DNA of 37,703 bases, from positions 1 to 37,703 of the forward strand of contig JACQFP010000065.1 in NCBI GenBank assembly GCA_016200005.1, given 5' to 3'. Within the stretch, counting starts at the first letter, position 1; the number at the start of each line of letters is the position of its first letter. Positions 1 to 37,703 of the stretch are shown here, piece after piece. The position numbers and the translations under genes are program-made. This DNA comes from Verrucomicrobiota bacterium (GTDB taxonomy: Bacteria > Verrucomicrobiota > Verrucomicrobiia > Limisphaerales > PALSA-1396). Below the pieces are notes generated by a model. The model had not been told where the DNA came from and ran no database searches. It saw only the letters and a list, made by a program, of their open reading frames with translations.

Positions 1-117
1 CGCAGCCAACAACCCAAAGCACAATACAAAACCACCACCGACTTCCAAGCTGCCATGGGAGAAAACAACCTCGCCAAAGCCATGCGATTCGTCACACGCA
101 AACGTCCATGCCTCTAA
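1..117 (+). CDS. C-terminal fragment of an unrecognised protein
   Basis: The frame opening at base 1 stays open for 38 codons and stops with TAA at 115-117. The visible tail is basic and polar and ends in Arg-Lys-Arg-Pro-Cys-Leu. I do not recognise the family from this fragment. A short stem followed by a T-rich stretch at 149-173 would fit as its transcription terminator, which mildly supports a real gene ending here. It is truncated by the window edge, and the open frame is short enough to be chance. Confidence 0.35.
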   Translation, partial: RSQQPKAQYKTTTDFQAAMGENNLAKAMRFVTRKRPCL

Positions 118-148
118 AAACACGCTCATGCATACGCGCTGTCTTCGC

Positions 149-173
149 ACCAATTTATTGGTTTTTCTTTTTT
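149..173 (+). terminator. Possible rho-independent terminator
   Basis: A five-base stem, ACCAA (149-153) pairing with TTGGT (158-162) around a TTTA loop, is followed directly by a run of T interrupted by one C. It lies about 30 bases after the stop of the truncated gene at the left edge. The stem is short, so the call is tentative. Confidence 0.4.
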
Positions 174-278
174 AAAAACATCCGGCATATTCGAAACGAG
201 GAAACAATTGCGACGGAGGTAGTTTCAGAAGGCGAGTAGTATTACCCGTGCACAGCTAAATCGCCCCGTCTCAGCACT

Positions 279-839
279 TCAATTCATCGACAAATCTTCC
301 GGCGTTTCGGCCAGCAGTCGGTATTTGCCACCTTTCTGGCGCAAGATCATCGGCCAGAGTTGTTCGGGTTTGGCCTCGAAGACGATTTCGAGCGAGGCGG
401 GATGAGTCAGCCAGGCGTTGCGTTTCATTTCCTCTTCAAGCTGGCCGGGACTCCAGCCCGCGTAGCCCGCGAACATCCTTATTTTCTTGGTGGTCGAAAA
501 AGATTCGCCGATATCGATGAGCTCGTCGAGCGAATGGCCCAAGTCCAGATTCGGCATCACGCTGGCGTCAGGAACAAAACTGTCCGAGTGCAAAAAACTC
601 AACGCGCCGGGCTGCACGGGACCGCCGAGATAGAGTGGTTGTTCCTTGAGTTGTTCGGGCAAATCCGCAACCAGCGCGTCGCCCACCTTGTTTCCGCTCG
701 AACGGTTCAAGACGAGGCCGAACGCGCCCTCGGCATCGTGCTGGCAGATCAGCACCACCGAGCGATGGAAAAATGATCCGCGCAATTGCCCGCCATCCAG
801 CAGCAACTGGCCTTTCAGATATTTCGCGGTGTCGGACAT
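279..839 (-). CDS. YqgE/AlgH family protein
   Basis: This 186-residue protein has the usual length and layout of the YqgE/AlgH (DUF179) family. Near the N-terminus it reads Leu-Lys-Gly-Gln-Leu-Leu-Leu and then Phe-Phe-His-Arg-Ser-Val-Val-Leu-Ile-Cys. This is followed by the family's Ala-Phe-Gly-Leu-Val-Leu-Asn-Arg block and a Gly-Gly-Pro-Val segment; Ala-Gly-Tyr-Ala-Gly-Trp-Ser-Pro-Gly-Gln-Leu sits at about residues 123-133. The family is widespread and cytosolic. AlgH was linked to alginate regulation in Pseudomonas, but its biochemical role is unclear. The ATG start at 839 leaves no unusual extension. It is divergent from the small lipoprotein gene to its right. Confidence 0.93.
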   Translation of the reverse strand: MSDTAKYLKGQLLLDGGQLRGSFFHRSVVLICQHDAEGAFGLVLNRSSGNKVGDALVADLPEQLKEQPLYLGGPVQPGALSFLHSDSFVPDASVMPNLDLGHSLDELIDIGESFSTTKKIRMFAGYAGWSPGQLEEEMKRNAWLTHPASLEIVFEAKPEQLWPMILRQKGGKYRLLAETPEDLSMN

Positions 840-906
840 ACAACTAGTTTACCGCCCCAGTTTGCATCAAGCTTGCCCGGTTGACAATTTCGATTAAATT
901 CAAACC

Positions 907-1023
907 ATGACAAAAATTCTTCTACTATTGCTGCTGGCTGTGGCACTGGTCGCCGGGGGATGTTGCACGCATTCGGGCAGTCGCGAGTTCATCCCGGGCA
1001 AGGGCTGGGTGCCGAATGACTGA
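907..1023 (+). CDS. Small lipoprotein, 38 residues
   Basis: An ATG at 907 opens a 38-codon frame ending with TGA at 1021-1023. The product has a Lys at position 4, a run of six Leu, a hydrophobic core and then a lipobox-like Val-Ala-Gly-Gly-Cys, so lipidation at Cys19 is predicted. The mature part is only about 20 residues and ends Pro-Gly-Lys-Gly-Trp-Val-Pro-Asn-Asp. From memory, small verrucomicrobial lipoproteins with a similar Pro-Gly-x-Gly-Trp tail occur, but I cannot check that here. No clear Shine-Dalgarno is visible. It lies between the divergent YqgE gene and the end of transketolase. Function unknown. Confidence 0.6.
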   Translation: MTKILLLLLLAVALVAGGCCTHSGSREFIPGKGWVPND

Positions 1024-1110
1024 CTCGTAAAAACGTTGGTTTGCCACCCGGTTGGAGGTCCGCAGGCAACGATATAGCGCAGCGAAATTCAACCAAGAGT
1101 GGCCCGTTGA

Positions 1111-2949
1111 TCAAATCAGTGCTTTGACCTTCTTACCAATGGCGGCTGCATCAATGCCATACTTCGCCATGAGTTCCTCCGCTTTTCCGGAGTGCGGCAG
1201 TTCGTTCACCGCCAGCTTGTGCACCCGGATGCCATCGGCGCTCAGTTCGCCGGCCACGGCGTCCCCCAACCCGCCTTCAGGATAATGATCCTCGACCGTA
1301 ACGATCGTGTTGTTGGTCTTCTGCGCGGCATCGCGAATCACTTCTTTGCCCAGCGGCTTGATGCTGTAAGCGTCAATGACAGTGATGCCGACGCCTTCCT
1401 TGGCCAAAGCCTCAGCCGCTTTTAACGCTTCAAAAAGCGTCACGCCCGCCGCGACCACAGTGACCTTATCGCCGGCGGATTGCTTGAGCACTTTCGCGCC
1501 GCCGATGGGAAATTGTTCGTCGTTCTGGTAGATCACGGGCGTCTTTGGACGTGACGTGCGCAAGAAAGCGATGCCCTTGGTCAACGCCATTTGTTCTACC
1601 AGCTTTTCGGTGCTCACTGCATCGCTCGGATATAACACGACGCTGCCGGCAATGGCGCGCATGATGGCGAGGTCTTCCAAGGCCATCTGCGACGGGCCAT
1701 CCTCGCCAATGCTCACGCCGACGTGCGAACCGGCCATCTTGAGGTTCGCCATTGAGATGCCGGCCACGCGAATCTGGTCAGCCGCGCGTTCAAAGAAACA
1801 GGCGAACGTGGAAGCGAACGGAACCTTGCCGCGCGTACCGAAGCCAGTCGCCACGCCCACCAGGTTTTGCTCGGCAATGAAACATTCGGTGAATCGATCG
1901 GGAAATTTTTTGAAAAACTTTTCCGCAAAGGTTGAATTCTTGGTGTCGCCGTCCATGGCCACGATCCGTTCGTCAACCTCTCCAATGCGCACCAACGCGT
2001 TGCCATAAGCCTCGCGCGTCGCCACCATGTCACCAAGTTTGTAAGTGGTCGGCGGGTATCCGGCGGGCGCTTCGTTCTTCGGCAACGGTAATTGACTGGG
2101 CGCCGGAATGGGAACGCCGATGCCGGATTTTGCTTTCGGTTGAAGTTCCGATGTGGCTTTGCCCGCTTCATCCTTGGAAAGAGCCTTGCCGTGCCATCCC
2201 TCCTTGTCCTCGATGAAGGAAATGCCCGCGCCTTTCAGAGTTTTGGCCAGAATCGCCAGCGGTTGTTTACCCAATCCAACTGCCGCAAGCACTTCGACAA
2301 TTTCCTCCATGTCGTGCCCGTTGATGACTTCCGTCCGCCAGCCAAACGCTTCGAATCGCCTGCGATATACATCAAGGTCGTGGCCGAACGCGGTCGGCTG
2401 ACTTTGACCCAACCGGTTCACATCAACAATTGCGGTGAGATTGTTGAGATGATAAATGCCCGCCAGCGACGCGGCTTCCCAAACGCTGCCTTCCGCACAT
2501 TCGCCGTCGCCGAGGAGAACAAAAGTGTTGTAGTCCAAGTTGTCGAGGCGCGCGCACAGTGCCATGCCCACGCCAACGCTCAATCCCTGACCGAGCGAGC
2601 CGGTCGCCACATCGGCGAACGATAGTCGCGGCGTCGGATGGCCTTCGAGATCGCTGCCAAGTTCGCGCAACTTCAAGAGGTCGGCCACCGGGAACAGTCC
2701 GGTTTCTGCCCACGCCGCGTAGAGCAGCGGCGCGGCATGCCCTTTGGAAAGAATGAAGCGGTCGTTGTTCGCATAATGCGGATTCTTCGGGTCGTAACGC
2801 ATGTGGCCGAAGAACAGTGCAGCCACCAAGTCCGCTGCCGAGCAGCACGAGGTCGGGTGACCGCTGCCAGCCGCCGTGGTGGCCGCGATGGAGTGAATGC
2901 GTAGCTGGTTGGCTATGCCGGACAGTGTTTCAACAGAGGTATCGTTCAT
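1111..2949 (-). CDS. tkt: Transketolase (short, single-chain form)
   Basis: Transketolase moves two-carbon ketol units between sugar phosphates in the non-oxidative pentose phosphate pathway, using thiamine diphosphate and a divalent metal in the cytosol. The 612-residue product has the N-terminal ThDP domain with Gly-Ser-Gly-His-Pro at 28-32, Ser-Lys-Gly-His at 68-71 and the Gly-Asp-Gly-Glu motif at 148-151, whose Asn partner lies near 178. The pyrimidine-binding and C-terminal domains follow, including an Ala-Glu-Gln-Asn block. Its length matches the short, animal/archaeal-like transketolases rather than the ~660-residue E. coli type. The ATG at 2949 is chosen because the longer open frame adds 56 residues without family similarity. 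It is followed downstream by the lipoprotein gene on the other strand. Confidence 0.95.
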   Translation of the reverse strand: MNDTSVETLSGIANQLRIHSIAATTAAGSGHPTSCCSAADLVAALFFGHMRYDPKNPHYANNDRFILSKGHAAPLLYAAWAETGLFPVADLLKLRELGSDLEGHPTPRLSFADVATGSLGQGLSVGVGMALCARLDNLDYNTFVLLGDGECAEGSVWEAASLAGIYHLNNLTAIVDVNRLGQSQPTAFGHDLDVYRRRFEAFGWRTEVINGHDMEEIVEVLAAVGLGKQPLAILAKTLKGAGISFIEDKEGWHGKALSKDEAGKATSELQPKAKSGIGVPIPAPSQLPLPKNEAPAGYPPTTYKLGDMVATREAYGNALVRIGEVDERIVAMDGDTKNSTFAEKFFKKFPDRFTECFIAEQNLVGVATGFGTRGKVPFASTFACFFERAADQIRVAGISMANLKMAGSHVGVSIGEDGPSQMALEDLAIMRAIAGSVVLYPSDAVSTEKLVEQMALTKGIAFLRTSRPKTPVIYQNDEQFPIGGAKVLKQSAGDKVTVVAAGVTLFEALKAAEALAKEGVGITVIDAYSIKPLGKEVIRDAAQKTNNTIVTVEDHYPEGGLGDAVAGELSADGIRVHKLAVNELPHSGKAEELMAKYGIDAAAIGKKVKALI

Positions 2950-3043
2950 TAGATTTGCAAACTCTACGGGGCGACGACCAAAAGGAAAGACCGAAAATTG
3001 AAAGGGTGTTGTTGAAAGCGAAACTCGACTCGCCGGCAGACTA

Positions 3044-3727
3044 CTACTTTGGCAACGCGTGACCGGGGATACTACAAATCGGCGCCAGGCCAACGGTATT
3101 GATCGTATAGACTCCACCGGCAGGACAGACCGGCAGGGCGTTGCCCTTGAAGTAGTGCAAGAGTTCGCTTTGGTTCACGAGCGAAGTGGCAGTTTTTCTA
3201 TTCTCCAATGCCCATTGCTGTTTCGCGCCGTCAATCTGGCGAAGGTTGTTGATGCAGGCGTTGACCGGCGCCTGGGCCGGGTCCGTTGCCGCCGCTGGCC
3301 GAATGCCATATCGCTGTTCAAATAGTCTTCGTTGTTCGGCAGTCATCGTGGCCAATGGTGAGTTGGTGCGGAGTGATTGAGCCGCGGCTTGTGCAGCCTG
3401 TACTTGCGCCTGCGCGGACTGAATCTGGGCTTGAGCCGTCTGCGTCTGTTTGGTCAACGCCAGTTTTTCCTCCCGCAACTGCCGGATTTCATTGCGCAGC
3501 CGGGGCAGGTCGGCATTGTCCTTGCGCAGACGGGCCAGTTCATCGCCTTGCACCTGGATTTTTTTCAACTCCTCATTTTCCGCCCGCAGTGTTTGCAAGT
3601 CCTGAACTTCGGGTCGCAATTTCGCCAGCTCAGTTTCCTTTTGCGCGCTGGCAGTGTAGAAAAAGTACGCCCCCGCGACGGCAGCCACCGCCAGCAGCCA
3701 CGGAAATAAAATCTTGATTGATTTCAT
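3044..3727 (-). CDS. Membrane-anchored coiled-coil protein with pseudopilin-like C-terminal head
   Basis: The 227-residue product starts with a short basic stretch and one transmembrane segment at about residues 6-24. A long heptad-rich coiled coil follows (about 27-115), with many Leu, Glu and Gln residues and Ala/Gln-rich repeats near its end. The last 75 residues read Ala-Cys-Ile-Asn-Asn-Leu-Arg-Gln-Ile-Asp-Gly-Ala-Lys and later Cys-Pro-Ala-Gly-Gly and Cys-Ser-Ile-Pro-Gly-His. This is the pattern seen in the head domains of many verrucomicrobial type II secretion-like pseudopilins. There is no prepilin cleavage motif; a coiled coil replaces the pilin helix. ATG 3727 is preferred over longer frames because these would run into the tRNA gene; ATG 3733 is an alternative. 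Function unknown. Confidence 0.75.
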   Translation of the reverse strand: MKSIKILFPWLLAVAAVAGAYFFYTASAQKETELAKLRPEVQDLQTLRAENEELKKIQVQGDELARLRKDNADLPRLRNEIRQLREEKLALTKQTQTAQAQIQSAQAQVQAAQAAAQSLRTNSPLATMTAEQRRLFEQRYGIRPAAATDPAQAPVNACINNLRQIDGAKQQWALENRKTATSLVNQSELLHYFKGNALPVCPAGGVYTINTVGLAPICSIPGHALPK

Positions 3728-3780
3728 ACCCATCCATTCATCCCGAACCGTACCTTGCCTCGAAACGATCCGCTTCAAAC

Positions 3781-3857
3781 TGGTGCGCGTGGCGGGAGTT
3801 GAACCCACAACCTGCGGCTTCGGAGGCCGTCACTCTATCCAATTGAGCTACACGCGC
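3781..3857 (-). tRNA. tRNA-Arg (anticodon CCG), CCA encoded
   Basis: The reverse strand folds into a full cloverleaf. The acceptor stem pairs seven of seven bases (GCGCGTG with CACGCGC), followed by discriminator A and an encoded CCA. The D arm is GCTC/GAGT around AATTGGATA. The anticodon loop is CTCCGAA, giving anticodon CCG, on a stem with one A-C mismatch at the 27-43 pair. The T arm is GTGGG/CCCGC around TTCAACT. Length with CCA is 77. Anticodon CCG reads CGG codons. Confidence 0.95.
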
Positions 3858-3972
3858 ATGATCGACAGCGAACAAAACTAGGCGAATCCGCGCCTCCCCG
3901 CAAACAGTTTTGTCGTGGTCAAATTCACTCCATACTTGCTCTCTGCCGCCGCTTTCTCTAAAAAAACCGCGC

Positions 3973-4899
3973 ATGTCTGCCACTGCCCGCAATAATTATT
4001 TGCCTTCACGCCACTCCTTTGATCTGCCCGCTTACCTGGCTTCACGCACGGTTGCTGTCAACCGCGCGTTGTACCGCTTGCTGCCACCGGCCACGGCCAG
4101 ACCCGCTACGCTCCATCGGGCGATGCGTTATTCCCTGTTCGCGGGCGGCAAGCGATTGCGTCCGGCCCTTTGCCTGGCGGCTGCGGCGGCGTGCGGCGGT
4201 CGCGAGTCCGACGCGCTGCCCCTGGCCTGCGCAGTGGAATGTATCCACACCTATTCGCTGATTCATGACGATCTGCCCGCGATGGACAATGATGATTATC
4301 GCCGGGGCAAACTCACGAATCACAAGGTTTTTGGCGAGGGCATCGCGATCCTGGCGGGTGATGCGCTGTTGACGCAGGCGTTTGAGATTGCGGCACGATG
4401 CAAGGGCTGGCCGCGTTTTTCGCATCGAGACATTGTCCTCGAGATTGCGCGCGCCGCCGGCTCGCTGCAATTGATCGCTGGACAAGTCGCTGATCTCGAA
4501 GGCGAAGGGAAAGAGATTTCCGCCGCACAACTCAAATACATTCACGAGCGCAAGACTTCGGCGTTGCTTTGCTGTTCCGCGCGGCTCGGCGGCATGAGCG
4601 CCAACTGCACGCCTCCACAACTTCAGGCGTTGACGCGTTTTGGTTACAACGTGGGACTGGCCTTCCAGATTATCGACGACATTCTGGACATCACGCAAAC
4701 CAGCGATCAACTCGGCAAGACCGCGGGCAAGGATGCCGCGGCGAAGAAGGCAACTTATCCTTCGATAGTCGGTTTGGAAAAATCGCGCCGACTCGCGAAA
4801 GCCCTGACAGGTCGCGCGTTTGGAGCGTTGAAGAGTTTTCGGGGCGGGGCGGTTGCGTTGGAAGCCCTGGCCGAGCACCTCCTCCAGCGCGACCGTTGA
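3973..4899 (+). CDS. ispA: Polyprenyl (farnesyl/geranylgeranyl) diphosphate synthase
   Basis: This trans-prenyltransferase condenses isopentenyl diphosphate with allylic diphosphates to make the C15-C20 precursors of quinones, undecaprenyl phosphate and hopanoids. The 308-residue protein shows Gly-Gly-Lys-Arg-Leu-Arg-Pro at 58-64, the first Asp-rich motif Asp-Asp-Leu-Pro-Ala-Met-Asp at 99-105 and the second, Asp-Asp-Ile-Leu-Asp, at 235-239. The two extra residues in the first motif are typical of bacterial FPP synthases. The ATG at 3973 starts the conserved N-terminal region; an upstream in-frame ATG at 3910 adds 21 unlike residues. It is followed by prfB after about 135 bases rather than by dxs or xseB, its common partners elsewhere. 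The exact chain length cannot be read from sequence alone. Confidence 0.93.
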   Translation: MSATARNNYLPSRHSFDLPAYLASRTVAVNRALYRLLPPATARPATLHRAMRYSLFAGGKRLRPALCLAAAAACGGRESDALPLACAVECIHTYSLIHDDLPAMDNDDYRRGKLTNHKVFGEGIAILAGDALLTQAFEIAARCKGWPRFSHRDIVLEIARAAGSLQLIAGQVADLEGEGKEISAAQLKYIHERKTSALLCCSARLGGMSANCTPPQLQALTRFGYNVGLAFQIIDDILDITQTSDQLGKTAGKDAAAKKATYPSIVGLEKSRRLAKALTGRAFGALKSFRGGAVALEALAEHLLQRDR

Positions 4900-5034
4900 G
4901 CCGGCAGGCGGAAGCTTGAACGCCAACGTGGTGCAAGCTCCCGCGCTCCACTTTCCCGCATGACGGTTCTGGTCAGCGCACGCCGGTGAATCACTGCTGG
5001 ATTTGCGCCTGCGACTGCGGTATGCTCCCGGCCT

Positions 5035-6181
5035 ATGTTCGACACCATTAAAGCTCAGTTGCCGACCGCTGCCGGGAAACTTGCCCACTTGCGGAGGTTT
5101 CTTTGACGTGCCCAGCGCGCAAAAGCGGCTTGGCGAACTGGACGCTTTGATGGCGGCCGAAAATTTCTGGAACAATCGCGAGCAGGCCCAGAAACTCATC
5201 GACGAAGCCAATTCCCTCCGCAGCAAAATCGAACCGCTGCTTTCCGCTGAAAAGCAACTCGACGATTTCCGCGTCATGGTCGAGTTGAGTGAAGCCGAGC
5301 CCGAAGCCGAGCAGGTCAAACATCTGCGCGATCTGGAGCGCGACCTCGCGAAGTTGTTCAAGGAACTGGAGGCGCACGAGCTGGAGGTTTTTCTCAGCGG
5401 CCCGCACGACAAGAACAATTGCATTCTCAGCATCAACGCCGGCGCGGGGGGCACGGAGTCGTGCGACTGGGCGAGCATGCTCATGCGGATGTATCAACGC
5501 TGGTGCGAGTCCCGCGGGTGGAACGTGGAGGTGACCGATGCGCTGCCGGGCGAAACCGCCGGCATCAAGAGCGTCACGATGTTGATCGAGGGCGATAATG
5601 CCTACGGTTATTGCAAGGCCGAACGCGGCGTGCACCGGCTCGTGCGCATTTCGCCGTTCGATTCGAACAAACGACGCCACACCAGTTTCGCCAGCCTGGA
5701 TGTGATCGCGGAAATTGAAGAGACGTCGCCGGACATCGTCATTCCGCCGACCGAGTTTCAAATCGACACGTTCCGCTCCGGTGGCAAAGGGGGACAGAAC
5801 GTGAACAAAGTCGAAACCGCCGTGCGCATTACGCATGTTCCCACCGGGTTGGTGGTGGCATCGCAGAGCCAGCGTTCGCAGCATCAGAACCGCGCGACGG
5901 CGATGAAGCTGTTGCTCTCGCGCATCTACGCGCAGCGGCTCGACGCGCAGAAGCAGGAGATGGAACGGTTTTATGGCGAGAAAGGCAGCGTCTCCTGGGG
6001 CAACCAGATTCGCAGTTATGTCTTTCAGCCCTATCGCATGGTGAAGGATTTACGGACGGGCGTCGAAACCAGCAACGTGCAGGCCGTGATGGACGGCGAC
6101 CTTGACGCGTTCGTGAACGGCTGGCTGCGCGCCGGTTGTCCGACCAAACGGATGCAAGGCGTGAAAGATGAAGAAGAATAA
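5035..6181 (+). CDS. prfB: Peptide chain release factor 2, programmed +1 frameshift
   Basis: RF2 recognises UGA and UAA in the ribosomal A site and triggers peptide release. Translation starts at ATG 5035 and runs 23 codons to CTT at 5101-5103, followed by in-frame TGA at 5104-5106. Skipping T5104 and resuming with GAC at 5105 gives a 381-residue RF2. The early part (Met-Phe-Asp-Thr-Ile-Lys...) aligns with the usual RF2 N-terminus, which would be lost without the shift. The specificity tripeptide Ser-Pro-Phe is at 206-208 and the catalytic Gly-Gly-Gln at 252-254, in an Arg-Ser-Gly-Gly-Lys-Gly-Gly-Gln-Asn context. A single uninterrupted frame from 5003 is open but its N-terminus is unlike RF2. 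Expression is autoregulated: low RF2 favours frameshifting at the weak UGA-C stop. Confidence 0.96.
5092..5107 (+). promoter_or_regulatory. prfB programmed +1 frameshift site
   Basis: The Shine-Dalgarno-like CGGAGG (5092-5097), a three-base spacer TTT, the slippery CTT (5101-5103) and the stop TGA followed by C (5104-5107) reproduce the E. coli prfB recoding signal in element order and spacing. The internal SD-like sequence stimulates slippage from CTT to TTT. The downstream C weakens termination at the UGA, making the site a sensor of RF2 level. Confidence 0.95.
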
Positions 6182-6208
6182 CGAAATCCAAAAGACGAAA
6201 TCCAAAAG
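6181..6208 (+). repeat. Perfect 14-base tandem duplication
   Basis: The 14-base word ACGAAATCCAAAAG occurs twice in direct succession (6181-6194 and 6195-6208), starting at the last base of the prfB stop codon. It leads straight into the palindromic element at 6211-6302, whose words are variants of the same AAATCCGAA theme, so the two probably belong to one repeat system. Confidence 0.85.
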
Positions 6209-6210
6209 AA

Positions 6211-6302
6211 ATCCGAAGCCCGGAATCCGAACCAATGGGCAGCGCGACATTCGGTCTTCGGAATTCGGATTTGTTTCGGATTTCGGGATTCGGGCTTCGG
6301 AT
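6211..6302. repeat. Palindromic intergenic repeat (AATCCGAA family)
   Basis: Outer arms ATCCGAAGCCCG (6211-6222) and CGGGCTTCGGAT (6291-6302) are perfect 12-base inverted repeats. Each is continued inward by variants of GAATCCGAA / TTCGGATTTCGG, so the whole 92-base stretch is built from the same short word on both strands. It fills the prfB-trpC gap and would fold in RNA, so it could also limit readthrough into trpC. I see no T-run. Confidence 0.8.
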
Positions 6303-6310
6303 GTTTCAAT

Positions 6311-7114
6311 GTGAACCTCCTCGACACCATCGTAGCGCAGAAGAAACGCGAAGTTGCCTCCTTGCCGGCGCGGCTCATTGCGGCGGCTGATTTGCGGGAG
6401 GCGTTGCGCGAGCGCGATGAGCGCCGGGATTTCTTTGCCGCATTGCGCAAGCCGGGGACCCGCCACGTGGCGTTGATTGCGGAAGTGAAGAAGGCATCGC
6501 CGTCGGCGGGCGTCATCTGCAAGGACTTTGATCCGGTGCGCATTGCGAAGGAATACGAGGCGGCGGGGGTGAGTTGTTTGTCGGTGCTCACGGACAAGGA
6601 GTTTTTCCTGGGCTCGCTCGATCACCTGAAACAAATCCGTCGCGTGGTGAAGCTGCCGCTGTTGCGGAAGGACTTCATCATCGACGAGCGGCAGATTCTG
6701 GAAGCCATCGAATGGGGCGCGGACGCCATCTTGTTGATTGTCGCCATTCTGAGCGACGCGCGGTTGAAGCATTTTCATTCGCTCGCAACTGAGGCTGGTT
6801 TGGCAGCGCTGGTAGAAGTGCATGACGAAGCCGAACTGGATCGCGCTCTGGCGGCGGGAGCAAGACTCATCGGGGTTAACAACCGCGACCTCAAAACGTT
6901 CCAGGTTGATCTGGCGACAACTGAGCGGCTCGCGGCAAAGCTGTTTTCGCCATCTGCCACTCGCGACTCTTCACTCCTCGTTGCGGAAAGTGGCATTCGC
7001 ACCCGCGCCGATGTGCAGCGCCTGGCCAAGTGCGGCGCGCGCGCCATCCTGGTGGGCGAATCGTTGATGAAACACGGTGATGTAGCCGCCAAGGTGCGCG
7101 AGTTGCTCGGCTGA
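6311..7114 (+). CDS. trpC: Indole-3-glycerol-phosphate synthase
   Basis: TrpC closes the indole ring in tryptophan biosynthesis, converting CdRP to indole-3-glycerol phosphate with loss of CO2 and water. The 267-residue TIM barrel has the N-terminal Leu-x-x-Ile-Val-Ala-x-Lys-x-x-Glu-Val helix, the Ala-Glu-Val-Lys-Lys-Ala-Ser-Pro-Ser active-site strand near 57-65, Leu-Arg-Lys-Asp-Phe-Ile near 118-123 and Gly-Val-Asn-Asn-Arg-Asp near 190-195. A C-terminal Ala-Glu-Ser-Gly-Ile block follows. The start is GTG at 6311, which gives the family N-terminus exactly; no good Shine-Dalgarno is visible. Other trp genes are absent from the window, so trpC is dispersed here. Confidence 0.95.
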   Translation: MNLLDTIVAQKKREVASLPARLIAAADLREALRERDERRDFFAALRKPGTRHVALIAEVKKASPSAGVICKDFDPVRIAKEYEAAGVSCLSVLTDKEFFLGSLDHLKQIRRVVKLPLLRKDFIIDERQILEAIEWGADAILLIVAILSDARLKHFHSLATEAGLAALVEVHDEAELDRALAAGARLIGVNNRDLKTFQVDLATTERLAAKLFSPSATRDSSLLVAESGIRTRADVQRLAKCGARAILVGESLMKHGDVAAKVRELLG

Positions 7115-7475
7115 AAATCGATCCCAGGATCGGTAGCCGGGAAAATGGACGCCAGTTTCCAGCGCGCAGGAGTCCACCTTGAGTTCCGGTGCCGCGCGAA
7201 GCGTGCCGGCTTTTTTTGGCGAACACCGCGCATCCGGCGGTGTCCCCGCGCGCGAGAATGGGCGGCCGTTGTCGCGGCTTTGGACTGGCAACGAATCGTC
7301 TCGAGGGGAATGGTCTGGTGATTGGGGTGGGCTGGGAAGTGGTTACAAATGGCCAACGTGGCCGGTTGAGAACGCGCCACTCGCGCAAAGGTTCAACTCC
7401 AGGGCAAACATTCGCACTGGCTCATCCCCGCAGAATTCCAGGCCAGCGCACCTGGGCCGTTTTTGGTTTCAGCCA
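7115..7475. other. Intergenic region between convergent genes
   Basis: This 361-base gap separates the ends of trpC (+) and the GspC-like gene (-). No open frame in it has a recognisable product. It holds a possible trpC terminator (7186-7217) and a perfect seven-base hairpin, ACACCGC (7223-7229) with GCGGTGT (7237-7243). Open frames here read as translated repeat or decayed sequence; I see nothing else. Confidence 0.6.
7186..7217 (+). terminator. Possible trpC terminator
   Basis: CCGG at 7186-7189 and CCGG at 7206-7209 close an imperfect GC-rich stem that includes an inner CGC/GCG pairing, followed by C and then seven T (7211-7217). It sits about 70 bases past the trpC stop. The stem contains unpaired bases, so confidence is moderate. 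Confidence 0.4.
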
Positions 7476-8303
7476 CTATTGACCTTCTGGAGATCCCGGA
7501 GTTAGCTCCGTTGGGGGTAATGGAGGAAGCTCTCCAGCGGCGACTTGAGCCTTCGTCCGCTCCCGCTCCACTTCCATGAGAATAATTTGGGTCTCTGGAG
7601 TCATGGGGGGCTGATGTTCGGCCACGCTCGTCGGGATGCCAGGCGACTCACGCAGTTGCCGCGTTGGGATGGATGGCAAACTGTTGTTGGCCAGATTGAC
7701 TCCGGCTGCCGCCGGGTTGGGATTGTTGCCGCCCGTGGCAAAGCGATTATAGGTGCTCACGCCCTGGTTCAACCCAGCACTCGGGCTTGGCGGAGCGACT
7801 GCGCCGGGACGCACAGGCGTTGCGCCGAGCGCTGCGCCAGGCGGTGCGCCGGGCACTGCGGGAGGCGGCGTGCTGGCGAGCTTGACGCCGTTGTTCTTGA
7901 AATCGATGTCCATCGGTTCACCGGCGTTTTTAATTTTCACGCGACCCGCCTTTTCGTCGATTTCCACGACTTCAATGATGCCTTCGCGTTGACCTTCGAC
8001 CATGATGAACGATTCCTCCTTGCCCGGCGGCGTTCCCGGTTTGGCCGGCTCCTTCCATTGCAAGATCGCGCGTTTGGGAGAAAGAATGGTCGTGATGCCA
8101 GCGAGCTTCACCTCCGTGGCCGGCATGACGGCGGGTGGTGGCGGCACAATGGGCGGTGGTGGCTTAATGCCAAAGACATTGCGTTCAATGATGACATTGT
8201 AGGGATTCTCCTTGGCATCGGTCACCACCGCCTTGACGCCGGTGCTGAACAGAAGTCCGCCAAGCAAACCAATGGTTGTTATTTCGCTGCACTTCATGGT
8301 CAT
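7476..8303 (-). CDS. GspC-like, proline-rich exported protein
   Basis: The 275-residue product begins with an N-terminal hydrophobic segment (about 8-25), then Asn-Pro-Tyr-Asn-Val-Ile-Ile-Glu-Arg-Asn-Val-Phe-Gly-Ile followed by poly-proline. This resembles the homology-region start of GspC/PilP-type type II secretion proteins, where an x-x-Arg-Asn-x-Phe-Gly-Leu motif precedes a small beta domain. The middle (about 55-120) is a beta-rich stretch with Val-Glu-Val-Asp-Glu-Lys-like turns. The rest is Pro/Ala/Gly-rich, low complexity, and ends acidic. No PDZ domain is present. ATG 8303 is chosen for an AGGA 11-12 bases upstream; ATG 8297 and a GTG at 8333 are alternatives. The link to secretion is inferred from motif shape only. 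Confidence 0.65.
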   Translation of the reverse strand: MTMKCSEITTIGLLGGLLFSTGVKAVVTDAKENPYNVIIERNVFGIKPPPPIVPPPPAVMPATEVKLAGITTILSPKRAILQWKEPAKPGTPPGKEESFIMVEGQREGIIEVVEIDEKAGRVKIKNAGEPMDIDFKNNGVKLASTPPPAVPGAPPGAALGATPVRPGAVAPPSPSAGLNQGVSTYNRFATGGNNPNPAAAGVNLANNSLPSIPTRQLRESPGIPTSVAEHQPPMTPETQIILMEVERERTKAQVAAGELPPLPPTELTPGSPEGQ

Positions 8304-8424
8304 ATGATAGTCGATTCCTATTGCCAACACCACTGCGAATTCAAAGTTGCAGAATTATTAGGCTGCGAAAGAACAAAAACACCAGGCCGTCCGGCGCGAC
8401 GTTCTTCCGGTCCAAACTCCGCAA

Positions 8425-9513
8425 TCAATAGGCCGCCTGTACGCCTTTGACCGAGCGTTTTTGCATCCACGGCATCAAGCTGCGCAAGCGCGCCCCGACT
8501 TTTTCAATGGAATGATTCTCGCCCTTTTTGAGCAAGGCGTTGTAGGTTTTGTAACCACCTTTGTATTCCGCCACCCAGCCTTTTGCGAACTTGCCGGATT
8601 GGATGTCCTTGAGCGCGGCCTTCATCCGCCGCTTCACGCTGGCGTCGATGATCTTCGGGCCGACGGAGACATCGCCCCACTTGGCGGTTTCCGAAATTGA
8701 AAATCTCATGCCGCTGATGCCGGCCTCGTTCATCAAATCCACAATCAACTTCAATTCGTGCAAACATTCGAAGTATGCCATCTCCGGTTGATAACCCGCC
8801 TCGACCAGCGTTTCGTAGCCGGCCTGCACCAGCGCCGTCGTACCCCCGCACAACACCGTCTGCTCGCCGAACAAATCCGTCTCGGTCTCTTCCTTGAAGG
8901 TGGTTTGCAGCACACCGGCACGAGTCGCGCCGATGCCCTTGGCCCACGCCAGCGCGACTTTCTTCGCTTGCTTGCCCCGTGGAGTAGCCGTGTATTCAGC
9001 GTCCGACATGGGCGAGGTTTTTACTCCACGGGGCGAGCTCGGGTTTTGATAAACGGCGATCAGCGATGGCACGCCCTTGCCTTCGAGATACTGGCGACGC
9101 ACAATATGCCCCGGACCTTTCGGCGCGACGAGAATGACATCTACATTCTTGGGTGGAACGATGGTCTTAAAATGAATTGAAAACCCGTGCGAGAACAACA
9201 GCGTCTTGCCTTTGGTCAGATTCGGCGCGATGTCTTTTTCGTAAATGGCGGGCTGCTTGGTGTCCGGCAACGCCACAAAAATCACATCGGCGCGCCGCAC
9301 GGCTTCCGCCGTGGCAACAACTTCAAACCCCCTTTCCTTCGCCACGGGAATCGATTTGCTGCCCGCGTAAAGTCCAACGATCACCTTGAGGCCGCTCTCT
9401 TTGAGATTGAGCGCGTGGGCGTGTCCTTGCGAGCCGAAGCCGAGAACAGCGAGGGTTTTGTTTTGTAACGCGCCGAGATCGGCGTCTTTGTCCGTGTAAA
9501 CTTTTGCAGGCAT
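8425..9513 (-). CDS. ilvC: Ketol-acid reductoisomerase with palindromic-element insertion
   Basis: IlvC isomerises and reduces acetolactate and acetohydroxybutyrate with NADPH and Mg2+ in valine, isoleucine and leucine synthesis. The 362-residue product is a class I enzyme. It has Gly-Phe-Gly-Ser-Gln-Gly-His-Ala at 25-32, the Pro-Lys-Gly-Pro-Gly-His segment at 131-136 and the metal-binding [11 protein letters not shown] block near 208-218. Class I enzymes are usually about 330-340 residues. The excess is at about 157-182, between Ala-Val-Tyr-Gln and Lys-Lys-Val-Ala-Leu-Ala, where homologues have a short loop. That extra DNA is a palindrome (8974-9034). The reading frame is intact and all catalytic motifs are present, so activity is likely. 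ATG 9513 gives the family start. It is third in an operon with ilvN and a small membrane protein. Confidence 0.95.
8974..9034. repeat. Palindromic element inside ilvC
   Basis: Perfect 13-base inverted arms GCCCCGTGGAGTA (8974-8986) and TACTCCACGGGGC (9022-9034) flank a 35-base centre. The element is read in frame on the minus strand as about 20 residues flanked by two Pro-Arg-Gly copies, one from each arm. It coincides with the stretch of IlvC that homologues lack. Confidence 0.9.
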
Positions 9514-9579
9514 TGTTTGGTTGACAGTTGAGTGTTGAGGTTCAGTGTAACGTTTTTGATAATTCAACGGCGTAGCTAT

Positions 9580-9750
9580 TTATTTCCGTTCGTCAGGCCG
9601 GCGCGTCGCCGCGAAGTAGATCACGTAGAGCCACGACAAGAAACCGTGGAGAATGGACCACAGAATCGATCGGTTGCGCGTCCATGAGGCCACCACCGCA
9701 ATGACGGTGCCCAAGCCGACACCGATTTGGTATGTGATTTGATGGTCCAT
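9580..9750 (-). CDS. Small membrane protein between ilvN and ilvC
   Basis: A 56-residue frame runs from ATG 9750 to TAA 9580-9582. It has two hydrophobic stretches, one at about 9-21 and another at about 28-47 containing Ile-Leu-Trp-Ser-Ile-Leu-His-Gly-Phe-Leu-Ser-Trp-Leu-Tyr-Val-Ile-Tyr-Phe, with a basic Thr-Arg-Asn-Arg linker and an Arg-rich tail. It starts 12 bases after the ilvN stop and ends 66 bases before the ilvC start, all on one strand, so co-transcription is likely. From memory, similar Trp/Tyr-rich two-helix proteins of this size occur in related bacteria, which I cannot check here. No function is known to me. Confidence 0.75.
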   Translation of the reverse strand: MDHQITYQIGVGLGTVIAVVASWTRNRSILWSILHGFLSWLYVIYFAATRRPDERK

Positions 9751-9762
9751 CGGCGAGAATGC

Positions 9763-10236
9763 TCATTTGCGCGGCATCGCCACCTTGCCAGTGCGGGTCA
9801 AATCAATCACGCCAAAGGTCTTCATCAAATCAAGGAACTTTTCCACTTTGCTTTCGTTGCCGGTGACTTCGATGGTCATGCTCTTGGGCTGCACATCCAC
9901 AATTTTGGCGCGGAAAATATCTGTGATTTGCATGACTTCGGGGCGCGTCTTGGAATCCACGCCGACTTTCACGAGCACCAACTCGCGATCCACGTATTCG
10001 CCCTCCCGGAAATCCTGCACCTTGAGCACTTCCGTCAGCTTGTTGAGTTGCTTGACGATTTGCTCCAGCGTGGCGTCGTCGCCCCGCGTGACGATGGTCA
10101 TCCGCGACGTGGTTGGGTCCTGCGTGGGTGCGACGTTGAGCGTGTCGATGTTGTAGCCACGACCGCTGAACAATCCGGCCACGCGCGTCAGCACGCCGAA
10201 CTTGTTTTCGACCAAGACTGAAATCGTGTGTCGCAT
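9763..10236 (-). CDS. ilvN: Acetolactate synthase small (regulatory) subunit
   Basis: The small subunit activates acetolactate synthase and confers feedback inhibition by valine. The 157-residue product opens with Arg-His-Thr-Ile-Ser-Val-Leu-Val-Glu-Asn-Lys-Phe-Gly-Val-Leu, followed by Arg-Val-Ala-Gly-Leu-Phe-Ser-Gly-Arg-Gly-Tyr-Asn-Ile, the ACT-domain signature of IlvH/IlvN. The C-terminal domain (about 80-157) is also complete. AGGA lies six bases before ATG 10236. The catalytic subunit ilvB is not in the window. It leads an operon with the 56-residue membrane protein and ilvC, and a sigma70-like promoter is visible upstream. Confidence 0.95.
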   Translation of the reverse strand: MRHTISVLVENKFGVLTRVAGLFSGRGYNIDTLNVAPTQDPTTSRMTIVTRGDDATLEQIVKQLNKLTEVLKVQDFREGEYVDRELVLVKVGVDSKTRPEVMQITDIFRAKIVDVQPKSMTIEVTGNESKVEKFLDLMKTFGVIDLTRTGKVAMPRK

Positions 10237-10262
10237 AAATTCCTGCCGTTAAACGGGGGCGC

Positions 10263-10291
10263 AAACTAACAGCCGGCGAAATCAGGGTCAA
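10263..10291 (-). promoter_or_regulatory. Likely sigma70-type promoter of the ilvN operon
   Basis: On the minus strand TTGACC (10286-10291) and TAGTTT (10263-10268) are separated by 17 bases, close to the sigma70 consensus. The -10 box lies about 27 bases before the ilvN start. I see no attenuator-like leader peptide between them. Confidence 0.5.
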
Positions 10292-10604
10292 CCCGCAAAT
10301 CATAAGCACCCATTGGTTTTCCGGAGCCGGCAATCCCGCCGCCATGGAGGCAGCGGAACAATTTCCTGTTTCTGGCGGGCGAATCCGCCTCCCGTCGGGG
10401 GGTGACAGTCGTCCAGCTTCTTGGCACACCCACCGAGCGAATCGACTTGGAAGGTTTTCAAATGTTCCCCGGTGGTACGGGCTTGCGACCGCCAGAGGGG
10501 TGTTGTCCGGTGCGGCAATTTCACATTGCAACCCACTGACAGCCTGCGCATAAACATTGCCCGGATCGGTGCACTGGAAAAGTCGAGGAGCGAACTTTGA
10601 GTCA
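10292..10604. other. Intergenic region between divergent ilvN and ThuA genes
   Basis: About 310 bases with no convincing gene. An open frame on each strand crosses it, but neither shows a recognisable domain, a start with a ribosome site or a plausible product. It probably holds the ThuA promoter and may include decayed or repeat-derived sequence. Confidence 0.5.
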
Positions 10605-11468
10605 ATGAACTTGCGATCGATAGAATATGTCGGCGCACTGTGCTTGGTGGGTTGGGCGGTGTGCCTGACCACGACGAACGCGGTGGCGGCCGGGGCTGGA
10701 TTAACGAAGATTGTGCTCATTGCCGGCACAAAAAGTCACGGACCGGGCGATCACGAGTACGAAAAGGGAGTAAAGCTGCTCAAGCATTGCCTTGATAGCT
10801 CGCCGAACGTCAAAGGCCTCCAGATGGAGATTCATCTCAACGGCTGGCCCAAAGACCCCGCGGTGTTGGAGGACGCGGACACAATCCTCATTTATTGCGA
10901 CGGCTCTGACCACGACGAGAAAGCTCACCCATTGTTGATCGGCGACCGGATGACGACCATCGACCGGTTGATGAAACGCGGCGTGGGCTTCATGGCCATT
11001 CATTACGCGGTTTTTATTCCAAGCAAAAAAGGCGGCGACCAGTATCTCGATTGGCTGGGCGGCTACTTTGATTACGAGCACGGACCGGCAGCGAACAAGT
11101 GGTTTTCCAAAATCGAAACGAAAATTTACGCAGTGCATCCGGCCACGCCGACGCATCCGATTGCGCGCGGCCTGGAACCTTTCGAAGTGAAGGAGGAATA
11201 TTATTTCAACATGCGCTTCCGCGAACCGGACGCACGGCGCATTCCCATTCTGACATTTGGTCGGGACGACAGCGATTCCGCTTCCGTCATTGCGTGGGCC
11301 GTGCAACGCGCGGATGGCGGTCGCGGGTTCGGTTACACTGGCGGACACTTTCAGAATAATTGGCAGAACGAAAACGTTCGGCGGATGGTGCTCAACGCAT
11401 TGCTTTGGACTGCCAAAGCGGAAGTGCCGCCCGGCGGTGTGGCATCCACCTTGCCCGCCGACGAATAA
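10605..11468 (+). CDS. Secreted ThuA-domain protein
   Basis: The 287-residue product has a signal peptide (about 1-29, ending near Ala-Val-Ala-Ala) and then a ThuA-like, class I amidotransferase-type fold. It shows Lys-Ile-Val-Leu-Ile-Ala-Gly-Thr-Lys-Ser-His-Gly-Pro-Gly-Asp-His-Glu, then Asp-Thr-Ile-Leu-Ile-Tyr-Cys-Asp-Gly, Gly-Val-Gly-Phe-Met-Ala-Ile-His-Tyr-Ala and Glu-Glu-Tyr-Tyr-Phe. The family is named for trehalose utilisation, but most PVC members are exported and probably act on sugars or their derivatives. The start at 10605 is chosen because it gives a clean signal peptide. In PVC bacteria ThuA genes often sit beside PQQ-type sugar dehydrogenase or haem-binding genes; here a fossil of such a gene follows. 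Confidence 0.88.
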   Translation: MNLRSIEYVGALCLVGWAVCLTTTNAVAAGAGLTKIVLIAGTKSHGPGDHEYEKGVKLLKHCLDSSPNVKGLQMEIHLNGWPKDPAVLEDADTILIYCDGSDHDEKAHPLLIGDRMTTIDRLMKRGVGFMAIHYAVFIPSKKGGDQYLDWLGGYFDYEHGPAANKWFSKIETKIYAVHPATPTHPIARGLEPFEVKEEYYFNMRFREPDARRIPILTFGRDDSDSASVIAWAVQRADGGRGFGYTGGHFQNNWQNENVRRMVLNALLWTAKAEVPPGGVASTLPADE

Positions 11469-11532
11469 CTGCACTCAGCGGAGCCCGCGCCTCCCGCCGC
11501 GAGGCCGGAGCTGATTTACGCGAAAGCGTTGA

Positions 11533-11804
11533 CACGTTGAAGCGACCGAACGGGAAGCCTTGGCAGCGACGCGCCGGCAACTGACCGCCTACCGATTAAA
11601 TCACCACGCGGCCTACGGCTCGCCACCGATGGACATCACACCGGTCAAGGTCCTGGCGGCCAAAGTCTCTGCGGATGCCAAACCTGTCCGATTGACCCTG
11701 CGGGAGCTTCGTCCGGGAAAAATTTGCGAATTGAACGCCAGGGACTCCGCGCCAAAGACGGTGGCGAAATGCTGCATCCCGTTGCCTATTACACCTTGGA
11801 TTGA
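11533..11804 (+). pseudogene. Fossil C-terminus of a PVC sugar dehydrogenase/haem-binding protein
   Basis: From about 11533 the frame reads residues ending in His-His-Ala-Ala-Tyr-Gly-Ser-Pro, then Thr-Pro-Val-Lys-Val-Leu-Ala-Ala-Lys-Val-Ser-Ala-Asp and a Thr-Leu-Arg-Glu-Leu-Arg-Pro-Gly segment. Near 11740 the similarity jumps to the -1 frame, giving Leu-Arg-Ala-Lys-Asp-Gly-Gly-Glu-Met-Leu-His-Pro-Val-Ala-Tyr-Tyr-Thr-Leu-Asp and TGA at 11802-11804. That tail is the characteristic end of large PVC membrane-bound dehydrogenase/haem-binding proteins. The rest of the gene is missing and one frameshift is present, so this is a remnant. It sits just after the ThuA gene, where an intact partner would be expected. 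Confidence 0.7.
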
Positions 11805-11987
11805 CTGACGGGCAACCGAGCGAGGCTGTCCGTCTATGCGATAAAAGGCCATTAACTTTTTATCGAGCGGCTGGGTGAGCGCAGGCCGCGTGCTCCCATT
11901 TTGCATCGGTATGAAGTGTGCTATGTTGATTCCAAGAAGTGGATTAACTCAGCCGGATCAGCATCCGAGGGAAGCAGAGGAAAAGGG

Positions 11988-12899
11988 ATGTCGCCGCTGT
12001 CAACAAGGACCGAAGAGATGGACCCGCGCCGCAAGAGCGCGTTGATCGTGGAAGGGGGTGCCATGCGAGGCGCATGGGCAGCCGGGGTTTTGGCTTTCCT
12101 TCATGAACACGGGGAGCGTGAATTCGATCTGGTCTATGCCGCTTCTTCCGGTGCCTGTTCGGCGGCCTATTTTGTGGCCGGCATGTTGGAGCCGGGCCTC
12201 ACCATCTGGCGGGAGTATGCGTGCAAGGCGGTTCGCAAAACTAATTTCCTCCGCCGCAAGCCGATCATCGATCTGGCCTACCTCGTCGATTACATCTTCA
12301 AGCAAAGCGTCCCCCTGTCGATCGAAGCCGTCCAAAAAGCGCGCTCGCGCTTCTACATTGTGTTGACCGATTGCGACACAGGTGAGCCGGTGTATTTCCA
12401 CGCTCGTGATGAACGGGTCTTTGATGCGCTGCGCGCCACGTCCTCGATGCCCTTGGGGACGGTTGGATTTGATTATGTTGATGGTCATCCTTTTGCCGAC
12501 GGCGGAGTCGCTGATCCTATTCCCATTCAGCGCGCCTTGCAAGATGGCGCAACCGACCTCACGGTGGTGCTCACCCACAACTCCAGCTTTCGTCTCAAAC
12601 CGATGCCGCGTTTTTTGGGCCGGCTGGCGTTTCCCAAATTCCCCGCGGTGGCGCGGGCGTGGACTGACCAACAACATCTGAAATACAATGCGGCGATGAA
12701 CCTGATCCAGCACCCCCCAACGGGTATCCGCCTCCGGGTGTTTCATCCGATGAAACCGATGCCGGTCGGCACCCTGACGATCGCGAAGAAGCGCATCCAC
12801 GCCGCCCTTTGTTTGGGGCGCGATGAGGCATTGCAGCAATTCGCGCTCACCGAACCAAGCGCACCCCCGCGGTTACCCGGCCTCCCTGCGGAAAAGTAG
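11988..12899 (+). CDS. Patatin-like phospholipase family protein
   Basis: Patatin-like proteins are Ser-Asp acyl hydrolases. In this 303-residue product the oxyanion-loop motif appears as Val-Glu-Gly-Gly-Ala-Met-Arg-Gly (about 21-28). The nucleophile elbow is Ala-Ala-Ser-Ser-Gly-Ala around Ser53, and the catalytic Asp lies in Phe-Ala-Asp-Gly-Gly-Val-Ala-Asp-Pro-Ile-Pro. The first Gly of the usual Gly-x-Ser-x-Gly is Ala here, a modest departure. The overall pattern resembles the YjjU-type bacterial branch. There is no signal peptide, so it is probably cytosolic. ATG 11988 is preferred because AGAGGA lies about nine bases upstream; ATG 12018 is possible and a longer frame from 11901 is unlikely. 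The substrate is unknown. Confidence 0.88.
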   Translation: MSPLSTRTEEMDPRRKSALIVEGGAMRGAWAAGVLAFLHEHGEREFDLVYAASSGACSAAYFVAGMLEPGLTIWREYACKAVRKTNFLRRKPIIDLAYLVDYIFKQSVPLSIEAVQKARSRFYIVLTDCDTGEPVYFHARDERVFDALRATSSMPLGTVGFDYVDGHPFADGGVADPIPIQRALQDGATDLTVVLTHNSSFRLKPMPRFLGRLAFPKFPAVARAWTDQQHLKYNAAMNLIQHPPTGIRLRVFHPMKPMPVGTLTIAKKRIHAALCLGRDEALQQFALTEPSAPPRLPGLPAEK

Positions 12900-12976
12900 T
12901 GTCCACGATTGTCGCACTTGAAGTCGTGACCACAATTTCAGGTGATTTTCCTGGTGGTTTGAAGCAACCTTCGCGC

Positions 12977-13357
12977 ATGAATTCAAAAGCTCCGACACCT
13001 CTGGGTTTTCAGCGATTAAAAGTCGTGGCGCTCGCCGTGGATGATTTTGCGCGCGCCAGCCAGTTTTATGGCCAGACGCTGGAGTTGCCACCGGCGTTCG
13101 AAGGCAACGAACAGGTCGGTTATCTGCTCGGTCAAACGATCTTCATGCTGAAAACCAATTGGTACGCGCCGCCGACCCAGCAGCCCAATCCGCGAATCAC
13201 CATCGCCGTTGACGATGCGCGACCGACAGAGAAGGCGTTGGCGGCGCGGGGTGTTCGCGTCGCCGATGCCGTGGCGCTCCTTGACGATTTTTACGTCGGC
13301 AGTTTCCTGGACAGCGAAGGCAACAAGTTTTGGTTCTGTTCGCCCGCTAATCCGTAA
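12977..13357 (+). CDS. VOC (glyoxalase/bleomycin-resistance fold) protein
   Basis: The 126-residue product has two beta-alpha-beta-beta-beta modules of the vicinal oxygen chelate fold. Leu-Lys-Val-Val-Ala-Leu-Ala-Val-Asp-Asp-Phe-Ala-Arg-Ala-Ser-Gln-Phe-Tyr begins the first and Ile-Thr-Ile-Ala-Val-Asp-Asp the second. It closes with Phe-Leu-Asp-Ser-Glu-Gly-Asn-Lys-Phe-Trp-Phe, a typical VOC end. VOC members include glyoxalases, dioxygenases and resistance proteins, and the substrate cannot be told here. ATG 12977 is chosen; a GTG overlapping the patatin stop at 12899 would add 26 unlike residues. Confidence 0.85.
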   Translation: MNSKAPTPLGFQRLKVVALAVDDFARASQFYGQTLELPPAFEGNEQVGYLLGQTIFMLKTNWYAPPTQQPNPRITIAVDDARPTEKALAARGVRVADAVALLDDFYVGSFLDSEGNKFWFCSPANP

Positions 13358-13374
13358 GGATGCAGACCGACGAA

Positions 13375-13414
13375 CCCTTACCCTCTTCCCGTCGGACGGG
13401 CAGGGATTGAGGGG
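13375..13414. repeat. Intergenic palindromic repeat (CCCTCTCCCC family)
   Basis: The 40-base stretch starts CCCTTACCCTCTT and ends with AGGGATTGAGGGG, enclosing a perfect hairpin CCCGTC (13388-13393) / GACGGG (13395-13400). It is a shorter, diverged relative of the nested palindrome inside miaB at 19538-19600. It lies between the ends of two convergent genes and ends six bases before the stop of the isomerase gene. Confidence 0.75.
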
Positions 13415-13419
13415 CCGGT

Positions 13420-14235
13420 TCAAATTGAGAAGCTGCGCTTCAAATACTCCAGGCTCTTGGTCGCGATAACCTCTGGTCCTTCGTCGAAATTAAACACCTC
13501 GACCGAGACGAATCCGTTATAGCCGACCTCCTTCAACGCGGCGGCGATGGGCCTGAAATCCACATCGCCGAAACCCGGGCCTTTCAGATTCTTGTCGTTG
13601 GCGTGGAAGTAGGCGAAGTGCGGCCACGACTCGCGGATGATTTGGGGGATCGGCTTGGCTTCCGAACACATCGCCTTCACGTCGAGGATGATTTTGAAAT
13701 GTGGCGTGTGCAGTTGCTGGACGAACCGGATCGCCTCGGCGGCGGTGTTGATGAAGTTGGTTTCCGCCGGCGCAAGCGGCTCGAAACAAATGGTTATGGC
13801 CCGTTGCTCCGCGCGCATCACCGGTTCGCGGAACACCGCCGTCGCCCAGTCCCACGCCTGCTGCGGTGAAACGCCGTCGATGATATTGCGCTGTTTCGGC
13901 GAACCGACGACGACGATGCGTCCGCCGAGATTGGCGCAGAAATCGACCAGGTCGCAAAAATATTTCGCGGTTTTCTGCCGGACGGCGATGTCGGGATGCG
14001 TGACGTACATCCCTTCCGCCTGCGCCAGCACCCAATGAATGCCGGAGATCGTGATGCCAATCCGTGCGGCCGCATCACGAATCCGTTTCCGTTCGGCGGC
14101 TGAAATGTCGGTCACGTATTTGGCAAGCGTGAACGGCGCAATCTCGATAGCGTCGTAGCCGACTTTCTTGGCGAACGCCATCGAGTCCTCAATCTTCCAG
14201 TCCTTGAAAATCTCGTTGCAGATGCCGAATTGCAT
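13420..14235 (-). CDS. Sugar phosphate isomerase/epimerase (xylose isomerase-like TIM barrel)
   Basis: This 271-residue protein belongs to the AP-endonuclease-2/xylose-isomerase-like barrel superfamily. It opens with Phe-Gly-Ile-Cys-Asn-Glu-Ile-Phe-Lys-Asp-Trp. A metal-site Glu-Pro-Leu-Ala-Pro-Ala-Glu-Thr-Asn-Phe segment is near 150-159, and Ile-Ile-Leu-Asp-Val-Lys-Ala-Met-Cys-Ser-Glu is near 180-190. Ala-Tyr-Phe-His-Ala-Asn-Asp-Lys-Asn near 208-216 and Val-Ser-Val-Glu-Val-Phe near 245-250 complete it. The Glu/Asp/His/Glu set expected for metal binding is visible. Members isomerise or epimerise free sugars or hydroxypyruvate; which one cannot be told. There is no signal peptide, so it is cytosolic. 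It is divergent from the pseudopilin gene. Confidence 0.88.
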   Translation of the reverse strand: MQFGICNEIFKDWKIEDSMAFAKKVGYDAIEIAPFTLAKYVTDISAAERKRIRDAAARIGITISGIHWVLAQAEGMYVTHPDIAVRQKTAKYFCDLVDFCANLGGRIVVVGSPKQRNIIDGVSPQQAWDWATAVFREPVMRAEQRAITICFEPLAPAETNFINTAAEAIRFVQQLHTPHFKIILDVKAMCSEAKPIPQIIRESWPHFAYFHANDKNLKGPGFGDVDFRPIAAALKEVGYNGFVSVEVFNFDEGPEVIATKSLEYLKRSFSI

Positions 14236-14372
14236 GGCGCGAGTTTCAAAGTTGGGGGTTCAAAGTTCAAGGCGAATGCGTGGGGCTCATGCCAGTTGCT
14301 TGAAATTCACTCGCCACCGGATTTGTTTGGCGGTATTCATGCGGGAAGCTTTGCGGCATGTGGAGTGCTTGA

Positions 14373-15029
14373 ATGGACTCAAGCCAGCTTATGAACAAAA
14401 GATCAGCCAACAACCAGATCAAAGCTTTCACTTTGATTGAGTTGCTCGTGATCATCTTGACGATCGCTATGTTGGTCGTGTTGATCTTTTCAGGGACTGC
14501 GCGGGCTAAACGTGAGTCTTTGCGGAATCAATGTATCAACAACCTGAAACAGGTGGGGTTGGCTTTTAGACTTTGGGGCAACCTATGTCCAATGGCCGTC
14601 TCCACGAACAATGGCGGAACTTTAGAATTCGTTGGTACCGGTGAAACATTTCGACATTTTCAAGTTGTCTCGAATGAGTTGATGTCACTCAATGTTGTTA
14701 CTTGCCCGGCTGACGTTCGTCGCCCGCCTAAAAGTTTTGTCTCCGATTTTTCCAACGCGAATGTCAGCTACTTTGTCGGCGTCGATGCCGATGAAAATCA
14801 GCCAGAGATGCTTTTGTCTGGGGATCGCAATGTCATCAACGGGACCGCACCAACGAATGGAATGTTGACACTGACAACTAATAATCCCGCGCGTTGGACC
14901 AAGGCGATGCACAAGCGCGAGGGAAATGTTGGCCTGGCCGATGGCCACGTGCAGCGCGTGGACATTCCCGGATTGCAGAAGTTGATCGAGCACACGGGTG
15001 TTGCGACAAATCGAATCAGTCTGCCTTGA
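14373..15029 (+). CDS. Type II secretion-like pseudopilin with H-X9-DG motif
   Basis: The 218-residue product carries a prepilin-type N-terminus: after a short basic leader comes Lys-Ala-Phe-Thr-Leu-Ile-Glu-Leu-Leu-Val-Ile-Ile-Leu, with Glu+5 intact and a hydrophobic helix. This implies cleavage and methylation by a prepilin peptidase. Downstream Cys-Ile-Asn-Asn-Leu-Lys-Gln-Val-Gly-Leu-Ala fits PVC pseudopilins. His-Lys-Arg-Glu-Gly-Asn-Val-Gly-Leu-Ala-Asp-Gly near the end is a textbook H-X9-DG processing-associated motif. The residue before Phe is Ala instead of the usual Gly, which is atypical. GGAG lies seven bases before ATG 14373; ATG 14391 is an alternative. Such genes are numerous in Verrucomicrobiota and of unknown exact function. 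Confidence 0.9.
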   Translation: MDSSQLMNKRSANNQIKAFTLIELLVIILTIAMLVVLIFSGTARAKRESLRNQCINNLKQVGLAFRLWGNLCPMAVSTNNGGTLEFVGTGETFRHFQVVSNELMSLNVVTCPADVRRPPKSFVSDFSNANVSYFVGVDADENQPEMLLSGDRNVINGTAPTNGMLTLTTNNPARWTKAMHKREGNVGLADGHVQRVDIPGLQKLIEHTGVATNRISLP

Positions 15030-15096
15030 ACCCGGCGTGGTGCAAGTCGTCTGCCCGCTTGACTTTGTCCCTTCACCGTTTAGCTTTCGCCTAGCT

Positions 15097-15870
15097 ATGA
15101 AGACTAACTTCAACAAGGTGGTTTGGCTCGGTTGCGTGATGGGAACGGTCGTGTTCAACGGAAGTGTCGCTCCGAACGTTTGCGCGGACGAACAACTCAA
15201 TCCGCCCGCAGCCGCAAAGCCCAAGACTGTTTCCGCCGCCGTCATCAAACCAGCCGCGACTGCGGTGAAGCCCGAAGAAAAGAAGCGCGAGTACAAGGCC
15301 GACACGAATCCGGGAACGATTTTCACCAACAGCATCGACATGTTGCTGGTGCGACTGTCGGCCGGTTATTGGGTCGGGAAATTCGAGGTGACGCAGGAGC
15401 AATACAAGAAGGTGATGAATTCCAACCCGAGCGCATTCCCCGGTGACGGGCGGCCGGTTGATTCGGTGACTTACGATGAGGCGGTTGAGTTTTGCAGACA
15501 ACTGAACGAGATCGAACGAAAGGAAGAAAGTCTGCCAAAGGGCTACATTTATGCGCTGCCGACGGAAGCCCAGTGGGAATCTTTTGTGGGTAACGCGGGC
15601 TTGGAGACAGCAGTGACCAGTTTCGGACAACGGCGTTCGGGCACGGAAAACGTGGGCAGTCTGGCACCAAATGAATCCGGCCTTTACGATGTGCGGGGCA
15701 ACGTCATGGAATGGTGCGCGGCGGATCCCAGCAAGCCCTATCGCGTGTTGCGCGGCGGCGCGTGGGCAACGACTATTGAAATCAATTTGCGCCCTGCCTT
15801 CCGCCATTATGCCCGACCGGACGAGCGGCAGAACACATTTGGCTTTCGCGTCGTGCTGGTGAGCGAATAG
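15097..15870 (+). CDS. Exported SUMF1/formylglycine-generating-enzyme-like protein
   Basis: The 257-residue product has a signal peptide (about 1-30), a Pro/Ala/Lys-rich linker and then an FGE-sulfatase-type domain. That domain shows Tyr-Trp-Val-Gly-Lys-Phe-Glu-Val-Thr-Gln-Glu-Gln-Tyr, then Pro-Val-Asp-Ser-Val-Thr-Tyr-Asp-Glu-Ala. Leu-Pro-Thr-Glu-Ala-Gln-Trp-Glu, Gly-Asn-Val-Met-Glu-Trp, Arg-Val-Leu-Arg-Gly-Gly-Ala-Trp and Phe-Gly-Phe-Arg-Val-Val follow. Compared with true formylglycine synthases it is short and I do not see the paired active-site cysteines, so it is more likely a structural or binding relative. ATG 15097 gives the clean signal peptide. It follows the pseudopilin gene by 67 bases. 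Confidence 0.85.
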   Translation: MKTNFNKVVWLGCVMGTVVFNGSVAPNVCADEQLNPPAAAKPKTVSAAVIKPAATAVKPEEKKREYKADTNPGTIFTNSIDMLLVRLSAGYWVGKFEVTQEQYKKVMNSNPSAFPGDGRPVDSVTYDEAVEFCRQLNEIERKEESLPKGYIYALPTEAQWESFVGNAGLETAVTSFGQRRSGTENVGSLAPNESGLYDVRGNVMEWCAADPSKPYRVLRGGAWATTIEINLRPAFRHYARPDERQNTFGFRVVLVSE

Positions 15871-15891
15871 TCAGCGCGGCGGCCGAGCCGG

Positions 15892-16101
15892 ATGAAACTT
15901 TTCTATACCGGCCCGGTGGTCAATACGGAAATGCTGGTGGTGATGCTGGAAAAGCACGGCATCGCGGCCACGCAGGAGTTTGTCGATCCCGACCTACCGG
16001 ACGATGGAGATTTGAACCGGCTGGCGAATGTTTTGGTGCCGGAAGCAGATTACGACCGCGCTCATCAATTGTTCTACGCGGAGCGGGAGGATGAACTTTA
16101 A
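15892..16101 (+). CDS. DUF2007-type putative signal-transducing protein
   Basis: The 69-residue protein reads Met-Lys-Leu-Phe-Tyr-Thr-Gly then Asn-Thr-Glu-Met-Leu-Val-Val-Met-Leu-Glu-Lys-His-Gly-Ile, and later Val-Leu-Val-Pro-Glu-Ala-Asp-Tyr-Asp-Arg-Ala. This is the beta-alpha-beta layout of the small DUF2007 family, whose members resemble the PII/GlnB-like fold and are proposed signal transducers. It starts 22 bases after the SUMF1-like gene and is probably co-transcribed. No metal-binding cysteines are present. Confidence 0.8.
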   Translation: MKLFYTGPVVNTEMLVVMLEKHGIAATQEFVDPDLPDDGDLNRLANVLVPEADYDRAHQLFYAEREDEL

Positions 16102-16135
16102 CCGCACGTTTTCACAAAATTATTGCTTCAATATG

Positions 16136-16162
16136 GGAGAGAATTGGCTATGAATTCTCTCC
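16136..16162 (+). promoter_or_regulatory. Perfect hairpin abutting the start codon
   Basis: GGAGAGAATT (16136-16145) and AATTCTCTCC (16153-16162) form a perfect ten-base stem with a seven-base loop, and the ATG of the hydrolase gene begins at the very next base. The only purine-rich Shine-Dalgarno-like sequence nearby (GGAGAG) is locked in the 5' arm. The structure should hinder initiation when folded. Confidence 0.6.
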
Positions 16163-18214
16163 ATGAAGCAAAATCCCTTGTCCTGTCTGGCCATATTTTG
16201 TCTGGCGGCTCTGCCAATGTCGGGCCTTAGCGCCGCCACGCACGAGTTGCCGGCCAAAGACACGCGCGCCGCCAAAACCAACGACCTCAACACCCCACGC
16301 ACGTTTCCGCATATCGCGTCGAAATCGGAATGGCAGGCGCGCGCCCGGGAAATTCGCGAACAGATTCTGGTCAGTTGCGGTTTGTGGCCGCTGCCGGAGA
16401 AAACGCCATTGAACGCGAGAATCTTTGGCCGCGTCGAACGCGACGGTTACAGCATCGAGAAAGTTTATTTTCAAACGTATCCAGGATTTTATCTCTCAGG
16501 AAATCTGTATCGCCCCTTGGGCAAAGGCGACGGTCCATTTCCCGCCATCCTCAATCCGCATGGTCACTGGGCCAACGGACGCATGGCTGACACGAAGGAT
16601 GGCAGCATCGCCGCGCGTTGCATCAACTTCGCCAAACAGGGAATGATCGCCTTCTCGTACGACATGGTCGGCTACAATGACACGATTCAGGTTAACCACA
16701 AATTCGCCAGCAACCTGACCAACCAGCTCTGGAATATCAGCCTGATGGGATTGCAAACCTGGGACAGCATCCGCGCGCTGGACTTTCTGGAATCATTGCC
16801 GGACGCCGACAAAACGCGCCTCGCCTGCACCGGCGAATCAGGCGGCGGCACACAGACGTTCATGCTTGGCGCGGTTGACGACCGGCTCGCCGTGCAGGCG
16901 CCCATCGTAATGGTGTCGCACACGATGCAAGGCGGTTGTCTTTGCGAGAATGCGCCGGGGTTGCGCGTCGATCATTCCAATATGGAAATTGCCGCCGTGC
17001 CGGCGCCGCGTCCGCAGATTTTAGTAGCCGCCACCGGCGATTGGACGAAGACGACAATGACAGTCGAAGGCCCGGCCATCGAAAGCATTTACCGACTGTT
17101 CAAGTCTCCGCACCAGTTGCGTTACGTGCGCTACGACTTTGGACATAATTACAATCAGACCAGTCGCGAAGCCGTTTATACCTGGTTCAACCAGCGACTG
17201 CTCCACCCGAACGAGCCGCGCGCAGTTCAGGAAGTTGCCTACAAGAAGGAGCCGGACCAGGACTTGCGGGTCTGGCCGGACGGCAAGCTCCCCGCGGATG
17301 CGCTCAATGAATCACAACTCATCGACTTGCTCATCAAACTTCATCGTTCGCAATGGCAGGCGCTCAAACCGACGGACAAAAAATCACTGGCCAGCTTCCA
17401 GAAAGTGATGTCGCCAGCCTGGAGGCGCGCATTGCAGGTGGAAGTGCCCGATGGGCGCTCCCTGGCTGTCGAAACCGGAAAGGCGGTCCAGCATGGCGGC
17501 TTTACCATCACTCCTGTTGCGTTTGGTCGGGACGGGAAAGGTGATCGCATCCCGGCCGTGCTGTGCGTGCCGAGGAAGGCGGGGAAATCAGGGGTCGTCG
17601 TGCTCGCAAATCCGGCAGGGAAGTCCACCTGCCTGAACACGAACGGAGCGCCCATCGGTCTGGCCAAAGAACTTCTGGAACGCGGATTCACCGTGTTGTT
17701 GCCGGACGTTTTCCTCACCGGCGAACTGGCCGACCCTGAACTTGGCAAGTCGCGCAAGTATTCGGAAAAATACTTCACCACCTACAATCGGACGGATGCG
17801 CAAGAGCGCGTCCAGGACCTCATCACCGCGTGCGTCTTCGCAAGAACCCACACCCATAACCGTCGCGTCATTCTCTGCGGCGCGGGCCGCGCCGGGTTGT
17901 GGGCGCTGCTGGCGGCGCCGGCTGCGGACGCCGTGGTGGCCGACTGCGACGCGCTCAATGTTTCAAGTGATGAAGCGCTGCTGGCACAGGATTTATTTTT
18001 TCCCGGCATCCGCAACCTTGGCGCATTTGAGGGTGCCGCAATGCTGGCCGCGCCGCATCCGCTCTTGTTGCACAACACGGGAAAACATTTCGCGTCCGAC
18101 TCCTTGCTTGCTGCGTATTCGGCCGCCGGCGCAACCGATTCCTTTGGCGAGGAGCCGCGGCAGTGGTCCGACTCCGAACTGACCACCCACATCACGCAGT
18201 TGAAGTTGAAGTGA
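16163..18214 (+). CDS. Secreted two-domain alpha/beta-hydrolase (acetyl xylan esterase-like)
   Basis: The 683-residue product has a signal peptide (about 1-24) and two alpha/beta-hydrolase modules. The first (about 60-370) contains Asn-Pro-His-Gly-His-Trp and Gly-Glu-Ser-Gly-Gly-Gly with nucleophile Ser226, and Phe-Gly-His-Asn-Tyr for the catalytic His. It resembles the dienelactone/acetyl xylan esterase-like hydrolases abundant in PVC polysaccharide degraders. The second (about 430-680) has the fold's Val-Val-Val-Leu-Ala-Asn-Pro-Ala-Gly strand, but its elbow is Gly-Ala-Gly-Arg-Ala-Gly (573-578) with Gly575 in the Ser position, so it should be inactive. Translation may be controlled by the hairpin at 16136-16162. 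Probable role: deacetylation or ester cleavage of polymers outside the cytoplasm. Confidence 0.85.
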   Translation: MKQNPLSCLAIFCLAALPMSGLSAATHELPAKDTRAAKTNDLNTPRTFPHIASKSEWQARAREIREQILVSCGLWPLPEKTPLNARIFGRVERDGYSIEKVYFQTYPGFYLSGNLYRPLGKGDGPFPAILNPHGHWANGRMADTKDGSIAARCINFAKQGMIAFSYDMVGYNDTIQVNHKFASNLTNQLWNISLMGLQTWDSIRALDFLESLPDADKTRLACTGESGGGTQTFMLGAVDDRLAVQAPIVMVSHTMQGGCLCENAPGLRVDHSNMEIAAVPAPRPQILVAATGDWTKTTMTVEGPAIESIYRLFKSPHQLRYVRYDFGHNYNQTSREAVYTWFNQRLLHPNEPRAVQEVAYKKEPDQDLRVWPDGKLPADALNESQLIDLLIKLHRSQWQALKPTDKKSLASFQKVMSPAWRRALQVEVPDGRSLAVETGKAVQHGGFTITPVAFGRDGKGDRIPAVLCVPRKAGKSGVVVLANPAGKSTCLNTNGAPIGLAKELLERGFTVLLPDVFLTGELADPELGKSRKYSEKYFTTYNRTDAQERVQDLITACVFARTHTHNRRVILCGAGRAGLWALLAAPAADAVVADCDALNVSSDEALLAQDLFFPGIRNLGAFEGAAMLAAPHPLLLHNTGKHFASDSLLAAYSAAGATDSFGEEPRQWSDSELTTHITQLKLK

Positions 18215-18253
18215 ATGTTCTCCAAGCGGGCAGGCCGCGAGTTGCGGTTTCAC

Positions 18254-18811
18254 TTACTGCGTGGCGCGAAAAACCGTCAGGCCGAGAAGCGCCACGAATA
18301 GACCGAACAAAAGTCGAATGGCGCTGCCGACGCGAATCCGTTTCGGGTCCGCGGTCGCCCAGTTCAGCAAATCCCGCAGACGCCACGGCGAAACCGTGAA
18401 CCAGATCCCGGCAATCACCAGCACATACGCCCAGCCGCTGATGACCCAGCGCCAGTCCGTGTCCGCCCAGCGAACGGTGTCCACCATCAACTTGGCCAGG
18501 CACATGAACACGATGGCCAGGCCGCGCACTGCCAGAAAATCCGTGACGAAGACACAGACCGCGACGCCAGCAGCGGTGAAGCCTGCCATCATCAGCGGTT
18601 TGTAGGCGGCGAAGTCCGCGTTGTTCTCCTGCTTGACGTTCCAGACAAACCAAAGCGTGCCTAACAGCATGAGCGCGTAACCCCATGGTAATGAGCGTGG
18701 AAACTTGCGGACTGCCACGCCGAACGCGGCGGGCTTCATCAAGCCGTAAACCTGCGGCAGACCAAGGCCCAAGCCCATCACCACCGCAAGCGTCGAAACA
18801 TTCAGTTGCAT
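18254..18811 (-). CDS. Polytopic membrane protein of unknown function
   Basis: The 185-residue product has about five hydrophobic segments (around 7-25, 43-59, 72-92, 122-140 and 160-180), with Trp- and Arg-containing loops. The last 40 residues end in a Gly-Ser-Ala-Ile-Arg-Leu-Leu-Phe-Gly-Leu-Phe-Val-Ala-Leu-Leu-Gly helix, loosely like DUF2065. I do not recognise a family with confidence. It starts at ATG 18811 and follows miaB on the same strand by 9 bases, so the two are likely co-transcribed. Confidence 0.75.
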   Translation of the reverse strand: MQLNVSTLAVVMGLGLGLPQVYGLMKPAAFGVAVRKFPRSLPWGYALMLLGTLWFVWNVKQENNADFAAYKPLMMAGFTAAGVAVCVFVTDFLAVRGLAIVFMCLAKLMVDTVRWADTDWRWVISGWAYVLVIAGIWFTVSPWRLRDLLNWATADPKRIRVGSAIRLLFGLFVALLGLTVFRATQ

Positions 18812-18820
18812 AAAAATAAA

Positions 18821-20245
18821 TCAGGCCAGATTGAGGATCGCCGGGTCTCCGTAGAGCGTGAACGAACCAGCGCGATTGATTTTGACATCCAAGAGCTGTC
18901 CGCGATGACGATCCGCGCCCTCGAACAGCACAATCTTGTTACAACGCGATCGCCCCGTCAACCGTGCGGGATTTTTCCTGCTTGGCCCCTCAACCAGGGT
19001 TTGCATCCGCTCACCGATGTGGCGACGATATTTTTGCGCACCGATTTCGTTGACCAGTTTGAGCAGGCGGGCATTGCGTTCTTCCTTCATTTCCTGCGGC
19101 ACTTGGTTCGGCATAGCCGCGGCGGGCGTGTCCCGGCGTGGTGAATACTTAAACATGTAGGCGTTGTCGAATTCCACTTCGCGAACCAACGACAAAGTCT
19201 GTTCAAAATCCTCCTCCGTCTCGCCGGGGAAACCGACGATGATGTCAGTCGTAATACCCATGCGGGGTTGGACGCGGCGAAGTTTTTCAACGAGGCCGAG
19301 AAACCGCTCGCGGGTGTAACCGCGATGCATGAGTTTCAAAACGCGATTGCTGCCGCTTTGCACCGGCAAATGTGCGCTCTCGACGAGTTTTGGCAAACGT
19401 CCGTAAGCTTCCACCAGATCATCGCCGTACCCTTTTGGATGCGGTGAGGTGAACCGAATGCGCTCCAGTCCGTCGATTTCATGAACGGCTTCAAGGAGCT
19501 GAACGAATGCGGTTTTGCCGTCCCTCGTCGGCACATGCCCCTCACCCGACCTAACGGACACCCTCTCCCCATCGGATGGGGAGAGGGACGGGGTGAGGGG
19601 TCGCCGCCTGCCGTAGCTCGTCACGATCTGCCCGAGCAAAGTGATTTCCTTCACGCCGTGCGCGACCAGCTCGCGGCATTCGGCCACGATGTCAGGTATG
19701 CTGCGGCTGCGTTCTTCGCCCCTCGTGTAGGGCACAATGCAAAAGGTGCAGTATTGATTGCAGCCCTGCATGATGCTGACAAAGGCCGTGACTGACTTCA
19801 CCGGTGCATTCCCATTGAGCAAGTGTTGACGAATCGTTGCTTCGCTGCCCGTTTCTTCCTCCACGTCCACGACCTTGTCGCGCCGACCGGCAAAAAGATC
19901 GTCGAGGTAATCCGCCGTGCGATGGAACTTTTGCGTCCCGATGACCAGGTCAACGTCCGGCAACTTGTCGATGAGTTGCTTCCCACGGCTTTGCGCCATG
20001 CAACCCAGGAAGCCGAGCACCACGTTGGGCCGGTTCGTGCGCACGTCCGCGGCCAGGTTTTGCATCTTACCGATGGCTTTTTGCTCAGCCGCATCCCGCA
20101 CGCTGCAGGTGTTGAGCAGGATGACATCCGCGGTGGCTTCCGAAGGCGAGAGCGCGTAACCCTTGGCGACAAGTTGAGCCGCAACCGCTTCCGAATCGCG
20201 CTCATTCATCTGGCAACCATAGGTTTTGATAAAGACACTCGGCAT
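18821..20245 (-). CDS. miaB: tRNA-2-methylthio-N6-dimethylallyladenosine synthase, with palindromic insertion
   Basis: MiaB is a radical-SAM methylthiotransferase that adds a methylthio group to i6A37 in tRNAs reading UNN codons. The 474-residue protein has the N-terminal UPF0004 cysteines at 11, 47 and 82. The radical-SAM CxxxCxxC follows at 162, 166 and 169 (Gly-Cys-Asn-Gln-Tyr-Cys-Thr-Phe-Cys), with a C-terminal TRAM domain (about 405-470). About 26 residues at 214-239 are not expected from homologues and are encoded by a nested palindrome (19538-19600). Just before it, the usual Gly-Gln-Asn-Val-Asn-Ser-Tyr reads Gly-Gln-Ile-Val-Thr-Ser-Tyr, so two Asn are lost. The frame is intact and the cluster ligands are present. 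ATG 20245 is the family start. Confidence 0.95.
   Translation of the reverse strand: MPSVFIKTYGCQMNERDSEAVAAQLVAKGYALSPSEATADVILLNTCSVRDAAEQKAIGKMQNLAADVRTNRPNVVLGFLGCMAQSRGKQLIDKLPDVDLVIGTQKFHRTADYLDDLFAGRRDKVVDVEEETGSEATIRQHLLNGNAPVKSVTAFVSIMQGCNQYCTFCIVPYTRGEERSRSIPDIVAECRELVAHGVKEITLLGQIVTSYGRRRPLTPSLSPSDGERVSVRSGEGHVPTRDGKTAFVQLLEAVHEIDGLERIRFTSPHPKGYGDDLVEAYGRLPKLVESAHLPVQSGSNRVLKLMHRGYTRERFLGLVEKLRRVQPRMGITTDIIVGFPGETEEDFEQTLSLVREVEFDNAYMFKYSPRRDTPAAAMPNQVPQEMKEERNARLLKLVNEIGAQKYRRHIGERMQTLVEGPSRKNPARLTGRSRCNKIVLFEGADRHRGQLLDVKINRAGSFTLYGDPAILNLA
19538..19600. repeat. Nested palindromic element inside miaB
   Basis: Outer arms CCCCTCACCC (19538-19547) and GGGTGAGGGG (19591-19600) are perfect. 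An inner hairpin CCCTCTCCCC (19561-19570) / GGGGAGAGGG (19578-19587) is also perfect. The element is 63 bases, exactly 21 codons, and is read in frame on the minus strand. It is related to the intergenic copy at 13375-13414 and to the CCTCACCC/CCCTCTCCC repeats widespread in proteobacterial and PVC genomes. Confidence 0.9.
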
Positions 20246-20373
20246 AAGGCTGAGAGTGGCGGTGAAGTTACGCCACCGGTGGGTGCTTGAAAAGGTTTAA
20301 GATGGCCGGGGTTCAAACCGCGGCAGCCGGAAAATCGATGGCAAAAAAAAACGCCCAACTTCGTTCAAGTGGC

Positions 20374-20401
20374 TTGACAGCAAAAGTCCGTTTCCTAATC
20401 T
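20374..20401 (+). promoter_or_regulatory. Likely sigma70-type promoter for the DUF465 gene
   Basis: TTGACA (20374-20379) is a perfect -35 box. TAATCT (20396-20401) follows after 16 bases as a -10 box matching the consensus at four of six positions. The start codon of the DUF465 gene lies 46 bases beyond. No other gene on this strand is near. Confidence 0.6.
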
Positions 20402-20447
20402 CAGGGTGACGCTCAAGCTATTGTAAATCTTATCACCGAGTGACACT

Positions 20448-20693
20448 ATGGACTTACATCATCCGATTCTGAAAGAATTCCCGGAGCACCGCGAGACAAT
20501 CCGGAGACTCCGCGCCGGCGACGAGCAATTCCGGAAAATGTTCGAAGAATACCACCAGGTGGACGATGCCATCTATCGCATCGAGGAAGAAGTGGATTTC
20601 GCCACCGACCAGGAGATTGACGAACTCAAACTCAAGCGCGCCCGGCTCAAGGACGCGCTCTACGTCGCCGTCCGCCACGCCTCGGTGTACTGA
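20448..20693 (+). CDS. YdcH family (DUF465) protein
   Basis: The 81-residue protein is a helical hairpin of the DUF465/YdcH family. Its N-terminal half reads His-His-Pro-Ile-Leu-Lys-Glu-Phe-Pro-Glu, then Ile-Arg-Arg-Leu-Arg and Asp-Glu-Gln-Phe-Arg-Lys-Met-Phe. The second half, Glu-Ile-Asp-Glu-Leu-Lys-Leu-Lys-Arg-Ala-Arg-Leu-Lys-Asp, supports a coiled coil. Function is unknown; YdcH is small, cytosolic and probably oligomeric. A good sigma70 promoter is visible upstream, so it is transcribed alone. It is divergent from miaB and convergent with the EF-G-like gene. Confidence 0.85.
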   Translation: MDLHHPILKEFPEHRETIRRLRAGDEQFRKMFEEYHQVDDAIYRIEEEVDFATDQEIDELKLKRARLKDALYVAVRHASVY

Positions 20694-20815
20694 GCCTTGC
20701 GGCGTTCCGTTTGCGGTCGGGCTGGCGTGAAATGTTCGCGCGTGATCCGCGCCCATTTCTTTTGTTCTTTCGAAACCAGCCGTCCGCCCGACCAGTCCGT
20801 CACCGCTCTGCCTCC

Positions 20816-22906
20816 TTACTGCGAATCGTGGATAGCTTTCCGCTTCTTCGCTTCTTCGATCACCCGCTGCTCCATTTCGCGCGGCATTTCCTCATAGTGA
20901 CTCAGCTCTTCCGCGTGGACCCCGCGACCGCCGGTCAGCGACCGAAGGTTGCTGGAATAATGATAAAGCTCCTTCGCCGGAACGTGCGCCTTGATCACCT
21001 GAAATCCGCCGTTGGCCTCGATGCCTAGAATTTTTCCGCGCCGGCTCGACAAGTCTCCCATCACCTTGCCCATGCAATCCTCCGGGATGCGGATTTCCAC
21101 AGTATCAATTGGCTCCAACAAAGCGGGGCGCGCGTTCAGGAAAGCTTCCTTGAATGCGAAATAACCGGCGATCTGAAACGCGATGTCCTTCGAGTCCACC
21201 GGGTGCATCTTGCCATCGTAGAAATCAATTTTCACGTCCACCACGCGGTAGCCGGCCAAGATGCCCTCAGTGCAGGCGTTCTGCACGCCTTTCTCGACGG
21301 AAGGCACGAACACACGGTCCACGTTCTGGCCGACGAGCGAATTGCGAAATTCCACGCCCGTGTCGCGCGGCTTCGGCTCGATGCGCATCCAGACCTCGGC
21401 GAATTGCCCGGCGCCGCCGGTCTGTTTCTTGTGACGGTATTTCGAGTCGCCACGGCCTTTGATGGTTTCGCGATACCGGACGCGCGGTTCGATCAGTTCG
21501 ACGTGGACATTGTAACGGCGGCGCAGACGTTCGGCCAAAACCTCCAGATGCAATTCGCCCTGGGCGGAGATGATCGTCTGGTGAAGTTCCCCGTCCACAA
21601 AAAACAGAAACGTCGGGTCTTCCTCGTGCAACGCGGCCAGCCCGGAGGCGATCTTGTCCTCCTCGCCCTTCACGTTGCCCTTGAGCGAGGCGTGAATGTT
21701 GGGCCGGGGATACACCACCTTCGGCAACGTCACCGCGCGCTTGGCGTTGCACAGCGTATTGCCCGTGTGCGTGTCCCTGAGTTTAACGACCACCCCAATA
21801 TCGCCGGGGCCAAGGGTATTGACCGCCTCGCGGGTCTGCCCGTTGAGCAGAAAAATCTGCCCCATCCGCTCGTTTGTCTTGCGGTCGCTATTGAACAAAT
21901 CCATGCCCGTGGACACCGATCCCGCGTACGTGCGAAAGAACGACAGCTCACCGAAATGCGCTTCCGACATCGTTTTGAACACGTAAAGCACCGGTTCTTT
22001 GTCATCTAGCGCCACCTGCGTATCGGCGCCATTGGCGTCGAACGCCTTCACCTTGCGGCGATCGACCGGTGACGAGCCGTACTTGGCGATGAAATCCATC
22101 ATCCGCGCGACGCCGACATTGGTCTCCGCCGACACGCAGAACAACGGGATGAACAACTCCTTTTGCACGGCCGCGTGAATGCCGCTGCGAAACTCCTCCT
22201 CGGACAAACCGCCTTGATCAAAATATTTATTCATCAACTCGTCGTCCGACTCGGCGATGTGCTCGATCAATTCGCGGTGCAGTTCCTTTGCCCGGGCATC
22301 CCATTCACCGGTGGCCGGTTCTTCCTTGTAGGTACCCTTCCCGTCCGTCGTGTAGGTAACGATCTCATTGCGCAACACGTCCAGGAGGCGGTTGAAGCCA
22401 GGGCCGGGATTCACCGGAACGTTCAACGGAAACACGTGACGGCCAAACCGCTCCTGCGCCTGGCGCAGCGTGGCTTCGAAATCCACGTTCTCCTTGTCCA
22501 TCGCGTTCACGACGATCATTTTCGGAAGACCATAGCCGGTCGCATAATCCCACACCCGCTCGGTGCCGACGCCGATGCCGTGGTTGGCATGAATGACCAC
22601 CAACGCGAAATCCCCGACGCGCAATGCGCCCAGTCCCTCGCTGATGAAATCGAGATAGCCGGGCGTGTCGATGATGTTAAACTTTTTGCCCATCCATTCG
22701 GTGTGCAAGAGCGACGCCGAAACGGAAATCTTGCGATTCCGCTCACTGACATGGTAGTCCGACACCGTTGAACCATCCGCGATGCGTCCCATTCGTTGAA
22801 TGGCGCCGCCGCACGCGAGCATGGCTTCGCTGAGCATCGTCTTGCCCGAGGAAGCGTGGCCTACGATGGCGAAGTTTCGAATATCCGCTGGTTGATACGT
22901 TTTCAT
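20816..22906 (-). CDS. Elongation factor G-like GTPase (EF-G2 type)
   Basis: The 696-residue product has the full EF-G domain order: GTPase with insert (1-275), domain II (about 290-385), domain III, the Lys-Gln-Thr-Gly-Gly-Ala-Gly-Gln-Phe-Ala region of domain IV and a C-terminal domain V. It departs from canonical EF-G in the P-loop, Gly-His-Ala-Ser-Ser-Gly-Lys-Thr, and in switch II, Asp-Thr-Pro-Gly-Tyr-Leu-Asp-Phe, where the catalytic His is Tyr. Both are typical of the EF-G2/FusA2 group, which is not the main translocase. Its role may be in stress, ribosome recycling or an unknown GTP-dependent step. It starts at ATG 22906; the longer frame to 23044 is unsupported. Confidence 0.9.
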   Translation of the reverse strand: MKTYQPADIRNFAIVGHASSGKTMLSEAMLACGGAIQRMGRIADGSTVSDYHVSERNRKISVSASLLHTEWMGKKFNIIDTPGYLDFISEGLGALRVGDFALVVIHANHGIGVGTERVWDYATGYGLPKMIVVNAMDKENVDFEATLRQAQERFGRHVFPLNVPVNPGPGFNRLLDVLRNEIVTYTTDGKGTYKEEPATGEWDARAKELHRELIEHIAESDDELMNKYFDQGGLSEEEFRSGIHAAVQKELFIPLFCVSAETNVGVARMMDFIAKYGSSPVDRRKVKAFDANGADTQVALDDKEPVLYVFKTMSEAHFGELSFFRTYAGSVSTGMDLFNSDRKTNERMGQIFLLNGQTREAVNTLGPGDIGVVVKLRDTHTGNTLCNAKRAVTLPKVVYPRPNIHASLKGNVKGEEDKIASGLAALHEEDPTFLFFVDGELHQTIISAQGELHLEVLAERLRRRYNVHVELIEPRVRYRETIKGRGDSKYRHKKQTGGAGQFAEVWMRIEPKPRDTGVEFRNSLVGQNVDRVFVPSVEKGVQNACTEGILAGYRVVDVKIDFYDGKMHPVDSKDIAFQIAGYFAFKEAFLNARPALLEPIDTVEIRIPEDCMGKVMGDLSSRRGKILGIEANGGFQVIKAHVPAKELYHYSSNLRSLTGGRGVHAEELSHYEEMPREMEQRVIEEAKKRKAIHDSQ

Positions 22907-23172
22907 AAATTCAAGTGACTCGTTGGAGGATGGCGTTGGCCCGCGCGCGTGAGGGCGAACATCCTGCACGGAAAACAAGAAAGCCGGTTCAAACCTTTCT
23001 GTAGCGCGCCGCCAGATTTTTTCATCCACCCGCATTGTAGCCAATCTCCAGCGTGGCGGGAAGAAAAGTTTGTGCGGCCAGTTACGAATTCGGCCAACAA
23101 TCGAATTGTCAAAGCCAGATCGGTCGGATTAGGCTGAGGCCCGATTCCTGAAACCAACAACCCATTACCGCC

Positions 23173-26052
23173 TTGAAAACTTATCGAGATTTGCTCCGCT
23201 TGCGAATTTGCCTGCCCGTGCTTGTTTTCATTTATTTAGCCAGCACCAGTCGCGCCAATCCGGTTCAGGAAAGGGGAGCGTTGACTTTTCAATCTGTCGA
23301 TCAGGCTCATTTCCAATTTGGCGGTGTGCTTGGCCAGCGCATCGACGCCAACGTCGATAACTGGCTTTTGCGCGCGCCGATGGCCAACCCCGGGATGCTC
23401 GAAATGTTTCGCGTGCGCGACCGCACGCCGACGCCGAACCTCGTGCCGTGGGCCGGAGAATTCGTCGGCAAATACCTCATTTCTGCCATTCAAGCTCTAC
23501 GCATGACCGACAACCCGGCGCTCAAGAAGCAAGTCGCTCAAGTCGTCGCCGAATTGATCGCGAGTCAGGCGGACGACGGTTATCTCGGCCCGTTTCCCAA
23601 GGCAATCCGACTGAAAGCCAACTGGGATTTGTGGGGACATTATCATTGCATGGAAGCGCTGTTGATGTGGCACGATGACACCGGTGATGAAGCCGCTTTG
23701 ACGGCGTGTCGTCGCGCCGCCGACCTGATCTGCAAAACATTTTTGGATCAACCGCTGCGCGTCTTCGACGCCGGTTCGCACGAGATGAACATGGCCGTCA
23801 TCCACGGACTCGGTCAGCTTTACCGCCACACCGGTGAAGCGCGTTACCTGCGGATGATGCACGAGATTGAAAAGGATTGGGAGCGGGCTGGAGATTATCT
23901 GCGCAGCGGCGTGAACGGTCTGGAATTCTTTCAATCGCCGCGACCGCGCTGGGAAAGCCTGCACGATCTTCAGGGATTGCTTGAACTGTATCGTATCACC
24001 GGCGAGGAAAAGTATCGCGCCGCGTTTGAACATCATTGGCGCAGCATCGCGCGGTGGGATCGTCACAACGACGGCGGTTTCTCCTCCGGCGAACAGGCCA
24101 CCGGCAATCCCTACGCGCCCGGCGCCATCGAGACGTGCTGCACTATCGCGTGGATGGCGTTGAGCGTCGATATGCTCAAGCTGACCGGCGACCCGCGCGT
24201 CGCCGATGAGCTGGAACTCTCCACCTTCAACGGCGCGGCGGGCGCGCAACATCCGTCCGGGCGCTGGTGGACTTACAACACGCCGATGGACGGCGTTCGC
24301 GAAGCATCGGCGCATACGATTGTCTTCCAATCGCGCGCCGGCACCCCGGAACTCAACTGTTGCTCCGTCAACGCGCCGCGTTCGCTCGGTATGTTGTCGG
24401 AGTGGGCGCTCATGGCGGCAAGCGACGGGCTGGTTTTGAATTATTACGGCGCGGGAAAATTCAGCGGAAAACTGGCGGACGGAACACAGGTCAGCTTTAC
24501 CGAGACGACTGACTATCTCCTGCTGGATCGCGTGAAAATAAAAGTCGAACTGTCCAAGGCGCAAACGTTCAACTTGCGACTGCGAATTCCCGGTTGGTCA
24601 AAGACAACGACGGTCCAGTTAAACGGCACGGCGACGGAAAATGTGAAGGCGGGAAGTTACCTAGAACTGAATCGTCGCTGGAAAAAGGGCGACGTTGTCG
24701 AACTGGAATTTGACATGGGGTTGCGCTTCGTCACCGGCGACCGTGAGACGGCGGGAAAAGTTTCGTTGTATCGCGGCCCACTGCTGCTCGCCTACGATCA
24801 ACGCGACAACGACTTTGACGAGAACGCCATTCCGCCGCTGGATTTGGACCGACTGCGCGAGTCGAAGTTGGTGACGACTGGTAGCCGCCGAGGTAACGAG
24901 GCGGAGTCATCATCGCAAATTCCAAGCAAGAAAGTCCGCCTCCTTACGTCGGCGGCTACGACCGATATTTTATCGCCGTGGTTATTGCTCGACGTGACGG
25001 GCAAGGATGGTCGCCGACTTCGGCTGCGGGACTTTGCCAGCGCCGGTTGCAATGGCACGCGCTACAGATCCTGGTTGGTTGCAGAAAACTCGCCGCCACC
25101 GCCGGTCGTCACTCGAATTCCTGCGGACGGTGCGTCCATCACGACAGGAAAATCGTTGTTCAAGTGGACGACGAGAACGAATTCGATGTTGTCAGAATAC
25201 CGGCTGGTGGTGTCTGACATGTCGGATTTCTCTCGGGCAGAGATTGAGATTAATGGCATCAAACCAAACCGTTTCGCCTTGGATGAAACCGAGAAACGGA
25301 AACTCTCTTCGGGTCGTTGGTACTACTGGAAAGTCATCTCGCGCAACCAAAGCGGCGAGACTGAAGGCGCGCAACCAGCGGCACGATTCAAGGTGGACGC
25401 TTCGCTTTCGCCCGCGCCCGAAGATTTGTCCGGCGGCAATACGGAGGGGCCGGGCGGCGTGTTAGTGAGCGCCACGTTGCACGGCAATCCTAAACCGGAA
25501 TTCGGCCAATTGAAACGCGCCACAGATTTTCAACCAGCGACTGACCCGGACAATCAACCGGCTCACGCGGTCTCGTTGAACGGACAAGGACAGATGTTGG
25601 TTTACAGCCTCGAGGAATTTCCCGATGAAAATTATTCGGTGGCAGTGTGGGTCAAGCTCGACGCATTGCCCGAGAATCATCTCGGCCAGATTTTCAGCGC
25701 GTGGGCGGTGCCGATGGACGACCCATTGCGCGTGTGCATCGACAAAGGGAAACTGTTCGCACGTATCGAAGCGCAGCAAGGTTTCTCCACTGAAGGCGTT
25801 GCCATCGACACCGGACGCTGGCATCACGTCGCGGCAGTCAAGTCGGGCAACCAACTGACGCTTTATCTGGATGGTAAGGCGCGCGGGTCAGTCGGCGTTC
25901 CGGCGTACATCAATTCCGCCGCTCGAAGTATTGCGTTAGGCGGCAACCCGAATTATTCCGGCAATGAATTTCTGGCGGCGGAGTTTGCCGGGTTTGCCTT
26001 CTACAATCGCGCATTGACGGCGGAAGAAATCAAAGTGCTGGCGGCTCGTTGA
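23173..26052 (+). CDS. Secreted GH127-like beta-L-arabinofuranosidase with LamG domain and palindromic insertion
   Basis: The 959-residue product has a signal peptide (1-28), a GH127/DUF1680-type (alpha/alpha)6 barrel (about 40-450) and a beta domain (about 460-640). A fibronectin-like segment (about 640-745) and a C-terminal LamG/concanavalin-like domain (about 760-958) follow. The metal/catalytic set is present as Glu320-x-Cys322 and Cys396-Cys397, with the same E-x-C and C-C spacing as in the characterised GH127 enzyme. This predicts cleavage of beta-L-arabinofuranosides from plant glycoproteins or polysaccharides. The start is TTG 23173 because it alone gives the signal peptide; no strong ribosome site is seen. 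Residues about 570-596 are encoded by the palindrome at 24881-24959, in a surface region. Confidence 0.85.
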   Translation: MKTYRDLLRLRICLPVLVFIYLASTSRANPVQERGALTFQSVDQAHFQFGGVLGQRIDANVDNWLLRAPMANPGMLEMFRVRDRTPTPNLVPWAGEFVGKYLISAIQALRMTDNPALKKQVAQVVAELIASQADDGYLGPFPKAIRLKANWDLWGHYHCMEALLMWHDDTGDEAALTACRRAADLICKTFLDQPLRVFDAGSHEMNMAVIHGLGQLYRHTGEARYLRMMHEIEKDWERAGDYLRSGVNGLEFFQSPRPRWESLHDLQGLLELYRITGEEKYRAAFEHHWRSIARWDRHNDGGFSSGEQATGNPYAPGAIETCCTIAWMALSVDMLKLTGDPRVADELELSTFNGAAGAQHPSGRWWTYNTPMDGVREASAHTIVFQSRAGTPELNCCSVNAPRSLGMLSEWALMAASDGLVLNYYGAGKFSGKLADGTQVSFTETTDYLLLDRVKIKVELSKAQTFNLRLRIPGWSKTTTVQLNGTATENVKAGSYLELNRRWKKGDVVELEFDMGLRFVTGDRETAGKVSLYRGPLLLAYDQRDNDFDENAIPPLDLDRLRESKLVTTGSRRGNEAESSSQIPSKKVRLLTSAATTDILSPWLLLDVTGKDGRRLRLRDFASAGCNGTRYRSWLVAENSPPPPVVTRIPADGASITTGKSLFKWTTRTNSMLSEYRLVVSDMSDFSRAEIEINGIKPNRFALDETEKRKLSSGRWYYWKVISRNQSGETEGAQPAARFKVDASLSPAPEDLSGGNTEGPGGVLVSATLHGNPKPEFGQLKRATDFQPATDPDNQPAHAVSLNGQGQMLVYSLEEFPDENYSVAVWVKLDALPENHLGQIFSAWAVPMDDPLRVCIDKGKLFARIEAQQGFSTEGVAIDTGRWHHVAAVKSGNQLTLYLDGKARGSVGVPAYINSAARSIALGGNPNYSGNEFLAAEFAGFAFYNRALTAEEIKVLAAR
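24881..24959. repeat. REPIN-like palindromic element inside the GH127 gene
   Basis: Two 27-base arms (24881-24907 and 24933-24959) are inverted copies with three mismatches, around a 25-base centre. Each arm contains its own small CCGCC/GGCGG hairpin. The element translates in frame into about 26 residues rich in Ser, Arg and Glu. It belongs to the same family as the intergenic element at 28083-28157: both begin GTAGC and share GCCGA.GT.A. Confidence 0.88.
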
Positions 26053-26057
26053 TGGTT

Positions 26058-26121
26058 TTGGGGAGCGCGCGCCGCTGGCGTGCCCACCGCTCCGTACACA
26101 TCGGCCGCGTAAGCTCCCCAA
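26058..26121. repeat. Intergenic palindromic element
   Basis: TTGGGGAGC (26058-26066) and GCTCCCCAA (26113-26121) are perfect inverted arms. Next to the left arm GCGCGCC and GGCGTGC can pair with one mismatch, giving an inner hairpin. It follows the GH127 stop by a few bases and could serve as its 3' end, but there is no T-run. Confidence 0.7.
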
Positions 26122-26146
26122 TCCGCCCAAGAACGAAGTTTGCCTT

Positions 26147-28023
26147 GTGAATCTTTGGAAAAAGTGGCAGACTCAGCCGGTAGAAAAAATGAAAGAGGGA
26201 AAGGCGAGTACGATGTTCACGCTAAATGAACTCATAAGACGAATGGTCCCGCATCTCTTCCTGCAACGATTGCTGGTGGCGACTCTTAGCAGCCAAGTCA
26301 TCTGTGCGTCAACTATTCTGGCAAGTTCGCCTCCTGGCCAAGTGGTGGAGTGGGGTGATGTAATTATGCAGTATGTTGAGCCCCGGACGATATTTACCAA
26401 CATCGGAGCAGGATTTACCCACAATCTAGCAGTGAAAAGTGACGGCACGGTTATCGGTTGGGGACAAAACTTCAACAACTACGGTCCAGCCATTGTGCCC
26501 ACAGGGTTAAGCAACGTCGTGGCTGTTGACGGAGGACAATATCACAGTGTAGCGCTCAAAAGCGACGGCACGGTGATAGCCTGGGGAAGAAACAACCAAA
26601 ATCAAACGAATGTGCCGCCGGGATTGAGCAACGTCGTGGCCGTTGCTGCAGGAGTCAGTTTCGGTGTTGCACTCAAGAGCGACGGTACAGTGGTCACATG
26701 GGGACTCCCGGGATCCATTCAGACGACTATTCCTCCCGGGGTAACCAATGTGGTAGCCATTGCATCGAGAGTGAATCACACCCTTGCGCTCAAGAGTGAC
26801 GGCACGGTGGTTGGTTGGGGATTTGACACTTACGGTCAAGCGACAGCGCCTCCCGGCTTAAGCAACGTGATTGCAATTGCGGCGGGAAATTCGCACAGCC
26901 TAGCGCTTCAGAGCGATGGCACGGTCATCGGATGGGGAAACAATCCCAACGGTCAAACGAATGTGCCCGCGGGGTTGAGCAATGTGGTGAGCATTGCCGC
27001 AGGCCACAGTCATAGTTTAGCGCTCAAAAGCGACGGTACCGTCGTTTGCTGGGGAAGAAACAACGAGGGCGAGACCAATGTGCCTCCAGGGTTGAGTAAC
27101 GTGGTGAGTATTGCCGGGGGGTTGCTTCACAGTTTGGCGCTCACAAGCGATGGCAGGGTAGTCGGATGGGGAGACAACACCTACGGTCAAAAGACGGGTT
27201 CCGATGCCTGGAGCGAAATCGTCGGTATCGCAGCGGGATCGTATCATGTCTTGGAGCTGAAGGGGGACGGTGGAGTGGTAGCGTGGGGAGCAAACGCTGT
27301 AGGTCAAGCAACCGTGCCTACCGGGTTGAGCAAGGTGCTGGCCATTGCCGCTAGCGCAAGCAACAGCGTGGCGCTATTGAGTGACGGCGCGGTGTTCGCT
27401 TGGGGATGGAACACTTTCGGTCAAACGAACGTGCCAGCAGGTTTGAGCAACGCGGTGGCTATTGCTGCCGGATTCGCCCACGTCTTGGCGCTTACCAGCA
27501 ACGGCACTGTTGTAAGTTGGGGAGACAATACTTTAGGACAAACAAATGTGCGTGTCGGTGTGAGTAACGTCGTGGCCATTGCGGCAGGATATTTTCACCT
27601 GCTGGTTTAAGTAACATAGTAGCCATTGCTGCGGGAGGAGCTAGCGGGGCCAACTACGGCCACAACTTGGCGCTGAAAAGCGATGGCAAAGTGGTTGGAT
27701 GGGGTGACAACGTTTTTGGTCAGACGAATGTTCCTGCTGGATTGAGCAACGTCGTGGCCATTGCTGCGGGAGGGAATCACAGCCTGGCGATAACGGCTAA
27801 ACTCAGGATCAATTCCGTCAGACTAACGAACCAGATCCCAGCGATCGAGTTCCGCACATTTTCGGGTCAACTGTATTTAGTGGAGTACTCGCCTGGTTTC
27901 AATCCCGGCAGTTGGTTCCCGCTGCCAGGCAGCGATGTTTCAGGCAATGGCTACGATGCGCAGGTGACGGATACGAATGCTGTCGCTTTTGGTATGCGGT
28001 TCTATCGCTTGAAGCAGCAGTGA
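26147..28023 (+). pseudogene. RCC1-repeat (beta-propeller) protein gene, broken by an internal deletion
   Basis: The gene encodes a signal-like N-terminus (hydrophobic stretch ending near Ile-Cys-Ala-Ser) and about 12-13 tandem 39-residue RCC1-type repeats, each of the form Ile-Ala-Ala-Gly...Leu-Ala-Leu-Lys-Ser-Asp-Gly-Thr-Val...Trp-Gly...Gly-Leu-Ser-Asn. A PVC-style C-terminal tail ends Arg-Phe-Tyr-Arg-Leu. The frame stops at 27608-27610 inside repeat 11, but similarity continues at once in another frame from 27598 to the TGA ending at 28023. About 70 bases of one repeat are missing at this junction. If expressed it would yield a truncated propeller. GTG 26147 opens the frame; ATG 26213, with GAGGGAAAGG upstream, may be the true start. 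The ligand is unknown. Confidence 0.8.
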
Positions 28024-28082
28024 TGGGAGTTCAGTCGGCACGGTGGCAGAAACTCGGCCTCCAAAGCTGTTTCGTTTTCTCC

Positions 28083-28157
28083 GTAGCAGCCGACGTCAGT
28101 CGGCTCACTTCCTTTGGAGCATGCAATAAATCAGAGCGGACTGACGTCCGCTGCTAC
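28083..28157. repeat. REPIN-like palindromic element (GTAGCAG family)
   Basis: Arms at 28083-28105 and 28135-28157 are 23-base inverted copies with two mismatches. Each arm is itself a hairpin: AGCCGAC/GTCGGCT in the left arm and AGCGGAC/GTCCGCT in the right. The two mismatches are paired changes that keep each inner hairpin perfect. It lies between the RCC1 gene and the end of the penicillin acylase gene. Confidence 0.9.
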
Positions 28158-28187
28158 AATTTTGAAGACTCACTTTCATCAAGAATA

Positions 28188-30629
28188 TCAAGGCCGACGG
28201 AAGGTCATGGTTCTGACCTTCGCCTGAGCCGGCAACTTCTTTGCGTCGCTCAGCATATTGAGTGGGACGTATTGGCCGGTGGCCCAGAGGCGCATCAAAT
28301 CGTTGTAGAGTGGACTGTCGGGGTCCTCGCTCTGGCCGCCGGGATAAATGCCGACGCTTTGATCGAGGTGACCGAAATCGACAATCATCCGCCACGACGC
28401 GCCACCGCCAATCGTGCCAACGTTGCTTCCCGGGTTGACTGTGAATTCGGTGCCGACCGTCGGCCCGCCGTCGCGGCTCAGTTCAGGTTGGCGGGTCAGC
28501 GAGCCAATCTTCAACTGGTTGATGTTGCCCCAGCGCCATTTTTCAACATCGTCGCCAAATTGTTTCTTGAGTGACGCGACCGCAGCTTCGAACGAACGTT
28601 GCATGATTTCCTTGCGGGTCTCGCGTTCGGGCGTGGCGCGGTCGTCGAACCAGATTGAACTCGGAAACTCGCGGGTCAGATATTCAAGGACTTCAAGCTC
28701 CGGCTCGCGATGGTTGCTGCCGCTGAAGCCCCACGAGCCGCCGGGCTGCTCGATGCCGCGGCTCATCCATTCGTCGTTCCAGACCTGACCGCGATAAACC
28801 TCAAACCAGCGCAGCCAGATGGCCGGGCCGATGACGTTGGTGTTCGCAACGTAATTCCACTTTTCAAGTTCCTGCACTGCGCGCTTCGTCAACGAGTCAT
28901 TGAAGTTCGCCGTCTTGAGTTCCTCGAGCAGAAGCGGCACGAAGCGTTCGGCGGCCTTGTCGTAAGCGTCGCATTGAATCGGCTTCATGGTTTCGACGGT
29001 GAGTTTCTTGGCGGCGGTGAGCATGTCGTTGATGCGGCGGATGCGATAATTGCAGTCCCACATCCAGCCGAGATAATGCGGATAGTCGAGCGGCGTGGGC
29101 CGGGCGTTGGCGGAGGCGACGAAGTGATCGGCTGGATTGATTGCCAGCGGCAATTCGTTGCGCGGAATCATTCCCGCCCAGTCATCGTCGCCGCTCGCGC
29201 CCTCCATCGGGATGCGGCCCTGACCGCGCAATCGCAGCGGCAACGAACCGCACGGATGCAGGGCGATATTTCCCGCACGGTCGGCGTAAATGACGTTCAT
29301 CGCGGGGACGGTCAGGTCATCGAGCGCGTTGAGGAACTGCTTGAGATTTTTCCCGTGCGAGATGCGCCAGATGGCGACGAAGTCTTTCGTTGGGCCGAGC
29401 CCGGTCCATTGGAGGGCGATGGTTCTCCCTTCACGGCTGATGATTGGCCCATGAACGGTTGAGTCGATGTTCAAGGTGTGTGGTGATTCCCCACGCACCG
29501 CGACTTGCTCTTTGGTGCGGTTGATTTTTTTCCATTCGCCGCGGTGTTTGTATTGCATGGCATCGGCGGAGTTGATGGTTTCCACAAACATGTCCACGGC
29601 GTCCGCCTGCAAGTTGGTGAAGCCCCAGCCGAGATCGTCGTTGTGACCGATGACGAAGCCCGGCCCGCCGGGGAACGTGACGCCGACGAGGTTCTCGCCG
29701 TTGACCGAAATGTGGCAGGCGTACCAGATCATCGGCAGGCTGAAGCCAAGGTGTGGATCGTTGCAAAGGATCGGCTTGCCGGAGGCGGTCTTGGTGCCGT
29801 CCACCGCCCAATTGTTGCTGCCGAAACTTCCGCCGCGCCCCAGCCAGCGGACGTTGGCATAACGTCGTAACGCCACCGTATAAGCCGGCGCGGCACCCGG
29901 CACAGGCGTGAGGGAAGCGGCGGCATATTTGCGGCGGTCGGCCTGTACTTTGACTGCCGACACTTCATAGGGTCGATCGATGGGCCAGAGTTCTTCGGCC
30001 GCGGTGACGCCCAGTTTTTCGACCATCAAGCCGAACCAGAGGTCGTCCAGCGTGCCGGATTGGTCCCAGCCCATGTATTTGGAAAAGACGAGCGTGTCCA
30101 CCGGCGTCCAGGGCGCAGGCTTGTAGCCAAGCTTTTTGAACGGAGCGGGCAGGCCTTTCTCGCCCAGCTCGGCGATGCGCGCGTTGACTCCCTCAGCATA
30201 AGCGAGCAACTCGGCACGCAATTGGGCGGGCACTTCGTCGGAATTCCACACCGCCTCGCAACCCCGCCGGATGCCCAGTTGCCGGACGATGATGTCCGAT
30301 TCGAGCGCGCCTTTGCCGAGAATTTCGGCCACGGTGCCCGAACCTTGCCGACGAAACAAATCCATCTGCCACAAGCGTTCGCTGGCGTGCAGATAGCCGA
30401 GCACACGCGCGGCGTCGGACCACGACTTCGCGTAAATGTGCGGGATGCTGTGATTGTCGAAATAAACTTTTACGCCGTCGCCCAGTCCCGCGAGGCCAAC
30501 GTCATCGGAAGCACCGATGGCTGAGACGGAGCAAAGCCCCAAGCAGACACAGGTGAGCAACCCGACAAATGATCTCGCAGTTTTTTTCATAAGGGATTTT
30601 CGTTGGCCGATGATGAATTGGGTGGGCAT
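28188..30629 (-). CDS. Penicillin acylase family protein
   Basis: Members are periplasmic Ntn-hydrolases cleaved autocatalytically into alpha and beta chains. They hydrolyse amides such as penicillins or acyl-homoserine lactones. The 813-residue protein has a signal peptide, an alpha-chain region with Ala-Ser-Glu-Arg-Leu-Trp-Gln-Met-Asp, and Gly-Ser-Asn-Asn-Trp-Ala-Val around Ser271, the expected nucleophile at the new beta-chain N-terminus. Asn-Asp-Pro-His-Leu-Gly follows. Further conserved blocks are Gly-His-Asn-Asp-Asp-Leu-Gly-Trp-Gly, His-Gly-Pro-Ile-Ile and a C-terminal Gly-Gln-Ser-Glu-Asp-Pro. ATG 30629 has a weak GGA eight bases upstream; ATG 30590 gives a shorter, more typical signal peptide. 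The substrate cannot be told, but quorum-signal acylase activity is possible. Confidence 0.92.
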   Translation of the reverse strand: MPTQFIIGQRKSLMKKTARSFVGLLTCVCLGLCSVSAIGASDDVGLAGLGDGVKVYFDNHSIPHIYAKSWSDAARVLGYLHASERLWQMDLFRRQGSGTVAEILGKGALESDIIVRQLGIRRGCEAVWNSDEVPAQLRAELLAYAEGVNARIAELGEKGLPAPFKKLGYKPAPWTPVDTLVFSKYMGWDQSGTLDDLWFGLMVEKLGVTAAEELWPIDRPYEVSAVKVQADRRKYAAASLTPVPGAAPAYTVALRRYANVRWLGRGGSFGSNNWAVDGTKTASGKPILCNDPHLGFSLPMIWYACHISVNGENLVGVTFPGGPGFVIGHNDDLGWGFTNLQADAVDMFVETINSADAMQYKHRGEWKKINRTKEQVAVRGESPHTLNIDSTVHGPIISREGRTIALQWTGLGPTKDFVAIWRISHGKNLKQFLNALDDLTVPAMNVIYADRAGNIALHPCGSLPLRLRGQGRIPMEGASGDDDWAGMIPRNELPLAINPADHFVASANARPTPLDYPHYLGWMWDCNYRIRRINDMLTAAKKLTVETMKPIQCDAYDKAAERFVPLLLEELKTANFNDSLTKRAVQELEKWNYVANTNVIGPAIWLRWFEVYRGQVWNDEWMSRGIEQPGGSWGFSGSNHREPELEVLEYLTREFPSSIWFDDRATPERETRKEIMQRSFEAAVASLKKQFGDDVEKWRWGNINQLKIGSLTRQPELSRDGGPTVGTEFTVNPGSNVGTIGGGASWRMIVDFGHLDQSVGIYPGGQSEDPDSPLYNDLMRLWATGQYVPLNMLSDAKKLPAQAKVRTMTFRRP

Positions 30630-30700
30630 GAAGTTTCCAGCCTAAAAAACTTCGTCAATCACAGAAAGCGTTCACGGAAAAGTGACGGCGAGTGGATTTA

Positions 30701-30767
30701 CCGTTTGGTGTCCACGCTTTAGCGTGCGTTGGTCATGATGGCCGGCTAAAGCCGGGACAACAAACGG
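30701..30767. repeat. REPIN-like palindromic element (CCGTTTGGTGTCC family)
   Basis: CCGTTTGGTGTCC at the left end and GGACAACAAACGG at the right end (30755-30767) pair with one mismatch. Between them lie two small hairpins, CACGCT-TT-AGCGTG and CCGGCT-AA-AGCCGG. The layout (outer inverted arms, one inner hairpin near each end) is the same as at 28083-28157 but the sequence is a different family. It sits in the divergent penicillin acylase-SDR gap. Confidence 0.85.
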
Positions 30768-30868
30768 ATTCTCCGCTCTGAGATGCGCTGCCACCCGATA
30801 TGCTCCAGTATCTTTCCGGCATTGCCTTTGAAAGTAATTTCGATACGCTCCGTCGCAATTCAAAAATT

Positions 30869-31630
30869 ATGACACAACAATTTGCGGACAAGGTGGCGCT
30901 GGTGACGGGCGGGGCCTCGGGCATCGGAAGGGTGACCGCATTGGCGTTGGCCAAGGAAGGCGCAAGGGTGACAGTCGCCGACGTCTCGGTCGAAGCCGGG
31001 GAAGCAACGGCCAAAATGATTTCTGACTCCGGCGGTCAGGCAATCTTTACGAAAACCGATGTCACCAAATCAGGGGAGGTGGAAGCGATGGTCAGCGAAA
31101 CCGTCAAGAAGTTCGGGCGGCTTGACTTTGCGCTGAACAACGCTGGCATTGACGGCGTCCGCGCCCGCACCGCTGATTACCCGGAAGAAGTGTGGCGACA
31201 GGTGATCGACATTGATTTGACCGGTGTTTTTCTGTGCCTGAAGTACGAGCTTCCAGTGATGGCCAAACAAAAGGGCGGCGTCATTGTGAACTTGTCGTCA
31301 GTCGCCGGCGTCACCGGTTTTCCCGGGCACGCGGCTTACACCGCCGCCAAACACGGTGTCATTGGTTTGACCAAGACGGCGGCCATCGACTACGCGAAGG
31401 TAGGGATTCGCGTCAACGCCGTCTGTCCCGCATATACGCGGACGCCAATGATAACGCGCATGTTGGAGAGCCACCCGGAGTTTGAAGCCAAATTGATCGA
31501 CCGGGTTCCGCTCAAGCGACTGGGCACGGCGGAGGAAATTGCACAGGCGGTAATTTATCTTTTCTCGGATGCCGCTGCCTTCATCACCGGCCACTCGTTG
31601 GTGATGGATGGTGGGATTGTGGCCGAATAA
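30869..31630 (+). CDS. SDR family oxidoreductase
   Basis: The 253-residue protein is a classical short-chain dehydrogenase/reductase. It has Thr-Gly-Gly-Ala-Ser-Gly-Ile-Gly at the dinucleotide site, Asp after the second strand (suggesting NAD(H) preference), Asn-Asn-Ala-Gly, the catalytic Ser in Asn-Leu-Ser-Ser-Val-Ala-Gly and Tyr-Thr-Ala-Ala-Lys. The C-terminal Gly-His-Ser-Leu-Val-Met-Asp-Gly-Gly is standard. The substrate is unknown. ATG 30869 gives the usual N-terminus; a longer frame from 30800 would overlap non-SDR sequence. It is followed after 12 bases by the histidine phosphatase gene. Confidence 0.92.
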   Translation: MTQQFADKVALVTGGASGIGRVTALALAKEGARVTVADVSVEAGEATAKMISDSGGQAIFTKTDVTKSGEVEAMVSETVKKFGRLDFALNNAGIDGVRARTADYPEEVWRQVIDIDLTGVFLCLKYELPVMAKQKGGVIVNLSSVAGVTGFPGHAAYTAAKHGVIGLTKTAAIDYAKVGIRVNAVCPAYTRTPMITRMLESHPEFEAKLIDRVPLKRLGTAEEIAQAVIYLFSDAAAFITGHSLVMDGGIVAE

Positions 31631-31642
31631 GCGCGGGCAACC

Positions 31643-32356
31643 ATGAGCCTTCTATTTTTTGTGCGGCATGGCCAGGCTTCGTTTAATGGCGATGATTACG
31701 ATCAGCTCTCGACGCGCGGTGTGGAGCAATCACGTCAATTGGGACTTCACTGGGCAGATTTGAATCTGATCTTCGATCGTGTCTATGTTGGTCCGCGCCG
31801 CCGTCACCAGCAATCACTGGAGGCGGTCGCCGCCGTGTATCGCGAGCGCGGACTGAACTGGCCTGAGCCGGTTGGATTGCCGGAACTGGACGAACATTCA
31901 GGCCAGGACGTTCTGAGCCGCTCGCTGCCCGATTTGATGCAACGCGATCCTGCCATTCGCGAAATGAAGGAAAAGCTGCGCAAGGATTCCGACACCGCGC
32001 AGCGCGATTATTTGCGACTCTTTCAAATGGTGACGCGGATGTGGGTGCGTCGCGAATTGAGTCTTCCTGATCTGGAGGCGTGGCATGAGTTTCGTGGCCG
32101 GGTCAATCGGGGGCTGGCCAAGATAACTGAGTCAGCAGGCAGCAAAAAGAAAGTCGCAGCGTTCAGCTCCGGCGGCCCCGTGGCGGCCGCAATGGGATTT
32201 GCGCTGAACCTCGAAGACGAAAAGACGTTGGAGCTGAGCTGGGTGGTTCGCAATGCCGCTTACACTGAATTCCTGTTTTCGCGCGGACGGTTTTCGCTGG
32301 TGACGTTCAATGCGGTCCCACATCTGACCAACCGGGATTTATTGACGTTCATCTGA
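31643..32356 (+). CDS. Histidine phosphatase (phosphoglycerate mutase-like) protein
   Basis: The 237-residue protein begins Leu-Leu-Phe-Phe-Val-Arg-His-Gly-Gln-Ala, the Arg-His-Gly signature of the histidine phosphatase superfamily. Ser-Thr-Arg-Gly-Val-Glu-Gln-Ser-Arg-Gln-Leu-Gly then Val-Gly-Pro-Arg-Arg-Arg-His-Gln follow. Pro-Glu-Leu-Asp-Glu-His-Ser-Gly-Gln supplies the catalytic acid, and Ala-Ala-Phe-Ser-Ser-Gly-Gly-Pro-Val stands where the second His (often Ser-His-Gly) would be, so that His is replaced by Ser. This may lower or change activity. It is 12 bases after the SDR gene and likely in its operon. Confidence 0.85.
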   Translation: MSLLFFVRHGQASFNGDDYDQLSTRGVEQSRQLGLHWADLNLIFDRVYVGPRRRHQQSLEAVAAVYRERGLNWPEPVGLPELDEHSGQDVLSRSLPDLMQRDPAIREMKEKLRKDSDTAQRDYLRLFQMVTRMWVRRELSLPDLEAWHEFRGRVNRGLAKITESAGSKKKVAAFSSGGPVAAAMGFALNLEDEKTLELSWVVRNAAYTEFLFSRGRFSLVTFNAVPHLTNRDLLTFI

Positions 32357-32425
32357 AGCAAATCCGCTTCGATTGAACAGCGTCGTGATTTCAGACAGGC
32401 TCTGAACTGCGGGGCTCAAAAAAAC

Positions 32426-32778
32426 ATGAAAATTCATTTCGGATTTCGCAACCGGGCGAATATCGTTTCCGACGCGGGCAAACTGGCGTCCGCCAAGGCT
32501 GGGCCGGGTTACGTGTTGAGCAAGTTTGGCCTGGCCGGCCTGACGCAATGCCTCAACGCGGAGGAACGCGGGCATGGCATTCGCGCATGCGCCATTTTTC
32601 CTGGCGACGTTGACACGCCACTGCTTAACCAACGTCCGCAACCCCCCGACGCCGCCGCCCGCGCGAGGATGATGCGTGCCGAAGACATGGCGGGCTGCGC
32701 GCTGTTCTGCTTCAACCTTCCAACAACAACCTTCCAACGCACGTCATCGTCGAAGAAATGCTTGTGCGTCCGCGCTGA
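32426..32778 (+). pseudogene. C-terminal fossil of a second SDR gene
   Basis: An ATG at 32426 opens a frame that lacks the dinucleotide-binding half but carries the SDR catalytic region: Ser-Asp-Ala-Gly-Lys-Leu-Ala-Ser, then Gly-Tyr-Val-Leu-Ser-Lys-Phe-Gly-Leu with the Tyr-x-x-x-Lys pair, and Phe-Pro-Gly-Asp-Val-Asp-Thr-Pro. A 14-base tandem duplication (32713-32726 and the following copy to 32738) shifts the frame. In the other frame the expected end, Val-Ile-Val-Glu-Glu-Met-Leu-Val-Arg-Pro-Arg, is followed by TGA at 32776-32778. Missing N-terminus plus frameshift mark it as a pseudogene. Confidence 0.75.
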
Positions 32779-32917
32779 GTCTTAACGGCAAACCCGGTTC
32801 CGGCCTCGGACCCCCAAGCGGAACCGTTCACCTCCAATTATGGAGGCAGCGCCAAGATGCGCCTTCCGATATCGCCGTGCGCCTTTTGGTCTGGTTTTTC
32901 GCATTGAAGGGTAGAGC

Positions 32918-35900
32918 ATGGCTTTTTCAATGAGTAACCCAATTGATCGCGAGGTGGCTGTCTTTAGTGCAGCCCGGCAATTGCCTGCCGGGGAGCGCGC
33001 CGCGTACCTGGACGAAGCTTGCGCCGGCGATGCGGCATTGCGGCAACGCGTCGAGGAACTCCTGCGGGCCACCGAGGAAGCAGGTGCTTTCCTTCAAGAC
33101 GCCGCGCCCGGAGCGCAGCGGCGGGCGAATGCTTTAGCTCCTCCAAACCCTCCGCAGCATGTTGCGGCGCCCGGGCAAAAGGTTGGCGACCATATCGGCC
33201 GCTACAAGCTGCTCCAGCAAATCGGCGAAGGCGGCTGCGGTGCGGTCTATATGGCCGAGCAGGAGGAGCCGGTCCGCCGTCGGGTGGCGCTCAAAGTCAT
33301 CAAGCTGGGCATGGACACCAAACAGGTCATCGCCCGCTTCGAGGCGGAACGGCAGGCGCTGGCGCTGATGGATCATCCGAATATTGCCAAAGTCCTGGAG
33401 GCCGGCGCGACAGACACGGGCCGCCCATACTTCGTCATGGAGCTGGTGCGTGGCATCAAGATCACCGACTACTGCGACGAGAACCATCTTTCCACGGAGG
33501 CGAGGCTCGACCTGTTCATGAAGGTTGCCCAAGCCGTTCAGCACGCGCATCAGAAGGGCATCATTCATCGCGACCTCAAGCCCTCGAACGTCCTAGTAGC
33601 GGACCATGACGGTTTGCCCGTGCCCAAGATCATCGATTTTGGCATCGCCAAGGCGACGACGGATCAGCGGCTGACCGATAAGACTTTGTTCACCGCTTTC
33701 GAGCAATTCATTGGGACGCCCGCCTACATGAGTCCCGAGCAGGCCCGGATGAGCGGCCTGGATATTGATACGCGGACGGACATCTACAGCCTGGGCGTGC
33801 TGCTCTACGAATTGCTCACGGGGAAGACGCCTTTCGACGCCCAGGACCTGCTGGCCGCGGGCCTGGACGAAATGCGTCGCACCATCGGCGAGCAGGAACC
33901 GGCCCGTCCCTCGACCCGCCTCAGCACGATGCTGGAAGGTGAACTGACAACCACCGCCAAACATCGCCACACCGACGCTCCGAAACTGGTCCATCTGATC
34001 CGTGGCGACCTGGATTGGATCGTGATGAAGGCGTTGGAAAAAGACCGCGCGCGCCGATACGAAACGGCCAACGGTCTGGCGATGGACATCGAGCGCCACT
34101 TGAAAAACGAGCCAGTCGTGGCTCGCCCGCCTAGCCGTCTCTACGAGTTTCAAAAGACCGTCCAGCGTCACAAGTTCGGCTTCGCCGCTGCGGGCGCCGT
34201 GGGCGTGGCACTGCTCCTTGGGTTGGCGGTTTCCATATCGCTGCTCGTCCAGGAAAAGGCCGCGCGCCAGCGTGCCAGCGCTGCTGAGCGGGAGCAGGAG
34301 CGTTTGCGGGAGTTGGCTCAAGCCAAAGAGCGAACTGCGCAAGCCAACGAGAGGAAAGCGCAGACCGAAGCCAGGAAGAGCCGGCAAGTAGCCCAATTCC
34401 TCAAGGACATGCTCCGCAGCGTTAGCCCGGAGGTTTCCTTGGGCCGTGACACAGCCATGCTGCGCGAAATTCTGGATCAGACCGCTCAGCGCGTGGGCAA
34501 AGAGCTACGCGACGACCCGGAAGTGGAAGCCGAACTGCGGAGTGTTCTCGGGACCACTTTTTGGGAACTGGGGGACCTCCACAGGTCCGAGGAAATGCAC
34601 CGCGAGGCCCTGCGCCTCAACCGGTCGCGATTTGATGATACGAACCGAGTGGTTGCCGACTCCCTAAAAGATCTGGGCAGAGCGCTTTGCGACCAATCGA
34701 AGTTTGCCGAGGGTGAAATCCTGCTGCGCCGAGCCTTGGCGATTAATAAAATTCTAATGGGGGAGGAGGATCCTTATCTGATATGGCCCCTCTATGACCT
34801 GGCCGATGGTCTCGCAGCCCAAGGCAAGCTCGGCGAGGCCGAAGCGACGTACCGTGAGGCCATAAAAATACTCAGGAAACGGCCGGGCAACAATGGCCCG
34901 GATTTGATCACTTTGCTCGGCGGCTTGGTCCGTGACCTGCGCAGCCAGCGGAAATTGGAGGAGGCTGAAAGCCTGGGCCGGGAGGCGCTCGAGCTTAGCC
35001 GGAGATGTCCGGGCCCTGGAGACCTAAACCTGGCCACGGCTCTCCTCAGGCTTGCCATGGTGCTCCACGAGGAACAGAAGTTCCCAGAGGCTGAAAGGCT
35101 CGCCCGGGAAGGGCTGGCGATCCGCCGAAAGATAATGGGCAATGACCACCCGTGGGTAAGCAGCGCACTTGGCGCGCTAGCCCCAGTGCTTGAGGGCGCG
35201 GGCAAGCTGGCGGAGGCCGAAGCCGTGTATCGCGAGCGGCTAACGTACGATGAACACAGAGAGCAGGCATTGCAATCCAGGGGCGACCTGGGCCGCTGCC
35301 TGCTGAAACAGAAAAAATACGCCGAAGCCGAGCAGTTGTTTCTCTCCAGCTACCAGGGGCTGAGCGAGCGCCAGGACCGAATTTCCGCTGACGAGAAAGC
35401 TGCTCTGAATGGGACCGTTTATAATCTGGTGCAACTTTACGAAGAAACGCAGCGCCCCGACCAAGCCACCGAATGGGAGAAGAAGCTGGGCGAGTTCGAT
35501 CACGCCTTAGTAGCCCAAAGCATTCCTGCCCGAGAGCGAGCGGCCAGCACAAATCTAATTGACCTGGGTTCGGTATACAATGCCACGCTGACGGCCTCCT
35601 GGCATGAATCCGGGTCGGCGTCAAACGACTTGTCCGAGCTACCCCGAGGCATCCAGATGTTCGCTGGAGTCCAGTTTGACGTGCGCGGACTAATCCAGCT
35701 CAGCGCCTCTTTTAACGGCCATAACAGATACCCAAACGAGGTTCGGGATATTCTGGTGCATCGCACCTGCCAGAAGCTGCACTTTCTGCACGCGGCCATA
35801 TACGGCGGTGGTGCGCCAGACGGAACAAAGATCGGCAGGTACATCATCCACTACGCTTCTGGGACGCAGAGCGAGCTTCCCATCGTCATGGGCCAGTCAC

Positions 35901-36118
35901 TGGGCGACTGGTGGACGCAGCTGGACGAGCAAGACAAAAGGTTCACGATCGCATGGGTGGGGGAAAACGCCGAATGCCGAAGACAGGGCAACACCATCCG
36001 TTTGTTCAAGAGCACGTGGGGGAACCCCGCTCCGGACGATACTGTGACTACCATAGATTTCATCGGAGATCAAAAAGGGCCAGCGCCTTTCCTAGTGGCA
36101 ATCACGGTGGAGCCCTAA
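32918..36118 (+). CDS. Membrane Ser/Thr protein kinase with TPR repeats and novel C-terminal domain
   Basis: The 1066-residue protein has an N-terminal segment of about 90 residues typical of PVC kinases and a kinase domain at about 95-400. The latter shows the Gly loop Ile-Gly-Glu-Gly-Gly-Cys-Gly at 102-108, Lys126, His217-Arg-Asp, Asp240-Phe-Gly and Gly-Thr-Pro-Ala-Tyr-Met-Ser-Pro-Glu at 266-274. A transmembrane helix (about 421-443), a charged coiled coil (about 445-500) and TPR-type repeats (about 520-870) follow. A beta-rich C-terminal domain (about 895-1066) contains Leu-Pro-Arg-Gly-Ile-Gln-Met-Phe-Ala-Gly-Val-Gln-Phe-Asp-Val-Arg-Gly. Catalytic residues are intact, so activity is expected. 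AGGG lies just upstream of ATG 32918. The next gene is an ECF sigma factor, its likely partner. Confidence 0.93.
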   Translation: MAFSMSNPIDREVAVFSAARQLPAGERAAYLDEACAGDAALRQRVEELLRATEEAGAFLQDAAPGAQRRANALAPPNPPQHVAAPGQKVGDHIGRYKLLQQIGEGGCGAVYMAEQEEPVRRRVALKVIKLGMDTKQVIARFEAERQALALMDHPNIAKVLEAGATDTGRPYFVMELVRGIKITDYCDENHLSTEARLDLFMKVAQAVQHAHQKGIIHRDLKPSNVLVADHDGLPVPKIIDFGIAKATTDQRLTDKTLFTAFEQFIGTPAYMSPEQARMSGLDIDTRTDIYSLGVLLYELLTGKTPFDAQDLLAAGLDEMRRTIGEQEPARPSTRLSTMLEGELTTTAKHRHTDAPKLVHLIRGDLDWIVMKALEKDRARRYETANGLAMDIERHLKNEPVVARPPSRLYEFQKTVQRHKFGFAAAGAVGVALLLGLAVSISLLVQEKAARQRASAAEREQERLRELAQAKERTAQANERKAQTEARKSRQVAQFLKDMLRSVSPEVSLGRDTAMLREILDQTAQRVGKELRDDPEVEAELRSVLGTTFWELGDLHRSEEMHREALRLNRSRFDDTNRVVADSLKDLGRALCDQSKFAEGEILLRRALAINKILMGEEDPYLIWPLYDLADGLAAQGKLGEAEATYREAIKILRKRPGNNGPDLITLLGGLVRDLRSQRKLEEAESLGREALELSRRCPGPGDLNLATALLRLAMVLHEEQKFPEAERLAREGLAIRRKIMGNDHPWVSSALGALAPVLEGAGKLAEAEAVYRERLTYDEHREQALQSRGDLGRCLLKQKKYAEAEQLFLSSYQGLSERQDRISADEKAALNGTVYNLVQLYEETQRPDQATEWEKKLGEFDHALVAQSIPARERAASTNLIDLGSVYNATLTASWHESGSASNDLSELPRGIQMFAGVQFDVRGLIQLSASFNGHNRYPNEVRDILVHRTCQKLHFLHAAIYGGGAPDGTKIGRYIIHYASGTQSELPIVMGQSLGDWWTQLDEQDKRFTIAWVGENAECRRQGNTIRLFKSTWGNPAPDDTVTTIDFIGDQKGPAPFLVAITVEP

Positions 36119-36233
36119 CGGAGCGGAGGTTCTTTTTTATCAGGACCTCCAGGATTGCCGAGTAAGGTCTTGCATCCCATCGCTCCACCATTTGTATCGT
36201 CCGCGTCGGGAATCCCTGCTAAGTACCTCAGCC

Positions 36234-36794
36234 GTGAGCGACGTGACTCAAATCCTCACCGCCATCGAGCAAGGTGATGAGAAGGCCGCCGACAAGCTGC
36301 TCCCGCTGGTGTATGAGGAGTTGCGCAAACTGGCGGCGCACCGGATGGCGAACGAAGCGGCCGGTCAAACTCTCCAGGCCACGGCGCTGGTTCACGAAGC
36401 CTGGATGCGGTTGGTCGGCAAGGAAAACCCGAAATTTGAAAACCGCGCTCATTTCTTCGCCGCCGCTGCCGAGGCGATGCGCCGCATCCTCATTGACAAC
36501 GCCCGCCGCAAGCGCGCGCTGCGTCATGGGGGCGGACAGCAGCGCGTTGAGTTTGAGCCGGCGGAGCTTGCCTCCGCGAGCGACGACGACCAATTGCTGG
36601 CCGTGAACGAGGCGATCGACAAACTCGCCGCGCAGAGCAAGCTCGAAGCTGAATTGGTCAAGCTGCGTTACTTCGTCGGTCTGACCCTCGAGGAAGCGGC
36701 CGAGGTCCTCGGCATCTCCGCGCGCACCGCCGACAACTACTGGGCCCATGCCCGGGCCTGGCTCTTTAGCGAACTCAAAGGCCAAAAGCATTGA
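36234..36794 (+). CDS. ECF-type RNA polymerase sigma factor
   Basis: The 186-residue product belongs to the ECF subgroup common in Planctomycetes and Verrucomicrobia. It starts Ser-Asp-Val-Thr-Gln-Ile-Leu-Thr-Ala-Ile-Glu-Gln-Gly-Asp, followed by Leu-Leu-Pro-Leu-Val-Tyr-Glu-Glu-Leu-Arg and Thr-Ala-Leu-Val-His-Glu-Ala-Trp (region 2). Region 4 is Leu-Glu-Glu-Ala-Ala-Glu-Val-Leu-Gly-Ile-Ser-Ala-Arg-Thr-Ala-Asp. GTG 36234 is chosen because it begins the family N-terminus; a TTG at 36192 would add 14 unlike residues. It lies 115 bases after the Ser/Thr kinase. In these phyla such sigma factors are often controlled by a neighbouring Ser/Thr kinase; no anti-sigma gene is visible. Confidence 0.93.
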   Translation: MSDVTQILTAIEQGDEKAADKLLPLVYEELRKLAAHRMANEAAGQTLQATALVHEAWMRLVGKENPKFENRAHFFAAAAEAMRRILIDNARRKRALRHGGGQQRVEFEPAELASASDDDQLLAVNEAIDKLAAQSKLEAELVKLRYFVGLTLEEAAEVLGISARTADNYWAHARAWLFSELKGQKH

Positions 36795-36814
36795 ACCTAG
36801 AAAAAGCAGTAGAA

Positions 36815-36950
36815 ACCGCGAAACACGCGAAACACGCGAAAGAACAAGGGGTTGTCAGAGACCATTACTGCACTCGGAAGGTGAAGATTGCCGGTGCGAG
36901 AAATCAGGCGTTCCGGCTTTTGTTTTCGCGTGGTTTGCGTATTTCGCGGT
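36815..36950. repeat. Inverted repeat of ACACGCGAAA words
   Basis: On the left (36815-36842) ACCGCGAAACACGCGAAA is followed by a further CACGCGAAA copy. On the right (36921-36950) the reverse complements appear as TTTTCGCGTGG and ATTTCGCGGT. The two ends can pair over most of their length around a roughly 80-base centre. Confidence 0.75.
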
Positions 36951-36975
36951 CAATCTGAACTGCCGTTTTGAGGTT

Positions 36976-37047
36976 GAACAGGAGGTAACGGAGAGAACGG
37001 AGAGCAATCCGAAAGGAAACCTCTGTTTCCTCTGTTTGCTCCTGTTC
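36976..37047. repeat. Inverted repeat of AACGGAGAG words
   Basis: GAACAGGAGGTAACGGAG and a second AACGGAGAG on the left are mirrored by CTCTGTTTCCTCTGTTTG and CTCCTGTTC at the right end. GAACAGGAG (36976-36984) and CTCCTGTTC (37039-37047) are a perfect nine-base pair. Confidence 0.75.
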
Positions 37048-37073
37048 AAAAGCTGCAAATGCCCACTTTCCGG

Positions 37074-37156
37074 CTTCTGACCTCTGCCTTCTGACCTCTG
37101 CCTTCCGCCTTCCGCCTTCCGCCTTCCGTCCTCTGCCCTCAGCCTTCCGCCTTCTG
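37074..37156. repeat. Polypyrimidine CCTTCCG / CCTCTGC tandem repeat
   Basis: The + strand is a run of degenerate seven-base words, first CTTCTGACCTCTGC repeated, then CTTCCGC four times over, then related words ending in CTTCTGAATT. The strand is almost purine-free apart from G in the repeated word, so it could form unusual DNA structures or vary by slippage. Confidence 0.8.
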
Positions 37157-37269
37157 AATTGGTTTGCGCCTTCGTTCTTGGAATCTCGCATTGGTTAACG
37201 GTGGCCCCGTCCTGCATAGCAGAACTGCGGAGGATGGACAAATCAGCCCACACACTGGAAAAACTTAAA

Positions 37270-37703
37270 ATGAAAACAAAAAACCTATTCCTCCTTCCGG
37301 CGCTGATCGCCGTAATCAACTTGATACCGGCGGGCCGCGTGACGGCGCAGTCCTTCACGACCCTGTATAGCTTCACGGCAACCGCTGATCCTTATTACAC
37401 CAACAGCGACGGAGGTGGGCCGTGGGCCGGATTGATTACCAATTTATCGGGCAACACCCTGTATGGGACGGCATTGAGTGGCGGCAGTTCGGGCAATGGC
37501 ACGGTGTTCGCCGTCAACACCGATGGCACGGGTTTTACGAACCTGCATAGTTTCACGGCACGCTCTGGCCCTAATTCTACCAACAGCGACGGAGCTAATC
37601 CGTGGGCCGGATTGGTTTTATCGGGCAACACCCTATATGGGACGGCGTATATTGGCGGCAGTTCGGGCAATGGCACGGTGTTCGCCGTCAACACCGATGG
37701 CAC
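37270..37703 (+). CDS. Exported Gloeo/Verruco-repeat protein, 3' truncated by the window
   Basis: From ATG 37270 the frame is open to the window end (144 codons). It starts with a signal peptide (about 1-27, ending Val-Thr-Ala-Gln). Two tandem copies of the Gloeo/Verruco (GLOVER) repeat of about 58-60 residues follow: Leu-Tyr-Ser-Phe-Thr-Ala..., Asn-Thr-Leu-Tyr-Gly-Thr-Ala, Gly-Gly-Ser-Ser-Gly-Asn-Gly-Thr-Val-Phe-Ala-Val-Asn-Thr-Asp-Gly-Thr-Gly. The copies are nearly identical at DNA level, suggesting recent duplication. These repeats are predicted to form beta-propeller-like surface proteins with no known ligand. An open frame on the opposite strand (37395-37703) is a shadow of the repeat. 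Confidence 0.9.
   Translation, partial: MKTKNLFLLPALIAVINLIPAGRVTAQSFTTLYSFTATADPYYTNSDGGGPWAGLITNLSGNTLYGTALSGGSSGNGTVFAVNTDGTGFTNLHSFTARSGPNSTNSDGANPWAGLVLSGNTLYGTAYIGGSSGNGTVFAVNTDG

Follow-up and report, generated by a model that had tools for sequence, protein, structure and literature searches.

In the usual description, a REPIN consists of two REPs, inverted relative to one another and separated by a spacer, such doublets being over-represented (Bertels and Rainey 2011, PMC3116915). GTAG-tagged REP head-to-head dimers have also been described inside genes of Opitutus terrae, a verrucomicrobium, and of other bacteria, where intragenic dimers or groups encode 20–30 residues and both O. 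terrae uvrA genes are interrupted (Di Nocera et al. 2013, PMC3733652). In the REPtron (TnpA-REP) system, the GTAG 5′ of the hairpin has a role in the choice of cleavage site (PMC8266576). Rickettsia palindromic elements (RPEs) are palindromic repeats found in frame in unrelated genes; orthologues have been reported with an insert at the same locus, and a hotspot has been considered (PMC10969869, PMC3767692).

The locus analysed here lies in a 37,703-nucleotide stretch of a Limisphaerales MAG (hereafter the window) and belongs with these systems. With the O. terrae GTAG-REPs, as described in PMC3733652, it shares the GTAG tag, head-to-head hairpins, intragenic dimers, Verrucomicrobia hosts and presence in uvrA, but it comes from another bacterial order and no REP-flanked transposase of the window family was found; the comparison with the 24 GTAG-REP families of that paper is by description rather than arm sequence. 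It matches the REPIN of PMC3116915 in having two inverted REPs with a spacer, and the REPtron of PMC8266576 in having GTAG 5′ of the hairpin, although no cognate transposase was found beside it. In descriptive terms its family resembles RPEs, being palindromic repeats found in frame in unrelated genes, with same-locus inserts in some orthologues, but reported RPEs measure 100–150 bp, whereas the pairs here span 58–103 bp and comprise two separate GTAG hairpins. In-frame GTAG-REP pairs are thus already known from these accounts, and the window element extends a known but little-studied phenomenon; the additions over the literature found on REPs and RPEs appear to be a measured frame filter and recurrent docking in loops.

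A hairpin pair in a GH127 gene

The host gene is an open frame on the forward strand (23173–26052, 959 residues) encoding a GH127 beta-L-arabinofuranosidase-like protein with a C-terminal Laminin_G_3 domain (Pfam matches over cut-off: PF07944, PF20736 and PF13385). The open frame passes through the 79-nt element at 24881–24959, so that the element is read in frame as about 26 residues (570–596), as first proposed. Its 5′ arm (24881–24905, forward strand) consists of the 24-nt variant GTAGCCGCCGAGGTAACGAGGCGG plus one base, and its 3′ arm (24935–24959, reverse strand) of the 24-nt variant GTAGCCGCCGACGTAAGGAGGCGG plus one base; these 25-nt arms are 92% complementary and enclose a 29-nt spacer (24906–24934). 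Each arm can itself be read as a hairpin: a stem of five paired bases is followed by a GA/GA mismatch pair and a single closing pair, and the loop is GTAA. Direct reading and arm complementarity therefore bear out the original prediction of a two-armed, REPIN-like element with an internal hairpin per arm. Its intergenic relative some 3 kb away was also confirmed: a second REPIN, of GTAGCAGCC subtype, occupies 28083–28157 (arms 28083–28106 and 28134–28157, 24 nt, 92% complementary) between convergent ORFs, mechanically called, that end at 28023 (+) and 28188 (−). An Rfam search of 24500–28500 gave no match up to E = 1. Elsewhere in the window, an inverted repeat of (GGATTTC)n-like heptamers lies at 6182–6299, and runs of the same heptamer fill the spacers of several REPINs; two further long inverted repeats lie near each other at 36815–36950 and 36974–37049.

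At positions 12 and 17 one arm has G..C and the other C..G, so that the inner pair is retained, and both nested pairings are almost intact. Preservation of inner pairing, correctly noted at the outset, had been taken to indicate selection on DNA or RNA structure within the gene. For the window copy this is unsupported: counting the window's own, 97 stretches of repeat-bearing sequence contain 14 exact copies of the 5′ arm variant and nine of the 3′ arm variant (13 and 8 further copies, respectively). Since both variants are found elsewhere, the arm difference arrived with the element and reflects pairing maintained at the level of the family.

The nearest named contig for the host protein, from Limisphaerales bacterium MAG palsa_1396, shares 81% identity over the protein, and the loop peptide of that homologue is identical to that of a same-genus genome, G001. 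Between aligned blocks the window gene has 95 nt against 26 nt in the G001 orthologue, which lacks the element; the boundaries of the insertion are blurred, since the element is 79 nt long while the net gain over G001, which keeps the frame, is 69 nt. No palindrome was found at this site in 49 measured homologous loci (86 tried; some genomes counted twice), and the insertion looks young. AlphaFold modelling (26 sequences) gave a mean pLDDT of 85 for the protein, the longest segment below 50 being residues 570–598, with block means of 31–42 over the insertion. One GH127 homologue (L071) carries at the same site a loop peptide, SSRRESAHTSATASQRERTSAALE, that resembles a decayed REPIN peptide, with no palindrome remaining.

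In homologues the linker at this site varies in length (39–213 nt), as would suit a palindrome arising by chance through low-complexity evolution of the linker. The element is, however, the only inverted repeat of its class in the window (25-nt arms, at least 23 pairs, spacer 10–60 nt), that class was absent from 5/5 first-order resamples of the window, and none of the measured homologous loci has a palindrome; the exact arm copies across the genome speak decisively against a chance origin, which was rejected as having virtually no probability. Very probably, a GTAG-tagged REPIN was inserted into a variable inter-domain loop of the GH127 gene and, on translation, contributes about 26 disordered residues to that loop, the best explanation overall. 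Such a REPIN would be a non-autonomous mobile hairpin pair whose insertions are scattered over the genome, one of them having entered this gene in this lineage; the element would be transcribed and translated, and the peptide would be present in the mature protein and near-neutral. The observations behind this explanation are the repeat family with its pairing and copy number, retention of frame, absence from the same-genus orthologue, and predicted disorder.

The repeat family and candidate transposases

The source genome, from an uncultured bacterium, comprises 6.54 Mb in 87 contigs and is 96% complete. The 17-nt pattern GTAGCNGCCGACGTNAG had 63 + 62 exact matches in it, the reversed control none, and the pattern was present in 35/58 genomes searched (this genome and 57 relatives). 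The existence of further copies was thus confirmed, and ‘locally active’ proved too narrow a description for a family that is genome-wide. Units were surveyed with five patterns, allowing up to three mismatches, in 97 stretches totalling 580,773 bases, a non-random sample made up of the window and 96 stretches picked for repeat matches. This yielded 247 hairpin units (reversed control 0), arranged as 102 head-to-head pairs of 58–103 bp and 44 other units. As in GTAG-REPs and REPINs, an unpaired GTAG stands at the 5′ end of a short hairpin unit, units are dispersed in high copy number and paired head-to-head with a spacer, and compensatory changes keep the hairpin.

This last feature was assessed by direct pair counts among 109 distinct units against 500 shuffles. 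Pairs 6–23 (formed in 100/109 units, shuffle maximum 72), 7–22 (102, maximum 96), 9–20 (104, maximum 91) and 12–17 (97, maximum 69) exceeded every shuffle, as did 8–21 by a narrow excess (99, maximum 98); pairs 5–24, 10–19 and 11–18 showed no excess, positions 10–19 and 11–18 being mostly G.A and A.G. Arms within one pair were more alike than random arms (21.3 vs 19.0 of 24 positions), both arms were identical in only 7/102 pairs, and the two arm types of the window element were combined in 22/102. About 83% of 204 flanks had a pyrimidine ahead of the element, and TC, CC, CT and TT made up 112/181 dinucleotides preceding an intact GTAG, a bias expected if cleavage is sequence-preferring.

Movement would depend on a single-strand transposase of the RAYT type that acts in trans or has since been lost. 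A search for a RAYT gene, proposed as a check, found four RAYT-like Y1_Tnp (Y1-type transposase) genes in the genome, all scoring below the cut-off of 80 bits for NF047646, NCBI's model of the REP-associated tyrosine transposase (48–76 bits; 76.5 for the best, L012), and none has the window repeat in its locus. Indeed, the repeat family was found in none of 34 Y1_Tnp loci, extending up to about 1.5 kb per side and less at contig ends (4/4 from the window's genome, and 30 of 99 matches in 13 relatives), so that a linked RAYT flanked by the same REP, a usual but not obligatory trait of GTAG-REPs and REPINs, is lacking in these loci. As the genome is 96% complete and in 87 contigs, a repeat-flanked gene could be missing from the assembly. 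The L012 gene is itself flanked on both sides (1286–1410 and 2156–2289) by another palindrome, CGGAGCGCGGCTGTGT...ACACAGCCGCGCTCCG, possibly a repeat family of its own. GTAG-tagged hairpin dimers of other families adjoin the Y1_Tnp genes L045 and L050 (genomes G037 and G048), candidate complete REPtrons; REPtron-like arrangements therefore exist in the order.

Reading frame and host proteins

REPs are usually treated as extragenic, and in Pseudomonas fluorescens SBW25 only 14 of 1,067 of the most abundant 16-mers are reported to overlap genes (PMC3116915). By comparison, about a third of the pairs in the repeat-bearing stretches sampled here lie inside genes, nearly always in frame; beyond the GH127 gene, the same kind of repeat was in frame in more than two dozen other genes of the genome. 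In a first test, coding-like flanks were present on both sides of 39/146 elements. In a second test, codon scores obtained by training on the same 278 long ORFs were applied to flanks of 210 nt; one pair was dropped for overlap, leaving 101. At a threshold of 0.12, 36 pairs had same-frame flanks with an open frame across, one had flanks on the same strand in different frames and two had flanks on opposite strands; 37 had one coding side, 24 had none and one lay at a contig edge. Where both flanks coded on the same strand, therefore, 36/37 pairs kept the frame and were free of stops. In-frame, out-of-frame and opposite-strand counts were 37, 3 and 4 at a threshold of 0.05, and 30, 1 and 0 at 0.2. 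The window element was itself filed as one-sided owing to a downstream flank score of only 0.016; homology at both flanks is what identifies it as coding.

In G001, a same-genus sister genome, 38 pairs gave 10 in frame, one out of frame, two on opposite strands, 14 one-sided, 10 with no coding flank and one at an edge; frame was thus kept in 10/11 same-strand coding contexts. Against a one-in-three chance, retention has p = 1.7e-16 in the window's genome and 1.3e-4 in G001. Among 2,251 sham stretches taken away from repeats, 1,052 were same-frame and open, 61 had flanks on one strand but in different frames, and 13 shared a frame that a stop interrupts, so that 36/37 is on a par with uninterrupted genes. 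Intragenic insertions would accordingly be those that survive when the frame is kept, no stop is brought and the loop is tolerant, and their retention offers a direct measure of selection filtering mobile DNA inside proteins.

The share of pairs in genes differed between types: 26/48 for GTAGCAGCC-type pairs, here meaning every pair not purely GTAGCCGCC, against 10/52 for GTAGCCGCC pairs (Fisher p 0.0004). A rough random-insertion model with a frame and stop filter, assuming coding shares of 0.8–0.9, predicts 31–51% in genes for the GTAGCAGCC type and 43–63% for GTAGCCGCC pairs. The GTAGCAGCC-type share is therefore about as predicted, while GTAGCCGCC pairs are depleted.

Host frames numbered 34, of which 30, together with the window's, were scanned for domains and three were left out; gene names are readings of those domains. 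Hosts include UvrA (three pairs), MutS, ArgJ, RF3, PurL and an IleRS-like class-I tRNA synthetase that carries an IleRS zinc finger, and further a NuoL-like antiporter subunit, RtcB, a glycerophosphate-oxidase-like FAD enzyme, protein kinases, an AcrB-type pump and an ABC transporter; RPEs, too, are inserted in frame in genes unrelated to one another. For PurL, ArgJ and RF3, the solved homologue with the best match has an uninterrupted chain that lacks the peptide. Such insertions form a natural library of 20–30 residue loops in repair, translation and metabolic enzymes. Some of the hosts are conserved housekeeping proteins, and in several the insertion lies between blocks that are otherwise conserved, which might suggest that the element never reaches the mature enzyme, being excised from the RNA or the protein or skipped by the ribosome. 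Removal or bypass would need no open frame, yet 36/37 pairs are in frame and stop-free, and Rfam recognised nothing around the window element; we regard it as highly improbable.

Shared sites and recurrent loops

Both flanks of 13/146 elements could be matched in G001 stretches and loci, a comparison in which empty sites are under-sampled since most of the matched stretches and loci hold repeat matches. The two genomes have an element at the same site in uvrA (site 2), argJ, nuoL and ileS; one kinase has an element at a similar site in G001, and two single units in L163 have recognisable G001 counterparts. The remaining six (the window element, L154, uvrA sites 1 and 3, L165 and L210) had no counterpart in G001. 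Arms in G001 were of the GTAGGAG type, the largest group in that genome, on both sides in uvrA site 2 and argJ and on one side in nuoL. MutS of G018, from another family, carries a near-identical element in the same loop.

The share of null pairs whose spacers were as similar or more so was 0.3% for mutS/G018 (where the null, built from window-genome spacers against G001, applies only indirectly), 2.8% for argJ, 4.5% for ileS, 8.9% for uvrA site 2, 20% for the possibly paralogous kinase pair and 26% for nuoL. Spacer similarity thus supports a common origin of the shared-site elements in mutS, argJ and ileS, weakly supports one in uvrA, and gives no support for one in nuoL. The shared sites are compatible both with independent insertion and with rewriting in place.

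At uvrA site 2 and argJ, the two arms have changed in matching ways in G001, and inner pairs with double compensatory changes between the two genomes occur in argJ and nuoL. These changes, like the nearly intact nested pairings of the window element, are what would be seen if hairpins were kept in genes for a functional DNA or RNA structure, for example in ribosome pausing, mRNA stability or protection. Yet inner pairs of the window's genome are unformed in G001 at the same sites (two per arm in uvrA site 2, three on the 3′ arm in argJ, two per arm in nuoL), the ileS pair has decayed there uncompensated, the G001 GH127 orthologue does without the element, and both window arm variants pre-exist elsewhere. 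A retained structural function is therefore unlikely, and insertion of a mobile REPIN into a tolerant loop is preferred.

The MutS loop was surveyed in 36 mapped loci, the window genome's included (2/38 unmapped), a non-random set of best-scoring loci. A strong palindrome (score at least 9) was present in 7/36 loops against 1/644 control windows resampled within the same genes, and at the lowest threshold in 11/36 against 38/644, leaving 25/36 loci without a palindrome. The seven were of different sequence types, including GTAGCAGCCGACG (two), GTGGGGCGAGCG (two) and GTAGGGACGCGC (two), so that in several genera this one loop is occupied, in frame, by palindromic elements of different kinds. 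Other GTAG palindromes occur in the ileS loops of G010 and G003. Loops of conserved proteins could on this basis be lasting REPIN docks, in which the hairpin is rewritten on both arms to the genome's common subtype (uvrA site 2, argJ and partly nuoL, relative to G001) or the loop is recolonised by other palindromic elements (MutS), a reading we hold to be rather doubtful. Were it true, protein-coding REPINs would evolve together with the mobile copies in the genome that hosts them, and, should different families recolonise the same loops, mobile repeats would steadily supply species-specific loops. The MutS at L239:1142–3964, with its REPIN at residues 433–455, carries two more in-frame palindromic inserts of other sequence, at residues ~203–236 (TPSLSPSDGER...) and ~683–714 (GVPPLGG...PPKGGTP).
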